Part shown: positions 1 through 64,000 of the stretch, in pieces
How the letters are laid out: each line of letters opens with the position of its first letter
Numbering within the stretch: the stretch's first letter is position 1
NCBI RefSeq assembly: GCF_020696975.1
Contig: NZ_JAJGBK010000003.1
Coordinates: 1-64,000 of the forward strand
Origin: Methanoculleus sp.
GTDB lineage: Archaea; Halobacteriota; Methanomicrobia; Methanomicrobiales; Methanoculleaceae
Length of the DNA: 64,000 bases
Direction of reading: 5' to 3'
The notes under the pieces: generated by a model
The model's database searches: none
What the model saw: the letters and a program-made list of their open reading frames with translations, nothing else
Told to the model about the DNA's origin: nothing
Made by a program: the position numbers and the translations under genes

Positions 1-399
1 AGATGGCCTTCTACGTCTGGAACGACTGGACCGATCTGCAGGAGAAGAAAGAGGAGACAGAGAAGGTCGAACACCGCGTCGACACGATGATCAAGCAGAA
101 CCCGCTCGCGATCGCGACGCTTCGCCCGGACAAGAGCCGGATCGACATCAACGACGAGTATGCCCGGATGTGGCGGGGAACCCGGGAAGAGACCCTTGCA
201 AAGAAGCTCTACGACTATGACATCACCATCCTTGATGGCGACCACTTCTACGCCTGCTACGAGACGAAGAAGCTCGCACGAACCGATGTCATGGTCAAGT
301 GGCCCGACGGCGTGAAGAAGTACCTGACCTTGAACGCCATCCCCATCCTCGACGAGAAGGGCGAGATCGAGATGGCCTTCTACGTCTGGAACGACTGGA
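1..399 (+). repeat. Exact 30-bp direct repeat marking a PAS-domain duplication
   Basis: Bases 1-30 and 370-399 are identical and lie in the same frame, 369 bp (123 codons) apart. They encode the end of successive PAS domains in the receptor. Identity at the DNA level suggests a recent internal duplication or gene conversion. Confidence 0.85.
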
Positions 400-1907
400 G
401 CAAGCAGCAGGAGGAGATGGAGAGGATCAGGGAACTTCAGGAGCGGACGAACGTCATCGTTCAGGAGAACCCGATGCCGGTCATCGTCTGGAACCCTGAT
501 ACGACCCTGAAGATGGCGAACAAGGCTTTCCTGAAACTCTCAGGATACACCGAAGATCAGGCGCTAAGACTCACCATCCACGACTTGAAGTATCTCTCCC
601 AGTCGGGCCAGGGGGCTCTCGACACCCTGCGGAGCCGGCAGGCAAGCCACGGAGAGGCCACGATAGAATTCCCATCCGGCACCTACATCCTTGACAGGCA
701 CAACATACCGCTCCTCGACGGTACCGGCAATCTGGAATCGGTCCTCACCGTCTATAACGACGTCACCGAGCAGCGGGAGAGAGAAAGCCAGATCCGGGAT
801 CTGATGGAGACCGCGAAGCAGGAAGGCGAGAAACTCGGAAAGAGTGCCGAAGAACTTGGGAAAGCGCTCGCCGCAATGGCAAAAGGCGATCTGACGGCGT
901 TTGTGAACGCAGAATCCAACGACCCACTGGAGAAGGTGAAGATCGATTACAACGCCTCGCTGACCGCCATCCGCTCCCTCCTCGGGGAGGTGGCAAAAGC
1001 AGCCCATCAGGTCGAGATGACCACAAAAGAGGTCAGCAAGAGCTCCGACGAGATCATCCGGGCCACAGAGCAGGTTGCCAGCTCGACACAGCAGTCGTCG
1101 GAGGATGCACGGCGGCAGCTTGAGAAGATCGAGGAGATCGGGAAGGATATCAACGATCTCTCGGCATCTATCGAGGAGATTGCTAGCACGTCGCAGGAGG
1201 TCATGGAGCACGTCTCGAAGGCCTCGAAGGAGGGGAACGAAGCAGCCTCCCTCGGCGAAGTCGCGACGAAGAAGATGCAGCTTGTCGAGGAGATCTCCAA
1301 ACAGACCGTAGGCGAGATCAGCACCCTCAACAACCAGATGCGCGAGATCAATAATATCGTCAAACTGATCGCCGACATCGCCAACCAGACCAACCTGTTA
1401 GCGCTGAATGCCGCAATCGAGGCCGCCCGTGCCGGGGAGCACGGACGCGGGTTTGCCGTCGTTGCAGGCGAGATCCGGAACCTTGCCGGTGAGTCCAAGC
1501 GGGCAAGCCAGGATATCGAGGACCTGATCCGGACCATCCAGGCCAGCACCGAGAAGACCACGGGCTCCATGCAGGCATCCCACCAGGAGATCCAGGCAGG
1601 CATCGAGAGCGTCAACAAGGTCATTGAAGGCTTGAATCGGATCGTCAACGGCGTGGAGGTGGTCGCCCACGGCATCACCGAGATAACGAAGGCCACCGAA
1701 GACCAGGCAAACTCCACGAACGAAGTCATGCAGAAGATGGACGAGTCCAACAACATGACCAAGGAGAGCCTGACCCGCACCGAGGATATGGCGGCACTCG
1801 CAGAGGAGGTCAGCGCGTCGACAGAGGAGGTCGGGAGCGCATCGCACGAACTGGCAGATATGGCCGGACAGCTCGAGAAGATGATGAGGCAGTTCAAGCT
1901 GAACTGA
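3..1907 (+). CDS. PAS-containing methyl-accepting chemotaxis protein, 5' partial
   Basis: This is the C-terminal part of a chemoreceptor. The Met at base 3 is internal: the same MAFYVWNDW block, which closes a PAS domain, recurs 123 codons later, so the true start lies left of the window. In order there is the end of one PAS domain, a PAS at about residues 25-140, another at about 150-270, a HAMP-like stretch near 280-340, and the signalling hairpin with [19 protein letters not shown] near residue 460, the CheW/CheA contact tip. No membrane helix is visible, so the sensed signal is probably cytoplasmic (inference). cheW follows 9 bp downstream, which suggests co-transcription. Confidence 0.95.
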
Positions 1908-1916
1908 GAAGAGAGA

Positions 1917-2396
1917 ATGGCAGCATCCGTAGACGTGGTGGAGTTCCAGCTCGGGAAGGAACACTACGCACTGGATATCCAGATCGCACGGGAGATCGTG
2001 GAGATGATGCCGATCACTCCCCTTCCCCGTGCTCCCCGGTACCTTGCGGGAATCATCAACCTGCGGGGCGAGATCACAAACATCATCGACCTCAGAGATC
2101 TCCTTGGTCTTCCTGAATCAGAGGGGATCGAGAACCAAAAGATTGTCGTGCTGATGCCGGATGTGGCAGGCGGATCAAACGTGGGAATCATCGTCGATGA
2201 TGTCCACAGTGTTATCTCGGTTCGCGATGAGCAGATGGAACGCATCAATGACGGTATTACGTCCTCGATTAGCGGTTATGTTAAAGCGGTCATCAAGATA
2301 GGGAATGAAGAGAATAATGAGGCAAAAACCCTTATTATCTGGCTCGATGTCCAGAAAGTAATCGATGATCTCGGACATTTCCAGAACACCCCATAA
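1917..2396 (+). CDS. cheW: CheW chemotaxis adaptor
   Basis: A 159-residue single-domain CheW. It is the adaptor that links receptors to the CheA kinase. Family features are the VDVVEFQLGKEHYALDI opening strand, the central ITPLPRAPRYLAGIINLRGEI segment (conserved P-R-x-P-x-x-xxGxxNLRG signature), and the following DLRDLLGLP. Length is normal for the family. It starts 9 bp after the receptor stop behind a GAAGAGAG ribosome-binding stretch. CheR follows after 30 bp, so the three genes look like one chemosensory transcription unit. CheA is not in the window. Confidence 0.95.
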   Translation: MAASVDVVEFQLGKEHYALDIQIAREIVEMMPITPLPRAPRYLAGIINLRGEITNIIDLRDLLGLPESEGIENQKIVVLMPDVAGGSNVGIIVDDVHSVISVRDEQMERINDGITSSISGYVKAVIKIGNEENNEAKTLIIWLDVQKVIDDLGHFQNTP

Positions 2397-2426
2397 ACCG
2401 GCAATCAGGTAAGAGAAGAACGCAGC

Positions 2427-3224
2427 ATGGATGACTTTATATCGCTCCAGAGGAGCATCGAAAGACTGGTCCGGATCAAGTGCTCAAATTATAAAGAGGA
2501 CTATATCAAACGGCGCATCCTCTCCAGGATGCGCCTGACAAACGCTACGGACTACGAAACCTACCACAAATATCTCCTGGCAAATCCACAGGAGGTTGAC
2601 CTGCTCCGTAATGCCCTCACTATCAACGTCACCAAATTTTTCCGGGACCCGGAGGTCTTTGAGGTGATACGGCGGGAGATTCTTCCGGATCTCGCCCGCC
2701 GCAAGAAGTCAATCAGAATCTGGTGTGCCGGCTGTGCCACGGGTGAAGAACCCTACTCGATCGCCATCCTTGCACACGAGATGATGGCGCTCCACCGGGA
2801 TATCAGCGTAACGATATACGCGACCGATATCGACACCGTGGTGCTGCAAAAAGCCATGGCCGGGATCTACGATCAAAAGGCACTTGAGAATGTAGATGAA
2901 AAGAGAGTCCGCAAGCACTTCATCAGTCACGAAAACGGCACGTTTGAAGTCCGCCCTCACATCAGAGAACTCGTCAAATTCCGGCAGCACGACCTGATGT
3001 CCGGCGTTCCTGCCGTGCGGTATGTCGACGCTGTCACCTGCCGAAATGTCACGATTTACTTCACCGAGAAACAGAAGAACGATCTTGCACATCTTTTCCA
3101 CACGGCACTTGGCATTGACGGCTACTATATCATGGGCAAGACGGAGTACCTGGGAAGAGAAGTGGAACACCTTTTTGTCCCTTATAACGTTATGCAGAAG
3201 ATACTGCAGAAGAAGGCACCCTGA
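2427..3224 (+). CDS. cheR: CheR chemoreceptor glutamate methyltransferase
   Basis: A 265-residue CheR that transfers methyl groups from S-adenosylmethionine to receptor glutamates for adaptation. The N-terminal helical domain (about residues 1-80) contains the YIKRRILSRMR basic helix. The C-terminal SAM domain carries IWCAGCATGEEPYSIA near residue 95, YATDID for ribose binding, and CRNVTIYF near residue 205. Length is typical of single-domain CheR. It follows cheW by 30 bp with AAGAGAAGAACG upstream as a weak ribosome-binding site. The next gene is convergent, so cheR ends the unit. Confidence 0.96.
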   Translation: MDDFISLQRSIERLVRIKCSNYKEDYIKRRILSRMRLTNATDYETYHKYLLANPQEVDLLRNALTINVTKFFRDPEVFEVIRREILPDLARRKKSIRIWCAGCATGEEPYSIAILAHEMMALHRDISVTIYATDIDTVVLQKAMAGIYDQKALENVDEKRVRKHFISHENGTFEVRPHIRELVKFRQHDLMSGVPAVRYVDAVTCRNVTIYFTEKQKNDLAHLFHTALGIDGYYIMGKTEYLGREVEHLFVPYNVMQKILQKKAP

Positions 3225-3244
3225 CGCAAGTGCATGAGTGAATA

Positions 3245-3505
3245 TTACCAGCGGCGACCGGAGGAGTCTGTATCCGTGCCGGTTTCGTCAAATCTCGACA
3301 TCTGGTGCATGAAGGCCTTCCGCTGCTGGTAACGCTTCAACTCGGAGATCAACAGGCAGAGGTTCACACCGACAACGACGATGATGAGCATGAGGCTGAT
3401 CCAGCGCTGGCCGTCGTTCTGTGATGTGATGAATGTTGCTACGAGGAGCACCACGAACGAGAGCAGATAAAAGATCACCCATGTACGCGCTTCAGGAACT
3501 TCCAT
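3245..3505 (-). CDS. Small two-helix membrane protein, unknown function
   Basis: An 86-residue protein I do not recognise. After a short N-terminus it has two hydrophobic segments, WVIFYLLSFVVLLVATFIT and a second around SLMLIIVVVGVNLCLLI, followed by a basic helix (ELKRYQQRKAF) and an acidic/serine tail. This predicts a hairpin membrane protein with both ends on one side. It is convergent with cheR, 20 bp away. Codon use is normal for the window and competing frames are less plausible, so it is probably real, but no function can be assigned. Confidence 0.6.
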   Translation of the reverse strand: MEVPEARTWVIFYLLSFVVLLVATFITSQNDGQRWISLMLIIVVVGVNLCLLISELKRYQQRKAFMHQMSRFDETGTDTDSSGRRW

Positions 3506-3687
3506 GCTCTCAATTAGACATTTGTATAGTCCCCATATTAACAGTTCCGCTATTAAATTTCACATGAGGCAGGACATAATGCCAAAATAGTATTCCTTAG
3601 AACCCAGCGTGCTGAACGGCGACCGTATAAAGGTCATTGCCAAGATTAATTCGAAGGTATTTTTAACTCGCGCATCCCTCTACATCT

Positions 3688-4284
3688 GTGGATAAAGGCG
3701 ACATTTTGAGCATCCTTGCTGCCCTGCTCATCGTCTCTGTTGCAGGAATAGTGTTTCACCCCCCTGCAATGGAGACCGGGCCAGAAGCGCCGGTAAGCAA
3801 CCCGCCTGAGAGCGTGCCGACACCCCCCATCACCGCCTCCCCTGCACCGACATTGCCCGTGCCACTTGAGCCCGCCAGGATCTCCTATACGACCGGGATC
3901 TGGAGTTACCCACGTTGCTATCTCCCTGACAACCTCACACAGTATGGCGGGTCCGACCCCCTGTGGAAGGAGAGTCCGGATATCGTTTCGTTCGCATATA
4001 TCGAGGAGGCGAGGGGGGGCGTCACTGAGACGTTCCACGTGCCTTACACGGTCTGGAGACTGAACTGCAGTGTCTCTGCAACGGTAAGGCCAGAGGCAGC
4101 ACACTTTCGGATGGCGCTCGTGGAGCGGGAGAGCGGGATGATTATAGAAGGGGCAGATCTGCGCTATCCGGGCACGATCGTCAAAAACGTAGAGCGGGGA
4201 GGTAAGGACTTCTACATCATCGTCAGCGTGGATGATGTCGACTCATACCGCATCACCCTGGAGACGCTCCCCGGATACCTCTGA
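3688..4284 (+). CDS. Membrane-anchored or secreted protein, unknown function
   Basis: A 198-residue protein starting at GTG. The N-terminus (MDKGDILSILAALLIVSVAG) is a signal peptide or anchor, followed by a Pro/Thr/Ser-rich linker (about residues 25-65) and a mainly beta-strand extracytoplasmic domain. A TATA-like GGTATTTTTAA lies roughly 30 bp upstream with no Shine-Dalgarno site, compatible with a leaderless GTG start. No family is recognised. The gene ends 2 bp before the convergent small gene at 4286. Likely an envelope protein (inference). Confidence 0.65.
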   Translation: MDKGDILSILAALLIVSVAGIVFHPPAMETGPEAPVSNPPESVPTPPITASPAPTLPVPLEPARISYTTGIWSYPRCYLPDNLTQYGGSDPLWKESPDIVSFAYIEEARGGVTETFHVPYTVWRLNCSVSATVRPEAAHFRMALVERESGMIIEGADLRYPGTIVKNVERGGKDFYIIVSVDDVDSYRITLETLPGYL

Positions 4285-4285
4285 T

Positions 4286-4471
4286 TCAAATCTTTTCGAT
4301 GGTGACCCTGACCCGGTCCCCGGCCCGCACACCGTGACCCTTCGGGACGTCGATGTTGAACCAGAGCACTTCCGGATTCTCATGGCTCTTGTCCTGAGAC
4401 ATGAGGCAGTCCTTGTGGTCGTTGATGGTTGCCACAAACTCGACGGGTGCTTCGAACTCAATGATCTTCAT
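4286..4471 (-). CDS. Small conserved-looking hypothetical protein
   Basis: The ORF track starts at 4528, but the natural start is the ATG at 4471, giving MKIIEFEAPVEFVATINDH and 61 residues. The upstream extension is hydrophobic and overlaps the preceding gene. The predicted fold is small and all-beta, ending VRAGDRVRVTIEKI. No catalytic motif is visible and no family is recognised. It lies 29 bp downstream of the winged-helix gene at 4501-4752 on the same strand, so the two may be co-transcribed. Confidence 0.55.
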   Translation of the reverse strand: MKIIEFEAPVEFVATINDHKDCLMSQDKSHENPEVLWFNIDVPKGHGVRAGDRVRVTIEKI

Positions 4472-4500
4472 GCCGTAGAATAGAGCGTTCCTGAATAAAA

Positions 4501-4752
4501 TTATGATGGACGGGGAGTAACACGCCACGTCGTACTGTTTGAATAACTCCAGCGCCTGATATCCAGTTCATCACAGATCTCTGAGAGGATGGCAAGGTTA
4601 ATGCCGACCTCTTTTGCCGAAAGCCCCAGATCGGTTGCGATATATTTGGATTTGAAGTATGATTTTCCTGCTTTCAGCCCCGACTTGAGGTGATACAGGA
4701 TCTTTCGCTGAGTGTCGCTATATCTTTCTTTAATACGATCTTTTGTTGACAT
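4501..4752 (-). CDS. Small winged-helix DNA-binding protein (DUF7123-like)
   Basis: An 83-residue protein with a helix-turn-helix: ERYSDTQRKILYHLKSGL, then YFKSKYIATDLGLSAKEVG as the recognition region, ending in a SNSTTWRV wing. The pattern resembles small archaeal winged-helix proteins of the DUF7123 type (recognised from memory, not searched). It is likely a local transcription regulator. A strong TATA-like ATATATTTATAT lies about 40 bp upstream on the minus strand. The downstream small gene at 4286 may be its partner or target. Confidence 0.65.
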   Translation of the reverse strand: MSTKDRIKERYSDTQRKILYHLKSGLKAGKSYFKSKYIATDLGLSAKEVGINLAILSEICDELDIRRWSYSNSTTWRVTPRPS

Positions 4753-4791
4753 TTACGAATTCCCTCAGAGCAAGTGGTTTTAGTGCAAACC

Positions 4792-4804
4792 AATATATAA
4801 ATAT
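4792..4804 (-). promoter_or_regulatory. TATA box for the winged-helix gene
   Basis: The minus strand reads TATATTTATATATTG about 40-50 bp before the ATG at 4752, a strong archaeal box-A-like element in otherwise GC-rich DNA. This predicts a short 5' leader. Confidence 0.5.
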
Positions 4805-5037
4805 ATCTATTTGGACTCGTTAAATCGCAAGATGCGTATACAAATCACTGCATACAAATGGGCATCATCGTGTCTATCGGTAGGGTGAAGATCATGATTT
4901 GCATCATGAGAGGGCGACCGGCCACCGCCGGCGCGGATACCGGGGGGAGCGGCCCCTCTCGCGTCGGGACTGGTTGTGGATACCGGGTCCTTGATTGGGT
5001 GAACCACTCTCCCCCCTGCTGCCGGAGTGTTCTGCCA

Positions 5038-5760
5038 TCACCTCCTGCGCCCGAGGATCACGACAAGGAGTCCGGCGGCTGCAATGGCCGCAATGACGCC
5101 GATGATCGAGAGGGGGGCTGCCGAAGTCGGGCTGGGATTTACCTGTGCCGCCTGTATCGGCGTGAACGTCGGCAGATCAACCGTGGACGTCTCTACAGGT
5201 GCTGTCCCGGTCGTTACCTCACCCGTCCCGATAGTGACGGGAGGTCTGGCCTCCGTGGTGGTGGCGTTGAAGGTCTCGTTCTCTAACGATCCGTTGACGG
5301 TCTCGTTATCGAGGCTCTCATCCCCCCGGGTCCCATTGATGGTCCCATTCTCCGGGGTCGCGTAGAACCTTTCATCCTCGAGGCTCTCGTTCTCCAGGAA
5401 TTCGTTGTCCAGGGTCTCTATAGGGGTCTCCTCCAGGGTATCCTCAGGGGTAGCAGGTAGGGTCTCCTCCGGAGTCTCTTCCGGGGTATCCTCCAGAGTA
5501 GCAAGTAGGGTCTCCTCCGGAGTCTCTTCTGGGGTATCCTCCAGAGTAGCAAGTAGGGTCTCCTCTGGAGTCTCTTCTGGGGTATCCTCCAGAGTAGCAG
5601 GTAGGGTCTCCTCCGGGGTCTCGCCGGGTGTCGGAGGGAGTGTCCAGGTCAGAGGAGTCGAGGATGCCGTGCTCTGGGCCGCTACGGGAGACATAAGGGC
5701 TGCTGCCGCCATAAGCAGCACAACCAGAAATCCTCCCAGTGTCCATCGGTTTCCTGCCAT
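5038..5760 (-). CDS. Secreted, cell-surface repeat protein with C-terminal membrane anchor
   Basis: A 240-residue surface protein. I start it at the ATG at 5760 because GGAG sits 6 bp upstream and the protein then opens with a signal peptide (MAGNRWTLGGFLVVLLMAAA, cleavage likely after SPVAAQ). Next come four 16-residue repeats of ETLLATLEDTPEETPE type, an Asn/Glu-rich region with N-glycosylation sequons (NGT, NES, NET), a Thr/Pro linker, and a C-terminal helix ending in GRRR. That tail is like an archaeosortase-type or simple membrane anchor, although no PGF motif is seen. It is likely an acidic glycosylated stalk. The plus-strand ORFs here are shadows of the repeats. Confidence 0.75.
   Translation of the reverse strand: MAGNRWTLGGFLVVLLMAAAALMSPVAAQSTASSTPLTWTLPPTPGETPEETLPATLEDTPEETPEETLLATLEDTPEETPEETLLATLEDTPEETPEETLPATPEDTLEETPIETLDNEFLENESLEDERFYATPENGTINGTRGDESLDNETVNGSLENETFNATTTEARPPVTIGTGEVTTGTAPVETSTVDLPTFTPIQAAQVNPSPTSAAPLSIIGVIAAIAAAGLLVVILGRRR
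5413..5604 (-). repeat. Four tandem 48-bp coding repeats
   Basis: Units lie at 5413-5460, 5461-5508, 5509-5556 and 5557-5604. The middle two differ by only a base or two and the outer ones are diverged. Each encodes 16 residues (consensus TLLATLEDTPEETPEE), so unit number can change without breaking frame. Confidence 0.9.
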
Positions 5761-6020
5761 GAGGACTCCAGTGAGACATAATTGTATTTTTATATTTCGG
5801 TCAACATCAAAACTCCCAGGCCGCTGACTGCCCGGTGCTGCCCCACGATGCGGTGATACCATACAGTTACCCGGCAGGGAACCTCAGAGGAAGATACCGG
5901 AATAGCGGGATAAAAGGAGAATATCGGCGGCCGGAAAGCCTCTTCTTGCGGCCGGTCTTTAAACAACAATCAATCGGCCGGCCAGCCGGGCCATACTGCC
6001 AAGCAAGAAAGAAGTAGCGA

Positions 6021-7856
6021 TCAGATTGGTGCCTCACCAATCTTCTGGATCAGGCTCTCGACCACCACGTCACGCATCCCTTCAACGAACTTGATACTCC
6101 CGACGACAAGATGACCGCCGCCGCTCACGCCGCCGCCGGCGATCTCGCTATGCAGTTCGCGCACCATCCTGGGTATATTCATCATAACGCCGCGGGAACG
6201 CAGGACGGCAAAGTCCGGGCCGAACCCGATTGTCACGACCGGCTCTCCCGGGTGGGCTTTGACCAGCCGGTCGTGCACCTCCCCTGAGGTCTTCCCCGGC
6301 GGGGGGAACGTGAACCGGTGGGCAAACAGTTCCACATCGAGCATGAAGAGGTGAGCGCCGTTAGGAAGCATCCTGCTCTCGACGTGGGGCATGATGGCCT
6401 CGAGCTGCTCCTCGATCGCGTGATTCGCCTCTTCGACCAGCAGGTCGACGAACCGCTCATGGCGGTCGGGATCGCCGGAGAGGTTCAGGATATCCTTGAT
6501 GATCTCCCTCCCGTCGCTGAACCGAAGCCAGAACTGCTCGTAGTCGAGCGCGAGCGCGATATCGCGGCAGTCGTCCTCGGAGTATTCAGGCGCGGCGAGC
6601 GCCAGATAGCGAGCGCGCTCCGGCGCCTCGCTCCGGTCCCCGACCCCCGCGATCGCCGGCAGGTGCCGGATCTGGTCCTCGATCGCCGGGTTGACCATAC
6701 GGGCGACCTCCGTTCCCAGCATCCCGGCTGTGATCCCGTAATCGCCACCCACGTGGTAGGGGTTGACATGCCCGATCAGGTAATCGTCCACGATCTCGTC
6801 GGGGTGGTGGTGGTCCACGACCATCACCGGGAGACCGAAGATCCGGGTCACCTTGAGCGACGGCATATCCTCCTCAGTGGATCCGTTGTCCATCAGGAGA
6901 ATCATCGGCATCTTCTGTCCGTAGCGGACGTTGTCCTTGAGCGCAAAGTCGAGATCCCGCGTGATGTCCTCGATCTCATAGAACGGGGCCTTGGACGGAG
7001 ACCGCTTGAAGAGGAAGTACTCCGCGTCGAAGTCCCCACCGCTCTCCCGGAGCAGCGCGGTCACCGCCTGTTCGATGGCAACCGCGGCGCATATGCCGTC
7101 CGCATCCGCATGGTGCCGAAGGATGATCGGCCGCGCGGTCAGGACCGCCTTGCGGATCTCTTTTGCCACCTGGCGCATCTGCGGTCGAAGGGCAGAAAGG
7201 ACATCGCTCTCCACCAGGAACGGGAGGTCGGGGGGTTCCGCGCGCCTGTCGAGCGCAGCATCGATCCGCTCCCGGACCCGTGCCGCATCCTCCGGCTCCA
7301 TGACCGCCATGGACGAGACCTCGATCTGGAGCTGATTGTTGCGCTGCATCACCTCACCCGTGAGGGTGACGACATCCCCGAGGTTCACCTCAGGGTAGGC
7401 GCGGACGCCCGCCTCGATGAACGCAGCCGCGTTTGCGGTGCCGGATTCATCCACGACGGTGAAGATTGTCGGCCCCGACGTCTGCTTGATCTGGGCGACT
7501 TCACTCTCGATCAGCACCGTCCTGCCTATCTTCTTCCCGATATCGGCAAGGAGGACGCTCGTCGTCTTCTTGGTCACATTCCGGGTCTGGTAGACAGTCG
7601 GCGTGACCTCTTCAAGGTCGATGTTGCCGTTGCTCCGGATCTGGAGGACGTGGACGATGATCGGGTCACGCTCGGTATGCTGCAACTTCACGTTGCTCTT
7701 ATGAACGAGCCCCTTGACCCGGTCATTTAACTGGACAAAGACCCCAAACGGAGCAAATCCCTGCACCCGCCCGAGATACGTCTTTCCTTCCTCCACCTCG
7801 TCGAGATCGCAGTTCGCTCCGAGGCGATAGACAATCGTATCTTCTGTATCTTCCAT
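6021..7856 (-). CDS. DHH-family phosphoesterase with S1 and OB domains (archaeal RecJ-like)
   Basis: A 611-residue archaeal RecJ-like protein. Domains: an S1 RNA-binding fold at about residues 20-75 (LGRVQGFAPFGVFVQL), an OB fold at about 95-180, then a DHH phosphoesterase core with RHHADADGICAAV near 247, LLMDNGSTEED near 320 and VVDHHHPDE near 347. The C-terminal DHHA1 part includes GGGVSGGGHLVVGS. The metal-binding Asp/His residues appear intact, so 5'-3' nuclease or nano-RNase activity is plausible. Related archaeal proteins associate with GINS and the replisome. The S1 domain suggests that RNA can also be a ligand. It is 14 bp downstream of the transport pair. Confidence 0.9.
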   Translation of the reverse strand: MEDTEDTIVYRLGANCDLDEVEEGKTYLGRVQGFAPFGVFVQLNDRVKGLVHKSNVKLQHTERDPIIVHVLQIRSNGNIDLEEVTPTVYQTRNVTKKTTSVLLADIGKKIGRTVLIESEVAQIKQTSGPTIFTVVDESGTANAAAFIEAGVRAYPEVNLGDVVTLTGEVMQRNNQLQIEVSSMAVMEPEDAARVRERIDAALDRRAEPPDLPFLVESDVLSALRPQMRQVAKEIRKAVLTARPIILRHHADADGICAAVAIEQAVTALLRESGGDFDAEYFLFKRSPSKAPFYEIEDITRDLDFALKDNVRYGQKMPMILLMDNGSTEEDMPSLKVTRIFGLPVMVVDHHHPDEIVDDYLIGHVNPYHVGGDYGITAGMLGTEVARMVNPAIEDQIRHLPAIAGVGDRSEAPERARYLALAAPEYSEDDCRDIALALDYEQFWLRFSDGREIIKDILNLSGDPDRHERFVDLLVEEANHAIEEQLEAIMPHVESRMLPNGAHLFMLDVELFAHRFTFPPPGKTSGEVHDRLVKAHPGEPVVTIGFGPDFAVLRSRGVMMNIPRMVRELHSEIAGGGVSGGGHLVVGSIKFVEGMRDVVVESLIQKIGEAPI

Positions 7857-7870
7857 GCTAATTCACCAAA

Positions 7871-9109
7871 TCATTCTTCGGGCAGCTCGACGGTGTACCC
7901 GGCAAGTTCATACAACCGGCACTCACCATCCCGTCTGCCCTTTGCTATGATAATATCACCGCTCTCCAGTCGGACACCCTTCCCCGGACGGTAGACCCAC
8001 CGGTCGCCGTGTTTGATGGCGAGCACGACCATCCCGGTCACCGTCCCGAGCGACGCCTCCTTGAGGGTCCTCCCCACAAGCGGCGACGACCCTGCCACGG
8101 GTATCCGCGTGATGATCTCATCCGACTCCCGGACGATCTTTTTGAAGACCGGCGGGATCTCGATATCGCGGAGGAGGACGTCAACGATAGAGTGAGCCGA
8201 ATCGCTGATGGCTTGGGCGAACGAGGACATGTACAGGAGGCCCCGGAGATAGCGCACATCCTCGATCTTTCGTGCCGCCTCGAGGATCCAGAGGTCCAGG
8301 TCGTAGCGCATATCATCAAGCGTCGAATCAAGGGCGACCACCTCGTGCGCCACGTCCTTGTTGTTGAAGAGGAGGGAGGTGTACGCGAGCCCCACAGAGA
8401 GCTCGGAGAGGTTCTTCATCTCGATGATCAGCTGGACCGCCCGGTCAAGGTCATCGACATCGCCTGCATGTGAGGGCTCAACCCGGGGGCGCTCCGCCAT
8501 CCCCGCCATCAGAAAGAGGATATCCTCTCCGGCCTCCGGGCCCCGCGCGATCAGGATATCCTCGCTCTCCACCCGGGTGGTCTTGTCCGGATCGTAGATC
8601 CAGCCTTTGCCACGCCGGATGGCGATCACCTGCATCCCCGTCGTGCTCTGGACCTTGAGGTCACCGAGCGTGCGGCCGGCAAGTTCACTCCCCTGGCTGA
8701 CGATAACCCGGGTGACGATCTCCTCAGCCTCGGGAAAGACGCGCTTGAGTTTTGCTGGAAACCTGATATCCTTCAGGATGAGTTTTGCTATATCCGAGGC
8801 CGAGTTCGCGATCCTCTCCGCGGCCTCGGCCACCTGGAGCATGCCGCTCATCGCCTCCGCCTCCTCGAGGCGCCTGGCGCCGAGGACGCTCTGAATTCTG
8901 GCCTGATAGACCAGTTTATTCATGCTTTCCTCGAGATTGATCACTTCAAGCGCTATCTCTTTGCTGTCGAAGAGTATCGCAGAGTACGAGAGATCAACCA
9001 TCAGTTCAGAGACATCCTTCATCTCGATCAGGGCGTCTTTGAAGCTGATTGGCTGGTATTCACGTTCCATCATGGGTCTGTTAACCGTCGATTTCATATA
9101 TCCTTTCAC
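7871..9109 (-). CDS. Tandem PhoU/TrkA-C domain regulatory protein
   Basis: A 412-residue protein made of two similar halves. Each half has a PhoU-like helical bundle (about residues 20-120 and 225-315) followed by a TrkA-C/RCK_C ligand-binding domain (about 125-205 and 325-405; SELAGRTLGDLKVQSTTGMQV and SPLVGRTLKEASLGTVTGMVV). There is no pore or NAD-binding RCK_N domain, so it is a soluble regulator rather than a channel. The GTG at 9109 overlaps the MgtE-like stop by 4 bp (GTGA), which indicates translational coupling. It likely gates or senses for that transporter (inference). ATG codons 4 and 13 codons downstream are alternative starts. Confidence 0.85.
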   Translation of the reverse strand: MKGYMKSTVNRPMMEREYQPISFKDALIEMKDVSELMVDLSYSAILFDSKEIALEVINLEESMNKLVYQARIQSVLGARRLEEAEAMSGMLQVAEAAERIANSASDIAKLILKDIRFPAKLKRVFPEAEEIVTRVIVSQGSELAGRTLGDLKVQSTTGMQVIAIRRGKGWIYDPDKTTRVESEDILIARGPEAGEDILFLMAGMAERPRVEPSHAGDVDDLDRAVQLIIEMKNLSELSVGLAYTSLLFNNKDVAHEVVALDSTLDDMRYDLDLWILEAARKIEDVRYLRGLLYMSSFAQAISDSAHSIVDVLLRDIEIPPVFKKIVRESDEIITRIPVAGSSPLVGRTLKEASLGTVTGMVVLAIKHGDRWVYRPGKGVRLESGDIIIAKGRRDGECRLYELAGYTVELPEE

Positions 9110-10314
9110 TGCAATAGCAGGCCAATCGCCGCCACAAGCGTAGCCGCACCGATCAGGTCGATCAGGCTTGTGATGACAGGGATTCCAAAGTTGTCGGGAT
9201 CGAGACCATACCGGAACGAAAGGCTCGCTGTGACGTACGCCACGCCATTCACCAGTGTCATGACGACCAGACCCGCTGCAAGACTGATAGTGACCAGCAT
9301 TCCAAGCCCGGGGCTGTTTAACCCCATGAGCACCGCCGCACCATGCGCGATGAGCGCCAGCAGTGGAAGCAGTATCAACGTATAGAGGTAGGAAATAATA
9401 AAATGATGCACAACGCCGCGCTCGGGGAGAAATGAGGGGTTGAGCTCGCCTGTGTGCATCTCTGTCGATAGACGTGACCCGAGGATGCCGCCTATCGACC
9501 CGAGGCCGCCCGTAAACGGCGGTATCAGGACGAGAAAGACCGCAAACGCCACCAGACGGTCGAGGTTGAGCGAGTAGGTCAGCCCGGCCAGCGTGCCGAG
9601 AGCGCTGAGCGGGATGAGGAGAAAGAGGTTCTCCCGGACGATCGCTCCGATCCCTTCCTGCCGGTTGCGGGTGTAGAGGAGGGTGGCGACGGCGACGGCA
9701 ACCGCGACGGCCCCGGCCACCAGGCGCACCCAGGGAGAGAGGAGCATGATGAACGTCGCGGAGAGGACGAGGATAGGAAGCGTGACGATATCCCCGGAGG
9801 TGGTGACGGTCGGGGCGGCGATCATATCGAGGTCGAGGCCGTAGCGGTAACTTGCAAGGGCGACGACCAGCGTAATCCCCATCACCACAACCCCCGCGAT
9901 AACACCGCTCGTGACCGATATCAGCACAAGATCGGTGACGCCCACGACGGGATACCCGAAGAGCAGGCTTGCCGCGTAAGCGAAGATGCCAAGGACAAAC
10001 GCTATGAGAATCGTCACCACAAACGATGCGCGGATGTTGTCGCCAAGGACGGAGCCCTCCGCAAACTCGATGGAGAACTCTCCAAGATGCATCGACGAGG
10101 AGAGGCGGGATGCGAATACGCCGGCGATGCTCCCCCGGGTATGAATGATCGACGGCAGAAGTACCATCAGGCCGGGGATCAGCCCGAGGACTTCACGGAC
10201 GGAACCAAGGTAGATGCCTGCAATGCTCAGGACAGCAGCGCTGAGGAGCAGAGCGCCAAGGCCGGTGAGAATCAGGCGGCTCTGGCTGGATAGGCCCTGC
10301 TCCATCACCATCAC
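9106..10314 (-). CDS. MgtE-like divalent cation transporter (two membrane domains)
   Basis: A 402-residue polytopic membrane protein with two homologous MgtE-type transmembrane halves. The hallmarks recur: PGLMVLLPSIIHTRGSIAGVFASRLSS in the first half and FTGGLGSIGGILGSRLSTEMH in the second, each followed by a hydrophobic bundle. Bacterial MgtE has one such domain plus N-terminal and CBS domains; here the cytosolic sensor is absent and is perhaps replaced by the coupled PhoU/TrkA-C protein. Predicted function is Mg2+ or related cation transport. The start is ambiguous among GTG 10314, ATG 10311 and ATG 10305. Confidence 0.85.
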   Translation of the reverse strand: MMVMEQGLSSQSRLILTGLGALLLSAAVLSIAGIYLGSVREVLGLIPGLMVLLPSIIHTRGSIAGVFASRLSSSMHLGEFSIEFAEGSVLGDNIRASFVVTILIAFVLGIFAYAASLLFGYPVVGVTDLVLISVTSGVIAGVVVMGITLVVALASYRYGLDLDMIAAPTVTTSGDIVTLPILVLSATFIMLLSPWVRLVAGAVAVAVAVATLLYTRNRQEGIGAIVRENLFLLIPLSALGTLAGLTYSLNLDRLVAFAVFLVLIPPFTGGLGSIGGILGSRLSTEMHTGELNPSFLPERGVVHHFIISYLYTLILLPLLALIAHGAAVLMGLNSPGLGMLVTISLAAGLVVMTLVNGVAYVTASLSFRYGLDPDNFGIPVITSLIDLIGAATLVAAIGLLLQ

Positions 10315-10326
10315 CGTCCATTCCCA

Positions 10327-11280
10327 TCAACTCCGATACGGGATCTCCAGCGCCGCCAGGTCGGCCGGCAGGATCACGTCTCCCTCATAATGTCGCTTTG
10401 CATCGCGTATATGGTTTGCTGTGCTTGTATAACGGGAACTTATGTGCATCAGGGCAAGCATACGGGCATTTAAGGCCGCTGCCGCCTCACCCGCTTCCCC
10501 CGCGGTGGAGTGCAGGACTTCGCGGGCACGGCTGCTCTCCTGGTCGTCGAACGTGGCATCGTGGATCAGGAGATCCGCATCCCGCATCATCGCGGCGGTA
10601 TCGGGCTGGCCCTGAAGCGGGCGAGTGTCGCCGGTATAGACAATCTTCCTCCCCGGGCGCGGATCACCCAGCACGTCGTCGGGCCGGACTGCGGTCTCGG
10701 TGCCGTCATGGACGACACGGACCTCCTCCCCGCGCTGGAGCCGCCCGAAGAGCGGGCCCGGCGGGACACCGAGCGCGATGGCACGCTCGCGGTTGAATCT
10801 TCCCGGCCGCTCGTCCTCCTCCATCACGTAGCCGAGCCCGGGGATGCCGTGAGACGTCGCGAACGCCCGGACGGTGTAGCCGTTGAAGGGCACGACTGAG
10901 CCGTGCTCGAGGGCGTGAGCGGTGACGGGGAACCCCCGGGTGTGGCGGCTTATCCTCTGGACGAGGTCGATGAACTCGCCGACCCAGGGCGGCCCGTAGA
11001 TCGGGAGGGGGTCTGTCCGTCCCATGAACGCAAGCGTCTCGACGAGCCCGAAGACGCCGAGAAAGTGGTCGGCGTGCCAGTGGGTGATGAAGATGGCGTT
11101 CACGGTGAACCCGGTCCGGGCACGCATCATCTGCTGCTGGGTGCCCTCGCCGCAGTCAAAGAGCAGGGTGTCAGAGCCCCGCCGGATCAGGACCGAGGAG
11201 GGGTTCCTCTGCGGCGACGGGAGCGCTCCCGCCGTGCCGAGAAAGTGGACATGCAGTGTCTCGCCGGCTATACGAACCAC
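10327..11280 (-). CDS. rnz: Ribonuclease Z (tRNA 3'-end endonuclease)
   Basis: A 317-residue tRNase Z of the metallo-beta-lactamase fold, which cleaves the 3' trailer of precursor tRNAs. It shows HFLGTAGALPSPQRNPSS at the N-terminus, the zinc motif THWHADHFLG (HxHxDH) near residue 63, the flexible-arm region in the middle, YTGDTRP near residue 215, and the final histidine in LMHISSRY. Length and motif order match archaeal RNase Z. The start is GTG at 11280, and the gene overlaps the end of the upstream TIM-barrel gene by 13 bp, so the two are probably co-expressed. Confidence 0.95.
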   Translation of the reverse strand: MVRIAGETLHVHFLGTAGALPSPQRNPSSVLIRRGSDTLLFDCGEGTQQQMMRARTGFTVNAIFITHWHADHFLGVFGLVETLAFMGRTDPLPIYGPPWVGEFIDLVQRISRHTRGFPVTAHALEHGSVVPFNGYTVRAFATSHGIPGLGYVMEEDERPGRFNRERAIALGVPPGPLFGRLQRGEEVRVVHDGTETAVRPDDVLGDPRPGRKIVYTGDTRPLQGQPDTAAMMRDADLLIHDATFDDQESSRAREVLHSTAGEAGEAAAALNARMLALMHISSRYTSTANHIRDAKRHYEGDVILPADLAALEIPYRS

Positions 11281-12041
11281 TTCCTGAGTGCTGCAAGGCT
11301 TCGTTTCGCCTCTTCGAGCGTCCGGCCCTCGATGACGACCCGGCCGGAGTAGTCCCGGGCGATGACCCGCCCGGCCTTCTCCCAGTTGATGGTCCCGTCC
11401 CCGAGCGCCAGGTGCTCGTCCGACCGCCCGTGGTTGTCATGGATGTGCAGGTGATTGACCTCGCGGACATGCGCAAGGAACGCGTCAACGAGGCCGTTGG
11501 TGTTGGCGTGCCCCAGATCGAGCGTGATCCCGATCCCCGGTATCCCTTCCGTGAGGCCGAGGATCTCCTCGGGGTAACGGCAGAGGAAGTCTTTGATACT
11601 GATCATATTCTCGACGCATGCAAGGACACCGTGGTCCTCGGCGTACTTCCCGATCTCGACAAGCGCAGTCTTCTGCATCTCCCAGACCTTCTCGGGGACG
11701 AGTTTCCCGACAGGGGAGACGAACCCGGGGTGGAACGTCACCCGGTCGGTCAGGTCGGCAGCGTGGTGGATGCAGCAGCAGGTCTGGCGAATGGACTCAC
11801 GCCAGATGGGGTAGTTCAGCGAGGCGAGGTTTAAGTCGCTATACGGAGCGTGAACGGTCGCAAGAAGGCCAGTGCTCTCAAGGTTATCCTGGATAGCAGC
11901 GAAGTTCTCAGGGTTATCCAGTCGGTACTTCCCATCGGCAACGATCTCCCAACCGGCATATCCCAGATCCTCGAGCCCGTAGATCCAGTCCCGTGACTCC
12001 CAGACTTTTGACGAGGATGAAAAATACGGAATAAGACTCAT
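11268..12041 (-). CDS. Xylose-isomerase-like TIM-barrel protein (AP endonuclease 2 superfamily)
   Basis: A 257-residue protein of the AP-endonuclease-2/sugar-isomerase TIM-barrel superfamily. Metal-ligand segments are visible: ATVHAPYSDLN, VTFHPGF, CVENMISI, GITLDLGHANTNG, and NHLHIHDNHGRSDEHLALGDG, with a final EGRTLEEAKRS. This set of Glu/His/Asp residues is the usual trinuclear-zinc or isomerase site. Substrate cannot be told: it could be an endonuclease IV-like repair enzyme or a sugar epimerase. It overlaps the UPF0200 gene by 4 bp and RNase Z by 13 bp, in a tightly packed unit. Confidence 0.85.
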   Translation of the reverse strand: MSLIPYFSSSSKVWESRDWIYGLEDLGYAGWEIVADGKYRLDNPENFAAIQDNLESTGLLATVHAPYSDLNLASLNYPIWRESIRQTCCCIHHAADLTDRVTFHPGFVSPVGKLVPEKVWEMQKTALVEIGKYAEDHGVLACVENMISIKDFLCRYPEEILGLTEGIPGIGITLDLGHANTNGLVDAFLAHVREVNHLHIHDNHGRSDEHLALGDGTINWEKAGRVIARDYSGRVVIEGRTLEEAKRSLAALRKWFV

Positions 12042-12586
12042 GCTATCCCTCCCAGCCGGCAGAGCAGGGCGCGGACCTCTGCAGTGAACTCCTCAAGGGT
12101 TCCCTCGTTCGTGATCCGGCAGTCCGCTTCCTCCAGAGCCCGGCCGAGTCCCCATCCGAGTTCCCGCTCGTCGCGAACCCGGAGTTCTTCAGCGGTGAGG
12201 GAGTCATCGGACCGGCCCCGGCCCGCAAGTCTCCGGTAACGGGTCTCAAACGACGAGGCGATCCCGATCAGCGTGAAGTCGCGGAAGTGTTCTTTGAACG
12301 TCGTCACCTCGTAATCTCCCCGAATACCGTCCACCAGGACGACAGGAGCGCCAGTTGCCTCGATGGCCGGGATGGTGATCCGGGCGATGGCGTCCATGCC
12401 GAGGTCTGCGCGTAACTTCCCCGCGATTGCACCGCAGTTCGTATCCGTCAGGGGAAGCCCGGCCTCCTTCACCCGTTCGCGTATCGCGTCCCCCATGACC
12501 ACGACGGGAATCCCGAGGTCGCGGGCGATCCGTGACACCTCTCCTTTCCCGCTCGCCGGCATGCCAACGATTCCAATAACCTTCAT
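12038..12586 (-). CDS. UPF0200 family P-loop kinase-like protein
   Basis: A 182-residue protein with a P-loop at the N-terminus (MKVIGIVGMPASGKGE) and overall similarity to adenylate and dephospho-CoA kinases. It matches the archaeal UPF0200 family, which keeps VVMGDAIRERVK and VLVDGIRGDYEV. A lid-like segment, RYRRLAGRGRSDDS, follows. It is likely an NTP-dependent small-molecule kinase of unknown substrate. It is first in a three-gene overlapping unit with the TIM-barrel protein and RNase Z. Confidence 0.9.
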   Translation of the reverse strand: MKVIGIVGMPASGKGEVSRIARDLGIPVVVMGDAIRERVKEAGLPLTDTNCGAIAGKLRADLGMDAIARITIPAIEATGAPVVLVDGIRGDYEVTTFKEHFRDFTLIGIASSFETRYRRLAGRGRSDDSLTAEELRVRDERELGWGLGRALEEADCRITNEGTLEEFTAEVRALLCRLGGIA

Positions 12587-12799
12587 CAGGGCTTCTCCAT
12601 CTTATTATACTCTATCCAGAACAGCGGACCGGGCCGGTGAGAGGCCGGCTGCAGATTCCTGGCGCGCCCAGGCCCCGGCTCCTGTGATGCAGGTTGTGGC
12701 GGCCGCCACAAGCGTCTTCATAACCGTGCGTTCCCGACGCTATTATGCTTAACGTCATCGCTGCATCGGCAGAACCGGGAGTGGTACGCCGCCGGAAAT

Positions 12800-13498
12800 C
12801 TACCGCTCCGGGTCGTACCCGACCTCCCCGTCTTCCCGGGTCCGTATCCGGACCTTGCGGCCGAGCGGCGCTGCTGCCGCCTCGAGTTCCTGCCGGGCCA
12901 GAGGAACGAATCCGGGAGCGACTCCCTGCTGGAGCACAAGGTCCAGTCCGCGGGCAGCCTCCGCGATGGGCGGGAGATCGCCCTCGCGGCCCCGGAAGAG
13001 AGTGATCACGATCTCGCATGCCTCAAGGCTGCCGTCGATCTTCGCCTTCCTGCAGAGGTCAAGCGACTGTTTCACCTCATCGGCGGCGGCAAGCCCCAGG
13101 AGGTCGTCATAGCGCTCCCACGTTGTCTTGATATCGAGCGCGATCATGTCCACGAGATGACCCTCAAGGAGGGCCTCAATAACCCGGGGAAAGATGCCGT
13201 TTGTGTGCAGGCCCACAGAGAGCCCCATTTCGCGGGCGGCGGCGGCGAGGCGCATGAGCACAGGCCCCTGCAGGGTGGGTTCCCCGCCCGAGAAGACGAC
13301 GGCGCCTGCAAGCGTGCGGGAACTCCGGATCATCGCGATGATCTCGTCTGCGTCACGCAGGTCCTCACCGCCCTGGAGGGCGACGTTGTGGCAGTAGAAG
13401 CATCGTGCGGGGCACCCTCTGAGAAAGACGGTGCAGGCCGCCCGTCCACGCCAGTCGACGGTGCTGATCGGGACAAAACCTCCGAAATTGACGTGCAA
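12800..13498 (-). CDS. Radical SAM activating protein (NrdG/PflA-like)
   Basis: A 232-residue radical SAM protein with the cluster motif CPARCFYC near residue 30 (CxxxCxxC) and VVFSGGEPTLQ as the SAM-binding loop. It resembles glycyl-radical-enzyme activases and archaeal NrdG-type proteins, which generate the glycyl radical of anaerobic ribonucleotide reductase. It could instead be an uncharacterised COG1180 activase, because no reductase gene is beside it. The only in-frame start is TTG at 13498, placing the protein start at MHVNFGGFVPIS. It is divergent from thiC with a 177-bp spacer. Confidence 0.85.
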   Translation of the reverse strand: MHVNFGGFVPISTVDWRGRAACTVFLRGCPARCFYCHNVALQGGEDLRDADEIIAMIRSSRTLAGAVVFSGGEPTLQGPVLMRLAAAAREMGLSVGLHTNGIFPRVIEALLEGHLVDMIALDIKTTWERYDDLLGLAAADEVKQSLDLCRKAKIDGSLEACEIVITLFRGREGDLPPIAEAARGLDLVLQQGVAPGFVPLARQELEAAAAPLGRKVRIRTREDGEVGYDPER

Positions 13499-13584
13499 GT
13501 AATCACCAGGCGTTAAAGAAATGCTCCGTTATTTCTTGTAAGCCTTGGCTTTCCGGCTATGAAAAAAAAGATCTGAATAAGGTA

Positions 13585-13599
13585 AAGTAAAGTTTACTT
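13585..13599. promoter_or_regulatory. Palindromic operator candidate upstream of thiC
   Basis: AAGTAAA-G-TTTACTT is a perfect 7-bp inverted repeat around one base, about 77 bp before the thiC ATG and 87 bp before the divergent radical SAM start. Archaeal thiamine genes are known to be controlled by ThiR-type repressors at palindromes; assigning this site to such a regulator is inference. Confidence 0.45.
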
Positions 13600-13675
13600 G
13601 TTAAGAGAGCAAGCCAGATTTAGCCCGGATCCCAAAAACAAGCCTTTATCAACTCTTTTCCTCAAATATAAGGCC

Positions 13676-14950
13676 ATGGGTCTCATAGAAGACGCCCGAC
13701 ACGGCGTCGTCACCGAGGAGATGCGGATCGTCGCAGCAGCTGAAGGTGTAACCGAGGAGTTCGTCAGGCGCGGCGTGGCCGAGGGCCACATCGTCATCCC
13801 GGTATCCCCCTACCGGAAGGTGAAGATCTGCGGTATCGGCGAAGGGCTCCGGACGAAGGTCAACGCGAGCATCGGGACGTCGTCGGATATCGTCGACGTC
13901 GATATGGAGGTCGAGAAGGCCCGGCAGGCCGAGCGTGCCGGCGCCGATACGCTGATGGAGCTCTCCACCGGCGGCGACTTTGCGGAGATCCGGCGCCGGG
14001 TCGTCGAGGCGACCTCCCTCTCGGTCGGGTCGGTCCCGCTCTACCAGGCATTCATCGAGGCCGCCCGGAAACATGGGGCGGTCGTCCACATGGAGGAGGA
14101 CGACCTCTTCCGGATCACGGCGGAGCAGGCGAAACTCGGGACCAACTTCATGGCGATCCACACCGGGATCAACTACGAGACGATGAAGCGCCTGCAGAAC
14201 CAGGGACGGCACGGCGGCCTCGTCTCCCGGGGCGGCGCCTTCATGACGGCATGGATGCTCCACAACGAGAAGGAGAACCCACTGTATTCCGAGTTCGACT
14301 ACCTGGTCGAGATCTTGAAAGAGCACGAGGTCACCCTCTCGTTCGGCAACGGTATGCGGGCGGGTGCGGTCCACGACGCGACCGACCGCGCCCAGATTCA
14401 GGAACTGCTCATCAACGCGGAACTCGCGGACAAGGCGCACGCCGCAGGTGTCCAGACGATCGTCGAGGGGCCGGGGCATATCCCGGTCGACGAGATCGAG
14501 ACGAACGTCGTCCTGCAAAAGCGGGTCACGAACAGAAAACCGTTCTACATGCTCGGACCGCTCGTCACCGATATCGCCCCCGGCTACGACGACCGGGTGG
14601 CCGCAATCGGGGCCGCGCTCTCCTCCTCCTACGGCGCCGACTTCATCTGCTACGTGACGCCGGCGGAGCACCTTGCGCTCCCCACGCCCGAGGAGGTCTA
14701 CGAGGGTGTCATCAGCTCGAGGATCGCCGCCCACGTCGGGGATATGATCAAGCTCAAGAAGCGCGACGCGGACCTCGAGATGGGCCACGCCCGCCGCGAC
14801 CTCGACTGGGAGCGACAGTTTGCGGTCGCGATCAATCCCGAACGCGCCCGGGCGATCCGGGACGAGCGGATGCCGGCCGACGCCGACGCCTGCACGATGT
14901 GCGGGGACTACTGCGCGTTGAAGATTGTTGGAAGGCACTTTAATTTCTGA
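13676..14950 (+). CDS. thiC: Phosphomethylpyrimidine synthase ThiC
   Basis: A radical SAM enzyme that converts aminoimidazole ribotide to HMP-phosphate for thiamine synthesis. I place the start at ATG 13676 ([16 protein letters not shown], 424 residues) because ThiC homologues begin here and the upstream in-frame part lacks coding character. Motifs: [19 protein letters not shown], the core [11 protein letters not shown], and the C-terminal CTMCGDYC cluster motif (CxxCxxxxC) that binds [4Fe-4S]. Length is typical for archaeal ThiC. A perfect palindrome lies upstream, and a stem followed by T-runs lies right after the stop. Confidence 0.96.
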
Positions 14951-14954
14951 TGGG

Positions 14955-15002
14955 GAGGGGGGAGCGGGGGCGCTCCCTCCGGGATCTCTTTTTAGGTTTT
15001 TT
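14955..15002 (+). terminator. Hairpin plus T-runs after thiC
   Basis: A GC stem of GGGAGCG / CGCTCCC type with a GGGG loop is followed by CTTTTTAGG and TTTTTTC. It starts a few bases after the thiC stop, so it looks like an intrinsic terminator. Confidence 0.7.
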
Positions 15003-15169
15003 CGGGTAGCGGAGGGTGCTTGTTTGTGCAAGTGGATCTGACCCGAGATGCCCCTGACAATCCCACGGCATCAAACGGCCTCTGTAGCACCTGTCTATCC
15101 CACAGTCACGTAACCCCGTCACGGCTTTCGTGGGGGTATCGCCCTTGGGGGAGGGGCTGACGGGGAGTG

Positions 15170-15201
15170 CGAGCGTAGCGAGCTTGAGCACCGCAGGTGC
15201 A
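15170..15201 (+). repeat. Dispersed hairpin repeat, copy A
   Basis: Contains GAGCGTAGCGAGC followed by the hairpin GCACC-GCA-GGTGC. It matches copy B at 15285 (inverted) and copy C at 52761. Confidence 0.7.
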
Positions 15202-15284
15202 AGGGGGGAGAGTCCCCCCTCCCCTGTCTCCGCCTCACAGATTTGCCTATGATCCCCACCCCACCCGGCCTTCGGCCTCCTCCT

Positions 15285-15318
15285 CCGCACCTGCGGTGCT
15301 CATGCTCCGCTCTTTCAG
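15285..15318 (-). repeat. Dispersed hairpin repeat, copy B
   Basis: On the minus strand it reads GAGCGGAGCATGAGCACC then GCAGGTGCGG. It is closer to copy C than to copy A. Confidence 0.7.
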
Positions 15319-15504
15319 AGCATCGCACCCCGCCCCACAGGGGCGGAGGCAGTGAATGGCGATACCCACACGGTCCAGTGTACCTGGATCGCAGACAAAT
15401 ATCAGTCCAATATACTCGCACACAAGAACACCCGAACTTCCCTACATCAAAAACCGCACCATTATCGCCCCGCCCCATCAAAATACCCATAAGAGGTCAC
15501 CCCA

Positions 15505-15921
15505 ATGAAACCCGAACATGAGCAGTTAGTCAACGACTTCCTCACCCACGCCGACGACCTCGGCGACGACATCACCGGCGACGTAGAGGAGATGCTCGGC
15601 GTCGTGCCATTCATCTTCACCATCCTCCGGGACCGGCCCGACGTCTTCGCGCTCGCCGCCATCGCTGATTACCGGATCTCACGGCCGGACTCTCTCGACG
15701 CAAAGACCGCCGAACTCATCGCCGTCGCGGCCGCCGCCGGTGCAGGGGCCGAGAGCTGCCTGAAGGTCCACATGGGGGCCGCCCTGAAGGAAGGCGCGTC
15801 CCGCGACGAGATCCTCGACGTATTGTTGATCGCCGCAATGATTGGCAAAACCCGGGTCCTTGCCTCCTCCCTTCGCCGGTTCAGAGAGGTCTGCGGCGAA
15901 GGGCCGGGAGCAGAGAAGTGA
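15505..15921 (+). CDS. Carboxymuconolactone decarboxylase (AhpD)-family protein
   Basis: A 138-residue all-helical CMD/AhpD-like protein. The family core is visible in DSLDAKTAELIAVAAAA, GAESCLKVHMGAALKEGASRDEI and ALLIAAMIGKTRV-like helices. AhpD-type members use CxxCxxxH for disulfide reduction; here only one cysteine (about residue 85) is present, with Ala at the first position, while the histidine remains. Thiol-disulfide chemistry by the usual route is therefore doubtful. Archaeal members often act in redox or unknown roles. It stands alone downstream of the repeat patch and 58 bp upstream of the next gene. Confidence 0.85.
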   Translation: MKPEHEQLVNDFLTHADDLGDDITGDVEEMLGVVPFIFTILRDRPDVFALAAIADYRISRPDSLDAKTAELIAVAAAAGAGAESCLKVHMGAALKEGASRDEILDVLLIAAMIGKTRVLASSLRRFREVCGEGPGAEK

Positions 15922-15979
15922 CCCCCCTCGGCCCGGAGCATGCATACTTTATGGTCTGGTTGAGCCAAAACTCTCTGCA

Positions 15980-16549
15980 ATGAGCCAGACAAAGGCGGTC
16001 CTCCGCGAGCAGGCAAAGGAGGCCCGGTTCCACCTCTCACCCGAAGAGATTGCCGCGTACAGCAGCAGTATTGAAGAGCGGCTCCTTGAGATCCTGAATG
16101 GGTTTAAGACCGTCATGGTCTACGTTGCAAAGGCCCCAGAGGTCGAAACCGGCGACTTGATCGCGGAATTGAACCACCGGGGCGTGCGGGTCGTCGTGCC
16201 CATCATCGAACGGGAGACCTGCAGCCTCCGCCTCTCCTACCTGCCGGACCCGGCGGTCCTCGTCCCGAGCACGTTCAACGTTCCCGAACCGATCGGCCAC
16301 GAGCTTCCAGCCCGGCCCGAGGATGTCGAGGCCGTCGTCATACCGATGCTCGCCTTCGATGCCGAAGGGAACCGGCTCGGCTACGGTGCGGGGTACTACG
16401 ACCGCTTTCTCTGCCGGTACCCGCACCCGCAGAAGATCGGCATCGCGTTCTCCTGCCAGCAGATGGAGAGTATTCCTGCCGACGATAACGACGTAAAGAT
16501 GGATTGCATCGTTACAGAAAAGAGGATCATCCGGTACAAACAGAATTGA
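15980..16549 (+). CDS. 5-formyltetrahydrofolate cyclo-ligase family protein
   Basis: A 189-residue MTHFS homologue from ATG 15980 (MSQTKAVLREQAKEARFHLS); the longer ORF start at 15842 would overlap the previous gene. The family motifs are the basic N-terminal helix for ATP phosphate binding and the glycine-rich LGYGAGYYDRFL near residue 137. The enzyme interconverts formyl-folate and methenyl-folate using ATP. Methanogens use methanopterin rather than folate, so the substrate here may be a pterin analogue or the protein may have another role (inference). Confidence 0.9.
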   Translation: MSQTKAVLREQAKEARFHLSPEEIAAYSSSIEERLLEILNGFKTVMVYVAKAPEVETGDLIAELNHRGVRVVVPIIERETCSLRLSYLPDPAVLVPSTFNVPEPIGHELPARPEDVEAVVIPMLAFDAEGNRLGYGAGYYDRFLCRYPHPQKIGIAFSCQQMESIPADDNDVKMDCIVTEKRIIRYKQN

Positions 16550-16558
16550 CACAGTAGT

Positions 16559-16571
16559 AAAATATAAATAT
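16559..16571 (+). promoter_or_regulatory. TATA box for cdc48
   Basis: AAAATATAAATAT stands out in GC-rich DNA about 50 bp before the cdc48 ATG. An AGGAGAGG ribosome-binding site follows at 16601, so this mRNA has a leader. Confidence 0.65.
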
Positions 16572-16579
16572 GTGATTGA

Positions 16580-19039
<2,460 letters not shown>

Positions 19040-19102
19040 CGGGAGCGCCCCACCCCCCCGGGGCGTTCCCTCATCAGCAGAGTTAGAAACCACGTGATAT
19101 AC

Positions 19103-19561
19103 ATGAGTGACAACACACCAGAAGACATCTTCCAGCAACTCAACGAACTGATGAAACGCCTCATGGAGCAGGGGCTCAAAGAGCAAGGAGACCAGAACAG
19201 GCCGTTTGCCTACGGGTTCAAGATCATCCTCCACGACGCCGGCAAACCGGAGACCCCGGCAAAGGAAGCAGAAGAACCCGCAGCAGCGCCGGCAGAACAC
19301 TCGTCAGAGGGAAGCATCGAGCCGATAGCAGAGATGTACACGACCGATGATGACGTGACGGTGGCAGTCGATCTCCCGGGCATCGAGAAGGAAGCGATTC
19401 ACCTATCACTCATCAATGGCACACTGACGATCATCGCCGGCTCAAGCCAGCTGACCTCGGTAGAGATGCCAACCGTGGACGCCGATTCCATGCAATCGAA
19501 CTACAAGCACGGCGTCCTGGAGGTCAAATTCTCCCGGGGCAAATCGATCCATATAGACTGA
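19103..19561 (+). CDS. Small heat-shock protein, Hsp20/alpha-crystallin family
   Basis: A 152-residue small HSP that holds unfolding proteins without ATP. I prefer ATG 19103 (MSDNTPEDIF) over the GTG three codons upstream. The N-terminal half is charged and variable, and the alpha-crystallin domain (about residues 70-152) shows DDVTVAVDLPGIEKEAIHLS and ends HGVLEVKFSRG, the usual G-x-L-x-[VI] strand. No C-terminal IxI extension is evident. It follows cdc48 by 63 bp and is probably part of the same stress unit. Confidence 0.9.
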   Translation: MSDNTPEDIFQQLNELMKRLMEQGLKEQGDQNRPFAYGFKIILHDAGKPETPAKEAEEPAAAPAEHSSEGSIEPIAEMYTTDDDVTVAVDLPGIEKEAIHLSLINGTLTIIAGSSQLTSVEMPTVDADSMQSNYKHGVLEVKFSRGKSIHID

Positions 19562-19962
19562 GCACGCATGCTTGCCGGGAGGGACGAGATGATTGTGCCG
19601 GCAGATGGCAGCACCCCTTCTTTTCGCCTCCCTCAAGGGCGTTGTCCCGGCTCCTTTCATCGGAGAGAACGCGCGACCGCAGCAGGAGCCACCACCCCCA
19701 TCCCTCCAGAACAAAGCGCCTACAGGCCTTCTAACCACTCTCCCGGCCACATCATCAGCCAGAAAGAGAAAAAGGCCGAACAATAGGCCTGGTGCCGCCT
19801 TCCACTGCCTGTGCTGTGCAGGAACCGGATCACAGGAAGAAAGAGCGAACCGCTATATGGGTTGCCGCAGCCAACCTTTTTTCAAGGCAACAACACCTAC
19901 ATATACAGTAATACCTATCTACTAGTCGTAAGGGCTATGCCCGCCCAGGTAGTGGTGATTAA
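19562..19962. other. Gene-poor 400-bp spacer before fbp
   Basis: ORFs on both strands here are proline/arginine-rich shadows without start signals. The right end holds a TATA-like ACCTACATATACAGTA near 19903-19917 that probably drives fbp, with GGTG just before the ATG. Nothing else is recognised. Confidence 0.5.
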
Positions 19963-21060
19963 ATGGTTAAGACCACCGTGTCCGTAATTAAAGCAGATAT
20001 AGGCAGTTTCCCGGGGCACTCCCGGACCCACCCGAAGATCCTTGAGGTGGCCGCCCAGAGACTCAAGGAAGCAGAAGGCAGCATCATCATCGACTCGCAT
20101 GTCACCCACTGCGGTGACGACCTCGAGTTGATCATGACGCACACCAGGGGCGAGGATAATGAAGAGATCCACAAACTGGCTTGGGATATCTTCATGGAGT
20201 GCGCCGGCATCGCCAAGGAGATGAAACTCTACGGCGCCGGCCAGGACCTGCTCGGAGATGCCTTCAGCGGCAACGTCAAGGGGATGGGACCCGGTGTTGC
20301 CGAGATGGAGTTTGAAGAGCGGGGTTCCGACCCGGTCCTGGTCTTCATGGCCGATAAGACCGAGCCCGGGGCGTGGAACTACTTCCTCTACAAGATCTTC
20401 GCCGACCCCTTCAGCACGTCCGGCCTCGTCATCGACCCCTCGATGCATGATGGATTCACCTTTGAGGTTCACGACGTCATAGAGAAGCGCAGGATCCTCT
20501 TCAACACACCCGAAGAGTCCTACAGCCTCCTTGCCTATATCGGAGCACCGAGCCGCTACGTGATCAAGTATGTCTGGAAGAGGGACGGCACGATTGCGGC
20601 ATCCACAAGCACCCAGCGGCTGAACCTGATGGCCGGTCGCTACGTCGGCAAGGACGACCCGGTCATGGTCGTCAGGGCACAGAGCGGGTTCCCATCGGTT
20701 GGCGAGGTCATCGATCCATTCAGGACACCCATCCTCGTTGCCGGCTGGATGCGCGGTTCGCACCACGGGCCGTTCATGCCGGTGGGCGTCTGCGATGCAA
20801 ACTGCACCGCGTTCGACGGACCGCCCCGGGTCATCTGTCTCGGGTTCCAGGTCAGCGACGGGAAACTGATCGGGCCTGCAGATATGTTCGACGACCCGGC
20901 GTTCAACCGCGTCCGCGAACAGTGCTGCGATCTCTCCAACGCGCTCAGGGCCCACGGACCGTTTGAACCGCACCGCCTCTCGCTCGAGGAGATGGAGTAT
21001 ACCACTCTCCCCGGCGTCGAGAAGCAGTTCAAGGACCGCTGGGAAGATCTCCCTGAGTAA
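19963..21060 (+). CDS. fbp: Fructose-1,6-bisphosphate aldolase/phosphatase
   Basis: A 365-residue archaeal bifunctional FBP aldolase/phosphatase, the committing enzyme of gluconeogenesis. It condenses dihydroxyacetone phosphate with glyceraldehyde 3-phosphate and then dephosphorylates the product. Diagnostic segments are VIKADIGSFPGHSRTHP at the N-terminus (metal-binding Asp and His), VTHCGDDLELIMTH, GAGQDLLGDAFSGN near residue 90, and MRGSHHGPFMPV near residue 265. Length matches the family. It is monocistronic, with a TATA element upstream and a T-run directly after the stop, and is consistent with autotrophic growth. Confidence 0.97.
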   Translation: MVKTTVSVIKADIGSFPGHSRTHPKILEVAAQRLKEAEGSIIIDSHVTHCGDDLELIMTHTRGEDNEEIHKLAWDIFMECAGIAKEMKLYGAGQDLLGDAFSGNVKGMGPGVAEMEFEERGSDPVLVFMADKTEPGAWNYFLYKIFADPFSTSGLVIDPSMHDGFTFEVHDVIEKRRILFNTPEESYSLLAYIGAPSRYVIKYVWKRDGTIAASTSTQRLNLMAGRYVGKDDPVMVVRAQSGFPSVGEVIDPFRTPILVAGWMRGSHHGPFMPVGVCDANCTAFDGPPRVICLGFQVSDGKLIGPADMFDDPAFNRVREQCCDLSNALRAHGPFEPHRLSLEEMEYTTLPGVEKQFKDRWEDLPE

Positions 21061-21063
21061 CCC

Positions 21064-21070
21064 TTTTTTT
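21064..21070 (+). terminator. T-run terminator after fbp
   Basis: Seven T residues begin three bases after the stop codon. This is a typical archaeal oligo-T termination signal without a needed hairpin. Confidence 0.55.
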
Positions 21071-21236
21071 GCTTGACCGGGCCGGCTCATGGCCCACACC
21101 GGGCGGTTGACCGATCATACGAGCCGCCGCTCCGGGTTTCAACCGCAGCTCCCGGATCTCCGATCGAGGGTGCCGGTTTTTAACCGGGAGTGATTGACGG
21201 AAAACTTAATGCGTGGGGATAACCATATAAGAACGG

Positions 21237-21473
21237 ATGGTTAACGGCATTGTACTCCCCGTAAAGAAGGTTTTTTCTCTCGTTGACTCTAAAATCGTCG
21301 TTGAGATCAAGGATGACGGCAGGAAACTCCAGGGCAGACTGGTGGCGGTGGATGAACACCTGAATCTGCATATGGACGAGACCACTGAGTATAACGGTGA
21401 CCAGAGAGGCCGCACACTGGGGACCGTCGTCATACGAGGTAATAATATCCTGACCATTGCACCCCTGCTCTGA
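21237..21473 (+). CDS. LSm/Sm-like archaeal RNA-binding protein
   Basis: A 78-residue Sm-fold protein that should form a ring and bind U-rich RNA. The Sm1 motif is KVFSLVDSKIVVEIKDDGRKLQGRL with DEHLNLHMDETTEY, and the Sm2 motif is GTVVIRGNNILTIAP. The gene stops 5 bp before a small winged-helix gene, suggesting co-transcription. Archaeal LSm proteins commonly sit beside RNA-metabolism genes; here the partner is a regulator. Confidence 0.9.
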   Translation: MVNGIVLPVKKVFSLVDSKIVVEIKDDGRKLQGRLVAVDEHLNLHMDETTEYNGDQRGRTLGTVVIRGNNILTIAPLL

Positions 21474-21478
21474 TAGCC

Positions 21479-21820
21479 ATGCCTGACCAGGAGGAAGAAG
21501 CACTCAAGGTGATCCAGTCCCATCGGCAGGGAGTCCTCCAGAGCGAGCTCTGGAAGTTACTTGACATCGATAGCAGAAAGTGCTCAAGAATCGTGAAGCG
21601 GCTGCTGGATGCCGGGCTGATCGAGCGTATCGAGTTCCGCAGCGACGGGATAAAGACCTATCTTCTGCGGGCGAAGAAGCGGGCAATCGACCCCTGCGTC
21701 ATCCTCGCAGGCGGGGAGATTCTCCCGTGTATCGGCTGCGATCAGGAATGCACCCCGGAAGATTGCGCACTCCTCCTAGACTGGATGTACCAGCTTGCTC
21801 TTGAAGAGTATCAGGAGTGA
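21479..21820 (+). CDS. Winged-helix regulator with C-terminal cysteine cluster
   Basis: A 113-residue protein. Residues 5-70 form a MarR/Lrp-like winged helix (VLQSELWKLLDIDSRKCSRI, then LDAGLIERIEF and the wing to KTYLL). The tail has CIGCDQECTPEDC, four cysteines able to hold a metal or Fe-S centre, or to act as a redox switch. It is probably a transcription regulator whose ligand is unknown. It sits 5 bp after the LSm gene, with a T-run terminator behind it. Confidence 0.85.
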   Translation: MPDQEEEALKVIQSHRQGVLQSELWKLLDIDSRKCSRIVKRLLDAGLIERIEFRSDGIKTYLLRAKKRAIDPCVILAGGEILPCIGCDQECTPEDCALLLDWMYQLALEEYQE

Positions 21821-21828
21821 GCGACCAC

Positions 21829-21835
21829 TTTTTTT
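21829..21835 (+). terminator. T-run terminator after the winged-helix gene
   Basis: Seven T residues eight bases after the stop codon end the LSm-HTH unit. Confidence 0.5.
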
Positions 21836-21990
21836 ATAGCGTATCTCCCGGAGACCGGAGGTGCCGGCAACCCTCTTCGTCGGGATGACGGAGATGCAAA
21901 CCCCGGATAACACCGCTAATCGGCATCCCCGGGCAGCCTATAAGGATATTTCCAGTTTCACTCCCCTTGAGCCGGATTCATTTCCGTAAA

Positions 21991-22001
21991 TACTATATAA
22001 T
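21991..22001 (+). promoter_or_regulatory. TATA box for the pilin-like gene
   Basis: TACTATATAAT is centred about 28 bp before ATG 22026, the distance expected for a leaderless transcript starting at the start codon. Confidence 0.6.
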
Positions 22002-22025
22002 CAGTAGCAAATCTCTCATCGAGGT

Positions 22026-22652
22026 ATGCCCGGCGAGCGTAGTTCATCATGGGGGAGAGAATCCCGGGATCACTTCCGGAAGGGATCCGCGTCCGGACGA
22101 ATTGTAAACCCGGCAACCCGCACCGGAGTGCCCGCAAGGCGGACCGCCGAGAGCGAATGCGCCCTCTCGGATACGCACGGGACGCTCCTGATGGTTGCCG
22201 TCACCATCATCCTCGCCGCTCTTGTCCTGCTGATGGTGCTCGCGATGATTCCGTCCTGGTCCTGGATGGAGCCTGCAGACCCGCCGATCGTCATCACCGA
22301 GATTGCACATACCAGTAAAGCGACCGGGGAGTTCACCCGCGCAAGCAGGATCGTCCTCCTCAACAACGGCAGTACGGCATACGAGAACGACGGCCTGAAG
22401 GCGATCTTCTACAAGAACGGCCAGAAAGTCTGCACCGTCCAGACGTTGAACGGCTACCGTCTCATCCCGTCGCACCATTACGGGGTAAAGACCCTCGGAG
22501 GGGAGGGGTGCCGCAACTCCCACTGGAACCCGGGTGAGGAGCTGGAACTGGACCTCACCGACCACACCTTCTACCCGGGTATACAGGTCACCGTTGAGAT
22601 CATGGAGAAACAGACCGGGAAGATAATCTCAAAGCACAGCATGCGGGCATGA
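22026..22652 (+). CDS. Archaeal type IV pilin-like membrane protein
   Basis: A 208-residue protein with a long polar N-terminus, then a single hydrophobic helix (HGTLLMVAVTIILAALVLLM) preceded by short polar residues, and an outer beta domain with two cysteines that could pair. This resembles archaeal pilins of the DUF1628/Pilin_N type, whose helix drives assembly after class III signal cleavage, but the N-terminus is unusually long. ATG 22026 fits a leaderless transcript because a TATA box is 28 bp upstream. The alternative is a later start close to the helix. Confidence 0.65.
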   Translation: MPGERSSSWGRESRDHFRKGSASGRIVNPATRTGVPARRTAESECALSDTHGTLLMVAVTIILAALVLLMVLAMIPSWSWMEPADPPIVITEIAHTSKATGEFTRASRIVLLNNGSTAYENDGLKAIFYKNGQKVCTVQTLNGYRLIPSHHYGVKTLGGEGCRNSHWNPGEELELDLTDHTFYPGIQVTVEIMEKQTGKIISKHSMRA

Positions 22653-22708
22653 GACGGACCGCCTGCAGGGACCAGATATTTGTATCAATGCATCGCAAAG
22701 GGACTCGT

Positions 22709-23155
22709 ATGTTTACGCTGATACTTGTGGCGGTCGACGGCTCGGAGATCAGCCGCAGGGCGCTCGAGGAGGCCCTGGCCATGGCCCGCGCCATGCAGGC
22801 CCCCGTGCATGCCGTACATGTTGTCCAGACCACGGTATACCCTGCACTCCCCCTCAGCGAACTCGAGCCTCCTGATGTAGCACGGCAGGCCGTCCTCGAC
22901 TCGCTCGAACGGGAGGGGGACGAGATCCTCGCCGATGCGGGACGGCAGGCAGCCGCCGCCGGTGTCCGGATAACCATCCACAAGCGCCGGGGACACCCGG
23001 GAGCGGAGATCACCGCTCTCGCCCGGGAGCTCGGCGCCGACCTGACGGTGATCGGGTCGCACGGCAGGGGCCGGTTCGATCGGTTCATCCTCGGGAGCGT
23101 CAGTTCTTACGTTGTCGATCACGCGGCGTCAACGGTCATGGTCGTCAGGGGCTGA
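22709..23155 (+). CDS. Universal stress protein UspA family
   Basis: A 148-residue single-domain Usp starting at ATG 22709 (MFTLILVAVDGSEISRRALEEA). It has the nucleotide-binding motif GSHGRGRFDRFILGSVSSYVV near the C-terminus, matching G-x2-G-x9-G-S, so it likely binds ATP. It functions in stress signalling; partner unknown. Its 3' end overlaps the convergent DUF99 gene by 27 bp, an arrangement that could produce antisense transcripts. Confidence 0.93.
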   Translation: MFTLILVAVDGSEISRRALEEALAMARAMQAPVHAVHVVQTTVYPALPLSELEPPDVARQAVLDSLEREGDEILADAGRQAAAAGVRITIHKRRGHPGAEITALARELGADLTVIGSHGRGRFDRFILGSVSSYVVDHAASTVMVVRG

Positions 23156-23722
23156 CCCGGCACATCCCGACGAACGGACGAGACCCCGGGCGACGAGCCG
23201 GGCCACCCGGACCGGCTCGGGCACCTTTCCTTCATGCGTGAAGTCGTTGCAGATCCGGGTAGCATCCTCAAGGGAGAGGCCGTAGGGGCGGATGAAGAGC
23301 GTGTATCCGGAATGCAGCCCGACCGGGATCCGGTCGCCGAGCCGCCGGTATGCCGCGAGCCTGGCCGTATCGCCCGGGAAGTGCCGGCGGATGTCATCCA
23401 GGAGTCCTTCCGACGCTTCGTAGGTGGTGATGATGACGGGAAGACCGGTCGCGTCCAGAACCGCCGCCGGGTCGATGATATTGTACCAGGCGATGACGCT
23501 CCCGCTGATCATCAGGAGGTTGAGGTCCCGGCGTGCAAGATCGGCAACGATCCGGATGATTGCATCGGTGGCGTCCGACCCCCCGACGGTCACCCGGGCA
23601 AAGGCCGCCCCGTCGATCCGGAGGTCCTTTCGCATGACGATGCCCGCAAGCGTGGACCGGTCCCGCCCCGAGTAACTCTCGGCGATACCGAGGACCCGGA
23701 GCCCCGATTTGGCTACGTGCAT
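23129..23722 (-). CDS. DUF99 (UPF0215) family endonuclease V-like protein
   Basis: A 197-residue archaeal DUF99 protein, a relative of endonuclease V with an RNase H-like fold. Typical segments are RVLGIAESYSGRDRSTLAGIVMRKD near the N-terminus and LMISGSVIAWYNIID in the centre, which supply acidic residues for catalysis, plus PVIITTYEASEGL. It is proposed to act on damaged DNA (deoxyuridine) or RNA, with physiological substrate unsettled. It is convergent with and overlaps usp. Confidence 0.88.
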   Translation of the reverse strand: MHVAKSGLRVLGIAESYSGRDRSTLAGIVMRKDLRIDGAAFARVTVGGSDATDAIIRIVADLARRDLNLLMISGSVIAWYNIIDPAAVLDATGLPVIITTYEASEGLLDDIRRHFPGDTARLAAYRRLGDRIPVGLHSGYTLFIRPYGLSLEDATRICNDFTHEGKVPEPVRVARLVARGLVRSSGCAGSAPDDHDR

Positions 23723-23761
23723 GCGAAGTCCTTATGATTCTCGGTAGGATATAGTATACCG

Positions 23762-24688
23762 ATGAACATCGAGTACGACGAGGTATGCATCTTCATCCCC
23801 ACGCTGAACGAGGCTCCGACGATCGGCAGACTGGTCGAGGGGTTCCGGGAACGCGGGTTTCGCCACATCCTCGTCATGGACGGGAACAGTACTGACGGAA
23901 CACCGGATATCGCGCGAGCAGCAGGCGCGGTTGTCCGGACACAGACCGGAAAAGGGAAGGGCAATGCCATCATCGAGGCCGTGGAGATCATCGATAAACC
24001 CTACGTGCTCATGCTTGACGGCGACGGAACCTACTCGCCGGACGACGCGGAACGGATGCTCGACCCGCTCGGCCGGGGATTCGATCACGTCATCGGCGAC
24101 CGCCTCGGCAACCCTGAGACGGGAGCGTTCACGGGATTGAACCTCCTCGGCAACCAGGTCCTCAACCTGATGTTCAAGATCGCGCACGGCAAGGACCTCC
24201 GTGATATCCTCTCCGGCTACCGCGCCTTCACCCTTAACTCGATCCGGCATATGACCCTCAAAGAGGCGGGGTTCGAGATCGAGACGGAGATGGCGGTCGA
24301 GGCGGTACGGAACGGGCAGCGGATCACGGTCGTCCCGGTCAGATACCTCGCAAGACCCGGCACCATGACCAAATTAAACCCGTTCCATGACGGTATCGGG
24401 ATATTCTCGACGATATACCGGCTCGCAAAGACGAATAATCCTATCTTTTACTTCGGGATCATCGGCCTTTTCATATCGCTTGCAGGAGGCGTCATCGGCA
24501 TCTACGTCGTCCTCGAATGGCTCAAGGATATCGAGCACCTGCCGCTCACCATCCTCACGGTTCTCCTGATCACCGTAGGTTTTCAGATCTTCATGTTCGG
24601 CGTGATCAGCGACATGCTGCTCGGGTTCCACCGCGAGACTATCCACCAGATCGAGCAGTTACAGAGTTCTCAGAAGCCGCCCCGATAG
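23762..24688 (+). CDS. GT2 glycosyltransferase with C-terminal membrane helices (dolichol-P-sugar synthase-like)
   Basis: A 308-residue family 2 glycosyltransferase. The GT-A domain (residues 1-215) shows CIFIPTLNEAPTIGRLV, LVMDGNSTDGT, and the metal-binding LMLDGDGTYSPDD, with SGYRAFT near residue 155. Two hydrophobic helices follow (about 225-250 and 260-285), as in archaeal dolichol-phosphate sugar synthases. It likely charges a lipid carrier for surface-protein glycosylation at the membrane. The gene ends inside the convergent aldolase gene (30-bp overlap). Confidence 0.9.
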   Translation: MNIEYDEVCIFIPTLNEAPTIGRLVEGFRERGFRHILVMDGNSTDGTPDIARAAGAVVRTQTGKGKGNAIIEAVEIIDKPYVLMLDGDGTYSPDDAERMLDPLGRGFDHVIGDRLGNPETGAFTGLNLLGNQVLNLMFKIAHGKDLRDILSGYRAFTLNSIRHMTLKEAGFEIETEMAVEAVRNGQRITVVPVRYLARPGTMTKLNPFHDGIGIFSTIYRLAKTNNPIFYFGIIGLFISLAGGVIGIYVVLEWLKDIEHLPLTILTVLLITVGFQIFMFGVISDMLLGFHRETIHQIEQLQSSQKPPR

Positions 24689-25204
24689 GAAGAGGATCCG
24701 GCAGGCGTACTCGGCGATCGATGTGTAGATGTACGCCTCATCAAGCGTTTTTCCGGCGGCAAACGTCCCGTGGCCCCGGACGATGACGATGTGGCCGTCC
24801 CGGAGCGCCCCGGAGACGTTCTCTGCGATCTCGTCGGTCCCCGGGCTCCCGGTGACGACCGGGATTGCCGGGCAGAGCATCCCCCCCTCGCTGTCGGCCG
24901 GCCGGATGATATCGGCATCGAGCGAGGCGGCAACGGCGTGAACCGGGTGGGCATGGACGATCGCGCAATGGGGCGTCTCCCGGTAGACCGCCCGGTGGAC
25001 CCGGTACTCGCTCGAGGCTTCACGCGGGGCGTCGCCTTTCTCCGGAACAAAGGCCGGCATCTCGCAGGTGTCGAGGTAGGCGCCGGTCCGGGTGATGTGA
25101 AAGCCGCCTTCCTCCGCCCGGACGCTCATGTTCCCGAAATTCGCTCCGACAAGCCCTTCGAGGAAGAGCCGCTTTCCGATCCGTTCAAACTCCTGATCGA
25201 GCAT
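24659..25204 (-). CDS. Class II aldolase/adducin (fuculose-1-phosphate aldolase-like)
   Basis: A 181-residue zinc-dependent class II aldolase; the real start is ATG 25204 (MLDQEFERIGKRLFLEG), where the family begins. Motifs: LVGANFGNMSVR for phosphate binding, VHAHPVHAVA supplying the two zinc histidines near residue 90, and VIVRGHGTFAAG with the third. In methanogens such enzymes act in aldol cleavage of sugar phosphates or in the pathway to aromatic or F420-lactate precursors; substrate cannot be chosen from sequence. Convergent with the GT2 gene. Confidence 0.85.
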   Translation of the reverse strand: MLDQEFERIGKRLFLEGLVGANFGNMSVRAEEGGFHITRTGAYLDTCEMPAFVPEKGDAPREASSEYRVHRAVYRETPHCAIVHAHPVHAVAASLDADIIRPADSEGGMLCPAIPVVTGSPGTDEIAENVSGALRDGHIVIVRGHGTFAAGKTLDEAYIYTSIAEYACRILFLSGRLLRTL

Positions 25205-25335
25205 GCTATGCACCAGACTGACGTTGTAGAATACATTGGTACGATAGGGATATGTGCATGCCTCTTTCGGCGCGGCGGGGCGCGTGGCGATACCCCCGGC
25301 CACCGGAGCCGGGCTCTCTTCCCGGGAAAAATGGC

Positions 25336-25986
25336 CTACACAAATTTCAGGCCGACGTCCCGCAGTTTGTTGAACCGCGCGATGTTGAGAAGGAGGGGCG
25401 TTACGCTCTCGACGAGGGATGCGGCGCGAAGCGGCCCCGCATCGTAGGCACGGAGGCTTGAGACACTGTTGACAAGTTCCATGACCGTTCGTTTTGCACC
25501 TTCGTCATCGCAGCAGACGGCAACCGAGTAGTCCAGCGCCTCGTCGAGCATCTGCCACCTGTTAGCGGCGACGTTGTTGAACGCGGCACAGACGACCGTG
25601 CCCGGAGGAAGCATCCCCCGGATCATCATCGCCGCCGAGCCCTCCGGGGGAGGGGCGTAGTAAAAATAAGTCGTTCGTTCGATCGGGTTGACAGGGCTGA
25701 TGACAATCTTCTCCTCAAACCCGGTCAGGGCCTTGAGGGTGGGGGCCACGTGCTTGAACGGTATCGCAAGGACAACGACGTCTGCCTCGTCGACCGCACG
25801 CTGGTTGGTGACGCCAAGCAGGCTGCACGCCAGATCGCGCTCCTCCAGAGAGGCCCTGCAGAGATCGCAGGTTGCGATCGCCTTTGTCTCCTCGCGCGAC
25901 CCCACGATCACATCGTAGTTCGGAGAGAGCCGGAGTGCCATGCCCTCTCCGATATCGCCGGTTCCGCCAACGATCCCGATCTTCAC
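25336..25986 (-). CDS. npdG: F420H2:NADP oxidoreductase (Fno)
   Basis: A 216-residue F420-dependent NADP reductase, which exchanges hydride between coenzyme F420 and NADP to supply NADPH for biosynthesis. The N-terminal Rossmann motif is GIVGGTGDIGEGMALRL, with IVGSREE at the NADP 2'-phosphate loop. VVVLAIPFKHV and VVCAAFNNVAANRW are family signatures. The gene overlaps the thioredoxin gene by 4 bp and is last in a secF-secD-trx-npdG unit, which links electron supply with the redox protein (inference). Confidence 0.95.
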   Translation of the reverse strand: MKIGIVGGTGDIGEGMALRLSPNYDVIVGSREETKAIATCDLCRASLEERDLACSLLGVTNQRAVDEADVVVLAIPFKHVAPTLKALTGFEEKIVISPVNPIERTTYFYYAPPPEGSAAMMIRGMLPPGTVVCAAFNNVAANRWQMLDEALDYSVAVCCDDEGAKRTVMELVNSVSSLRAYDAGPLRAASLVESVTPLLLNIARFNKLRDVGLKFV

Positions 25987-26285
25987 TGCTCTACCAGCGG
26001 GGTCAAGATGCTCTCAAGCCTGGCGAGGTCCTGGACACCCACGAGTTTCTGGACGAGGGCCCCGTCTTTCTCGATGACGAGCGTCGGTACGAACTGAATG
26101 TCATACTTCGCGGCATACTGCCGCGTCTGTTCTGAATCAATACCGACATCGATCTTCCTGATGTCCACCCGGTCGCCCATTTTTGCTTTGAGCTCGTCGA
26201 TGATCGGTGACTGCTGGTGGCACGGACCGCACCACTCGGCAAAGAAGTCCATTAAAACCGGTTTTCCCATAAGACTATACCCCAT
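25983..26285 (-). CDS. Thioredoxin-family protein
   Basis: A 100-residue single-domain thioredoxin with the CGPC active site (FFAEWCGPCHQQSP near residue 19) and cis-proline in FVPTLVIEKDG. It reduces protein disulfides. Two starts compete: ATG 26285, whose 5' side is a perfect inverted repeat, and ATG 26270 (MGKPVLMDFF), which has GGGG upstream and matches normal thioredoxin length. It sits between secD and npdG; npdG overlaps its stop, so an F420/NADP-linked redox role is plausible. Confidence 0.93.
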   Translation of the reverse strand: MGYSLMGKPVLMDFFAEWCGPCHQQSPIIDELKAKMGDRVDIRKIDVGIDSEQTRQYAAKYDIQFVPTLVIEKDGALVQKLVGVQDLARLESILTPLVEQ

Positions 26286-26302
26286 TCACACAGTGGTGTG
26301 AA
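26285..26302. promoter_or_regulatory. Inverted repeat at the thioredoxin start
   Basis: TTCACAC-AGTG-GTGTGAA is a perfect 7-bp inverted repeat with a 4-base loop, abutting the first possible thioredoxin ATG and 28 bp after the secD stop. It could be an operator for an internal promoter or an RNA hairpin separating the two messages. Confidence 0.4.
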
Positions 26303-26330
26303 CGGGGCAATAAATGTTGTTGTAGGGTTG

Positions 26331-27791
26331 TTATTTTGAGAGGATCGCCATGATAATCTTTCCGTACGCGGGCCTCGTGACCAGAATACCGATCAGGACA
26401 CCGAGTATGGTGATGATGGCAAAGCCTCTGAGGGTGGAAAGATCCATGAGCGCCAGAGGGAGCATGGCAATGAAGACCGTCGCCGCAGACGCGACAATGA
26501 TCCCGAGCGCCCGTCCGTAACGCTTCAGATAGAGGTTCGGCGACGGGACGCGCCCTTCGTGAAGAACCTCGTCCGTGATGATGACAAGCTGGTCGATGCC
26601 GGTACCCACCACCGCTATCAGGCCGGCGATGGTGGCGAGATCGAGCTGGACGATGAACCGGGAGATTCCGAGGAGGATGATGATCTCGGATAAGTTGATC
26701 GCAAGCATCGGGATCACGATCGAGGGCTCACGGTAACGGTAATAGACGACGACACCCACGGTGAGCAGCGCGAACAGCCCCGCAAGAGCGACCACCGTCT
26801 TGAACTGCTCGCCGAGCGCCGCCGGGACCGAACCGGACCCGACGATATCCACCTTCACCGGCAGAGCGCCGGCTCGCAGGTGGATCTGGAGGGTCATCGC
26901 ATCCTCAAGCCCGGCATCACCGGTCCCGGTGCTCGCCGAGAGCGAACTGACCGGGCCCGACCGGAGTTCTGTCGCAAGTCTCCCGTCGAGGGGAGCGCTG
27001 TAGACGGTCTCGTTGTCGAGGATCATCACCAGGTGATGGGCTCTCGGGTTGTCGACCGCTCCGGATTCGAGGGCGGCATTCCGGAAAGCCTGGGCCCCCG
27101 TCTCGGTGAGCGAGAACCCGACGCCCCATGCCTGGGTTTCAGGGTCCCTCTGCGGCACGCCGACACCGGCGATCTGGTCGCCGTAGAGGACATGCTCGGT
27201 CTCGTTTCCGGTGGTCTGGACCCGGATCTCGAAGAGACCCTGCTTGCCGACGATCTCCTGCGCCGTCGCCATATCGACGCCGGCGAGTTCTATCCGTACA
27301 TACTGCGGGTACTCGCTTCCCGTCGGGGTGAGGAGGTTGATCCGCGCATCCTGCATCCCGAGGGCGTTCACCTTGTCGTTCAGGATCCGTTTCACCTCGT
27401 CTGCGGTGAAGGATGATACGCCCTCCTGATAGGTGACGATCGAGGCGCCCGATGCCGCGAAGATCGGTTCAAGATCGGCGCGGGAGACGCTCTTTCGGAT
27501 CTCAAGGTGGTCCTCGTCGATCTGGATGACCTCCGCCTCGAGGCCTGTGCGCAGGTTCTCTACGAGGTCTCCGACCGAGCCGTCTGTCGAGTAGGTCACC
27601 ACCACAGACTGGAACTCCATCTGCAGCCATGAGCCGCCCTCAAGGTCGAGACCGAACTGGAGGTTCCCCTCAAGTCCCTTATCAGGGGTCGGGGGTGCGA
27701 GGTAGATGCCGACGAGGGAGCCGACGACGAGCAGGAGGAGCAGGGCGACCCGCCAGTCTTTTATGAGGTTCTTGATGGCTTCGCTGTTCAT
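26331..27791 (-). CDS. secD: Preprotein translocase subunit SecD
   Basis: A 486-residue SecD, the membrane partner of SecF that aids late protein export. One N-terminal helix is followed by a large outer P1 domain (about residues 40-300, with QFGLDLEGGSWLQME and LGMQDARINLLTP) and five C-terminal helices containing AALGEQF, VVGTGIDQLVIITDE and GFAIITILGVLIGILVTRPAYG, the RND-type signatures. The start overlaps the secF stop by 4 bp. Length fits the archaeal form. Confidence 0.96.
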   Translation of the reverse strand: MNSEAIKNLIKDWRVALLLLLVVGSLVGIYLAPPTPDKGLEGNLQFGLDLEGGSWLQMEFQSVVVTYSTDGSVGDLVENLRTGLEAEVIQIDEDHLEIRKSVSRADLEPIFAASGASIVTYQEGVSSFTADEVKRILNDKVNALGMQDARINLLTPTGSEYPQYVRIELAGVDMATAQEIVGKQGLFEIRVQTTGNETEHVLYGDQIAGVGVPQRDPETQAWGVGFSLTETGAQAFRNAALESGAVDNPRAHHLVMILDNETVYSAPLDGRLATELRSGPVSSLSASTGTGDAGLEDAMTLQIHLRAGALPVKVDIVGSGSVPAALGEQFKTVVALAGLFALLTVGVVVYYRYREPSIVIPMLAINLSEIIILLGISRFIVQLDLATIAGLIAVVGTGIDQLVIITDEVLHEGRVPSPNLYLKRYGRALGIIVASAATVFIAMLPLALMDLSTLRGFAIITILGVLIGILVTRPAYGKIIMAILSK

Positions 27792-28642
27792 CTCTTATTC
27801 CCCCGGAGAATGTATTCCTTCAAGATCCCGGCGTTCAGCATCCAGGTGTTCATCATGTCGACAAAGAGCCCGATGAGGAGGACGCTTGCGATCTCGCTGA
27901 TGATCTGGATCTGTCCCGCCGTCGAGACGACCCACATGGCGGCGATGGCCGCAAGCGTCGTGGTCGTCATGATGATTCCGGTTCTGAGGGCGCCGGAAAG
28001 TTTCTCGTCGAGTTTTCCCTTGCGCTTTAAGAGGCGCGTGGTTAAGAGGACGTTACTGTCCGCAGAGTAGCCGATCAACATCAGCAGGGCTGCCGTTGTC
28101 CCGAGGGAGAGCGGAATGCCGATGACCTGCATGGCCGCGGCGGTGATGGTGATATCGGAGACAGCCGCGAGGACGATGGCACCCGACGCTATCAGGTGCC
28201 GGTACACCAGGAAGATCACAATAGCCACTCCGATGAACGAGAAGATCAGCGCGAGGAAAGCCTGGCCCTGGAGCGTCTTTCCGAACGTCTCACCGATCTG
28301 GTCTACCTTCGCATCAGGGTAGTGTTCGTTGATGAGCGCAACGAGGCTCCGGTATTGGGTATCATCCATGGGGCCGAACTGGAGGTACTTTCCGTCGCCG
28401 ATACCCTCACCCACCGATAGCAGCGGATACCCGGCGAAGGTTGCCTCTATCGCCTCTCTGCTGTCGGAGGTAAACACCGTCACCGCCGTTCCTCCCACAA
28501 AGTCGATGCCCGGTGTTACGGGCAGGCCGGTGGTGAGCGTGGTGTAGCCAAGCACAACCACAGCAAGGAGGAGAAGAACGAGCGGCAGCGCTACCATCTG
28601 CCGCGGAGAGTATTTGTTGATTTCATATCTGGGAAATTCCAT
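27788..28642 (-). CDS. secF: Preprotein translocase subunit SecF
   Basis: A 284-residue SecF. The N-terminal helix precedes GIDFVGGTAVTVF in the P4 domain, and the RND-type membrane bundle carries ALIFSFIGVAIVIFL, TAALLMLIGYSADSNVLLTTRLLK and a final VLLIGLFVDMMNTW. The family is required for protein export across the membrane. In bacteria the order is usually secD then secF; here secF precedes secD, as in other archaea. It is first of a four-gene minus-strand unit with secD, thioredoxin and npdG. Confidence 0.95.
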   Translation of the reverse strand: MEFPRYEINKYSPRQMVALPLVLLLLAVVVLGYTTLTTGLPVTPGIDFVGGTAVTVFTSDSREAIEATFAGYPLLSVGEGIGDGKYLQFGPMDDTQYRSLVALINEHYPDAKVDQIGETFGKTLQGQAFLALIFSFIGVAIVIFLVYRHLIASGAIVLAAVSDITITAAAMQVIGIPLSLGTTAALLMLIGYSADSNVLLTTRLLKRKGKLDEKLSGALRTGIIMTTTTLAAIAAMWVVSTAGQIQIISEIASVLLIGLFVDMMNTWMLNAGILKEYILRGNKR

Positions 28643-29112
28643 GCTGTATAACTGTACGATTGTGATAGGTTAAAGGGTTGCTCATTCATATAAGGTGCGA
28701 ATCGAGATCCGGCCAGGTAGCGCGCCCATGTCCCGGAACCTGCCGGACGGGACAGGGACCCTTCTGGACCGTGCAGTGCTCCCGCTCCTATCTAACGAGA
28801 GGTCGCGATGCACAGGACCAGGGCCCCCCTCAAGTGCCTGATGTGCCGCCCATCATGCGTCGCCGGGGTGCCTAGGATACGGGGCACTTGCAGGAATATC
28901 TATCGGGGAGAGAAGGAGAGCCTCGTTCGTCATACCGTGATTGTATTCGGCTAAAAACGGATCACGGCGATTAAATAAGCCATTCGGGAGAATAGTGTTA
29001 TTATACACCCTTTTGCCACATTTCGTCAGACAACCGTCGTCCTCCGGGCATAATACCGGATTAAACGATTGAAAAGAAAAGATATATATAAAATACCGAA
29101 TCACAAGCACAT
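28643..29112. other. Divergent 470-bp intergenic region
   Basis: Between secF (leftward) and DUF2551 (rightward) I see no gene: the ORFs at 28678 and 28853 have poor codon character and no start signals. The right half is AT-rich and contains the DUF2551 promoter. A GC-rich middle could fold, but I recognise no known RNA. Confidence 0.5.
29081..29094 (+). promoter_or_regulatory. TATA box for the DUF2551 gene
   Basis: GATATATATAAAAT lies about 25 bp before ATG 29113 and no Shine-Dalgarno site intervenes, so the transcript is probably leaderless. Confidence 0.65.
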
Positions 29113-29427
29113 ATGAGATCACCCTATGAGCTCAAAAAAGAGATAGAAACTCGACTCAAAGGTTATCTCTCACGGGACCGGGACGGAATCCGGCACGAGC
29201 TGCTCAACCTCTTCATAAAGGTAAAATCTCTGACGATACCCCAGATCTACGGGAGGTTGCAGGAGCAGTTCTCGATCAGTTACCACTCCGTCGCATCCAT
29301 GGTAGGCATCATCGCGTCCCGGATAGGCATCCTGCATGTGAGGCGGAACGCGGAGGGGACGAATACCATCTATGAGTTAAAGGATCAATACGTAGACGTC
29401 GTGGCAAAGATTCTCGGGACAACATAA
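29113..29427 (+). CDS. DUF2551 family winged-helix-like protein
   Basis: A 104-residue methanogen-type protein matching DUF2551. Residues 25-95 look like a winged helix: IRHELLNLFIKVKSLTIPQIYGRL, then SISYHSVASMVGIIASRIGILHV with a wing to TIYELKDQY. It is probably a small regulator. It has its own strong TATA box at leaderless distance and a T-run after the stop, so it is transcribed alone. Function is unproven. Confidence 0.82.
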   Translation: MRSPYELKKEIETRLKGYLSRDRDGIRHELLNLFIKVKSLTIPQIYGRLQEQFSISYHSVASMVGIIASRIGILHVRRNAEGTNTIYELKDQYVDVVAKILGTT

Positions 29428-29445
29428 CACTCAAAACCATACCTC

Positions 29446-29452
29446 TTTTTTT
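29446..29452 (+). terminator. T-run terminator after DUF2551
   Basis: Seven T residues lie 18 bp after the stop, ahead of the next gene's ribosome-binding site. Confidence 0.5.
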
Positions 29453-29480
29453 ACATCGAGAACCAATATGAGGGACTATC

Positions 29481-29750
29481 ATGCAGAGCAACATAGGGGA
29501 GTCAGGACCATCGCGGAGCATATACGTCACGGACGACGTCCGATCATATGTTCTCCAGAGAAAACGCGATTTCAGAGTGAGCACAGCCTGCAGTGGCCCC
29601 ATCCTTCTGCCAACGTCAGTAAAACCGCCGAAAACAAGTGATCTCCAGGTCCCCGTCGGCGATTACACCGTTTATGTCTCAAAATACCAGGCCCGCTACA
29701 TCGAGTCCATCCACAGGGGAATGATTCCTATATTCTATGACGAATTCTAG
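29481..29750 (+). CDS. Conserved-looking small protein, unknown function
   Basis: An 89-residue protein with no family I recognise. It begins with a polar stretch (MQSNIGESGPSRSIYVTDD) and ends with an aromatic segment, YTVYVSKYQARYIESIHRGM, suggesting a compact alpha/beta fold. A GAGGG ribosome-binding site lies 8 bp upstream. It ends 3 bp before archease, so it is likely co-transcribed with archease and rtcB and may serve RNA repair or splicing (inference from context only). Confidence 0.7.
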   Translation: MQSNIGESGPSRSIYVTDDVRSYVLQRKRDFRVSTACSGPILLPTSVKPPKTSDLQVPVGDYTVYVSKYQARYIESIHRGMIPIFYDEF

Positions 29751-29753
29751 GCC

Positions 29754-30161
29754 ATGAGTTTCGAAGAACTGGAGCATACAGCCGACGTCCTTATGCGGGT
29801 GCGGGGCGCGGACCTGGCTGAGATCTTTGCCGAAGCAGGCCGGGCCATGTTCCACGTGATGTACGGGCCCTGTGAAGATCGCGGCATAACGAGGGAGGTC
29901 TCCCTCGAAGCCGGGAGCCTTGAAACCCTCCTTATCGACTACCTCTCGGAGCTGCTCTTCATCACCGAGGTCGAGAACACCGTCTTCTGCACGTTCGACG
30001 TCGATATCCAGGGCACCCGGCTCTCCGCAACGGCACGGGGCGAACCCTTCGATCCCGCGCGGCACTCCGGAGGGACACTCGTCAAAGGGATATCCTACTT
30101 CGATCTCGAAATCGTTAAAGAAGAAAAGGGTTATGTGGTGGAGATCATCTTCGACATCTGA
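29754..30161 (+). CDS. Archease (RtcB activator)
   Basis: A 135-residue archease, the cofactor that speeds guanylylation and turnover of the RtcB RNA ligase. Family motifs are FEELEHTADVLMRVRG at the N-terminus with the metal-binding Asp, LLIDYLSELLFITEVE in the middle, and GGTLVKGISYFDLEI near the end. It lies 9 bp upstream of rtcB. The pair is needed to seal tRNA exons after intron removal; an intron-bearing tRNA-Met is in this same window. Confidence 0.95.
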   Translation: MSFEELEHTADVLMRVRGADLAEIFAEAGRAMFHVMYGPCEDRGITREVSLEAGSLETLLIDYLSELLFITEVENTVFCTFDVDIQGTRLSATARGEPFDPARHSGGTLVKGISYFDLEIVKEEKGYVVEIIFDI

Positions 30162-30170
30162 GGGGTTGCC

Positions 30171-31607
30171 ATGCTTGCCGGAATCAATAAAATCGGAGAC
30201 CTCGAATGGGAGGTTCCCATCGGGTATGTTCCCAACATGCGGGTACCGGGACGTTTCTTTCTCTCCCGGGCGCTGACAGAGACGCTCGAAGAAGGAGCCG
30301 TCCGCCAGCTCGCGAACGTCGCAACCCTCCCGGGGATTGTGAAGCACTCACTTGCCATGCCCGATATCCACTGGGGATACGGGTTTCCCATCGGCGGGGT
30401 TGCCGCGTTTGATATGACCGAGGGGGTAATATCCCCCGGCGGCGTCGGATTCGACATCAACTGCGGTGTCCGGCTGATCACGACACCCCTGACCGAGGCC
30501 GATCTCGCCGGCAAGAAACGGGAACTGATCGAGAGGCTCTTTGCTGTCGTGCCGACGGGCGTGGGTGCGAAGAGCACCATGCGGGTCTCAAACAAGGAAC
30601 TCTCTGATATCATGGTCGACGGCGCACGGTGGGCGGTTGAGCATGGGCTCGGGACCGAAGCCGATCTCGCCCGGTGTGAGGGAGAGGGCGCGATGCCGGG
30701 GGCCGACCCCGAAGCGGTCAGCGCCAAAGCCCGCCAGCGCGGGGTGCCGCAGATCGGGACCCTCGGCGCGGGGAACCACTTCCTGGAGGTCCAGGTGGCG
30801 CGGGAGATCGTCGATCCCGATGCTGCAAAGACCTTCGGGATCGCCGAAGGGCAGGTCTGTTTCATGGTCCACTGCGGCTCACGGGGTCTTGGCCACCAGG
30901 TTGCCACCGACCACCTGCGGGTGCTCGAGAGTGCGCTTGCACGATACCAGATCAAACTCCCCGACCGGCAGCTTGCCTGCGCTCCCGTTGATTCCCCCGA
31001 GGGCCGCGCCTACTACGGCGGCATGGTCTGCGCTGCAAACTACGCCTGGGCAAACCGCCAGGTCATCATGCATGAGGCAAGGAAGGTCTTCGCGCAACTC
31101 TTCGGGATTGATTACGACGAGATGCGGCTCATCTACGACGTCGCGCACAACGTCGCAAAGTTTGAGCATCACAATGTCGACGGCGCGTCGGTGGAGGTCT
31201 GCGTCCACCGCAAAGGCGCGACGCGGGCGTTCGGCCCCGGAGCCGCCGGTATTCCGCACGAGTATGCAGCGGTCGGCCAGCCGGTGATCATCCCGGGAAG
31301 CATGGGGACGTCCTCCTACCTCCTCCACGGCACGGCGGCCGCAATGGAAAAGACCTTCGGGAGCACCTGCCACGGCGCGGGGAGAGTGCTCAGCCGGTCG
31401 AAGGCAAAGAAAGAGGTCAGCGGAAAAGAACTCCGGGAACACCTCGCAGAAGAGGGGGTCATCGTACGCGCTCACAGCGACTCGGCCCTCGCAGAAGAGG
31501 CGCCCGGGGTCTATAAGCCGAGCGGGGAAGTTGTGCGCGTCGTGCATGAAGCGGGCCTCTCGGAGATCGTTGCCCGGCTGGAGCCGCTCGGGGTGATCAA
31601 GGGGTGA
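30171..31607 (+). CDS. rtcB: RNA-splicing ligase RtcB
   Basis: A 478-residue RtcB that joins 2',3'-cyclic phosphate and 5'-OH RNA ends with GTP and Mn2+. Family segments: ATLPGIVKHSLAMPDIHWG, GGVGFDINCGVRL with the metal cysteine, TLGAGNHFLEVQ, CGSRGLGHQVATD, GSMGTSSYLLHG and the guanylylated-histidine segment STCHGAGRVLSRSKA near residue 405. No intein is present. It overlaps the next gene by 4 bp (GTGA) and follows archease. Confidence 0.97.
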   Translation: MLAGINKIGDLEWEVPIGYVPNMRVPGRFFLSRALTETLEEGAVRQLANVATLPGIVKHSLAMPDIHWGYGFPIGGVAAFDMTEGVISPGGVGFDINCGVRLITTPLTEADLAGKKRELIERLFAVVPTGVGAKSTMRVSNKELSDIMVDGARWAVEHGLGTEADLARCEGEGAMPGADPEAVSAKARQRGVPQIGTLGAGNHFLEVQVAREIVDPDAAKTFGIAEGQVCFMVHCGSRGLGHQVATDHLRVLESALARYQIKLPDRQLACAPVDSPEGRAYYGGMVCAANYAWANRQVIMHEARKVFAQLFGIDYDEMRLIYDVAHNVAKFEHHNVDGASVEVCVHRKGATRAFGPGAAGIPHEYAAVGQPVIIPGSMGTSSYLLHGTAAAMEKTFGSTCHGAGRVLSRSKAKKEVSGKELREHLAEEGVIVRAHSDSALAEEAPGVYKPSGEVVRVVHEAGLSEIVARLEPLGVIKG

Positions 31608-32182
31608 CCTGCCGGACCGGGCTAGTCTGGGACAGTCCCCTCATGTTCTCGCGGCTCATCGAGGACTGCGGCGCCTGCTGCGAGATGGTCAACCCCCATA
31701 TGCTCGCCTCTCCCTTCTGGCGCGGGAGGTTCGTCTCGCTCATCGTGCCGACGGGGTTTGCAAACCCGTCCTACTCGAACCTTCTCCCCGCTCTCCGGGC
31801 TGCAGAGGGGCGTATCCGGCGGTTCGTCGAGAACGGCGGGCGGCTGCTGGTCTTCGGGGCGGGATGCTGCCGTGACGACGCCTACGACTGGCTCCCGTTC
31901 CCGGTAACCTACACGTTCTCCTACGGGCCGCGTGCCGTCCGGTTCACCGGCGAGAACAACTATACCTCGCTCTTCTCCGGATACGACCTGACCGCCGTCG
32001 AGTGTGACGGCTCCTTCCCGGACCACGGCGGCGAGACGCTTGCCGCCACGGCTGCCGGCGAGGCGCTTCTCGTCGGGAAGGCGATCGGGGACGGCATGAT
32101 CCTCGTCTCCAGCATCCATGAGTATCCTTCACGCGAATTTTTGAAGGAGTTCTCCTGCGGCGAGAGGGAAACCTTATTCTAG
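31604..32182 (+). CDS. Class I amidotransferase-like protein, unknown function
   Basis: A 192-residue protein starting at GTG inside the rtcB stop. The pattern RLLVFGAGCCRDDAYD near residue 82 resembles a class I glutamine-amidotransferase or DJ-1 nucleophile elbow, and a late SSIHEYPSREFL could supply His/Glu. VENGG precedes the elbow as in trehalose-utilisation/BPL-N-like proteins. I do not recognise a named family. Translational coupling to rtcB suggests a shared mRNA, but not necessarily shared function. Confidence 0.65.
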   Translation: MTCRTGLVWDSPLMFSRLIEDCGACCEMVNPHMLASPFWRGRFVSLIVPTGFANPSYSNLLPALRAAEGRIRRFVENGGRLLVFGAGCCRDDAYDWLPFPVTYTFSYGPRAVRFTGENNYTSLFSGYDLTAVECDGSFPDHGGETLAATAAGEALLVGKAIGDGMILVSSIHEYPSREFLKEFSCGERETLF

Positions 32183-32189
32183 ATAAACC

Positions 32190-32609
32190 ATGATGAAAAC
32201 TAGGGATACGACCATGGAGCAGTACGTCATCTCTGTCTCTTCGAGCGCGCGCGATCTCGCTCCCGTCATGATTTGCTTCCATGATCTGCTTGGCCGCCTG
32301 CCCGTCACGGCACGCTCCCGGGACCGCCCCGGGGTCAGGATCGAGGACGGAAAGGTCATTGACGAGGCCTACACGGGTCCCGTCCTCGAGAGGGTTCTGG
32401 CCGAAAACACCACACTGAGGGTCAGACCAGAAAGTGGGCCGTACAAAGGCATCCCGGTAGTGGTGGCACCGGTAAGGGACGATGAGGGCAGGGCCATCGG
32501 CGCGATCGGGATCGTCGATGTGACCGGCATCTTCGATCTGGTGGGCTTCATGGAGCAGAGCGCGGAGATCCGAAGACAGGTCTGCGGCGAGGAACCGGGT
32601 CGCCTGTAG
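32190..32609 (+). CDS. DUF2111 family protein
   Basis: A 139-residue protein matching the methanogen-restricted DUF2111 family. The fold looks PAS- or roadblock-like: an alpha/beta start (SSSARDLAPVMICFHDLLG), then KGIPVVVAPVRDDEGRAIGAIGIVDVTG, a strand-loop-strand segment typical of small-molecule sensor domains. Function unknown. It follows the previous gene by 7 bp and precedes birA by 10 bp. ATG at codon 9 (MEQYVISV) is an alternative start. Confidence 0.8.
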   Translation: MMKTRDTTMEQYVISVSSSARDLAPVMICFHDLLGRLPVTARSRDRPGVRIEDGKVIDEAYTGPVLERVLAENTTLRVRPESGPYKGIPVVVAPVRDDEGRAIGAIGIVDVTGIFDLVGFMEQSAEIRRQVCGEEPGRL

Positions 32610-32619
32610 CGGAAAGGTA

Positions 32620-33606
32620 ATGGACATGAAGGATACGGCAATCAATGTACTGAAGATTCTCGAAGAATCACCCGGCCCGGTATCGGGCGAGCGGATTGCA
32701 GAGCAACTGGGTGTCACCCGATCGGCTGTCTGGAAACAGGTGCGTGAACTCCGGAAGCTGGGATACAGTATATCGTCCTCACGGGTGGAAGGCTACCGCC
32801 TTGAGGCGCCGAGCAACAGACTCCTTCCGTACGAGATCCATAAAAGGCTCCGCACCCGGTTCATTGGAAAGCAGATCCGCCACTTTGACCGCACGGCTTC
32901 CACGAGCTGGATCGGGAAGAAACTTGCCGGCGAGACCGACCCGGAGAAACTGCACGGCATGGTGATCATCGCCGAGGAGCAGACCGGCGGGGTCGGAAGG
33001 CTTGGGCGCGCCTGGGTCTCGCCGGCCGGCGGCATCTGGGCCACCATCGTCTTAAAGCCGAAGATCCCGCTCGACCACCTCTTCATGATCACCATGGCCG
33101 GGTCGGTTGCGATTGCCCGTGCCATCCGCAAGGAGTACAACATCAGTGCCCTCATCAAGTGGCCTAACGACATCTTCATCGGGGACAAGAAAGTCGCCGG
33201 GCTGCTCCTGGAACTTGCTGCAGAGGCGGATACCGTGCATTACGCCCTGCTCGGGATCGGGATCGACGCGAACATATCGCTCGCCGAACTCTCGTCTCCC
33301 CTGAAGGATATCCTGACCTCGCTCGAGGCGGAGGTCGGCCACGAGGTCGACCGTGTGGCGCTGCTTGCCCGGGTTCTCCGGGAGTTCGAACTGCGCTATC
33401 AGCAGCTCGAAGACGGCGAATACGACTCCATCATCCGCGAGTGGAAGAGTCTCTCCATGACGATCGACCAGCGGGTGGTCATCAAGACGATCAACAAGAC
33501 CTTCGCGGGAGAGGCGATCGATATCGACGCCCACGGCGCTCTGATCATCCGCAAGGACAACGGGAAGGTTGAGCGGGTCATCGCCGGGGACTGTTTCCAG
33601 TTCTGA
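32620..33606 (+). CDS. birA: Biotin-protein ligase with HTH repressor domain (BirA)
   Basis: A 328-residue bifunctional BirA. Residues 1-60 form a winged helix (GERIAEQLGVTRSAVWKQV) that binds biotin operators; residues 75-270 are the ligase, with GGVGRLGRAWVSPAGGIW near 128, IKWPNDIFIGDKKVAGLL, and a C-terminal SH3-like domain. It attaches biotin to the EAMKMEN lysine of PycB encoded 5 kb downstream and should repress bioY through the operator at 33799. No other biotin-dependent enzyme is in the window. Confidence 0.95.
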   Translation: MDMKDTAINVLKILEESPGPVSGERIAEQLGVTRSAVWKQVRELRKLGYSISSSRVEGYRLEAPSNRLLPYEIHKRLRTRFIGKQIRHFDRTASTSWIGKKLAGETDPEKLHGMVIIAEEQTGGVGRLGRAWVSPAGGIWATIVLKPKIPLDHLFMITMAGSVAIARAIRKEYNISALIKWPNDIFIGDKKVAGLLLELAAEADTVHYALLGIGIDANISLAELSSPLKDILTSLEAEVGHEVDRVALLARVLREFELRYQQLEDGEYDSIIREWKSLSMTIDQRVVIKTINKTFAGEAIDIDAHGALIIRKDNGKVERVIAGDCFQF

Positions 33607-33798
33607 CCACTCATACACTTTTTAGGGTACCGGGCTCCGGGGAAGACCTTCCCCCGGTAACGGAACACCCTGAGAATTTTTTCCGAAGCATGTCTCCAGG
33701 ATCATCCGTCCACCTTACTGCCCTCTCCCGGCATTCTCCTGAGATTATGTGATGGGAGCCACCGGGATTACCCGGCGTTCGTGCATCAACAGACATTT

Positions 33799-33830
33799 AT
33801 GTCAACCACTCAAAATAAACAGGTTGACAT
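33799..33830 (+). promoter_or_regulatory. BirA-type biotin operator at bioY
   Basis: ATGTCAACC - 14 bases - GGTTGACAT is a perfect 9-bp inverted repeat. The known BirA box has the form TTGTAAACC-N14/15-GGTTTACAA, so spacing and the AACC/GGTT core agree. A TATA-like ACATTTAT overlaps its left edge and the bioY ATG lies in its right arm, so bound BirA should block transcription. Confidence 0.85.
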
Positions 33831-34329
33831 GATCCACAGGGCCCGGATTCTCGCCTACAGCGGTACCTTCATCGCGCTGATCGCCGCCGGGAGCTGGATC
33901 TCCATCCCGCTGCCCCCGGTCCCGCTCACGCTCCAGACCCTCTTTGTGCTCCTTGCCGGCATCGTCATGAAGCGGTACGCGGTGATACCGGTCGGGCTTT
34001 ACGTCCTCCTCGGGGCGGCGAACCTTCCCATCTTTCATAACGGCACGGCGGGCCTCGGGGTGCTCCTCGGCCCCACGGGCGGGTTCCTGATCGGCTTCAT
34101 CCCCGCCGCCCTCGTCGCCGGGATCGCCTACGAACACGAATCACCGGCATCGCGGATCACAGGGCTGATCGCGGCCTGTGCAATCTATCTCCTGGCTGGC
34201 GCCGTATGGCTTTCATATTCGGCTTCGATCCCGCTTCTTCAGGCGGTCCTGCTCGGCGTCGCCCCGTTTATCATCGGCGATGCCGTGAAGGCTGCAGCCG
34301 CATACGCCATAGGGAAGCGGGTGGCATGA
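33829..34329 (+). CDS. bioY: Biotin transporter substrate-binding subunit BioY
   Basis: A 166-residue BioY, the S component of the ECF biotin importer. The start is set at ATG 33829 (MIHRARILAYSGTFIAL): it is the first codon after the operator arm and is 30 bp from the TATA element, fitting a leaderless message. The earlier GTG and ATG would put the operator inside the gene. Six membrane helices are predicted with IPLPPVPLTLQTLFVLLAG and NGTAGLGVLLGPTGGFLIGF, the BioY signatures. It overlaps the next gene by 4 bp. Confidence 0.95.
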   Translation: MIHRARILAYSGTFIALIAAGSWISIPLPPVPLTLQTLFVLLAGIVMKRYAVIPVGLYVLLGAANLPIFHNGTAGLGVLLGPTGGFLIGFIPAALVAGIAYEHESPASRITGLIAACAIYLLAGAVWLSYSASIPLLQAVLLGVAPFIIGDAVKAAAAYAIGKRVA

Positions 34330-34997
34330 TCCGCATCACCGGTCTCCGACACCGGCTGCTCGACATCCCCGGCCTTGCGGTGGATGCGCGCCACATTGCC
34401 GTGATCGGGCCGAACGGGAGCGGCAAGACGACGTTGCTCTCGGTCTGCTCCGGGATCGAGGAGCCCGAAGCAGGATCTGTCCTGCTCCTCGACCGTCCGC
34501 CGTCCGCCGTGAAGATAGGATGGGTGGGGGAGTTCCCCGACCGGACGCTCCTCTTCTCCCGGGTCTACGACGAGATCGCATCGACGCCCCGGTTCCGCCA
34601 CCGCCCCTGCCCCGAGACGGACAGGGCGGTCCGGGCGGTTGCGGAGGTTGTCGGCATCCGCCACCTCCTCGGCAAGAAGGTCGCGGCCCTCTCCGGGGGG
34701 GAGAAGGCGCTCGTTGCGCTGGCCGCCGCCTGCGCCGGCGACCCCGAGGTGCTCGTCCTGGACGAGGCTGATTCGCACCTGGACGGCGTGACCGCGGAGC
34801 GCGTCCAGCGCGTGGTGCGGGAGAGCGCCGCAGCCCACGTGCTCTGGTGCACGCAGTCGATGGACGTTGCGGCTACCGCGGACTGCGTTCTCTTTATGGA
34901 GAACGGCCGCGTCAGGCACCACGGCACGCCGGAGGAGGTCTTCTCCGCGCTCGAGGAGACGTGCTTTTACCCCACGCTCTGGAGGGTGTCCCGGTGA
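34326..34997 (+). CDS. ECF transporter ATPase A
   Basis: A 223-residue ABC ATPase starting at ATG 34326 (MIRITGLRHRLLDIPGL). Walker A is GPNGSGKTTLL near residue 31, the signature is ALSGGEKALVALAAA near 125, and Walker B is EVLVLDEADSHLD; the switch histidine region has a WCTQSMD sequence where many transporters have TH, a noticeable substitution. It powers biotin uptake together with its downstream paralogue, EcfT and BioY. Four-base overlaps with both neighbours indicate coupling. Confidence 0.93.
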   Translation: MIRITGLRHRLLDIPGLAVDARHIAVIGPNGSGKTTLLSVCSGIEEPEAGSVLLLDRPPSAVKIGWVGEFPDRTLLFSRVYDEIASTPRFRHRPCPETDRAVRAVAEVVGIRHLLGKKVAALSGGEKALVALAAACAGDPEVLVLDEADSHLDGVTAERVQRVVRESAAAHVLWCTQSMDVAATADCVLFMENGRVRHHGTPEEVFSALEETCFYPTLWRVSR

Positions 34998-35692
34998 GAG
35001 TCGAACTTGCGGATCTCGTCTTTTCGCAGGATTCGTTCACCCTCCGGGGTAGCGGCACGTTCGACGAAGGCGTGCACCTGGTCAGCGGGCCGGTGGGGAG
35101 CGGGAAGTCGACGCTGGCTCTTCTGCTTGCGGGGCTCCTCCGGCCCGAACGCGGGGCCGTCCGGCGGCACGGCGTTCTGACGACGCAGCTCCTGCTGCAG
35201 TTCCCCGAGCACCACATCACCTCCCCGACGATCGCCGGGGAGGCGGCTTCCTGGGGACTTGTGCCGGAGGACGCGCTCGCGCTGGCGGAGTTGTCGGCGC
35301 GTGCGGACGACGACCCGTTCCACCTCTCCCGCGGCGAACTCAAGCGGCTGACCCTCGCCTGCGCGCTCCTGAGAGATCCTGACCTGCTGCTGCTGGACGA
35401 ACCGTTCAGTTCTCTTGACTGCACCGCGAAGAGGAGGGCCTGCAGGATGCTCGAGAAGCGGGATGCCGGCATCACGGTCGTCTTCTCGCACGAACGCGCG
35501 GTTCTTCCCCGGGTGGACGCGATCTGGGAGATGGAGGAAGGCGTTCTCGCGGCCCGCGGCAGTGTGCCCGACGCGATCCCATCCTGGCAGCACGCCCCGC
35601 CGTATCTCAGGTGCGCTCTGGAACAGGGCGCCCGTCCTATGAACATCAGGCTCTCCGACGCCCGGGAGGCGCTATGCAGGATCCGCGGCTGA
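34994..35692 (+). CDS. ECF transporter ATPase A'
   Basis: A 232-residue second ABC ATPase; the start is GTG 34994 (reads VRVELADLVFSQ), overlapping the previous stop as GTGA, rather than the long upstream ORF start. Walker A GPVGSGKSTLALLL near residue 32, signature LSRGELKRLTLA, Walker B LLLLDEPFSSLD, and a FSHERAV switch histidine. Compared with its partner it keeps the canonical switch, so the pair may be functionally asymmetric. It overlaps ecfT by 19 bp. Confidence 0.93.
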   Translation: MRVELADLVFSQDSFTLRGSGTFDEGVHLVSGPVGSGKSTLALLLAGLLRPERGAVRRHGVLTTQLLLQFPEHHITSPTIAGEAASWGLVPEDALALAELSARADDDPFHLSRGELKRLTLACALLRDPDLLLLDEPFSSLDCTAKRRACRMLEKRDAGITVVFSHERAVLPRVDAIWEMEEGVLAARGSVPDAIPSWQHAPPYLRCALEQGARPMNIRLSDAREALCRIRG

Positions 35693-36327
35693 GGCTGCTT
35701 GTCACCGTTGTCCTCTCGCTTGCTGCGTTTGCAAGCACGGCGGGAGCCGTCGCCGCCCTGGTCTGGTGGCTGCTTGCGACACCGCGCACAAAGGTCCTCC
35801 CGCGACCGGGCGTGCTCCTCTCCCTGATTGCGATGATCGCCGCCACAGCGCTCGTATCCGCGTGGGGAGGCGGGCCGGGCCTCTCGTACTTCGTCCGGAT
35901 GACCGTGGTCCTGCTGCTTGCTGCGTGGGCATATGCCGAGACGGAGGAAGGGGAGATGCTTGCCGTGGCGGTCTGGGCACTCGGTAACCGGATAGGATTC
36001 GAGATCGGGCTCATTGCCGAGATGGGGATTGGGGGCCTTGCGGTGATCCGGCAGGACATCGAGCATGTGCGAATAGCGATGGCGCTGAAGGGGATCCGGC
36101 CGGGGATCCGCTCGATCGTCCCGCTCGCCGTCACCCTTATCGTCACAGAGATCCGGCGATCTGAGGAGATCGCAAGGCTTCTCGCCGTACGGGGCTATAC
36201 GCTCGGGGGGCGGATCAGTCCGCGATTCAGAACAGGCTCAAAGGATGTTCTGGCATCCCTATCGGCCGTAATTCTCGGGTTTTTATCCTGCCTGTCTCTT
36301 CGCGACGTTTTTATATTATTAGGATGA
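35674..36327 (+). CDS. ECF transporter transmembrane subunit EcfT
   Basis: A 217-residue EcfT coupling subunit starting at ATG 35674 (MQDPRLRLLVTVV). Hydrophobic helices occupy the first 110 residues; the C-terminal cytoplasmic coupling helices carry two Ala-Arg-Gly-like motifs, AMALKGIRPG near 138 and LLAVRGYTLGGR near 175, which dock on the ATPases. Its neighbour order bioY-A-A'-T forms a dedicated group I-like ECF importer for biotin. Confidence 0.9.
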   Translation: MQDPRLRLLVTVVLSLAAFASTAGAVAALVWWLLATPRTKVLPRPGVLLSLIAMIAATALVSAWGGGPGLSYFVRMTVVLLLAAWAYAETEEGEMLAVAVWALGNRIGFEIGLIAEMGIGGLAVIRQDIEHVRIAMALKGIRPGIRSIVPLAVTLIVTEIRRSEEIARLLAVRGYTLGGRISPRFRTGSKDVLASLSAVILGFLSCLSLRDVFILLG

Positions 36328-36381
36328 ATTTTTTAGAGGCTTTATTGGTATTTTCTCAGCCCTTCGAGGTGCAAAAATTCG

Positions 36382-38130
36382 ATGTGTGCTGCCAAATTTG
36401 ATACACTCAATATAACCGACACCACGCTTAGGGACGCGCATCAGTCACTCATCGCCACCCGGCTGCGGACTGAGGACATGCTCCCTCTTGCCCGTGCTAT
36501 CGATGACGTAGGCTTCTTCTCTGTCGAAGCCTGGGGCGGGGCGACCTTTGACAGCTGCATCAGGTTCCTCAACGACGATCCCTGGGATCGTCTCCGGATG
36601 CTGAAGGCTGAACTTCGGCGCACGCCCATACAGATGCTCCTGCGGGGCCAGAACCTTGTAGGTTACCGGCATTACCCTGACGACGTGGTGGAGAAGTTCG
36701 TGGAGGCGTCGGCACGAAACGGGGTCGACATCTTCCGGGTCTTTGACGCGCTGAACGATATCAGGAACATGAAGAAAGCGATGGAGGAGGTCCAGAACGT
36801 CGGCGCGCACCTGCAGGGTGCGATATCCTACACGACAAGCCCGGTCCACTCCGTCACGACCTTCATCGATATGGCGCAGGAACTCTATGCGCTCGGCTGC
36901 GACTCGATCTGCATCAAGGACATGGCCGGCCTGATCATGCCCCACGATGCCCGCGACCTGATCTCGGGGATCAAGAAGGCAGCAGACGTCAAGGTCTGCC
37001 TCCACTCCCACTGCACGAGTGGCGTCGCGCCCCTGAGTTACCAGGCGGCGATCGATGCGGGCGTGGACATCCTTGATACCGCCATGTCACCGTTCGCCCT
37101 CGGCACCTCCCAGCCGCCGACGGAGAGCGTTGTCGCGAGTGTCGCCGGAACGCCGCGCGATACGGGGATCGACCTCATCAAGCTCCGCAAGGTCAGGAAC
37201 ATCTGCCGCGAGATGCGCGAGAAGTACGAACCGCTCTTCTCCGCCATCGCTGACCGGGTCGACTCCGACGTCCTGATCTACCAGCTCCCGGGCGGCATGA
37301 TCTCAAACCTTGTCTCGCAGCTCAAGGAGCAGGACGCGCTCGACCGGCTGGACGAGGTGCTCCACGAGATCCCCCGGGTGAGGAAGGACCTCGGCTACCC
37401 GCCGCTCGTGACGCCGACAAGCCAGATCGTGGGCACCCAGGCGGTCTTCAACGTCCTGATGGGCGGGCGCTACCGGAACGTGACGACAGAGGTGAAAGAC
37501 TACGTCCGCGGCCTCTACGGTCGCTCCCCCGCCCCGATCAGTCCCGAGGTGCGGGAGGAGATCATCGGCGACGAGGAGCCGGTCGCGGTCCGCCCGGCCG
37601 ACCTTCTCGCGCCCATCTACGAGCAGATGCGGGCTGAGGCGAAGGAACAGGGACTCGTCACCCGGGAAGAGGATGTTCTCACCTACATCATCTACCCAAG
37701 CGTCGCTCCCTCCTTCCTCCGGGGCGAGCGCCAGGCCGAAGTGATCCCCGAGACGGTAGTGGCCGTACCGGGGAGCATTCCGGATATTCCCCGCACCATG
37801 GAGGTGGAGGTGGACGGCGAGATCTTCTCGGTCCGTATCGTCACCGTCGAGGGGAACTCGGTCAGGGGTTCGGAGGCCACACAGTCGGCAAAAGAGAGGA
37901 TCCCCCGCGGGGAGGTCGCCGGCGGCGTCAAGAGCAACATGCAGGGCATGGTCCTGAAGGTGATGACCGAGCGTGGGAGCACCGTCAAGAAGGGGGATAC
38001 CCTCATCGTCCTCGAGGCGATGAAGATGGAGAACCCCATCCGCAGCCCCCACGACGGCACGGTCTCGGAGATCTTCGTGGATGCCGGCGATGTCGTGCAG
38101 AACGGCGACGTGCTGATGGTCATTGAATGA
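36382..38130 (+). CDS. pycB: Pyruvate carboxylase subunit B (carboxyltransferase and biotin carrier)
   Basis: A 582-residue PycB, which carboxylates pyruvate to oxaloacetate with biotin-bound CO2. Residues 1-300 form a TIM barrel ([37 protein letters not shown] with metal histidines), 300-450 the conserved carboxylase domain, and the C-terminal 80 residues the biotinyl domain with biotinylation site [19 protein letters not shown] lies 11 bp before ATG. pycA follows; the ligase and importer precede. Oxaloacetate feeds the partial reductive TCA path in methanogens. Confidence 0.97.
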
Positions 38131-38146
38131 GAGGCTGGCCAGGGAG

Positions 38147-39622
38147 ATGAAATACTTCGATAAGATCCTGATCGCCAACCGCGGCGAGATCGCCATCCGG
38201 GTCATGCGCGCCTGCCGGGAACTGGGTATCGACACGGTTGCCATCTACTCCGATCCCGACAGGAACGCGCTCCACGTCAAGTATGCCGACGAGGCGTTCA
38301 ACGTCGGGGAAGCGCACCCGTCGAAGAGTTACCTCAACAAGGAGCGGATCTGTGACGTGGCGAGGAAGACCGGGGCCGAGGCGATCCACCCGGGCTACGG
38401 GTTCCTCGCGGAGAACGCCGGGTTTGCAAAACTGGTCGAGGACGAAGGGCTGACGTTCATCGGGCCTTCGTGGAAGACGATCGAGGCGCTGGGCTCGAAG
38501 ATCGGGTCGAAACGGATGATGCGCGAGGCCGGCGTCCCGGTCCTTCCGGGCACGCCGGAAGGCGTCACGAGCGTCGATGCGGCGAAGAAGGTCGCCGCAG
38601 AGATCGGCTACCCGGTGATCGTGAAGGCGAGCGCGGGCGGCGGCGGTATCGGCATGCATATCGCCGAGAACGAGGAGCAACTTGAGGAGGCGATCGACAA
38701 GGGGATGCGGATTGCCCAGTCCGCCTTCGGGGACCCGACGATCTTTGTCGAGAAGTACCTCACGAAACCGCGCCACATCGAGATCCAGGTTCTTGCGGAC
38801 GCGAAGGGGCACACCGTCCACCTCTACGACCGCGAGTGCTCGATCCAGCGCCGGCACCAGAAGCTGCTCGAGGAGGCGCCCTGCCCGATCATGACGCCCA
38901 CCCTCCGGGAGCAGATGACGGCGTCGGCCATCGCCGCGGCAAAGGCGGCGAACTATAAGAACGCCGGGACGGTCGAGTTCCTCTACGCGAACGGCAACTA
39001 CTACTTCATGGAGGTGAACACCCGGCTGCAGGTGGAGCACACGGTCACGGAGTTCATCACCGGGATCGATATGGTGAAGCAGCAGATTGCCGTCGCCGCC
39101 GGTGAGGACCTCGCGATGGACCAGGAGGATATCGGCATCCGGGGGCACGCGATCGAGTGCCGGATCAACGCTGAGGATCCCCTGAACAACTTCACCGCCG
39201 ATCCGGGGAAGATTGTCCGTTACCGCTCCCCCGGGGGGCCGGGGATACGGGTCGACTCCGGCATCCACATGGGCTACACCATCCCGGCCCACTACGACTC
39301 GATGATCTCGAAGCTCTGCGCGCTCGGCTCCAACCGCGAGGAGGCAATCCAGCGGATGCGCCGGGCCATCTACGAGTATGTCATCCTGGGCGTGAAGACG
39401 ACGCTCCCGCTCCACTACGCGATCATGCAGAACGCCCACTTCATCGCCGGCGACACGCACACGCACTTCCTGCAGGAGGAGCATATCGCAACGGATCTCC
39501 GCCGCTATCTCCACGATGAGGAGGCGCGTATGCAGACGCTGGCCGCGTCGCTCCGGCAGGGGAAGCACGTGGCGGCGATCGGCGCAGCGGTCGAGGTGTA
39601 TCTCCGGAAAAACCTGAAGTAA
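38147..39622 (+). CDS. pycA: Pyruvate carboxylase subunit A (biotin carboxylase)
   Basis: A 491-residue biotin carboxylase. I start at ATG 38147 ([16 protein letters not shown]) with GAGG 12 bp upstream; the ORF's TTG start overlapping pycB is unlikely. ATP-grasp features: [17 protein letters not shown] near 165, the biotin- and bicarbonate-binding [14 protein letters not shown] near 285, and [14 protein letters not shown] near 330. It carboxylates the biotin on PycB using ATP and bicarbonate. A hairpin with an internal T-run follows the stop immediately. Confidence 0.97.
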
Positions 39623-39647
39623 CTCCCCGTCCTATTTTTTCGGGGAG
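39623..39647 (+). terminator. Hairpin with T-run in the loop after pycA
   Basis: CTCCCCG and CGGGGAG pair perfectly around a loop ending in TTTTTT. The T-run lies in the loop rather than after the stem, so the archaeal polymerase may stop on the T-run and the stem could protect the 3' end. Confidence 0.6.
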
Positions 39648-39694
39648 CATAAGGTTTATTTGTCAATACATCATTGTTATGATGCACTTTGTGC

Positions 39695-39805
39695 GCTGCG
39701 GTGGCCTAGTCGGTTAGGGCGCCAGACTCATAGGGTTTTGAGAAAAAACGGTGCGTCCAAACCTGGGACATCTGGAAATCGTGGGTTCGGATCCCACCCG
39801 CAGCA
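39695..39805 (+). tRNA. tRNA-Met (CAT) with a 37-nt intron
   Basis: Acceptor GCTGCGG pairs with CCGCAGC, followed by discriminator A. The anticodon stem CCAGA/TCTGG encloses loop CTCATA-A with anticodon CAT; the T arm is GTGGG-TTCGGAT-CCCAC. The two halves are separated by 39733-39769, at canonical position 37/38, so this is an archaeal bulge-helix-bulge intron. Elongator Met is the best call since archaeal elongator tRNA-Met often has an intron here, though Ile2-CAT cannot be fully excluded. The genome-encoded CCA is absent. Confidence 0.9.
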
Positions 39806-39960
39806 TGATTTTAGAAGTTTTCCAATCTAATTTTGAAAAGGAACTTTTTCCTTCGAGATTGTTCTCTCACGATCCTACTCGGCTTCCGGGGATAAAGAGT
39901 CTCTTCATGCATGGTTATCGCATCCCGAACTCAAGTCCGATTCAGGTTTCATATCTGCCG

Positions 39961-40627
39961 TCATGCTTGGGGAGCATAGTTGCATGAAAGTGTGGGGTCG
40001 CTGAGAGTGATGTGCCGCCCGAAGAGATCTTGTTTTTTGGCCCATGGGTGTACAGCGTCGTGAATGGCGACCTTGGCTCTGAGGTCGCCATCTTCGATGG
40101 TTTCGACAAGGATGTTCTGGCCGAAGACAGAGTAAGGCAATGATACAACCCGGATGGACATCAATGACAATGTCGATGGTACCGGGAACCATGAATTTGT
40201 GTCGCGGGCCACCTATCATATTCCATGATTTAATGTAGAAGGACCGTGAGGGGGAGGTGTTGTCAAAAGCGAGAGGGGCGTCGGTGATGTAGCAGTACTT
40301 GACTCTGACGTGAGGAACCCGACAGGAACATAGGTTTTCAAGGGCTCCGCTCTCAAGCACGTACTTGAGGGATGAGGATGCCTCAAACCGCTTGTTTGTA
40401 TTTGCCCCGGTGTGGGGTGACAGTTTGAGGAGACCGAGGGCTAGGAACTTTTTGACAACCTGGACAACGTACTGGCGCGAGACTCCGACGATGCGGGCGG
40501 TCTGGCTCTGTGTGTGGTTGCCGGTGGCGAGGAGTGTTAAGATGCGTTTTGTGGTGGGATTGAGGGTTCTGAGGGGGAAGGAGCCAAAATCGTGCGGGTG
40601 GATCGGGATGATGCCATTCTCGTCCAT
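39961..40627 (-). pseudogene. Frameshifted helix-turn-helix protein
   Basis: The 5' two thirds (from 40627) read as a coherent protein with an HTH at about residues 28-70 (RILTLLATGNHTQSQTARIVGVSRQYVVQ). After IDIVIDVHPG, near 40135-40150, coherence moves to another frame that reads VSLPYSVFGQNILVETIEDGD and runs to a stop at 39961. The remaining tail in the first frame is Arg/Ser/Cys-rich nonsense. A single frameshift best explains this. The family looks plasmid- or virus-like, with an N-terminal HTH and a downstream alpha/beta domain, but I cannot name it. Confidence 0.7.
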
Positions 40628-40884
40628 CTCCTTGGTGTATGGGGATTGTTGGCCAATTCTATAAAGCCTGATGATCTAATTGCGCAGCGGCACAGCGCCG
40701 GTCGTTCAGCGCAACATCCCGGCGCCGAAAGTCCGGCGCGAAAAGCAAGTCACGGAGGGGTCAGGTTGGATCTCTGATTGCCGACCTTTTTGCCGGGATG
40801 TTCTTGGTCTGAAAGGAAGGAAGAGCAGATTGCCGCTTTGCGGTTTTCCTCTCTCAGCACTTCAATTCTCTTCCTTGAGGTGCC

Positions 40885-41085
40885 TCAGGAGCAGGGGAGA
40901 GAGGGCAAGTTTCGCCTTTCCTTCACAGAGCCAGCTGCACGGAACAATCGCTGCCAGGGGTGCTGGTGCATCATATCGAGGAGGACTTCCAGAGTAAACT
41001 CCTGCCCGGCAGTTCCTGCACCCTCCAGAAGTTTGGCCCCGCACTCATCGCAATACTTTGTCCGTCTCCTACTCACAAGTCCCAT
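40885..41085 (-). CDS. Possible zinc-ribbon protein fragment
   Basis: A 66-residue ORF whose N-terminus, SRRRTKYCDECGAKLLEG, has one CxxC knuckle and ends in an aromatic helix before becoming Arg/Pro-rich. It may be the start of a zinc-ribbon protein that has decayed, since a second CxxC is missing. No ribosome-binding site is clear. The surrounding 700 bp (40628-41322) hold no other credible gene. Confidence 0.35.
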   Translation of the reverse strand: MGLVSRRRTKYCDECGAKLLEGAGTAGQEFTLEVLLDMMHQHPWQRLFRAAGSVKERRNLPSLPCS

Positions 41086-41091
41086 AGTTTC

Positions 41092-41197
41092 TACAGGGGG
41101 TAAATCGAGGGGCCTCTGAAACTTTGGAAGGATTTATCGGTAGCAGGGTCCTTCATAACAAGCCCAGGGCCCCTCGATATCATAAAGTCCCCCTGCG
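41092..41197. repeat. Inverted-repeat hairpin, about 105 bp
   Basis: CAGGGGG...TCGAGGGGCC on the left pairs with GGGCCCCTCGA...TCCCCCTG on the right, with about 10 unpaired bases inside the right arm. It lies between the zinc-ribbon ORF and the antitoxin gene and could be a mobile-element end, a MITE remnant, or a structured RNA. Confidence 0.5.
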
Positions 41198-41322
41198 ACC
41201 ATCCGGTGCCGCATTGCTACATAACCGAGGGGCTGCTCGACTATGCTCTTGTCGCGGTAACCTCCCCGACATAATTGCCGGGATCTTATGGTTATATTTA
41301 CTTATACAACTAACAGGCACTC

Positions 41323-41595
41323 ATGCCAGCGTGTAAACCGAGCACACACAGTCCCCAGCTCGACACGATCCGGATGGTCGAAGAGTTCATTCAGGAGCAC
41401 AGCGGCGAATACAAACGGCGGGCCTTGTGGGAGAACCTGCCGAAGAAAATGATGTACCAGACGTTCAAGACGATCATCGAGTATCTTCTGGAATCGGGGA
41501 AGATAGCAAGCGATTCACGGGGGACGATCTGCTGGATTCACGACCCGGATATGGTCCGGAAGTATTCACTGCGTGAAGACCTGCGGTTCCGATGA
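41323..41595 (+). CDS. Putative antitoxin, winged-helix type
   Basis: A 90-residue protein overlapping the toxin gene by 4 bp, the usual layout of type II toxin-antitoxin pairs. Residues 12-70 look like a winged helix: VEEFIQEHSGEYKRRALWENLP, then TFKTIIEYLLESGKIAS and a hydrophobic wing (ICWIHDP). It is 65-70% identical to the truncated copy at 45061, so this module has duplicated. It likely binds the toxin and its own promoter. A TATA-like element (TTATATTTACTTATAC) lies about 25-40 bp upstream. Confidence 0.75.
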   Translation: MPACKPSTHSPQLDTIRMVEEFIQEHSGEYKRRALWENLPKKMMYQTFKTIIEYLLESGKIASDSRGTICWIHDPDMVRKYSLREDLRFR

Positions 41596-41919
41596 AGTGC
41601 CGGATCTATTTTGCAGACGAGCAGGTGCGGGAGGCCTTCCTGGCCCTTCAGGCCTCCCCGGATCCCGGGGATCGTCGGTTAGCCGAACTGCTGGTCCGTG
41701 CTCTCGGCAGAATAGAGGCAGACGCCTTCTGCGGGATCCAGGTGCCAAAGAAACTGATTCCGAAAGACTACCATAAAAGACACGGACCGCTGAAGAATCT
41801 CTGGAAGTATAATCTCACTCGTTCGTGGCGGCTATACCGTAGTCCGCGACGGCGATATAAACGCAGTCATCATCGAGTGGCTGGACCATACCGGCTATGA
41901 TCGCCGGTTTGGGTACTGA
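41592..41919 (+). pseudogene. Frameshifted RelE/ParE-like toxin
   Basis: Starts MKCRIYFADEQVREAFLAL and reads as a RelE-superfamily mRNA interferase-like protein (VPKKLIPKDYHKRHG, LWKYNLTRSWRL) for about 81 residues. Near 41838 the frame breaks: after SWRLY the original frame gives Arg/Ser/His-rich sequence, whereas shifting by one base restores VVRDGDINAVIIEWLDHTGY and ends at 41919 in RRFGY. That segment is the characteristic RelE C-terminal strand pair, so two bases were lost or one gained. The toxin is probably inactive while the antitoxin remains. Confidence 0.8.
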
Positions 41920-41952
41920 GTGTAACCTTCCTGGATCTGCGGCTCTCCCTGC

Positions 41953-42084
41953 TCTTGTCGCATGGATCCCAAGGTCCAGTGCATATTCATCGACCAGCAC
42001 CCTGAGGTCGAGGTCGCTGTGCTGTATTCGCCCCTTCTGCAAACTTCCGTAAACCCTTACTCCGGACTTATTCCGGGAGCGGAA
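41953..42084 (-). pseudogene. Nucleotidyltransferase (MNT-domain) remnant
   Basis: On the minus strand, VRVYGSLQKGRIQHSDLDL matches the GSxxxGxxxxxSDxDL motif of minimal nucleotidyltransferases (MNT/HepT or MNT-HEPN systems), followed by VLVDEYALDLGI. There is no complete gene or HEPN partner, so it looks like a decayed fragment next to the broken toxin. Confidence 0.5.
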
Positions 42085-42227
42085 CCGCCGCCACAAAGGC
42101 GCTCTCCTGAACAATCCGGCACCTTTAGGTGTCGAGCACTAATACTATTCTACAAGGCGAACAGGCGCACGCAAAAGCCCTGCAGCAACCAGAGCGACCC
42201 AAGCTACGTCCACCGGGAAAGAAACAT

Positions 42228-43346
42228 ATGGCTGATCCAGTTTATCTTGTCTCTAAAGATGATACCCTGGTACCGATGCGAGAGACACTCTACGAGTATG
42301 AAGCCGAACTGCAGGGGCTCCTTGCGAACCATCCGGAACTCCTGCTCTCAAATGCCGATGATGCACCGGCACTCCTGCTAATGAAGCAGGAAGTCGGCGT
42401 CCCCGGAGACGAGAACGAAGGGGACAATTTTTCCCTCGACCACCTCTTCCTTGACCGGGAGGGGGTTCCCACACTCGTCGAGGTGAAGCGAAGCACAGAC
42501 ACCCGCATCCGGCGGGAGGTCATCGGGCAGATGCTTGACTATGCGGCAAACGCCGTGGCATACTGGTCGATTGACCGGCTGCGAGGGATGTATACTGCAA
42601 CGTGTGAAAAGCGGGGAACCGACCCGGATGAGACTCTGGCAGACTTTCTCGAAAGCACTGTCGATCCCGATATGTTCTGGGAGAAGGTGAAGACCAACCT
42701 CCAGGCAGGCAAAGTGCGCCTGATCTTCGCCGCCGACACAATTCCCAACCGTCTTCGACGGGTTGTCGAGTTCCTGAACGAGCAGATGGATCCCGCCGAA
42801 GTACTGGCGATCGAGGTGCGCCAGTTCACCGGAGACGGTGGCGTGCGGATGGTCGCTCCCAGGGTCATCGGCCAGTCGGCAAAGGCAGAGCAACGGAAAG
42901 GTGCTCCGGATGTGCGGAGGTGGAATGAAACCGAGTTCATGGCCGAACTCGGACAGCAACACCCCACGTTGGTCTCTGTAGCAAGAAATCTCCTGGCATG
43001 GGCGAACAATCAGCGCCTTTACATCTGGTGGGGCAAAGGAAAGCATAGCGGGTCTTTCTTCCCCCTGCTCAGTACACCCGGCAGGAACTATCAGGTCTTT
43101 GCGGTGTGGACGACCGGCAAGATCGAAGTCGATTTCAAATACCTGAAAGGATATCCCCCATTCACCGAGGAACAGACGCTCCGGGAGTTCTTCCACAAAC
43201 TCAACGCAATCCCTGGGGTTCGGATACCCGAAGATGGGATTCACCGTCTCCCTAGCATTCCACTCAAAGTGTTAGCGGATGAGGCGAACTATCGCAAATT
43301 CATCAATGCAGTAGAGTGGGTATATCAGAAGCTCAGGCAGCAGTGA
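42228..43346 (+). CDS. NucS-like / PD-(D/E)XK nuclease-type protein
   Basis: A 372-residue protein from ATG 42228 (MADPVYLVSKDDTLVPM). Residues 25-130 resemble the restriction-like core of NucS/DUF91 proteins: FSLDHLFLDREGVPTLVEVKRSTD, giving D-x(n)-E-x-K, then VIGQMLDYAANAVAYW. A second region (about 235-365) is mostly beta and contains YIWWGKGKHSGSFFP. It is probably a DNA-targeting nuclease of the accessory genome, but biochemical target is unknown. It is monocistronic between a decayed toxin module and the CARF-like regulator. Confidence 0.75.
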   Translation: MADPVYLVSKDDTLVPMRETLYEYEAELQGLLANHPELLLSNADDAPALLLMKQEVGVPGDENEGDNFSLDHLFLDREGVPTLVEVKRSTDTRIRREVIGQMLDYAANAVAYWSIDRLRGMYTATCEKRGTDPDETLADFLESTVDPDMFWEKVKTNLQAGKVRLIFAADTIPNRLRRVVEFLNEQMDPAEVLAIEVRQFTGDGGVRMVAPRVIGQSAKAEQRKGAPDVRRWNETEFMAELGQQHPTLVSVARNLLAWANNQRLYIWWGKGKHSGSFFPLLSTPGRNYQVFAVWTTGKIEVDFKYLKGYPPFTEEQTLREFFHKLNAIPGVRIPEDGIHRLPSIPLKVLADEANYRKFINAVEWVYQKLRQQ

Positions 43347-43413
43347 TCACGAGAGGGTGGGGGTGCCTCAACTTCACCTCCAGCACCCTAGTCGCCAATC
43401 AATCCTTGAGTAA

Positions 43414-44238
43414 TCACTTCACCAATCCACTCAGATAAGCAACATATTTTCCGGTATCTGTATGCGAGACGTATATATTTCTCCCAATCCTCTCTCGTCT
43501 AATATATCCCTTCTTCTCCAACTTTTCAAGGATTGTTTTATTCAGTTTCATTAACTGACGACTTTGAAGGGTTCTTCTTTGGTTATCCTTGTGTTTATCG
43601 CTATCGGTCAGTTTAATGTCATCACAAAACAACTCTTGAAAGCCCTCGACCTGTAGTTCTTGTAACTTGCCTAGTAGATCCCTGGTGTTAACTTTCTTCT
43701 CCTTTTCACAGAGATATGCCAGTATATTCATACCGATGGGGTCTGGCATGTCGAACTTCAGGTTGGTCAAGTAAGTGACCTTATTACTGTCACAGATGCT
43801 GAGGCCATGCTCCTGCCGCTTATCCGGCTCGTCGGGATAATCATCAGCATGGACGTAGTAGACCTGCACATCATGATGCATGCCAACGAGCGTTGCAGCT
43901 ACGGAAGTCAAGCGTCCGGCTGCAGACATATTCATCTGAATCCTGTTTCCTTCGGCCTTCTCCCTGACAATAATTTTTGAAATGCTTTTTGTTACTTCAA
44001 GGAAGTCAAATAAATTTACTGACTCGCACCTTACGTCGATTCCTCTTTTTAACAGGGTGTCTCTCACTTTGTTCGCGTAGTGGCGCTGGTTATCAACCAT
44101 TTTCATTGCAGCAGAAGGATCATGCCATCGAGTGAGAATATACACTCGATCTGCATTACTATCTTCAAACGGTTTCACCGCTCGGTCATACTCATGACCG
44201 AGTGGAATAATATGGACGACTTTTTCCATCCCCGCCAT
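43414..44238 (-). CDS. CARF-like/winged-helix regulator (DUF6293/HFX_2341-like)
   Basis: A 274-residue protein. I choose ATG 44238 since AGGTGG sits 7 bp upstream; ATG 44229 (MEKVVHIIPLGHEYDRAV) is the alternative. The first 150 residues form a Rossmann-like CARF-type domain (ADRVYILTRW near residue 30, NMSAAGRLTSVAATLVGMHH near 105, the usual ligand-binding loop). The C-terminal 120 residues are a winged helix with MKLNKTILEKLEKKGYIRRER. The arrangement resembles Csa3 and haloarchaeal HFX_2341 proteins. No CRISPR array or cas gene is present. Codon use is more AT-rich than the flanks, suggesting transfer. Confidence 0.75.
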   Translation of the reverse strand: MAGMEKVVHIIPLGHEYDRAVKPFEDSNADRVYILTRWHDPSAAMKMVDNQRHYANKVRDTLLKRGIDVRCESVNLFDFLEVTKSISKIIVREKAEGNRIQMNMSAAGRLTSVAATLVGMHHDVQVYYVHADDYPDEPDKRQEHGLSICDSNKVTYLTNLKFDMPDPIGMNILAYLCEKEKKVNTRDLLGKLQELQVEGFQELFCDDIKLTDSDKHKDNQRRTLQSRQLMKLNKTILEKLEKKGYIRRERIGRNIYVSHTDTGKYVAYLSGLVK

Positions 44239-44267
44239 CTCAGTCCCACCTGCACCCACAATATGCT

Positions 44268-44296
44268 AATGACGTTAACGATGCCAATGACGTTAA
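44268..44296. promoter_or_regulatory. Two direct repeats in the divergent promoter of the CARF-like gene
   Basis: AATGACGTTAA occurs at 44268-44278 and 44286-44296, an 18-bp period (about 1.7 helical turns). It sits between the regulator (leftward) and the small nuclease gene (rightward), where an autoregulatory operator is expected. Confidence 0.55.
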
Positions 44297-44347
44297 GGAG
44301 AATGTGTATATCACCTAGAAGAGTCCTTCTATTTATCAGGTGTGAAA

Positions 44348-44638
44348 ATGACTCGATCACCTTCTAAGCGTGGTATAGACTACGAAAAACAGAAATCAGC
44401 CGAACATGGGGCTCGTCATGTCGGCGGCCCTGGCAAACATGACTATGAGAGAGGAACAGCCCGAGGCGAAGTCAAGTGTCGCACTTCCCCTGTAACAAAG
44501 CCCGAGTTACAGCGACTGGTGAAACAAAAAGGGATCACTGAGGTAGACAGCAAAGGGGGCTACACGGGCCCTGCAGTTGAATACCGGGATCGGTATCGTC
44601 CGAATGTAAAACTCTTCAAGCGTGGGAAAAAGATCTAA
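44348..44638 (+). CDS. Small PD-(D/E)XK nuclease-like protein
   Basis: A 96-residue protein from ATG 44348, with AGGTG 5 bp upstream. The central pattern GGPGKHDYERGTARGEVKC places an Asp and a Glu-x-Lys at nuclease-like spacing, as in minimal archaeal resolvases or Vsr-like enzymes, and GIDYEKQKSAEHG supplies an N-terminal Glu-containing helix. The end is strongly basic (RDRYRPNVKLFKRGKKI). I infer a DNA-acting nuclease or nuclease-derived binder; no named family is recognised. It lies divergent from the CARF-like regulator and is followed directly by a membrane protein. Confidence 0.55.
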   Translation: MTRSPSKRGIDYEKQKSAEHGARHVGGPGKHDYERGTARGEVKCRTSPVTKPELQRLVKQKGITEVDSKGGYTGPAVEYRDRYRPNVKLFKRGKKI

Positions 44639-44651
44639 AGGAGAGGATACT

Positions 44652-44843
44652 TTGGCTCAAAGGATTGCAGGAATGGGATTCTCTGCATCGGGAATCGTAG
44701 GCGTTCTCATTCTTGCTGGTATTTTCTTATCCGTGACTGATGTAAGCCGGATAGTGGGTCAGATTGCCATTGGAAGTGGTGTTGTCATCGGTGTAGCATT
44801 GGGAATACTTGGCGTTGTGGGTGTTGCCTCAAGGTATTGCTAA
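44652..44843 (+). CDS. Small two-helix membrane protein
   Basis: The ORF track begins at GTG 44622, but AAAGGAGAGG at 44637-44646 sits 5 bp before TTG 44652, which gives a 63-residue protein (reads LAQRIAGMGFSASG). That ribosome-binding site decides the start. Two hydrophobic helices, SGIVGVLILAGIFLSVT and VVIGVALGILGVVG, suggest a membrane hairpin. It follows the small nuclease by 13 bp. A role as membrane effector or accessory protein in the same unit is only inference. Confidence 0.6.
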   Translation: MAQRIAGMGFSASGIVGVLILAGIFLSVTDVSRIVGQIAIGSGVVIGVALGILGVVGVASRYC

Positions 44844-44949
44844 ACAACAAGCCCGCATTTTTCAAGATTCACTAACTTGACCGAAGTGCTTGGACGGCCC
44901 TCTCACCGGCCTTGAGGGTGTAGGTGGGTGTCGGCTCTTACCCCTCGCA

Positions 44950-44971
44950 AACGTTCAATATACTGAACGTT
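44950..44971. promoter_or_regulatory. Inverted repeat upstream of the second antitoxin
   Basis: AACGTTCA-ATATAC-TGAACGTT is a perfect 8-bp inverted repeat with a 6-base TATA-like centre, about 90 bp before the antitoxin-like ATG. It looks like an operator over a promoter. Confidence 0.5.
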
Positions 44972-45060
44972 CAGCCACTACATTGTTTAAATCCCCGGCG
45001 AAACTTCCGCCATACCCGGCGGATCAACTTGTTATATACTCGTACAACAACCCTGAGATC

Positions 45061-45279
45061 ATGTCAGCAAGCGCCGGCTCCGCCCACTCTCCCACACTCG
45101 ATACAATAAAAACGGTCGAAGACTTCATCCGGGGGCACAGCGGCGAATACCGCCGCCGGGCGCTGTGGGAACGCCTGCCGCGAAAGATCATGTATCAGAC
45201 GTTCAAGACGATCATCGAGTACCTCCTGGAGTCGGGTAAGATCGCCATCGGAGCGCAGGGTGTCGACGGCACCCACTAG
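45061..45279 (+). pseudogene. Truncated second copy of the antitoxin
   Basis: From ATG 45061 the protein MSASAGSAHSPTLDTIKTVEDF matches the antitoxin at 41323 through VEDFIRGHSGEYRRRALWERLP and YLLESGKIA, then diverges into IGAQGVDGTH and stops. The missing end and the missing toxin show a breakpoint near 45240. It has its own ORF start and an upstream inverted repeat, so it may still be expressed as a shortened DNA-binding protein. Confidence 0.7.
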
Positions 45280-45588
45280 TTCGTCAAGATGGCTCTGCAT
45301 GCTGATCCTGCCCACGAGCCGGCGGGCATTCTCCTGTGCATGCGGTCCGGAGGCCCGCTTGTCGTAACGCAACGTCATGAACCCTTCACGGGTAAGGGCC
45401 TCGGCCACTAGGCGGCCGCTACAATTGGTGCCGGGCAGCAGGGGGGAGCACCAGTCGCGGTCGGTCGGTCCGCTCCCGGCGACGAAGACGATTCCCGGGT
45501 GAGGGGCCGTGCCTATAGGCCGGGTCAGGGTGCCCCGGACAGAAATCCCGCCAACGTCCCACGCGACCTCCTCGGAGGTGAGCGTCAT
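45245..45588 (-). pseudogene. Truncated alpha/beta-hydrolase, N-terminal fragment
   Basis: From ATG 45588 the minus strand encodes MTLTSEEVAWDVGGISVRGTL and the family hallmarks HPGIVFVAGSGPTDRD and FMTLRYDKRASG, with the oxyanion-loop region intact. Coherence ends at about VDTLRSDGD, exactly where the antitoxin copy on the other strand begins to lose similarity. The catalytic serine and histidine half is absent, so the gene is broken by this junction. Confidence 0.75.
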
Positions 45589-45930
45589 GATGCACCCCTG
45601 GCGCGGGGAGGGTATTAATAACTGCGAGCGAGGCAAGGCCGGGTTCCTCTCCCTTGCCAACAACTCTGCCGGAGGGCGCGGCCCACCGGCAGGCCGGATG
45701 GTTTATGTGGTTCCTGAGCTGTATCCCGCATGCATAGAGCAAATCAAGCGGCGCTGGCGGAGGTGTGCCCGGCGGCATGCGAGGCACCGGGAGACGCCCC
45801 GCAGGAGAGGAAGAGAGGGTCGATCTGGGTCGCGTATGTTCGGGGCAGGGTTATGGGGGTATGGCGATGAACCGCTGTCGTTCGACCGGGCGCCGGGCCA
45901 TGGTCCCGCGCGCCGCCGCGGGATGAGAGC
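45589..45930. other. Gene-poor spacer between broken hydrolase and ZIP gene
   Basis: ORFs on either strand here are Arg/Pro-rich shadows. I see no tRNA, repeat, or clear promoter apart from scattered GC-rich hairpins. Confidence 0.4.
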
Positions 45931-46743
45931 ATGCTCGCCGCGTTTGCCGGGTTGAACCCGGTTCTCCAGGCACTTCTTGCCGGGCTTTTCACCTGGGGAC
46001 TGACCGCTCTCGGCGCCGGGGGCGTCTTCTTCACGCAGGCTATAGACCGGCGGAGACTGGACGGCATGCTCGGGTTTGCGGCCGGTGTCATGATTGCGGC
46101 CAGTTTCTGGTCGCTCCTGCTGCCGGCGATCGAACTCTCCGGATCGACGGGTCTTAAGGCCAGCATCCCGGCGGCCATCGGGTTCATTGCCGGCGGGGTC
46201 TTCCTCAGAGGGCTCGACACCCTGCTCCCGCACATCCACCCGGGCTATCCACTTCCAGGGGCTGAAGGGCCGGTATCGTCCCTCCGCAGGACAACGCTCC
46301 TCGTCATCGCCATCACGATGCACAACATCCCCGAAGGGCTTGCGGTCGGGGTTACATTTGGCGCCGTCGCTGCAGGCCTCCCGCACGAAAGCCTGGGAGC
46401 GGCGGTTGCTCTCACTCTCGGCATCGGCCTGCAGAACTTCCCTGAAGGCTTTGCCGTATCAGCCCCGCTCGCCGGTGAGGGGTATTCCCGGGCAAGGAGT
46501 TTCTGGTACGGCCAGCTCTCCGGGATTGTAGAACCCGTTGCTGCTGCTTTAGGAGCAGCCGTGGTCTTTATCATCCAGCCGCTCCTCCCGTATGCCCTTG
46601 CCTTTGCTGCCGGCGCGATGATCTTCGTCGTCGGGGAAGAGGTGATCCCCGAGTCGCAGATGCACGAGAATAAGAGGATAGCCACAACGGGCCTGCTCAT
46701 CGGTTTCGTGACGATGATGATACTGGATGTCACGTTCGGCTAA
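45931..46743 (+). CDS. ZIP-family metal transporter
   Basis: A 270-residue ZIP transporter with about eight helices, expected to import zinc, iron or similar divalent metals. The core motifs are ITMHNIPEGLAVGVTFGAV in helix 4 and IGLQNFPEGFAVSAPLA in helix 5, which place the His/Asn/Glu metal-binding residues, and a final FVVGEEVIPESQMH supplies the cytosolic acidic cluster. Length is typical of the GufA/ZupT branch. It stands alone ahead of two tRNA genes. Confidence 0.93.
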   Translation: MLAAFAGLNPVLQALLAGLFTWGLTALGAGGVFFTQAIDRRRLDGMLGFAAGVMIAASFWSLLLPAIELSGSTGLKASIPAAIGFIAGGVFLRGLDTLLPHIHPGYPLPGAEGPVSSLRRTTLLVIAITMHNIPEGLAVGVTFGAVAAGLPHESLGAAVALTLGIGLQNFPEGFAVSAPLAGEGYSRARSFWYGQLSGIVEPVAAALGAAVVFIIQPLLPYALAFAAGAMIFVVGEEVIPESQMHENKRIATTGLLIGFVTMMILDVTFG

Positions 46744-46945
46744 TGCGTGCGGGCCGGGAAGAACCCTTCCCGAGACGGTCATCCCGTCGCCGCCGGTCCT
46801 GTGTGAAAGATGCCTCATTTTGCCGCTCTCAGCCTATCCTCAGCACACCCCACACAAAGGTATTTCAGGTATGACGATAGATTAAATGAGGTAAATGGGG
46901 CGCGAAAACGCAACCGATGCATCTTCCGTCTCCGTTCATATCCGG

Positions 46946-47030
46946 GCGAGGGTTGCCAAGCCAGGTCAAAGGCGCTAGGTTGAGGGCCTAGTCTCGTAGG
47001 AGTTCGAGCGTTCGAATCGCTCCCCTCGCA
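46946..47030 (+). tRNA. tRNA-Leu (GAG)
   Basis: Acceptor GCGAGGG pairs with CCCTCGC, discriminator A. The anticodon stem CTAGG/CCTAG holds loop TTGAGGG with anticodon GAG. A long variable arm follows and the T arm is GAGCG-TTCGAAT-CGCTC. It is a class II tRNA without an intron or encoded CCA. Confidence 0.95.
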
Positions 47031-47060
47031 TTCGTTTTCTCGGATCCACCAACAAAGAGT

Positions 47061-47133
47061 GCCCAGGTAGTGTAGTGGCCTATCATGACGGCCTGTCACG
47101 CCGTCGACACGGATTCGAATTCCGTCCTGGGCG
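47061..47133 (+). tRNA. tRNA-Asp (GTC)
   Basis: Acceptor GCCCAGG pairs with CCTGGGC, discriminator G. The anticodon stem ACGGC/GCCGT encloses CTGTCAC (anticodon GTC), and the T arm has ACGGA-TTCGAAT-TCCGT. It is 30 bp after tRNA-Leu, so the two may be co-transcribed. Confidence 0.95.
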
Positions 47134-47471
47134 TCAATTTTCCCCGTGCTCCGTGTAGCATCCCTGTTCATGACGCCGCATCCCCTTCAGACCCCGGCAT
47201 CAGACTGCATGCCATCCTCACTTAGGGAGCCGTCGATGGCGTTCATGTATGCCCGGCACCGCTCATGGTTCAGGGGGAGAGAACCACCCGGATCACAAGC
47301 CTAACTGCCCATCTGGCTACAGGTGCTCCGGGCAGAGGAATGGCTCACCCCTGAAAAAGGAGCATGAAGAACAGTGCCGGCCAGGGAACAGGCGCGGGAG
47401 CGAACCATTCTACGGCAATTCACCCCACAGAAACGTAAGAATAGAAGAGATGATGCCCGGGTCAAGAGGGC
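47134..47471. other. Gene-poor region after the tRNAs
   Basis: No coherent reading frame on either strand across 338 bp. Codon bias and start signals are absent, so I call it non-coding. Confidence 0.4.
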
Positions 47472-47663
47472 TTACACCAGTGCTTCCTGGCGCTGCTGGC
47501 AGCGTGCCTGCAGTTCATCCCACTCGTCCGGGTGCTCCTCTGCCCACTCCAGAAGCGCATGGATGACCCGCTCACGCGACTCGGAGTCCCCCCGATAGTC
47601 CACCAGGACGCAATCAACCACCACTTCGATCTGTTCTTCTGGATACTGACCATCTCCTGCCAT
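47472..47663 (-). CDS. Small acidic protein, unknown function
   Basis: A 63-residue protein from ATG 47663 (MAGDGQYPEEQIEVVVDCVLV), chosen because AGGAGGG stands 8 bp upstream. It is acidic and largely helical, with two Cys and a Trp-rich HALLEWAEEHPDEWDEL segment. Its coding character and clear ribosome-binding site argue that it is real; no family is recognised. It lies divergent from the diphthamide gene. Confidence 0.6.
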   Translation of the reverse strand: MAGDGQYPEEQIEVVVDCVLVDYRGDSESRERVIHALLEWAEEHPDEWDELQARCQQRQEALV

Positions 47664-47897
47664 AATGAGCCCTCCTGACACATTCCAGGTGCCCACACCG
47701 GGTGAAGATCCGACACCTTATAATCCTGATCCTGCCCATCCAGCGCATTCCAGTAATCAAACCGCTGCCCCGAATAAGGCACCGCAACCAATTTTGTGGC
47801 AATCCTACCCACATGCGCGGGAGATTCCCGGGGAACGCATGCCGGCACAACGCCGCAGGAGTTATCGCGCCCAAAAGAGAACAATAAAGGAACGATC

Positions 47898-48578
47898 ATG
47901 AAGCTCGGTGTGCTCTTCTCCGGCGGGAAAGACTCCCTCTTCGCCTGCTGGAAGGCGATGCAGAAGGAGGAGGTAGCCTGCCTGATCACGGTCGTCTCCA
48001 GAAACCCCGAGAGTTACATGTTCCACACCCCGAACATCCGCCTCGCCGCCCTCCAGGCCGAGGCGGCGGGGCTCCCCCTCGTGGAGGTGGAGACGGAGGG
48101 GGAGAAGGAGACGGAACTCCAGGACCTGGAACGGGCCCTCCTTGCCGCCCGGGAGCAATTCGGGATCGAGGGGGTCGTCACCGGGGCGATCCTCTCGGTC
48201 TACCAGGCAACAAGGGTCCAGCGGGTCTGCCGGGAACTGGGCCTCTGGTGCTTCAACCCGCTCTGGAACGTGGACCAGGAGACCTACATGGAGGAACTTA
48301 TCGATGCCGGCTTTGCGGTCATCATCGCCGGTGTCTTCTCCGCCCCCTTCGACGAATCCTGGCTCGGGAGGGAGATCGACCACCGCACCCTCGATGACCT
48401 CCGCACAGTCGCCCGGAAGCACCGGATCACCCTCACCGGGGAAGGAGGCGAATTGGAGACGTTCGTCGTCGACGCACCCTTCTTCTCCCGGCGGATCGCA
48501 ATCACGGAGGCATCGAAGGCCTACCGGAACTACAACGGCGTCTTCAGGATCGAGCGGGCGGAGCTGGTGGCGAAATGA
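47898..48578 (+). CDS. dph6: Diphthine-ammonia ligase (Dph6, PP-loop ATPase)
   Basis: A 226-residue Dph6 that carries out the last step of diphthamide formation on elongation factor 2, amidating diphthine with ATP and ammonium. The start is ATG 47898 (MKLGVLFSGGKDSLFACW), which places the PP-loop motif SGGKDS at the N-terminus; the ORF's earlier start adds unlikely sequence. Other segments are GLWCFNPLWNVDQ and TGEGGELETFVVDAPFF, characteristic of the ATP_bind_4 family. The next gene overlaps its end by 4 bp. Confidence 0.95.
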   Translation: MKLGVLFSGGKDSLFACWKAMQKEEVACLITVVSRNPESYMFHTPNIRLAALQAEAAGLPLVEVETEGEKETELQDLERALLAAREQFGIEGVVTGAILSVYQATRVQRVCRELGLWCFNPLWNVDQETYMEELIDAGFAVIIAGVFSAPFDESWLGREIDHRTLDDLRTVARKHRITLTGEGGELETFVVDAPFFSRRIAITEASKAYRNYNGVFRIERAELVAK

Positions 48579-49141
48579 TCCTGGTCGTCGACCTCTGCTA
48601 CCGCGACCGTTCGCTCTCCCGGGACGAGTTCGTCGCGCCAGTCGAACGGCTCCTTGGCCGGATCGGGGCATCGTTCACGACCCGCCACTACACCACCGTC
48701 GATGCACCTGAGGTCGCGGCCGCGGACGCGGTGGTCCTCTGCGGGACGGCGCTCCGGGATACCGGGTTTGCCGGACACCCCGGGCGGTTCGAATGGCTCC
48801 TCGCGTTCGAGCGTCCGGTGCTCGGCATATCCTCCGGCATGCGGGCTCTCGCGGCAGCCTTCGGCGGCGGCACCGAGCCATGCTGCGAGATCGGTATGGC
48901 TGACATTCGGGTCCTCGCCCCCGACCCGCTCTTCGCCGGGAAGGAGACCTTTCCGGCATACGAACTGCACGAATGTGCCATGCGGGTTCCGGGCGAGTTC
49001 ATACCCCTCGCCGCCTCGGACCGGTGCCTCCAGGCAATCCGGCACCGTTCACTCCCTCTCTACGGCACCCTCTTCCACCCCGAGGTCAGAAACGAGTGGG
49101 TCATCGAGCGGTTCCTCCAGCTGGTAGAGACCGTTCAGTAA
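48575..49141 (+). CDS. Class I glutamine-amidotransferase-like protein with Cys-to-Ser nucleophile
   Basis: A 188-residue protein of the GuaA/GATase fold: MILVVDLCYRDRSLSRD, AVVLCGTALRD, the nucleophile elbow VLGISSGMRALAAAF and the catalytic His168/Glu170 in LFHPEVRNEW. In active enzymes the elbow is GICxG; here Ser86 occupies the cysteine position, so glutamine hydrolysis is unlikely. It is translationally coupled to dph6 (4-bp overlap), suggesting a binding or ammonia-handling partner for diphthamide synthesis (inference). Confidence 0.85.
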   Translation: MILVVDLCYRDRSLSRDEFVAPVERLLGRIGASFTTRHYTTVDAPEVAAADAVVLCGTALRDTGFAGHPGRFEWLLAFERPVLGISSGMRALAAAFGGGTEPCCEIGMADIRVLAPDPLFAGKETFPAYELHECAMRVPGEFIPLAASDRCLQAIRHRSLPLYGTLFHPEVRNEWVIERFLQLVETVQ

Positions 49142-49260
49142 GACTTATCGCCGGATATCGGATATGGGTAGCAAGACAGCGGGGCGTATCCCGGCGCACC
49201 GCGACGGAGATGATGCCAGAATTACCCGATACCCGGATTCTGCCGGCGGGGGTGTGAAGG

Positions 49261-51159
49261 ATGCCCGACCCCCTCAGGCTGCTCGTCATCACCGAAAGCC
49301 CGGGCGATGCCCGGCTGGTCGAGCAGGCGCTCCGGGAATCCGGGCTCCCGGCCGAGACGGTCTCGCACCGGCAGGTTGCCGACGGTCTCAGCGCTCTCCG
49401 GCGAGAGCCGTTCGATCTCATCCTGCTCGATCCCGACCGGGATCCCGAATCAGTGACGCGGGTGAGGGGTGAAGCCCCCGGCACTCCGGTCATCCTCTTT
49501 GTCTCGCGTGACGACCTCGATACGATGGTCAGGCTGCTCTGGCACGGTGCGGACGATTACCTGGTCCGCGAGGGGCTCACCCCAGAACTCCTGATCTGCA
49601 CCATCCGTCACACCCTCGCCCTGAAACGTGCGGAGGTGGCGTTCGAGAGAATAGAGCACCTGTGGCGTGAGATCGGTGGGAGCCTGCACGAGGGAGTCCT
49701 GGTGACCGACCGCGAAAGCACTATTGTCTTTGCCAGCACCCGGATGGGGGAGATCCTCGGCTACACTGCGGATGAGATGCAGGGAGTCTCCTTCCTCACC
49801 TTCGTCGACCCGGATGACGCCCCACAGGCAAACGTCCTGCTCGAACAAGGCAGGGGCGGACATGGAGAGGCCGAACTCCGGCTCCGGCGATCCGACGGGG
49901 GTATCGTCGACGCCAGGCTCGCCGTCTCCCCGGTCACCGGCGGAAGCGCCGGGTACCGGGGCCTGGCCATCGGTGTTGCGGACGTCACCAGGCAGAAACG
50001 CGCGGAGGAGAAGGTCAGGCGCAGGAACACCCAGCTCTACGTCATCAACCAGGTGGTCAGGACCGCCACGTCGTCAGCGGACCTGGACGAACTGCTGGGA
50101 GGTGTGCTTGAGAAGACCCTGACGCTCCTTGGTTTTGAAGGCGGCGGGGTCTACCTGATCAATCCAGGCCGGTCCAGTGCCGAACTGATCACCGCGACCG
50201 GGCTCCCGGAAGACTTCTCGTTCCGGCGACGGATCATCGACCTGAACGCCCCACCCTACGACAGGGTTCTCGGGCAGGGTGCGGCGCACTTTGTGGAGGA
50301 CTACCCACGTGCCTGCCCGCAGGATGCCGGATCAGGGATACAGGCGTTTGCGAGCATTCCTATTATGGCCGGAGAGCGGGTCATCGGCGCCATCAATCTG
50401 GTCAGCCGGACCGTGCACGTCTTCTCACCGGACGAGCGGGAGGTGCTCGTCTCCATCGGCCGGGAGGTCGGGAGCGCTGTCGAGCGGATGTGGCTTCACA
50501 AGCAGGCGAACTTCTACCTGGACCTCATGACGCACGACATCAACAACGCAAACGCCGTCGCCATCGGCTACGCAACACTCCTGTTAGAGGCACTCACCGG
50601 GCCGGAGAAGAACCTCGCCCGGAAACTCGCGGCCGCCGTCAGGCAGAGCGCCGAGATCATCGGGAATGTCTCGACGATCCGCCGGATTGTTGAGGAGGTC
50701 CCCGCGCTCGGGCCGGTGGATCTCGATCCTGTTGTTAAGGGGGTCATCCCCTTCTTCCCGGACGCCGATATCCACTACACCCCGCAGGCCCGATGGGTCG
50801 CCGCCGACGATCTCCTTGCCGAGGTCTTCATAAACCTCATCGGCAACGCCGTCAAGTTCAGCGGTCCAGGTGTCTCGATCGGGATCACCACCCGGGAGGA
50901 GGACGGGGCCGTTCGGGTCTCGGTCGAGGATAGCGGCCCCGGGATACCGGACGCCGAGAAGCCCCGGGTGTTTGAGAAGTTTAGAAAAAGCGGCAGAATG
51001 AGCGGCAAGGGTCTCGGACTCCACATCGTCCGAACCCTGATCGAGCGTTATGGTGGCCGGATATGGGTCGAAGACCGGGTACCGGGGCATCCGGAATCCG
51101 GCGCCGCGTTCCGGTTCACGCTCAAGGCGTGCCCGCCCGTCACCGGCCGTAACGGTTGA
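49261..51159 (+). CDS. Receiver-PAS-GAF histidine kinase
   Basis: A 632-residue signal kinase. Residues 1-120 are a receiver-like domain (LLVITESPGDARLVEQALRESG with phospho-acceptor Asp in LILLDPD near 58, but an altered acidic pair), 125-245 a PAS domain, 260-405 a GAF domain (TLLGFEGGGVYLI), and 415-630 the kinase: LDLMTHDINNANAV as H-box (His about 423), NAVKFSG as N box, VEDSGPGIPDAEKP and GKGLGLHIV in the ATP lid. No membrane helix, so it is cytosolic. It resembles the kinase in the Kai cluster in its H-box and C-terminal layout. No response regulator is adjacent. Confidence 0.92.
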   Translation: MPDPLRLLVITESPGDARLVEQALRESGLPAETVSHRQVADGLSALRREPFDLILLDPDRDPESVTRVRGEAPGTPVILFVSRDDLDTMVRLLWHGADDYLVREGLTPELLICTIRHTLALKRAEVAFERIEHLWREIGGSLHEGVLVTDRESTIVFASTRMGEILGYTADEMQGVSFLTFVDPDDAPQANVLLEQGRGGHGEAELRLRRSDGGIVDARLAVSPVTGGSAGYRGLAIGVADVTRQKRAEEKVRRRNTQLYVINQVVRTATSSADLDELLGGVLEKTLTLLGFEGGGVYLINPGRSSAELITATGLPEDFSFRRRIIDLNAPPYDRVLGQGAAHFVEDYPRACPQDAGSGIQAFASIPIMAGERVIGAINLVSRTVHVFSPDEREVLVSIGREVGSAVERMWLHKQANFYLDLMTHDINNANAVAIGYATLLLEALTGPEKNLARKLAAAVRQSAEIIGNVSTIRRIVEEVPALGPVDLDPVVKGVIPFFPDADIHYTPQARWVAADDLLAEVFINLIGNAVKFSGPGVSIGITTREEDGAVRVSVEDSGPGIPDAEKPRVFEKFRKSGRMSGKGLGLHIVRTLIERYGGRIWVEDRVPGHPESGAAFRFTLKACPPVTGRNG

Positions 51160-52366
51160 TCGTGTTGATCAGGGCTGCGAACCCTTCCATCTCCTTATCG
51201 AGCACTTCAGTTCGGGTCATCCCCATGCTCATCTCCGCATCGGCCGTCAGCATATCGGGGCCGCGCACCACCTCGCGGTCGAGACCGTCCGCGGAGAGGA
51301 TCTTTCGGGCCTCGGCGTCGTGGACGAACGCCCGGCCGGGGATGACGACGACATCCTCAAGCCTTGCCAGGTTCACCCCGGCGAGGTCGTCAGCGGTGAT
51401 GAGGCAGGCGATCTCCTTTCTGACCCGAACAACCCGTGAGGTGGAGCCGCGGATCGAGAGGAGGCGCTGGATGAAGGGCGCCGCGACGCTCCCGGTGATC
51501 ACCGTCGCGCGCTTCCGGACCCGGGGGAGTTTCTTCAAGAGATCGGGCTCGTGGAGGAGCGCAAACGGCGAGCCGATCGAGGGGTCGCCGAGCGGGGTTC
51601 CGCTGATCTTCATCGAGAATCGCTCGTTTAGGTCGGTGACGATATCGTGGAACTCGTCGACGGTATGGACCTGCTGCCCCTCGATGAGCGGCGCGTTACC
51701 GAGGATGAGCCCCTGGTCGGTTCGGTTTGCAAACCGCATCAGGATCAGCCCTTTTGCGCCCCGCTCCTCCAGCCACGCACAGGTCTCTTCGAGGACCTCG
51801 CCGTCGTTGACACCGGGAATAACAACCGCAGCGGCGTAGACATCGATCTCACCGCAGAGCCGGTCGAGGACCGCGAGCGAGGCTTCCGGTGTCGGGTCGT
51901 GCATCCACTGCCGCCGCAGATCCGGGTCGGCGGCGAAGACAGTGTAGGATACCTCGGAAAGACCGTTCTCGACGAGGAAGTCGGCTATGCCGGGGTCGTC
52001 GAACCCCTTGCCGCTCGTGTAGCCGATATGGATCGGGACCTCCATGCTGCCGAGGAGTTCGATGAGGTCGCGGAACTCCGGGTAGCAGCTCGGGTCCCCG
52101 CCGCCGCTGATGGTGATCCGGTCGATGTCGTCGCCGGTGATCTGGAGGTTTGCCAGCGTCTCGTCGGCGACGGTCCGGAGGTCCTTGAACCCCTCATATC
52201 CTTCCCGCACCCCCCGGGTGCAGTAGTCGCAGCCAACCTGGAAGGGGAGGCAGTATTTGCAGCCAAACGACGTCGTCCCTTTGACGTGTTTGAAGTAGCA
52301 GTACGAACAGAACCCCCGGCAGTCGAGGCCGGGCCGGCCCCCGAGATCGACGGTGAGATGCGACAT
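51140..52366 (-). CDS. mmp10: Methanogenesis marker protein 10 (radical SAM arginine methyltransferase of McrA)
   Basis: A 408-residue radical SAM protein matching methanogenesis marker 10, the enzyme that methylates an arginine near the active site of methyl-coenzyme M reductase. It begins SHLTVDLGGRPGLDCRGFCSYCYF (SAM cluster CxxxCxxC) followed by a second cysteine-rich stretch, CKYCLPFQVGCDYC, then TISGGGDPSC and a C-terminal domain. The combination is specific to methanogens and strongly supports the organism call. Its 3' end overlaps the convergent kinase by 20 bp. Confidence 0.93.
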   Translation of the reverse strand: MSHLTVDLGGRPGLDCRGFCSYCYFKHVKGTTSFGCKYCLPFQVGCDYCTRGVREGYEGFKDLRTVADETLANLQITGDDIDRITISGGGDPSCYPEFRDLIELLGSMEVPIHIGYTSGKGFDDPGIADFLVENGLSEVSYTVFAADPDLRRQWMHDPTPEASLAVLDRLCGEIDVYAAAVVIPGVNDGEVLEETCAWLEERGAKGLILMRFANRTDQGLILGNAPLIEGQQVHTVDEFHDIVTDLNERFSMKISGTPLGDPSIGSPFALLHEPDLLKKLPRVRKRATVITGSVAAPFIQRLLSIRGSTSRVVRVRKEIACLITADDLAGVNLARLEDVVVIPGRAFVHDAEARKILSADGLDREVVRGPDMLTADAEMSMGMTRTEVLDKEMEGFAALINTINRYGR

Positions 52367-52509
52367 CCTGCTGGTACTTCTGTGCTCCTCTGTTATGAAC
52401 GTTGCAGACCCGGTTCCTGCCGTCCTGCGATTCGCTCCGGCGGGCCGGCCGGCGGCGCATCCCGCACCTTTATGATTCTACGGCGCGAGGCTGCAGTGGA
52501 GGAGAGGGT

Positions 52510-52785
52510 ATGCGGACGAGCCACCGGCTGCTGCTCCGGTTCTATCACGACCCCGGCTACGACTTCTCCCGAATCGAGGTCGAGTACGTCGACCGGGGGG
52601 CGCCCGGCGACCGCTCGACGGTCCGGGGCGACCGGGTCGTCGCGCTCGATGCGCAGTACCTGGAGGTGGACGCCGGGACGCACGTGGCGTGTATTCCGTA
52701 TCACCGGGTCCGGCGGATACTGTATGATGGTGAGGTTGTTTGGGAACGCGACGCTCCGATAGGAGCGGAGCGTGAGCACCGCTAG
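52510..52785 (+). CDS. DUF504 family RNA-processing-associated protein
   Basis: A 91-residue DUF504 protein from ATG 52510 (MRTSHRLLLRFYHDPGYDF), with GGAGAGGGT just upstream. Family core: EVEYVDRGAPGDRSTVRGDRV and HVACIPYHRVRRILYDGEVVWERD. DUF504 proteins are often tied to archaeal RNA processing or a 2'-5' RNA ligase. The last ten residues (APIGAEREHR) and stop codon fall inside a dispersed hairpin repeat, so the natural C-terminus has probably been replaced by repeat sequence. Confidence 0.87.
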   Translation: MRTSHRLLLRFYHDPGYDFSRIEVEYVDRGAPGDRSTVRGDRVVALDAQYLEVDAGTHVACIPYHRVRRILYDGEVVWERDAPIGAEREHR

Positions 52786-52792
52786 GTGCGAG
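52751..52792 (+). repeat. Dispersed hairpin repeat, copy C
   Basis: Contains an ACGCTCCG/CGGAGCGT hairpin and then GCACC-GCTA-GGTGC, matching copies A (15170) and B (15285). It overlaps the 3' end of the DUF504 gene and supplies its TAG stop. Confidence 0.7.
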
Positions 52793-52880
52793 TTATGGTG
52801 ATCAACCGGGGGATGCCGAGGAGGAGTGAGGGGAACCGGCGCCACCTTTTTTACCGCAGACCGCCCACGATATAAGGTAT

Positions 52881-52953
52881 GCCCCAGTGGCTTAGCTGGC
52901 AGAGCGGCTGACTTGTAATCAGCAGGTCCCGAGTTCAAATCTCGGCTGGGGCT
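52881..52953 (+). tRNA. tRNA-Thr (TGT)
   Basis: Acceptor GCCCCAG pairs with CTGGGGC, discriminator T. The anticodon stem GCTGA/TCAGC holds loop CTTGTAA (anticodon TGT). T arm CCGAG-TTCAAAT-CTCGG. A TATA-like CGATATAAGG lies immediately upstream. The AT-rich GNAT module starts shortly after, so this tRNA may have been an integration target (inference). Confidence 0.95.
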
Positions 52954-53111
52954 CTAAGAAGCCAACTTATTAGCCTATTTTAAATTGAGCCTCATATTCT
53001 CGATCAATTCGTGGACGAGAGGTATGGAAACATATATTAGTTCTTCAGATGCGTATATCTCATCGTATTACGTATAACGCATATGCACGCCACATGTGCG
53101 GGGTGGGTGTA

Positions 53112-53255
53112 ATGGCGAAGGCTATAGAGTTAGGGTTGAAATTAAAAGGTGAGGATGCTCGCAGGTTTGAGAGATTCCTTGAGCACAATGACCTGAGTAC
53201 GCGCGGCCAGTTTTTAGTCAGGGAGGCTGCGGTGCGTTCTCAAAAGCGATCTTAA
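53112..53255 (+). CDS. Putative small antitoxin for the GNAT protein
   Basis: A 47-residue protein from ATG 53112 (MAKAIELGLKLKGEDARRFERF), preceded by a GGTGGG stretch. Its two-helix layout (EDARRFERFLEHNDLSTRGQFLVREAAV) is similar in size to the DNA-binding partners of GNAT toxins, although no ribbon-helix-helix motif can be proven. It lies 26 bp ahead of the GNAT gene in an AT-rich stretch unlike the flanks. Could instead be a short hypothetical protein. Confidence 0.5.
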   Translation: MAKAIELGLKLKGEDARRFERFLEHNDLSTRGQFLVREAAVRSQKRS

Positions 53256-53280
53256 TGGTAGAACCATTCCTGATGAAGAG

Positions 53281-53808
53281 TTGGAGTACATCACTCTCCA
53301 CGAAGGAATTGATGTTAATTCTTTTTCTTGTTGTAGTAACCCCGAAGAAGTTGATTTAGAGGGATTTCTAAAAGAAGATGCCTTACGGTGTCAGAACAGT
53401 TTCTTCTCAGTCACGCGAGTCGTTTTCTGGAAAGGGACCCTTGTGGGATATTTTACGCTTGTAACCGATTGCATCGAAAAAGAGGAGATGATACGGGGAG
53501 ATCGAATAAAGGGTTATAAATATCGATATTACCCAGCAATAAAAATTGCACGGCTGGCAGTTCACGACGATTACCGACATTGCGGTATCGGGACTAACAT
53601 GTTAATAGAGATCTTTTCTATTGTGGGCGACACTACCGAACATGTCGGCTGTAGGATTCTAACGGTTGACTCTAAACCGACCTCTGCAGGGTTCTATGAA
53701 AAATCAGATTTTCGAAGGGCATTAGTCAACCCGGAAGGCCCACAAAAGGACACCATTCCATTTTATTTTGATGTTTTACATATCATCCAGGCGAGAAAAA
53801 GTTTGTAG
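53281..53808 (+). CDS. GNAT-family N-acetyltransferase (possible toxin)
   Basis: A 175-residue GNAT protein: FKSVTRVVFWKGTLVGYFTL-type beta strands, then IARLAVHDDYRHCGIGTNML, whose R/Q-x-x-G-x-G/A pattern (here RHCGIG) binds acetyl-CoA, and SAGFYEKSDFR near the end. The start is doubtful: TTG 53281 is the only standard codon, but the frame is open upstream with no ATG/GTG. Together with the preceding small gene it looks like a GNAT toxin-antitoxin pair that acetylates aminoacyl-tRNA, or a plain acetyltransferase. AT-rich codons suggest transfer. Confidence 0.8.
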   Translation: MEYITLHEGIDVNSFSCCSNPEEVDLEGFLKEDALRCQNSFFSVTRVVFWKGTLVGYFTLVTDCIEKEEMIRGDRIKGYKYRYYPAIKIARLAVHDDYRHCGIGTNMLIEIFSIVGDTTEHVGCRILTVDSKPTSAGFYEKSDFRRALVNPEGPQKDTIPFYFDVLHIIQARKSL

Positions 53809-53993
53809 ATCCCATTATTGACCTTGTTTGAAAATACACCCAAAATGAGCCCGGCGCGCTCCGGAGACACAGACATGCTGAAAAAGAGAGGGGTATGGTT
53901 AAAGCGTCTCAAATCTCACCCGGCCCCCCTCCGACCCAACCGCACCCCCACCCCATCGTAGTCCTTTTCACCAGATCCAACCCATATTTATAC

Positions 53994-56939
53994 ATGGCCT
54001 CTCACGTCCACCGGATTGAGGTTCGTTATTCTCACGATCCACGGCTACAGACGCGTACCGAGAGGTTCCGCTCGCTGGGCATCCCCGTGCGCGAGCTGCA
54101 CCTTGTCGACGTCTATACCGTAGCGACCTCCCAGAGGGACTTTACCCCTGAGGAACTCTCGCAGATCGGCGCGCAGCTCAGCAACCCCGTTGTCCAGCAC
54201 TACTCCGTCGACCGGCCGACCGAGGCCGCCTTCGATTATGCGATCGAGGTCGGGTTCCTCCCCGGGGTCACCGACAACGCCGGGACGACGGCAAGACAGA
54301 CCATCGAGGATTACTTCGGGTTCCGGTTCGGCGAGGGGGAGGCGGTCTTCTCGTCGCAGCTCTACCTCGCCGCCGGCGACCTCACGCCCGAAACCCTCCA
54401 GAGGCTTACAACGGCTCTCGCAAACCCGCTCGTCAACCGCGTCCACGTCAGGAGCCGCGAGGAGTACGGCAAGACGGGGATGGACCCGATCACCCCCTTC
54501 GTCCGCCTCCACGACCTGCAGGCCGCCGGAACCGTCGATCTCGACCTCCCCGACCCGGAACTCGCACGTATCGGGAAAGAGGGGATCGTCGATCCCAAGA
54601 CAGGGGAGCGGCGCGGGCCGCTTGCCCTCGACCTCGCCCAGCTCCACGCGATCCGCGACTACTTCCGGGAGCTCGGACGGAGGCCGACGGATGTCGAGCT
54701 CGAGTCGCTCGCCCAGACCTGGAGCGAGCACTGCAAGCACACGATCTTTGCCTCAGCCATGGACGACGACGTCCCCCGGGGGCTCTACAAGACCTGCATC
54801 CAGGCGGCCACCAACACCGTCCGTGAGGCAAAGGGCGACGACGACATCTGCGTCTCGGTCTTCACCGACAACTCCGGCGCAATCGTCTTCGACGACGAGC
54901 ACCTCGTGACCTGCAAGGTCGAGACCCACAACTCCCCCTCGGCCCTCGACCCCTTCGGCGGGGCGCTCACCGGGATCGTCGGGGTGAACCGCGACACGAT
55001 CGGGTTCGGCCTTGGGGCCAGGCCCTGCATCAACATCTACGGCTACTGCGTCGGCGACCCCGATACCGAGCCGGCCCTCTTCCGCGGGAAGAACCGGACG
55101 AATCCCATCCTCTCTCCCCGGAGGATCTTCGAGGGCGTCGTCCGCGGCGTCGATGTCGGCGGCAACTGCTCGGGCATCCCGACGCCGCAGGGGTGGTGCT
55201 ACTTCCACGACCGCTATGTGGGGAAACCACTCGTCTTCGCGGGCACCGTCGGCGTGATGCCGCGTGCCCGTAACGGAAAGCCGCTCCACGAGAAGCAGGC
55301 TCTCCCCGGCGACCTCATCGTCATGGTCGGCGGCCGGGTCGGCAAAGACGGGATCCACGGGGCCACCTTCTCTTCAGAAGCCCTCGACCCGGCAAGCCCC
55401 GTGACCGCGGTCCAGATCGGAGATCCCATCACCCAGAAGAAGTTCTCCGACGTCATCGTCAAGGAGGCCCGCGACCTCGACCTCTACCGGAGCATCACCG
55501 ACAACGGGGCGGGAGGAATCTCCTGCTCCGTCGCCGAGATGGCGCGAGAGTCGGGCGGGTGCCACGTCCTCCTCGACCGCGTCCCGCTGAAGTACCCCGG
55601 CATGGCGCCGTGGGAGATCTGGATCTCCGAATCGCAGGAGCGGATGACGCTCGCCGTCCCGGAGGAGAAGGTCGAGGCGTTCATGGACCTGATGAAGAGG
55701 AGAGAGGTCGAGGCGACCGTCATCGGGAGGTTCACCGATACGGGGAGATGCGTCGTCGAGTACAACGGCGAAGCCGTCATGGACGTCGACCTCGACTTCC
55801 TCCACGACGGCCTGCCAAAGAAGCATCTCGTGACAAAGCCCGTAAAGGCGGCCTATCCCGAGCCCGACTTCCCGTGCCCGGACCGGCTCGACGACCTCCT
55901 CCTCGCGATGCTCAAAAGGAAGAACATCTGCTCCAAAGAGTTCATCTCGACCCGGTACGACCATACCGTCCAGGGCGGGCACATCCTTGGCCCGGTCCAG
56001 GGAGCCGGGCGGGTCCAGACCCCGGCCACGCTGACGAAGGTCGTCCCCGGCTCGATGAAGGGCGTCGGGCTCTCGCAGGGCCTCTTCCCGTCCTACTCGG
56101 AACTCGACCCCTACCGCATGGCACTCGCCGCGATCGATGCGGCAATCCGCGGGCTCGTCGCGATAGGCGTCCCGATGGAGACGATCGCGCTCCTCGACAA
56201 CTTCTGCTGGTGCTCCTCCGACGCGCCCGGGCGGCTCTGGCAGCTCAAGCAGGCTGCGTTCGGGTGCCGGGACGGCGCGGTCGGGTTCGGCACACCGTTC
56301 ATCTCCGGGAAAGACAGCATGTATAACGACTTCTCCGGGTTCGACGCCGACTCTAACCCCGTGAAGGTCTCCGTACCCCCGACCCTCCTCATCACATCGA
56401 TAGGCGTCCACCCCGACGTCACGACCGCGGTCTCGATGGACGCGAAGTTCGGCGGCGACCTCGTCTACGTCGTGGGGGAGACCCGGGAGGAACTCGGCGG
56501 GTCGGAGTACCTCGCGCACCTCGGTATCGAGGGGGGTACGGTCCCGTCCCTCGATATCGAGGCAGCAAAGGCGCGCTACGAGAGGATGACCGACACCATC
56601 GAGAAGAAACTCGTGGCGTCCGCCTTCCCGGTGACGCACGGAGGACTCCTCGTCGCCCTCGCAAAGGTCGCGATCGCCGGGAGAATCGGCATGGATCTCG
56701 CCATCCCCGGCGGGATGCGCCCGGACACCTACCTCCTCTCGGAGTCGCTCGGGCGGCTCGTCGTCACGGTCGCCCCCTCCGACCGCGAATCCTTCGAGGA
56801 GATCTTCGGCAGCGACGCGCACCTCATCGGCCGCGTCGGCGGCACGGCCTTCCGGGTATCGGCAGGAGGGAAAACCCTCATCGAGCAGCCGGTGACGGCA
56901 ATGGAAACTGCGTATAAAGCGCCTTTCGGGGGGTATTGA
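53994..56939 (+). CDS. purL: FGAM synthase: PurS-like N-domain fused to PurL
   Basis: A 981-residue phosphoribosylformylglycinamidine synthase large subunit, starting at ATG 53994 (MASHVHRIEVRYSHDPRL). The first ~160 residues contain two PurS-like halves (VHRIEVRYS..., ...VVQHYSVDRP and FSSQLYLAAGDLTPETLQR), which are separate proteins in Bacillus. Then the PurL core: LESLAQTWSEHCKHTIFA near 245, VTCKVETHNSPSALDPFGG, DNGAGGISCSVAEMA and SGKDSMYNDFSG. There is no glutaminase domain; PurQ is encoded next. It catalyses ATP-dependent amidation of FGAR. Confidence 0.95.
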   Translation: MASHVHRIEVRYSHDPRLQTRTERFRSLGIPVRELHLVDVYTVATSQRDFTPEELSQIGAQLSNPVVQHYSVDRPTEAAFDYAIEVGFLPGVTDNAGTTARQTIEDYFGFRFGEGEAVFSSQLYLAAGDLTPETLQRLTTALANPLVNRVHVRSREEYGKTGMDPITPFVRLHDLQAAGTVDLDLPDPELARIGKEGIVDPKTGERRGPLALDLAQLHAIRDYFRELGRRPTDVELESLAQTWSEHCKHTIFASAMDDDVPRGLYKTCIQAATNTVREAKGDDDICVSVFTDNSGAIVFDDEHLVTCKVETHNSPSALDPFGGALTGIVGVNRDTIGFGLGARPCINIYGYCVGDPDTEPALFRGKNRTNPILSPRRIFEGVVRGVDVGGNCSGIPTPQGWCYFHDRYVGKPLVFAGTVGVMPRARNGKPLHEKQALPGDLIVMVGGRVGKDGIHGATFSSEALDPASPVTAVQIGDPITQKKFSDVIVKEARDLDLYRSITDNGAGGISCSVAEMARESGGCHVLLDRVPLKYPGMAPWEIWISESQERMTLAVPEEKVEAFMDLMKRREVEATVIGRFTDTGRCVVEYNGEAVMDVDLDFLHDGLPKKHLVTKPVKAAYPEPDFPCPDRLDDLLLAMLKRKNICSKEFISTRYDHTVQGGHILGPVQGAGRVQTPATLTKVVPGSMKGVGLSQGLFPSYSELDPYRMALAAIDAAIRGLVAIGVPMETIALLDNFCWCSSDAPGRLWQLKQAAFGCRDGAVGFGTPFISGKDSMYNDFSGFDADSNPVKVSVPPTLLITSIGVHPDVTTAVSMDAKFGGDLVYVVGETREELGGSEYLAHLGIEGGTVPSLDIEAAKARYERMTDTIEKKLVASAFPVTHGGLLVALAKVAIAGRIGMDLAIPGGMRPDTYLLSESLGRLVVTVAPSDRESFEEIFGSDAHLIGRVGGTAFRVSAGGKTLIEQPVTAMETAYKAPFGGY

Positions 56940-56940
56940 T

Positions 56941-57753
56941 ATGGTTCGCGCAAACAATCCAAGAGCCCTCATCATGAGCGGCTACGGGATCAACTCCGAG
57001 ATGGAGACGGCGGAAGCTCTCAGACGGGCCGGCATGGCGTCCGATATCGTCCACATCAACGACCTCATCGCGGGAGAGAGATCCCTCTCCGACTACCGGC
57101 TGATGGTCTTCCCCGGCGGGTTCTCCTACGGCGACGACACCGGCGCCGGCAACGCCTACGCAAACCGCGTCCGAAACAACCTCTGGAGCGACGTAAAGGA
57201 GTTCCTCGCGGGAGACAACCTGGTGCTCGGGATCTGCAACGGCTTCCAGATCCTCGCGAATCTCGGCCTCGTTCCCGCGTTCGATCAGGACCGCCCCCGC
57301 GAGATCGCCCTGATGCCGAACCGGAAGGGTGTACTGGAGTGCCGGTTCGTCACGCTGAAACCTGCCGCGGATAACCTCTGGACGAAGGGCATCTCGCACC
57401 TCTACTGCCCGGTCTCCCACGGCGAAGGGAACTTCTCCTGCTCCGAGGAGACCTTAAAGCGGATCGAGCGGGAGGAGATGGTCGCGTTCCGGTACTGCCG
57501 CGACGACCTCTCCCCCGCGGGAGGGGAGTACCCCTACAACCCGAACGGGGCGCTCGCGGATATCGCCGGGATAACCTCGGCGGACGGCAAGGTCCTCGGC
57601 CTGATGCCGCACCCCGAGCGGGCCATGGAGTTCGTGAACCTCTACGACTGGCCGGTGAGAAAAGAGCGGCTGAAGCGCGAGGGCAAACCCCTGCCCACCG
57701 AGTCGATGAACATGCAGTTCTTCAGGAACATCGTTGCGTACTTCGGGGAATAA
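56941..57753 (+). CDS. purQ: FGAM synthase glutaminase subunit PurQ
   Basis: A 270-residue class I glutaminase that feeds ammonia to PurL. Catalytic residues: nucleophile in VLGICNGFQILANLG (Cys about residue 99), and His/Glu in MPHPERAME near 223. It begins one base after the purL stop, so the two subunits are co-translated. The central insert (KRIEREEMVAFRYC) is typical of the longer archaeal form. PurS is fused to PurL here, completing the three-part enzyme in two genes. Confidence 0.96.
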   Translation: MVRANNPRALIMSGYGINSEMETAEALRRAGMASDIVHINDLIAGERSLSDYRLMVFPGGFSYGDDTGAGNAYANRVRNNLWSDVKEFLAGDNLVLGICNGFQILANLGLVPAFDQDRPREIALMPNRKGVLECRFVTLKPAADNLWTKGISHLYCPVSHGEGNFSCSEETLKRIEREEMVAFRYCRDDLSPAGGEYPYNPNGALADIAGITSADGKVLGLMPHPERAMEFVNLYDWPVRKERLKREGKPLPTESMNMQFFRNIVAYFGE

Positions 57754-57755
57754 CC

Positions 57756-57783
57756 CCCGGGATACTTTTTTCAGGATCCCGGG
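57756..57783 (+). terminator. Hairpin with T-run in the loop after purQ
   Basis: CCCGGGAT and ATCCCGGG pair perfectly around a loop containing TTTTTT. It has the same arrangement as the hairpin after pycA. Confidence 0.6.
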
Positions 57784-57928
57784 TGCCCGGAAACCCGGGT
57801 AAAGGGATGACATTCCGGTTCACGGGGAAGAAGGTGTGAGAGCCGGATATCAGGCTTACCCCGGGCAGGCCGGCAGATCGGCCGGTGACGGAAAACTAGA
57901 GGTAGTCGGGAGGGTAAGAGGGAGTACG

Positions 57929-58249
57929 ATGAGTACCCAACAGGAGATGACCGACGAGGAGAACGGAGAGGTGTGGGAGTTGCGGCTCTACGTCGCAGGC
58001 CAGACCCCGAAATCGCTTGCAGCGTTTGCCAACCTGAAGAAATTCTGCGAGGAGCACCTCTGCGGGCGATACCGGATCGAGGTGATCGACCTCATCGAAC
58101 ATCCCCAGCTTGCACGTGGCGATCAGATAGTCGCCGTACCCACGCTGGTCCGAAAACTCCCCCCGCCCTTAAGAAAGATCATCGGCGATCTCTCGAACAC
58201 CGAGAAGGTCCTGGTTGGTTTAGATATACGGCCCGGGAATAAAACCTGA
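57929..58249 (+). CDS. kaiB: KaiB family protein, cyanobacterial-like
   Basis: A 106-residue KaiB from ATG 57929 ([16 protein letters not shown]), with GGGAG upstream. It keeps the KaiB core [44 protein letters not shown] and [23 protein letters not shown], near the segment that fold-switches and binds KaiC CI in the cyanobacterial clock. Being first in a four-gene cassette with a second KaiB, a kinase and KaiC, it is likely to bind that KaiC. There is no KaiA. Confidence 0.95.
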
Positions 58250-58267
58250 TTTAAGGGAGTTGACCAG

Positions 58268-58612
58268 GTGAGCAACGAGAGCGACAGAAAGGCCCGGACC
58301 ACGGAAGAATTCGAGGCGGCACTGAAGGATACGGACTCCCGCTACATTCTGCGGCTCTATGTAGCGGGGATGACCCCCCGGTCACAGAGGGCGATCGAGA
58401 ACATCAAGAACATCTTTGAGACGAATTACAAAGGGAGTTATGATCTTGAGGTGATTGACATCTACCAGCACCCCGAACTGGCAAAAGAAGCCCAGATCCT
58501 CGCGGTGCCCATGCTCATCAAGCAGCTTCCCCTGCCCATCAGGAAGTTGATCGGGGATATGTCGGACGAAGATCGTATCCTTGTCGGGCTTGGGATCAAG
58601 ATGTTGGAGTGA
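58268..58612 (+). CDS. KaiB family protein, second and divergent copy
   Basis: A 114-residue KaiB-like protein starting at GTG 58268. It shares LRLYVAGMTPRSQRAIENIKN and LEVIDIYQHPELAKEAQILAVPMLIKQLPLPIRKLIGDMSDEDRI with KaiB, but the first copy's LPPPLRK and GDLSNTEK become LPLPIRK and GDMSDEDR. The changed fold-switch region suggests a permanently thioredoxin-like or ground-state variant (inference). The 3' end overlaps the kinase gene by 4 bp. Confidence 0.93.
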   Translation: MSNESDRKARTTEEFEAALKDTDSRYILRLYVAGMTPRSQRAIENIKNIFETNYKGSYDLEVIDIYQHPELAKEAQILAVPMLIKQLPLPIRKLIGDMSDEDRILVGLGIKMLE

Positions 58613-60315
58613 ACTTGCGCTCTCCCGGTGAATACGCTCCAGAGGACTCATCCGAAATGAACGTACCTCGATTACCGCGAGAGGAGGAACTCCTTCGTGT
58701 ACTGGAAGAACTCTACGGAGGCTTTGCGGAGGCCGAAGAGACCCTTTCGGCGATCCGACGGGGAGAAGTCGATGCCTTCCTCGTCTCGACGGACGAGGGC
58801 GAGAAGGTCTATACCTTAAACACCGCCGAACACCCCTATCGCGTACTCGTCGAGCAGATGCAGGAAGGGGCTGCGACGCTCTCCACCGACGGCACCATCC
58901 TCTACTGCAACGAGTCGTTCGCCCGGCTTCTCGGCATACCCCTTCAGGACCTGATGGGAGAGTCGATCCATGGCTTCATCGCCCCTGTCAGTGTGGAACG
59001 GTTCCGGGGGATGATGAAGAATGGGGACCCCTCCGGCACCGCGGGCGAGAGCATGCTCCAGGCGCGTAACGGGAACCTGGTGCCGGTGCACCTCTCCCTG
59101 AAACTCCTGCGGATGGACGGGCTGCAGGTCTTCTCCGTGGTTGTGACGGACCTGACCGAGGAGAAGCAGTCGGAGGAACTTCTCAGGAGAGCCTATGCCG
59201 AACTCGAGAACCGGGTCAAAGAGCGGACCATCGAGCTTGCCAGATCCAACCAGGCCCTGCGCGAGAGCGAAGAGCGGCTGGCGATGGCTCTCGATGCCGC
59301 CAGTCTCGCGCCCTGGGAGATCGATCTGACCTCCGGGAAGGTTATTCCGTCTGAAGCGCTGGTGAAACTCTGGGGTGTTCCCGATGCCGGCGCACTGCAG
59401 ACGCGCGACGATTGGAGGACCGTCGTGGTGCAGGAGGATCGGCCCCGTATCCAGCAGGCCATAGATGAGGCCATCGCCCGCAATGGTGAATACATGGCTG
59501 AATTCCGCATCCGCCGCTCATCCGACGGCTCCCTCCGCTGGGTTGCAAGCCGGGGCCTGGTACTCCAGGACCCGGAAGGGCGGCATCAACGCCTCATCGG
59601 CGTTGCCGCCGACGTAACCGAGCAGAAGCGTGCCGAAGAAGAACGGGCACGGCTTCATAGCGAACTCGAGAGTGCGCACCGCGAGGCGAACCTCTACCTG
59701 GATATCCTGACGCATGATATCGGAAACACCGAGAATGTCTCGAATCTCTACACCGAACTCCTCCTTGCCACCCTCGACGGTGAAGCGGCCAAATATGCAG
59801 AGAAACTCCAGCGGAGCGTCAGGAAGAGCATCGAGATCCTGGGCACCGTCTCAAAGATCCGGAGAATTCATCACGGACTGCCCGAGATCCGGCCGGTCGA
59901 ACTTGATGCAATCATCCGTGATGAGATCAGCCGGCATCCAGACAACAGCATCCACTACGAGGGCGTTTCATCCCTTGTGCAGGGTGACGAACTCCTCCCG
60001 GAGGTCTTTTCCAACCTGATCGGCAACGCCGTCAAGCACGGCGGTCCCGACGTCGCGATCGTCGTCCGGACGGAGGATGAGGGGGGGTTTGTGCGGGTCT
60101 CGGTCGAGGATACCGGTCCCGGTGTTCCGGATGCGGATAAGGAGGCGATCTTCCACCGCTACGAGAAGAAGCAGCGAGGTGTCGGCGAGGGGCTCGGGCT
60201 CTATCTGGCCCAGATCCTGGTCGAACGTTACGGCGGCAGGATTTGGGTCGACGATCGGGTGCCGGGCCGCCCGGAATGCGGCGCAGCGTTCCGGTTCACG
60301 CTGAAAAAGGCCTGA
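58609..60315 (+). CDS. PAS-PAS histidine kinase in the Kai cluster
   Basis: A 568-residue cytosolic kinase starting at GTG inside the kaiB-like stop. Domains: N-terminal coiled segment (about 15-60), PAS 1 (70-190, TDGTILYCNESFARLLGIPL), PAS 2 (230-350, WRWVASRG-type region), a coiled coil, and a kinase core with H-box LYLDILTHDIGNTENVS near residue 375, NAVKHGGPD, VEDTGPGVPDAD and GEGLGLYLA. It has no KaiB-like sensor as in SasA, so it may bind KaiC or the second KaiB differently. It is the likely output kinase. No response regulator is adjacent. Confidence 0.9.
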   Translation: MNLRSPGEYAPEDSSEMNVPRLPREEELLRVLEELYGGFAEAEETLSAIRRGEVDAFLVSTDEGEKVYTLNTAEHPYRVLVEQMQEGAATLSTDGTILYCNESFARLLGIPLQDLMGESIHGFIAPVSVERFRGMMKNGDPSGTAGESMLQARNGNLVPVHLSLKLLRMDGLQVFSVVVTDLTEEKQSEELLRRAYAELENRVKERTIELARSNQALRESEERLAMALDAASLAPWEIDLTSGKVIPSEALVKLWGVPDAGALQTRDDWRTVVVQEDRPRIQQAIDEAIARNGEYMAEFRIRRSSDGSLRWVASRGLVLQDPEGRHQRLIGVAADVTEQKRAEEERARLHSELESAHREANLYLDILTHDIGNTENVSNLYTELLLATLDGEAAKYAEKLQRSVRKSIEILGTVSKIRRIHHGLPEIRPVELDAIIRDEISRHPDNSIHYEGVSSLVQGDELLPEVFSNLIGNAVKHGGPDVAIVVRTEDEGGFVRVSVEDTGPGVPDADKEAIFHRYEKKQRGVGEGLGLYLAQILVERYGGRIWVDDRVPGRPECGAAFRFTLKKA

Positions 60316-60439
60316 AAACTGTGTTGAGTCCCGGACAGGGAAGACCCCGGGATTGTGCCTCTGCGTGGCTCGATCGGTGATACGGCTCCCCCCGGCCCTC
60401 TTGTGCGGGGCAAAGAAGCGCCGGGTCACGGCGTTTCGA

Positions 60440-60449
60440 AGCATTTTAT
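60440..60449 (+). promoter_or_regulatory. TATA-like element upstream of kaiC
   Basis: GCATTTTATGG lies about 29 bp before ATG 60475. That is the spacing for a leaderless transcript starting at this codon, so kaiC may have its own promoter besides readthrough. Confidence 0.5.
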
Positions 60450-60474
60450 GGTGAATGCGGATCATCAAACGAAT

Positions 60475-62226
60475 ATGGATCAGGTAGGAGGTGCTCCGGC
60501 ACCGTCCGGGGATAGCGCACTCGCTCTGGCAAAGGTGCCGAGCGGCATCCAGGGTCTTGACGAGATCACCGCCGGCGGGCTCCCGAAGGGGCGGCCGACA
60601 CTTGTCGTCGGAAAAGCCGGGAGCGGGAAGACGCTCTTTGCCATGCAGTTCCTGGTGAACGGGGCGGTGCACTACGATGAACCCGGTGTCTTCGTCTCCT
60701 TTGAGGAGACGGCAGAGGATCTGGTCAAGAACGTCCGCTCCCTCGGCTTCGACCTCCCGGGGCTGATCGAGGAAGAGAAACTCTCGATCGACTATGTCCG
60801 GATCGAGAAGAGCGAGATCGAGGAGACCGGCGAGTACGACCTCGACGGGCTCTTCATCAGGCTCGGGTATGCGATCGATTCTATCGGGGCGAAACGCGTC
60901 GCGCTCGATACCATCGAGGTCCTCTTTTCAGGCCTCTCGAACGAAGGCATCATCCGCGCCGAGCTTCGTCGGCTCCTCTCCTGGCTCAAGGAGAAGGGCG
61001 TCACGGCGGTCGTGACCGGCGAGAGCGGCCAGGGCGAATGCCTGACCCGGCACGGCCTTGAAGAATATGTCTCCGACGCCGTCATCCTCCTCGACCACCG
61101 GGTGACCAACCAGATCTCGACCCGGCGCCTGCGCATCGTCAAGTACCGCGGCTCCACCCACGGCACGAACGAGTACCCGTTCCTGATCACGGCGCGCGAA
61201 GGTATCGTCATCATGCCGGTCACCACCCTCGGCCTCGAACACGAAGCTCTCGAAGACCGGGTCTCCACCGGCATCGAACGGCTCGATGCGATGCTCGGTG
61301 GCAGGGGTTACTACCGAGGCTCAAGCGTCCTGATATCAGGCGCGCCAGGCAGCGGCAAGACGAGTTTTGCCGCGGCTTTCGCAGATGCGGCCTGCCGGCG
61401 AGGCGAGCGGTGTCTCTACTTCGCCTTTGAAGAGTCGCCGAGCCAGATCGTGCGAAACATGCGATCTATCGGGATCGACCTTCAGGCCTGGATTGATGCA
61501 GGAAACCTTGAGATCCGCTCATCCCGTCCGACGGCGTACGGCCTTGAGACGCACCTTGCCACCATGCTCCGGGATGTGCAGATCTTTCGGCCGGACGCTG
61601 TTGTTGTTGACCCCATATCGAGCCTCATCACGGTAGGCAGCGAGGCGGACACGAAGGCGATGCTGATCCGGTTCGTCGACTATTTAAAGGTCAACCAGAT
61701 CACCGGGCTCTTCACCGACCTGACGCGGGCGGATGGATCCCCTGAACAGGCGAGGATCGAGATGTCGTCGCTGATGGATGTGTGGATCCTCCTCAAATTC
61801 ATCGAGTCCGGCAGCGAGCGGGACCGGGGCCTGTATATTCTGAAGTCCCGGGGCATGGCGCACTCCAACCAGGTTCGGGAGGTCATCATCACCGATGAAG
61901 GGATCGATCTCGCAGACGTCTACCTCGGGCCAGGCGGTGTGTTGACCGGCTCGGCGCGCTACATCAGCGAGATGGAGGAAGGGGAGGAGGTCCGGAACCG
62001 CGAGGACGAACTTCGCGCCCGGCGGATTGAGGCTGACCGGAAGCGCAAGGTGCTCGAAGCCCGGATCGCAGCCCTTCAGGCGGAGTGCCAGGGGGTGCAG
62101 ACAGAGTTCGACCGGTTCTCCCGCGAGCTGGACCGGAAAAAGCGAGCCCAATCAGAGGAGAGGGGGCACCTTGCCCGCATGCGGCAGGCGGACAGAGCAG
62201 CGCGGGAGCATGACCGGGAACAATGA
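60475..62226 (+). CDS. kaiC: KaiC, double-domain ATPase with coiled-coil tail
   Basis: A 583-residue full-length KaiC from ATG 60475 (MDQVGGAPAPSGDS). With this start the CI Walker A is residues 46-53 (GKAGSGKT) and the glutamates are E77/E78, as in Synechococcus KaiC. CII has GAPGSGKT at 289-296 and E319/E320. The phospho-site region reads EMSSLMD, giving Ser431/Ser432 in place of Ser431/Thr432, and Ala in place of Thr426. The C-terminal A-loop is replaced by about 80 residues of charged coiled coil. Earlier in-frame starts at 60355 and 60448 are less likely. Confidence 0.96.
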   Translation: MDQVGGAPAPSGDSALALAKVPSGIQGLDEITAGGLPKGRPTLVVGKAGSGKTLFAMQFLVNGAVHYDEPGVFVSFEETAEDLVKNVRSLGFDLPGLIEEEKLSIDYVRIEKSEIEETGEYDLDGLFIRLGYAIDSIGAKRVALDTIEVLFSGLSNEGIIRAELRRLLSWLKEKGVTAVVTGESGQGECLTRHGLEEYVSDAVILLDHRVTNQISTRRLRIVKYRGSTHGTNEYPFLITAREGIVIMPVTTLGLEHEALEDRVSTGIERLDAMLGGRGYYRGSSVLISGAPGSGKTSFAAAFADAACRRGERCLYFAFEESPSQIVRNMRSIGIDLQAWIDAGNLEIRSSRPTAYGLETHLATMLRDVQIFRPDAVVVDPISSLITVGSEADTKAMLIRFVDYLKVNQITGLFTDLTRADGSPEQARIEMSSLMDVWILLKFIESGSERDRGLYILKSRGMAHSNQVREVIITDEGIDLADVYLGPGGVLTGSARYISEMEEGEEVRNREDELRARRIEADRKRKVLEARIAALQAECQGVQTEFDRFSRELDRKKRAQSEERGHLARMRQADRAAREHDREQ

Positions 62227-62551
62227 GTTGAGAGGCGCCTGAGAGGAAGGGAGTTCGGTATCCCGACTCAATGCGGTGAGGATTACCTGATGAGCCACAT
62301 TGCTGGAGTGATCGGCCCTCTGCGGTCCCGCCCTTATCCTGTCTGCGTCGCCCGGTGGAACGATCCTCCCCGGCATCGCAACAATATTATTCTCCATAGA
62401 GAATTATCCAGCCGGAACCGGGGGAGTTGCCACGAAGATCAGGGTCACCCGCTGTTTTGCAGAGGAGAGCGCCGATACGCCTGCGGTCCTCCAGATCGAG
62501 GTCGATCAGGCGGACGTCCCCTCCGCAGACGAGATCCTGACGTTTGCATCC

Positions 62552-62770
62552 ATGCACGGGAACTTCGTCTGTGTCTCCGACCGCATCTTCCGCCGGTTCG
62601 AGATCCTTCTCCCCCCGGAGAGCCGTCTTGAGATCCTCAAAGATGCGCTTCTGGAGGTCATACGCCTCGAGCCGGGATCGGAGGGGCTCAACCCCTACGA
62701 GGTCGAGGACTTCATCGATGCCCTCGAGAGGGCCCGGCAGAAGGTGCTGGGCGAGGACGAACCATCCTGA
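62552..62770 (+). CDS. Hypothetical protein, probably N-terminally extended with a non-standard start
   Basis: The ORF from ATG 62552 encodes 72 residues (MHGNFVCVSDRIFRRFEIL), but the same frame continues upstream with good GC-ending codons to about 62430, reading TKIRVTRCFAEESADTPAVL. No ATG, GTG or TTG exists in that frame, although GGGGGAG sits at about 62420 ahead of a GTT-GCC-ACG stretch and a TATA-like AATATTATT lies upstream. The real protein is likely about 113-115 residues with a rare start or an edited/sequencing-error start. No family is recognised. Confidence 0.55.
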   Translation: MHGNFVCVSDRIFRRFEILLPPESRLEILKDALLEVIRLEPGSEGLNPYEVEDFIDALERARQKVLGEDEPS

Positions 62771-62790
62771 CACCCCTCCCGGTTCGTTCA

Positions 62791-62797
62791 CCTTTTT
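62791..62797 (+). terminator. T-run terminator after the hypothetical gene
   Basis: A run of six to seven T residues (CACCTTTTTTGCG) lies about 25 bp after the stop, separating it from the methyltransferase. Confidence 0.5.
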
Positions 62798-62820
62798 TGC
62801 GGAGGACCACGAACCCATAA

Positions 62821-63687
62821 GTGATCGGAGTGGCAGAAGAGGAGAGAGATGGGTATGGGGGGCTTGCGGTCAACACCATCCATACCATGGACTGCATAGA
62901 GGGCATGCAGCGCCTGGCGGCAGGTTCGGTCGATATCATCGTCACATCACCGCCTTACAACATCGGGAAGGAGTACAACTCCTACGACGACAAAAAGCCC
63001 CGCGAAGACTATCTCGACTGGATGGGACGGGTTGCCGCCGGAGTGGCGCGCATCCTCGCCGACGACGGCTCGTTCTTCCTCAACATCGGCGGCAAACCCC
63101 GGGACCCCTGGATACCCTTCGATGTCATCCAGCGGTTCCGTCCTCACTTCGAACTGCAGAACGTCATCCACTGGGTCAAGTCGGTCGCGATCGAGAAGGA
63201 GGATGTGGGCAACTACGAGCATATCGCCGGGGATATTGCCGTCGGCCACTACCAGCCGGTGAACAGCGCCCGCTATCTGAGCCAGTGCCACGAGCACATC
63301 TTCCACTTCACGAAGAAGGGCGACGTGGCCCTCGACAAACTGGGCATAGGCGTGCCCTACCAGGACAAGAGCAATATCGGCCGCTGGAAGGCAGCGGAAC
63401 GCGACCTCCGCGACCGGGGGAACACCTGGTTCATCCCCTACCGGACCATCCGCTCGTCCCGGCCGCATCCGACGAGTTTCCCGGAGAAACTCCCGGAGAT
63501 GTGCATCCGGCTCCACGGCTGCCGGCCCGGGACGCTCGTTCTCGATCCCTTCATGGGCATCGGGAGCACAGCGCTCGCGGCAATCGCCGTCGGCGCGGAC
63601 TATATCGGGTTCGAGATCGACCCGGAATACCGGGCGATCGCAGAGGCCCGGATCGCCGAAGCACGCCGGCAAGAAGGACCGAACTGA
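62821..63687 (+). CDS. DNA methyltransferase (TSPPY-type, N4-cytosine or N6-adenine)
   Basis: A 288-residue amino-methyltransferase. The catalytic motif [18 protein letters not shown] (motif IV) stands near residue 40; the SAM motif [17 protein letters not shown], near residue 240, giving the beta-class order (IV before I). TSPPY is common in m4C enzymes but also in m6A ones. The start is GTG 62821 or GTG 62830. No restriction endonuclease or specificity gene is adjacent, so it is an orphan methyltransferase, possibly regulatory or a relic of a restriction system. Confidence 0.9.
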
Positions 63688-63812
63688 TGCAGACTCTTTC
63701 TTCGGGCATGACATACCCGGCTCTGCCCCCACCATTATTCCTCAAAAAAATGGCCTGAACCACGTACATTATATAATTCAGGCGGCATGTAGTCCCTGCC
63801 AGAGGGAGAATA

Positions 63813-64000
63813 ATGGATATCAAGTATGTGTCTACGACATGCCCGTACTGCGGCACCGGGTGCGGGTTCAACCTTGTCGTCCGGGACGGCAAGGTCTTTG
63901 ACGTGGCGCACTGGCAGCGCGCACCCGTCAATGGGGGCAAACTCTGCCCCAAAGGACGCTATGCCCACGAATTCATCAACAGCCCCGACCGCCTCACAAA
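63813..64000 (+). CDS. fdhA: Formate dehydrogenase alpha subunit, 5' fragment
   Basis: The first 62 residues, from ATG 63813 with GAGGGAG upstream, read [21 protein letters not shown] and continue to [16 protein letters not shown]. The cysteine pattern CxxCxxxC...C is the [4Fe-4S] motif of the molybdopterin oxidoreductases, and the whole match is to F420-linked formate dehydrogenase FdhA of methanogens. The gene runs off the right edge. It shows the organism can probably use formate as electron donor. Confidence 0.93.

Follow-up and report, generated by a model that had tools for sequence, protein, structure and literature searches.

Predicted BirA operators at the biotin importer gene bioY and, in many relatives, at ppcA suggest a biotin-saving switch in Methanomicrobiales

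The DNA analyzed here (the window, a 64-kb stretch of a Methanoculleus genome) carries, on the + strand, the gene birA (32620-33606), which encodes a group II biotin protein ligase/repressor. Its product combines an N-terminal winged helix-turn-helix (HTH) domain with a ligase and a C-terminal domain (HTH_11, 2e-14; BPL_LplA_LipB, 6e-20; BPL_C, 6e-10), has the recognition helix GVTRSAVWKQVR, and matches BirA structures in the PDB (6apw, E = 1.6e-38; E. coli 1bia, E = 3.8e-24). A gene for a DUF2111 protein (32190-32609) lies directly 5' of birA. Downstream of birA, bioY (33829-34329, + strand; Pfam BioY, 6.7e-37) encodes the substrate-binding (S) component of an ECF biotin transporter and represents the predicted direct target of the operator described below. 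It is followed on the same strand by an EcfA-type ABC ATPase gene (34326-34997; ABC_tran, 5e-20), which overlaps the bioY stop, a second ABC ATPase ORF of EcfA' type (34847-35692; ABC_tran, 4.4e-15, residues 77-187), the true start of which is further in than the ORF start, a probable EcfT ORF with an uncertain start (35611-36327), pycB, which encodes the biotinylated subunit of pyruvate carboxylase (36382-38130; PYC_OADA, 1.5e-56; Biotin_lipoyl, 6e-19), and pycA, which encodes the biotin carboxylase subunit (38123-39622; CPSase_L_D2, Biotin_carb_N and Biotin_carb_C; ORF start at TTG 38123). Pfam matches bear out the gene labels of the original prediction for birA, bioY, the two ABC ATPases, pycB and pycA; the ecfT label is given by position only, as this ORF had no Pfam match at E ≤ 0.001.

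A perfect 9-bp inverted repeat, ATGTCAACC-N14-GGTTGACAT, begins 192 bp past the birA stop and occupies positions 33799-33830 (no strand assigned), exactly as originally claimed. The left half-site (ATGTCAACC, 33799-33807) is read on the + strand, and the right half-site (33822-33830, - strand; GGTTGACAT on the + strand) overlaps the bioY start codon. The palindrome has the AACC/GGTT core, the N14/15 spacer and the form of published BirA boxes (consensus TTGTAAACC-[N14/15]-GGTTTACAA; PMC545781), and it is nearly letter for letter the Desulfuromonas bioW box, aTGTcAACC-[N14]-GGTTgACAg (PMC545781, Table 1), which supports its identification as a BirA box. As in the known biotin regulon, this palindrome type is combined with an HTH-bearing BirA in the genome and with a biotin transport gene as target, in the promoter region of which the operator sits. 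As the site is an inverted repeat, it could also be read as an RNA or DNA structure (e.g., a terminator or a riboswitch-like hairpin) or as a chance repeat. We regard this as extremely improbable, since the operator is the single match in the window at ≤ 3 mismatches, where 0.02 would be expected by chance (shuffles), since no terminator-like site was found in the operator region, and since the right half overlaps a start codon. A sigma-70 promoter was not found in this region either. Moreover, the half-site core is fixed (GTCAACC is almost invariant in a position weight matrix of 84 half-sites), whereas the 14-nt spacer varies freely. At the same threshold of ≤ 3 mismatches, the operator is also the sole match in the whole 2.29-Mb assembly. 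Overall, the palindrome at 33799-33830 is a predicted BirA operator placed to shut off the biotin importer.

A TATA-like ATTTAT (33795-33800, + strand; ATTTTTATT or ATTTTTCTT in relatives) is located approx. 30 bp before the bioY ATG, and from this distance we infer that the bioY mRNA is leaderless or nearly so. Among the six families of the order Methanomicrobiales (coded f1 to f6; G and L codes denote genomes and loci, respectively), the T-rich element immediately 5' of the operator is conserved in f1, and the right half-site overlaps or abuts the ATG in f1, f5 and f6. Assignment of ATG 33829 as the bioY start, which had been proposed from the operator position, is supported by relatives with an N15 spacer (e.g., L003 and L030), where an in-frame TGA directly precedes the equivalent ATG; in the window genome an alternative in-frame ATG is found at 33799, the equivalent frame of which is closed in relatives of the L003/L030 type. 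The analysis likewise supports an operator that spans the core promoter and the start of bioY. As the frame of the operator relative to the ATG varies among the genomes of the family (N14 or N15 spacer), what is conserved is the DNA rather than a coding extension.

The proposal of a closed local circuit was not upheld. In the scanned loci, the 200 bp 5' of birA contained no BirA box, and autoregulation of birA was thus rejected. The pycBA genes were also rejected as an operator target, as no box lies upstream of them; a TATA-like TTTATATTAT without a BirA box (36310-36319, + strand) precedes pycB, which suggests that pycBA has its own promoter. PycB would thus contribute biotin demand, and, with no box at birA or pycBA, the feedback would run through biotin supply only. 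One pattern match inside pycB of locus L105 is intragenic and was taken as chance.

The sites, their positions and conservation, the genes that they precede and their covariation with the BirA helix can be read directly from the genomes. The original prediction had staked its claim on a palindrome conserved near bioY in relatives, and the claim survives. Among 40 genomes of the family, bioY is present in 39, and when their upstream regions are aligned, the box occupies an equivalent position in most of them. The same 40 genomes contain 54 exact-form sites (42 at bioY, 10 at ppcA and 2 elsewhere), as compared to 2 sites for a reversed control pattern. Across the order, 87 of 150 genomes carry the exact form, mostly at bioY, and the bioY box is conserved in four of the six families (f1, f2, f5 and f6), with a variant in one genus. 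In genus g20 of f6 (L162-L164, L309-L312, L314 and L315), the bioY box reads TTGTTAACC-N14-GGTTAACAA and the BirA helix reads SRTAVWK, i.e., operator and helix have changed as a matched pair. A search at the class level returned Methanomicrobiales only; in a phylum-level sample, other families of archaea also had boxes at bioY.

A tandem second box occurs in 13 f1 genomes, centered 39-41 bp upstream of the first (at 40 or 40.5 bp in 10 of the 13), with the T-rich TATA-like element between the two copies. Several other genomes have an intact upstream copy only, and the lineage of the window genome has the proximal copy only. An upstream copy centered 40 bp away could in principle recruit factors, so that BirA would enhance bioY and ppcA, or act at a dual site, instead of repressing. 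The proximal copy, however, overlaps the stretch from TATA to start, and all characterized BirA regulons are, to our knowledge, repressed; activation by BirA thus seems very unlikely to us, and we retain repression as the preferred reading.

The BirA recognition helix was read in 120 genomes. The form [ST]R[SATL][AST][VI]WK was found in nearly all operator-bearing genomes, while families f3 and f4 have diverged helices (IPRSTVSHH, IPGSSVARH, IPISSVTRQ, VPLSRVRAD and others) and no operator. Helix and operator were both present in 95 genomes and both absent in 22, and only 3 (G012, G034 and G102) were discordant (P = 1e-20, raw Fisher's exact test that ignores phylogeny). On a tree built from just the BirA catalytic domain, 5 changes are seen for each trait, and 2 to 3 of 4 independent pairs are concordant and 0 opposite, a number too small for significance. 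The operator is absent also in G155 (LSKSAVWK), G078 (ISGSTVWK) and G137. Among the discordant genomes, G012 has the helix ISQSAVWK, in which Arg is replaced by Gln, and its boxes are weakened at bioY as well as at ppcA; in G102 the helix is normal and there is no box, with birA and bioY only approx. 19 bp apart; and G034 lacks the box with a helix that is almost normal (TRSVVWK). The bioY (L010) and ppcA (L052) boxes of G034 have decayed at the same positions, with GGCTTGCA replacing GGTTGACA on the right side. A shift of operator specificity is possible in this genome.

Three f3 genomes of genus g18 (L160, L161 and L278) encode a BirA without the N-terminal HTH domain and have no operator, with a gap of approx. 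14 bp between birA and bioY in L160 and L161; by its domain content, this BirA represents a natural conversion from group II to group I. Boxes were thus confined to genomes in which BirA contains a DNA-binding domain. In f4 genomes (e.g., L151-L156, L187 and L188), birA and bioY are approx. 19-20 bp apart, the HTH domain is kept with a changed helix, and there is no recognizable operator, so that this BirA may recognize a different sequence or no sequence at all. The joint loss of operator and recognition helix in relatives supports BirA as the cognate factor of the box, as had been proposed. With regard to the ligase itself, the KWPND motif is present in 117 of the 120 BirA proteins, and almost every BirA of the order has QTGGxGR(L/M)GR in place of the canonical GRGRxG motif (GGxGRxGR in the window BirA), i.e., its first Arg is replaced by V, I, F, T or L and its second Arg is kept. 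This departure from the canonical motif weighs against the regulatory model preferred here.

The proposed box identity, its location, its conservation and BirA as the factor are thus supported; the list of targets was incomplete, as both the tandem operators and a second predicted target, ppcA, both seen in relatives, had been missed. This gene encodes an archaeal-type phosphoenolpyruvate (PEP) carboxylase (PF14010, approx. 630-660 bits; PDB 3odm, E = 1.5e-45). PEP carboxylase yields oxaloacetate without biotin, while pyruvate carboxylase is biotin-dependent. A box was found upstream of 31 of 45 ppcA loci, including 14 of 15 in f1 (10 near perfect and 4 weaker), 13 of 13 in f2 and 4 of 4 in genus g16 of f5. 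No ppcA box was found in 11 f4 genomes, G155, G078 or G034, and the bioY box is also absent from these genomes wherever bioY was readable. In a set of 80 named archaeal and bacterial ppcA loci, only those of Methanomicrobiales had boxes (15-34 bits vs. ≤ 7.0 bits elsewhere), and none of the phylum-level sites outside the order whose loci were examined was at ppcA; these sites were at bioY or bioB-like genes. Boxed loci include those of Methanoculleus chikugoensis L21-II-0 and Methanogenium cariaci (L191 and L229); overall, ppcA loci from same-genus genomes match Methanoculleus, and those from other families match Methanogenium, Methanofollis, Methanoregula and Methanospirillum. The assembly of G018 contains two ppcA copies (L045 and L046), both boxed, one of them with the box 280 bp upstream. 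The MBL-fold gene 5' of ppcA was considered as well and is no obvious target, as it is codirectional with ppcA and upstream. Genomes of f1 have a T-rich TATA-like element immediately 5' of the box, at bioY as well as at ppcA, so that bound BirA would cover the core promoter; the f2 box at ppcA may instead lie downstream of the TATA element and not over it, so that the geometry of blocking would vary.

These data could also be explained if BirA controlled bioY only, and if the palindrome at ppcA were bound by another factor or were a functionless shared ancestral sequence. The window genome itself, which has just the bioY site, and the variable distance between the ppcA box and the start codon (approx. 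50 to 280 bp) are consistent with this explanation. Against it, the same 18 informative bases and the N14/15 spacing occur at genes without other homology, and the box is conserved even though f1 and f2 share only 57-64% identity in their ppcA proteins. In addition, the presence of the ppcA box follows that of the bioY box across genomes; where both genes were readable, 28 genomes have both boxes, 13 have neither and 0 are discordant (P = 6e-11, Fisher's exact test not corrected for phylogeny; the tally leaves out G012 with its weak boxes), and the boxes were lost together on three independent occasions (f4, G155/G078 and G034). We therefore consider control of bioY only to be unlikely. Overall, these observations argue, with a high degree of confidence, that BirA represses bioY-ecfAA'T import in the window genome and, in many relatives, biotin-independent ppcA as well, and that biotin shortage would free both.

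With biotin sufficient and apo-PycB scarce, BirA would carry biotinyl-5'-AMP, and once PycB is fully biotinylated, the loaded form would accumulate. By analogy with BirA of E. coli and B. subtilis, this form would bind DNA and repress, i.e., it would dimerize on the operator, cover the DNA from the TATA-like element through to the start codon and prevent bioY-ecfAA'T from being transcribed. With biotin short or apo-PycB abundant, BirA would leave the operator and the importer would be expressed. In many relatives with ppcA, the same BirA would also repress the biotin-independent PEP carboxylase, and, judging from gene content, biotin shortage would switch on import together with a biotin-free route to oxaloacetate. 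PEP carboxylase is an addition to the biotin enzyme and not its replacement, as each of the 150 sampled genomes in which ppcA is complete also has PYC_OADA and thus pyruvate carboxylase. The window genome had no PF14010 match (assembly 95% complete) and bears only the bioY (import) branch because it lacks ppcA. We consider it likely, on these comparisons, that the BirA of Methanomicrobiales acts as a biotin-sparing isozyme switch, in which the enzyme that biotinylates pyruvate carboxylase also controls import and PEP carboxylase, so that the oxaloacetate-forming enzyme would change when biotin is lacking.

A parallel is provided by the B12 riboswitch on metE, through which cofactor sufficiency represses a cofactor-independent isozyme. 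The switch proposed here would likewise repress the isozyme without cofactor need when the cofactor is sufficient; it differs in that the regulator is a repressor protein and, at the same time, the enzyme that attaches the cofactor, the cofactor is biotin, the isozymes are PEP carboxylase and pyruvate carboxylase, and the organisms are archaea. A BirA/biotin regulon, with archaea included according to the title, was reportedly described by Rodionov, Mironov and Gelfand in 2002. In B. subtilis, BirA binds the bioO operator and the operators of BioY genes only with biotin and ATP (PMC4016012). The archaeal system would resemble that at yuiG and yhfU (BioY), in that a group II ligase represses BioY-type transporters; the promoter there is bacterial, however, and that study describes no PEP carboxylase target (PMC4016012). 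In the parts of a review of PEP-pyruvate-oxaloacetate metabolism available to us (PMC8100219), no allosteric activators of the archaeal-type PEP carboxylase PpcA are reported as known, and control of the archaeal enzyme by biotin or BirA is not mentioned. No link between BirA and PEP carboxylase or ppcA was found in the limited body of literature searched, by which novelty is unproven.

A BirA box at bioY is already known in kind, and the bioY site of the window genome alone is an ordinary case. The features that set the Methanomicrobiales apart from the known BirA biotin regulon are the additional target, ppcA, and, in part of Methanoculleus, the tandem boxes approx. 40 bp apart. The novelty thus lies in the regulon across relatives and not in the window genome, which has no ppcA; the ppcA box in these relatives points to an unreported biotin-saving switch. 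If this is true, the BirA regulon would extend, in archaea, from genes for obtaining biotin to a gene for avoiding the need for it, and the retention of pyruvate carboxylase alongside PEP carboxylase in many methanogens would find an explanation. Expression of ppcA and bioY would then rise together on biotin limitation, which is testable in culturable strains, and the choice of anaplerotic enzyme in digesters would be set by the biotin supply there.

Follow-up and report, generated by a model that had tools for sequence, protein, structure and literature searches.

A candidate archaeal defence module pairing a CARF-winged-helix regulator with a mini-nuclease and a two-helix membrane protein

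Several families of controller proteins keep suicidal immune operons silent in bacteria. RptR, a bacterial defence-island repressor unrelated to the proteins described below, binds three imperfect 9-bp direct repeats located 31-58 bp upstream of its own start codon (PMC12255303). For archaeal CARF-winged-helix (CARF-wHTH) regulators outside CRISPR the role, the DNA site and the signal are unsettled. When over-expressed, HFX_2341 of Haloferax mediterranei represses cas genes and affects a large number of metabolic genes (PMC11434293). In Methanosarcina mazei the CARF-wHTH protein MM_0565 attaches to the 60 bp of its own promoter, and deleting any of the three 20-nt thirds weakens the binding, with "no distinct binding motif" (PMC7465815). 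Taken singly, immune-operon controllers, CARF-wHTH regulators, mini-nucleases and CBASS are already known kinds. The module that we describe here provides a directly testable case of such an archaeal regulator, since its operator-like site is nearly unique within each genome and its cargo, which includes CBASS, is interchangeable.

The module lies in a window of 64,000 nucleotides, by which we mean the whole stretch of DNA that was analysed. It consists of a regulator gene on the minus strand (43414-44238) and, divergent from it on the plus strand, the genes for a mini-nuclease candidate (44348-44638) and a two-helix membrane protein (44652-44843). The three genes form a block of 1.45 kb (43409-44867) that the window has in common with three other genomes (G033, G011 and G002) at 83-91% identity by BLASTN, and in all four it is kept as one unit. 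The preliminary description of this locus had proposed looking for recurrence of the set in other genomes, and regulator, mini-nuclease and membrane protein indeed recur together. A site flanked by pycA carries the block in the window, G033 and G011, and the flanks in G002 differ from that site. The DNA around the block varies between carriers while the block itself stays: between pycA and the block there is a type II restriction-modification (R-M) system in G011, a NucS-like gene in the window and neither of them in G033.

The GC content of the block is 45.3% compared to 60.0% for the window, and most other carriers show a similar dip, G103 hardly any. This AT-rich composition had been taken as a mark of recent transfer; the composition stands and the word "recent" is doubtful, because the pycA-flanked site is common to three genomes and because the copies have diverged at synonymous positions. 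The dS between nuclease-gene copies is mostly 0.25-0.38, with 0.06 for the closest pair, and dN/dS stays far under 1 in the nuclease gene (0.08-0.19) and in the membrane-protein gene (0.11-0.31), as seen under purifying selection. Together the synonymous divergence and the low dN/dS indicate that the small genes are maintained and that their copies have probably not moved very recently, the closest pair perhaps excepted. The 166-nt repeats D1, weighed as possible termini of a mobile element, have a likeness of 77% and fall inside wHTH-like coding fragments, and they make no case for such an element.

The nuclease candidate is a protein of 96 aa with a net charge of +13. Residues E13, D32 and the E41-x-K43 motif (E41-V-K43) are invariant among nine nuclease homologues, the E and the D being matched by eye only. 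Profile comparison by hhalign with aligned Mrr_cat domains of the same order gave a score of 31.9 with a probability of 75% and an E of 2.4e-5, compared to a maximum of 17.7 for 60 column-shuffled controls. The aligned span starts shortly ahead of the ExK motif and reaches almost to the C-terminus. The candidate therefore shows the E, the D and the (D/E)xK motif together with the profile similarity by which the PD-(D/E)XK superfamily is recognized, in agreement with its earlier assignment as a small PD-(D/E)XK-like protein divergent from the regulator. The gathering score of Mrr_cat (PF04471) is not reached, the window nuclease giving no match and one homologue an E of 0.1. No match to the nuclease was obtained in Pfam, NCBIfam or PADLOC and none better than E 0.1 in PHROGs; it was not found in viral contigs, phages or plasmids, nor by sequence in the PDB, and a scan of genome contigs returned the G033 copy only. 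The AlphaFold model of the nuclease alone has a pLDDT of 45, too weak for a fold search.

Downstream of the nuclease gene lies the gene for the second candidate effector, a glycine-rich mini-protein of 63 aa with two hydrophobic segments (residues 10-28 and 38-56) that are predicted to span the membrane. The two-helix membrane protein of the preliminary description is thereby retained, with its start at the conserved TTG at 44652. A GTG at 44622 was rejected as the start because the reading frame before the TTG is not conserved in G002. A ribosome-binding-site-like GGAGAGG precedes the gene (44640-44646, plus strand, read from the sequence), and GGAGA is kept at this place in four genomes. The membrane protein has no known relatives, with no match in Pfam, NCBIfam or PADLOC and none better than E 0.1 in PHROGs.

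Both small genes are closely linked to one group of regulators. Strong matches to the membrane protein occur in seven of the 232 genomes of the class, and in all seven the gene is divergent to a regulator of a single clade (an eighth match is marginal, E=7e-4); the nuclease is present in 8 of 232 genomes and a clade regulator adjoins it in six of these. The corresponding hypergeometric values, 5e-12 for the membrane protein and 1e-8 for the nuclease, are uncorrected for shared ancestry and are optimistic, phylogenetic independence being limited because the clade is known from nine genomes, all of one order. The nine regulators that have the nuclease, the membrane protein or CBASS as partner group as one clade (99/98), in which the nuclease-linked L049 and the CBASS-linked L166, the regulators of G180 and G196 respectively, are sisters (100/96).

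Within this clade the cargo is exchanged. G103 and G108 have the membrane protein without the nuclease, and in G180 another protein, of 252 aa and with two hydrophobic segments, comes after the nuclease. In G196 the genes divergent from the regulator encode a CD-NTase (PADLOC Cyclase, 4.1e-117) and a Cap15 (PF18153, 8.5e-42), which make up a complete CBASS pair, that is, a CD-NTase and a Cap effector in one operon. The regulator and its intergenic repeats are modular: clade relatives carry the membrane protein alone, the nuclease with another membrane protein, or CBASS. Among the clade partners (nuclease plus two-helix protein, two-helix protein alone, nuclease, CBASS) only CBASS is a known immune operon. 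The two marks of an immune-operon controller, different immune operons adjoining it and operator-like repeats of its own, are both found here. Many DUF6293 regulators that do not belong to the clade stand divergent to conserved genes of other kinds, encoding proteins of about 120 aa and 245 aa, and one member of either kind gave no match in Pfam. Other defence genes lie near the module in several genomes: type II R-M in G011, Avs2 in G103, type I R-M genes in G050 and G196, and both type I R-M genes and a TIR protein in G108, all given as plain occurrences.

Between the regulator and the cargo genes a repeat search revealed four tandem 9-bp direct repeats, ATGCTAATG, ACGTTAACG, ATGCCAATG and ACGTTAAGG (44263-44298), which are ATGYTAANN-like and form a putative operator. 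The array is in register across the four genomes with the block, and three to four corresponding repeats are found at the divergent relatives in G050, G180, G196, G103 and G108. A three-repeat pattern with at most one mismatch, run against nine whole genomes, picks out the module site in eight of them, including the CBASS version, the exception being G050 because its repeats are more diverged. Elsewhere in these nine genomes the pattern gave a single one-mismatch match, in G108, and the reversed control pattern gave two matches in all.

Other DUF6293 regulators also have 9-bp repeats of their own upstream, in the listed examples mostly within about 60 bp of the regulator start codon. Of 69 non-redundant DUF6293 upstream regions, 27 show significant self-similarity (p<0.05) at lag 9 and 0-4 at any one of the other lags from 5 to 15, compared to 22 of 286 control upstream regions (Fisher 1e-9), a statistic that is partly post hoc as repeats had been noticed in 25 early loci, and more by eye, before testing, and as most of the wider DUF6293 members were gathered once the repeat idea existed. 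The 9-bp repeats are a candidate for the motif that DUF6293 proteins at large bind, and in the open-access literature, a part of the whole, we found no paper on such repeats for DUF6293 or on the regulator-cargo combination. Tandem repeats could be the cause of the promoter behaviour of MM_0565.

The repeats are located just upstream of a TATA-like sequence, GTGTATATC (44304-44312, read from the sequence), which may be the promoter of the nuclease gene and where a TATAT-containing stretch is kept in four genomes. Archaeal activators often bind just upstream of a TATA-like element. As the repeats occupy this usual activator position, activation of the cargo is possible, and their position fits repression of the regulator promoter together with either repression or activation of the cargo.

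We propose, with a probability of roughly 0.58, that the locus is a locally regulated defence module of the abortive-infection type, made of a CARF-wHTH controller and a nuclease/membrane-protein operon. The CARF-winged-helix protein would bind the intergenic array of four 9-bp repeats, repress itself and keep the operon of nuclease and membrane protein off, so that control would be by derepression and not by activation. A ligand or stress signal reaching the CARF domain would then lead to expression of the operon. Damage to the membrane, or its depolarisation, would come from the two-helix protein and cleavage of nucleic acid from the strongly basic mini-nuclease, and between them the two effectors would stop the infected cell. 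The proposal draws on features that were computed directly, namely the block, the linkage, the near-unique repeats, the purifying selection, the exchange of partners with CBASS, the Mrr-like motif and the defence-gene neighbours. The defence function itself is argued, with the same probability, from the company that these genes keep, and the strongest argument of this sort is the exchange for CBASS. What had been put forward as a candidate defence or stress module without CRISPR holds as a candidate defence module, because the unit recurs, because several relatives lie near defence genes and because a sister regulator with a like operator is divergent to CBASS.

The regulator appears to be an exchangeable on-switch of antiviral defence in archaea. 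A broader reading, on which we are evenly balanced, is that the DUF6293 CARF-wHTH proteins of this clade are archaeal plug-in controllers of immune operons which recognise tandem 9-bp repeats, have exchangeable cargo and respond to a signal independent of type III CRISPR. The cargo named in this broader reading comprises CBASS, the stand-alone two-helix membrane protein and the new system of a mini Mrr-like nuclease with a membrane protein.

An alternative would be a toxin-antitoxin or element-maintenance system in which the regulator is the repressor or antitoxin and the genes persist by addiction with no real antiviral role. The tiny genes next to a divergent repressor-like gene and the presence of the AT-rich block at two different sites are in line with it, and so are nuclease homologues that adjoin an RmrA-like and PIN pair. 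Nuclease relatives without an adjoining regulator, which count against the defence module that we propose, are found beside an RmrA-like XRE-M78 gene (G186 and G185) or a type III R-M gene (G239). The XRE-M78 protein of G185 and G186 had been considered as a substitute switch for the nuclease and this idea is weakened: in G186, the genome covered by PADLOC at these loci, the protein matches RmrA and adjoins a PIN-like gene, and the two possibly form a separate toxin-antitoxin pair. The conserved ligand-type CARF domain of the regulator, the pairing of a sister regulator with CBASS and the several copies near defence genes argue against addiction as the whole explanation, which we consider unlikely, though addiction and defence are compatible and neither excludes the other.

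A second alternative concerns the family of the regulator. The regulator (274 aa) is a predicted local transcription regulator, and its earlier description as a CARF-like/winged-helix protein is confirmed by matches to the HFX_2341_N domain (PF19810, E=1.3e-34, 119.6 bits against a gathering score of 30), to the DUF6293 winged-helix domain (PF22665, E=1.2e-20, 74.3 bits against 27) and to the PADLOC CARF3 model PDLC01861, which covers residues 2-273 (E=8.7e-116) and places it in the CARF3 clade of the HFX_2341/DUF6293 family. The AlphaFold model of the regulator, made with one relative, reached a pLDDT of 41, too weak for a fold search. Given that HFX_2341 has the same Pfam families and acts on metabolic and cas genes (PMC11434293), the regulator could be a global metabolic regulator of that type with its neighbours as hitch-hikers. 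However, it scores 12.3 bits against the cut-off of 500 of the HFX_2341 equivalog model (NF051475), it is patchily present within its own genus, the operator pattern occurs almost only at the module and the neighbours are conserved across families, which makes a global metabolic role with hitch-hiking neighbours very improbable. The preliminary description had itself named clustering with metabolic DUF6293 proteins, together with neighbours never conserved beside the regulator, as the outcome that would speak against a module; the second half of this does not apply, as two of the three neighbours are conserved.

The preliminary description had suggested by analogy that the island might couple the sensing of a nucleotide signal to its effectors, and a signal of this kind could come from CRISPR. 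In this case the regulator would be a Csa3-like accessory effector sensing the cyclic oligoadenylate (cOA) of type III systems, as its CARF fold family, a weak similarity to Csa3 (TIGR01884, E=0.0009) and the presence of Cas10 in G050 may suggest. The TIGR01884 score of 18.6 is nevertheless below the cut-off of 60.2. Residues G108-R109 and the motif PLGxExDRAV are conserved across ten regulator homologues, and when the alignment is read, at the level of sequence, against PMC8844856, the G-R pair is present at the position of the second Csa3 motif whereas the two Phe of cA4 motif 1 are missing, with PLGHEYDRAV in their place. No Cas10 match was found in G000, G002, G011, G033, G180 or G196, some of these assemblies being incomplete. 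Because Cas10 was thus not found in six of the seven clade carriers searched, the seventh being G050, cOA from a resident type III CRISPR system is unlikely as a general signal, and we regard the regulator as a cOA sensor as very improbable. Inspection by eye of the open reading frames between 38 and 49.5 kb revealed no cas gene, as had been stated before.

Finally, that the PD-(D/E)XK-like, NucS-like gene (42228-43346, plus strand) makes up one system of four genes with the block is scarcely credible, for although it adjoins the block in the window and its product resembles the phage-defence candidate PDC-S11 (PADLOC, E=9.7e-13), it is absent from the three other block carriers, G033, G011 and G002, and its close relatives (91% in G029, 41% in G008 and G013) sit in genomes without the nuclease. 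The NucS-like nuclease that the preliminary description had counted in the set is an unrelated neighbour outside the module.

Compared with the described systems, the locally regulated defence module that we favour combines features of several. With the HFX_2341/DUF6293 (CARF3) regulators it has in common the CARF and winged-helix domains (PF19810 and PF22665), whereas here the regulator is tied to a small effector operon and falls outside the equivalog model. MM_0565 of M. mazei, be it of this family or of another, is likewise a CARF-wHTH protein, and its binding to its own promoter extends over some 60 bp (PMC7465815). Unlike for the module here, we found no repeat motif reported in the HFX_2341 and MM_0565 papers (PMC11434293, PMC7465815). 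Csa3 has the same domain order of CARF then wHTH, but Csa3a sites are palindromic (PMC8699464) while the module has tandem repeats, lacks cA4 motif 1 and has no cas genes seen beside it. The mini-nuclease resembles Mrr_cat restriction endonucleases in the E...D...ExK signature and in a collinear C-terminal half, yet with its 96 aa it has no fused DNA-recognition domain and stays below the Pfam cut-off. The membrane protein resembles the CBASS effector Cap15 and the Panoptes 2TMbeta protein (PMC12657230) in its two transmembrane helices, and Cap15 is the partner of the sister regulator; its 63 aa leave no room, however, for a ligand-binding beta-barrel domain, and it has no match to a Cap15 model.

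The likeness in arrangement is to the bacterial controllers. CapW/BrxR, CapH with CapP and CapK with CapS are small regulators beside exchangeable immune operons that include CBASS, although these are WYL, HTH plus peptidase and STAS-wHTH plus kinase proteins of bacteria and the regulator here is an archaeal CARF-wHTH protein (PMC13373217). No homology to the CapW, CapH-CapP or CapK-CapS regulators appeared among the matches listed (25 of 33 for PADLOC). RptR is alike in its 9-bp direct repeats and in its control of a defence island, and, as an unrelated protein, differs in being small and helical with no CARF mentioned and in recognising the palindrome TAGCTA, compared to the ATGYTAANN-like repeats here (PMC12255303). 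By analogy with these systems, the best reading would be that the module represents an archaeal counterpart of bacterial CapW, CapH-CapP and RptR.

Tandem repeats of 9 bp adjoin regulators throughout the DUF6293 family, to which the window regulator (43414-44238, minus strand) belongs, a pattern drawn from a set of 69 upstream regions (for example those at loci L113, L116, L124, L138 and L142). The repeat sequence varies from clade to clade, and these repeats are a candidate binding motif for the entire family. At locus L030 of genome G033 a one-base insertion near the regulator start (around 10580-10600) removes the usual ATG frame, so that this regulator would need an upstream GTG or TTG start, or else the assembly is wrong.

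Further DUF6293 regulators have other divergent partners, namely a protein of about 120-140 aa starting with MRTxLQxL and/or one of about 245 aa (L005, L017, L021, L119, L142, L175, L190; L007, L124, L168), the latter frequently carrying FGPTYxSKxLRFA. One member of each was scanned against Pfam and gave no match.

In the window, a 166-nt direct repeat (41347-41512 and 45085-45250; copies 77% identical) flanks the NucS-like gene (42228-43346, plus strand) and the module on both sides, and falls within wHTH-like coding fragments. Farther out, an ORF at 39905-40627 (minus strand), whose N-terminal part exceeds the HTH_29/HTH_28 cut-offs, looks like a decayed transposase or regulator gene. The final 62-67 residues of the NucS-like protein gave matches of 64-65% in three genomes (G036:C3:219729-219929, G010:C18:23583-23768 and G007:C15:774034-774219), with the remainder of the protein outside the same match; the C-terminal part may be a domain that can occur by itself, or the matches may be what is left of decayed genes.

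At L048 (G186) and L050 (G185), homologues of the 96-aa nuclease candidate (44348-44638) are arranged divergently from an XRE-M78 gene, which is followed by a PIN-like gene; the two intergenic regions look alike. PADLOC classed the G186 XRE-M78 gene as RmrA-like. At L194 (G068) a divergent DUF6293 regulator (9791-10639, minus strand) adjoins two large ORFs (852 and 538 aa) that, judged by eye only, look like type I cas genes.
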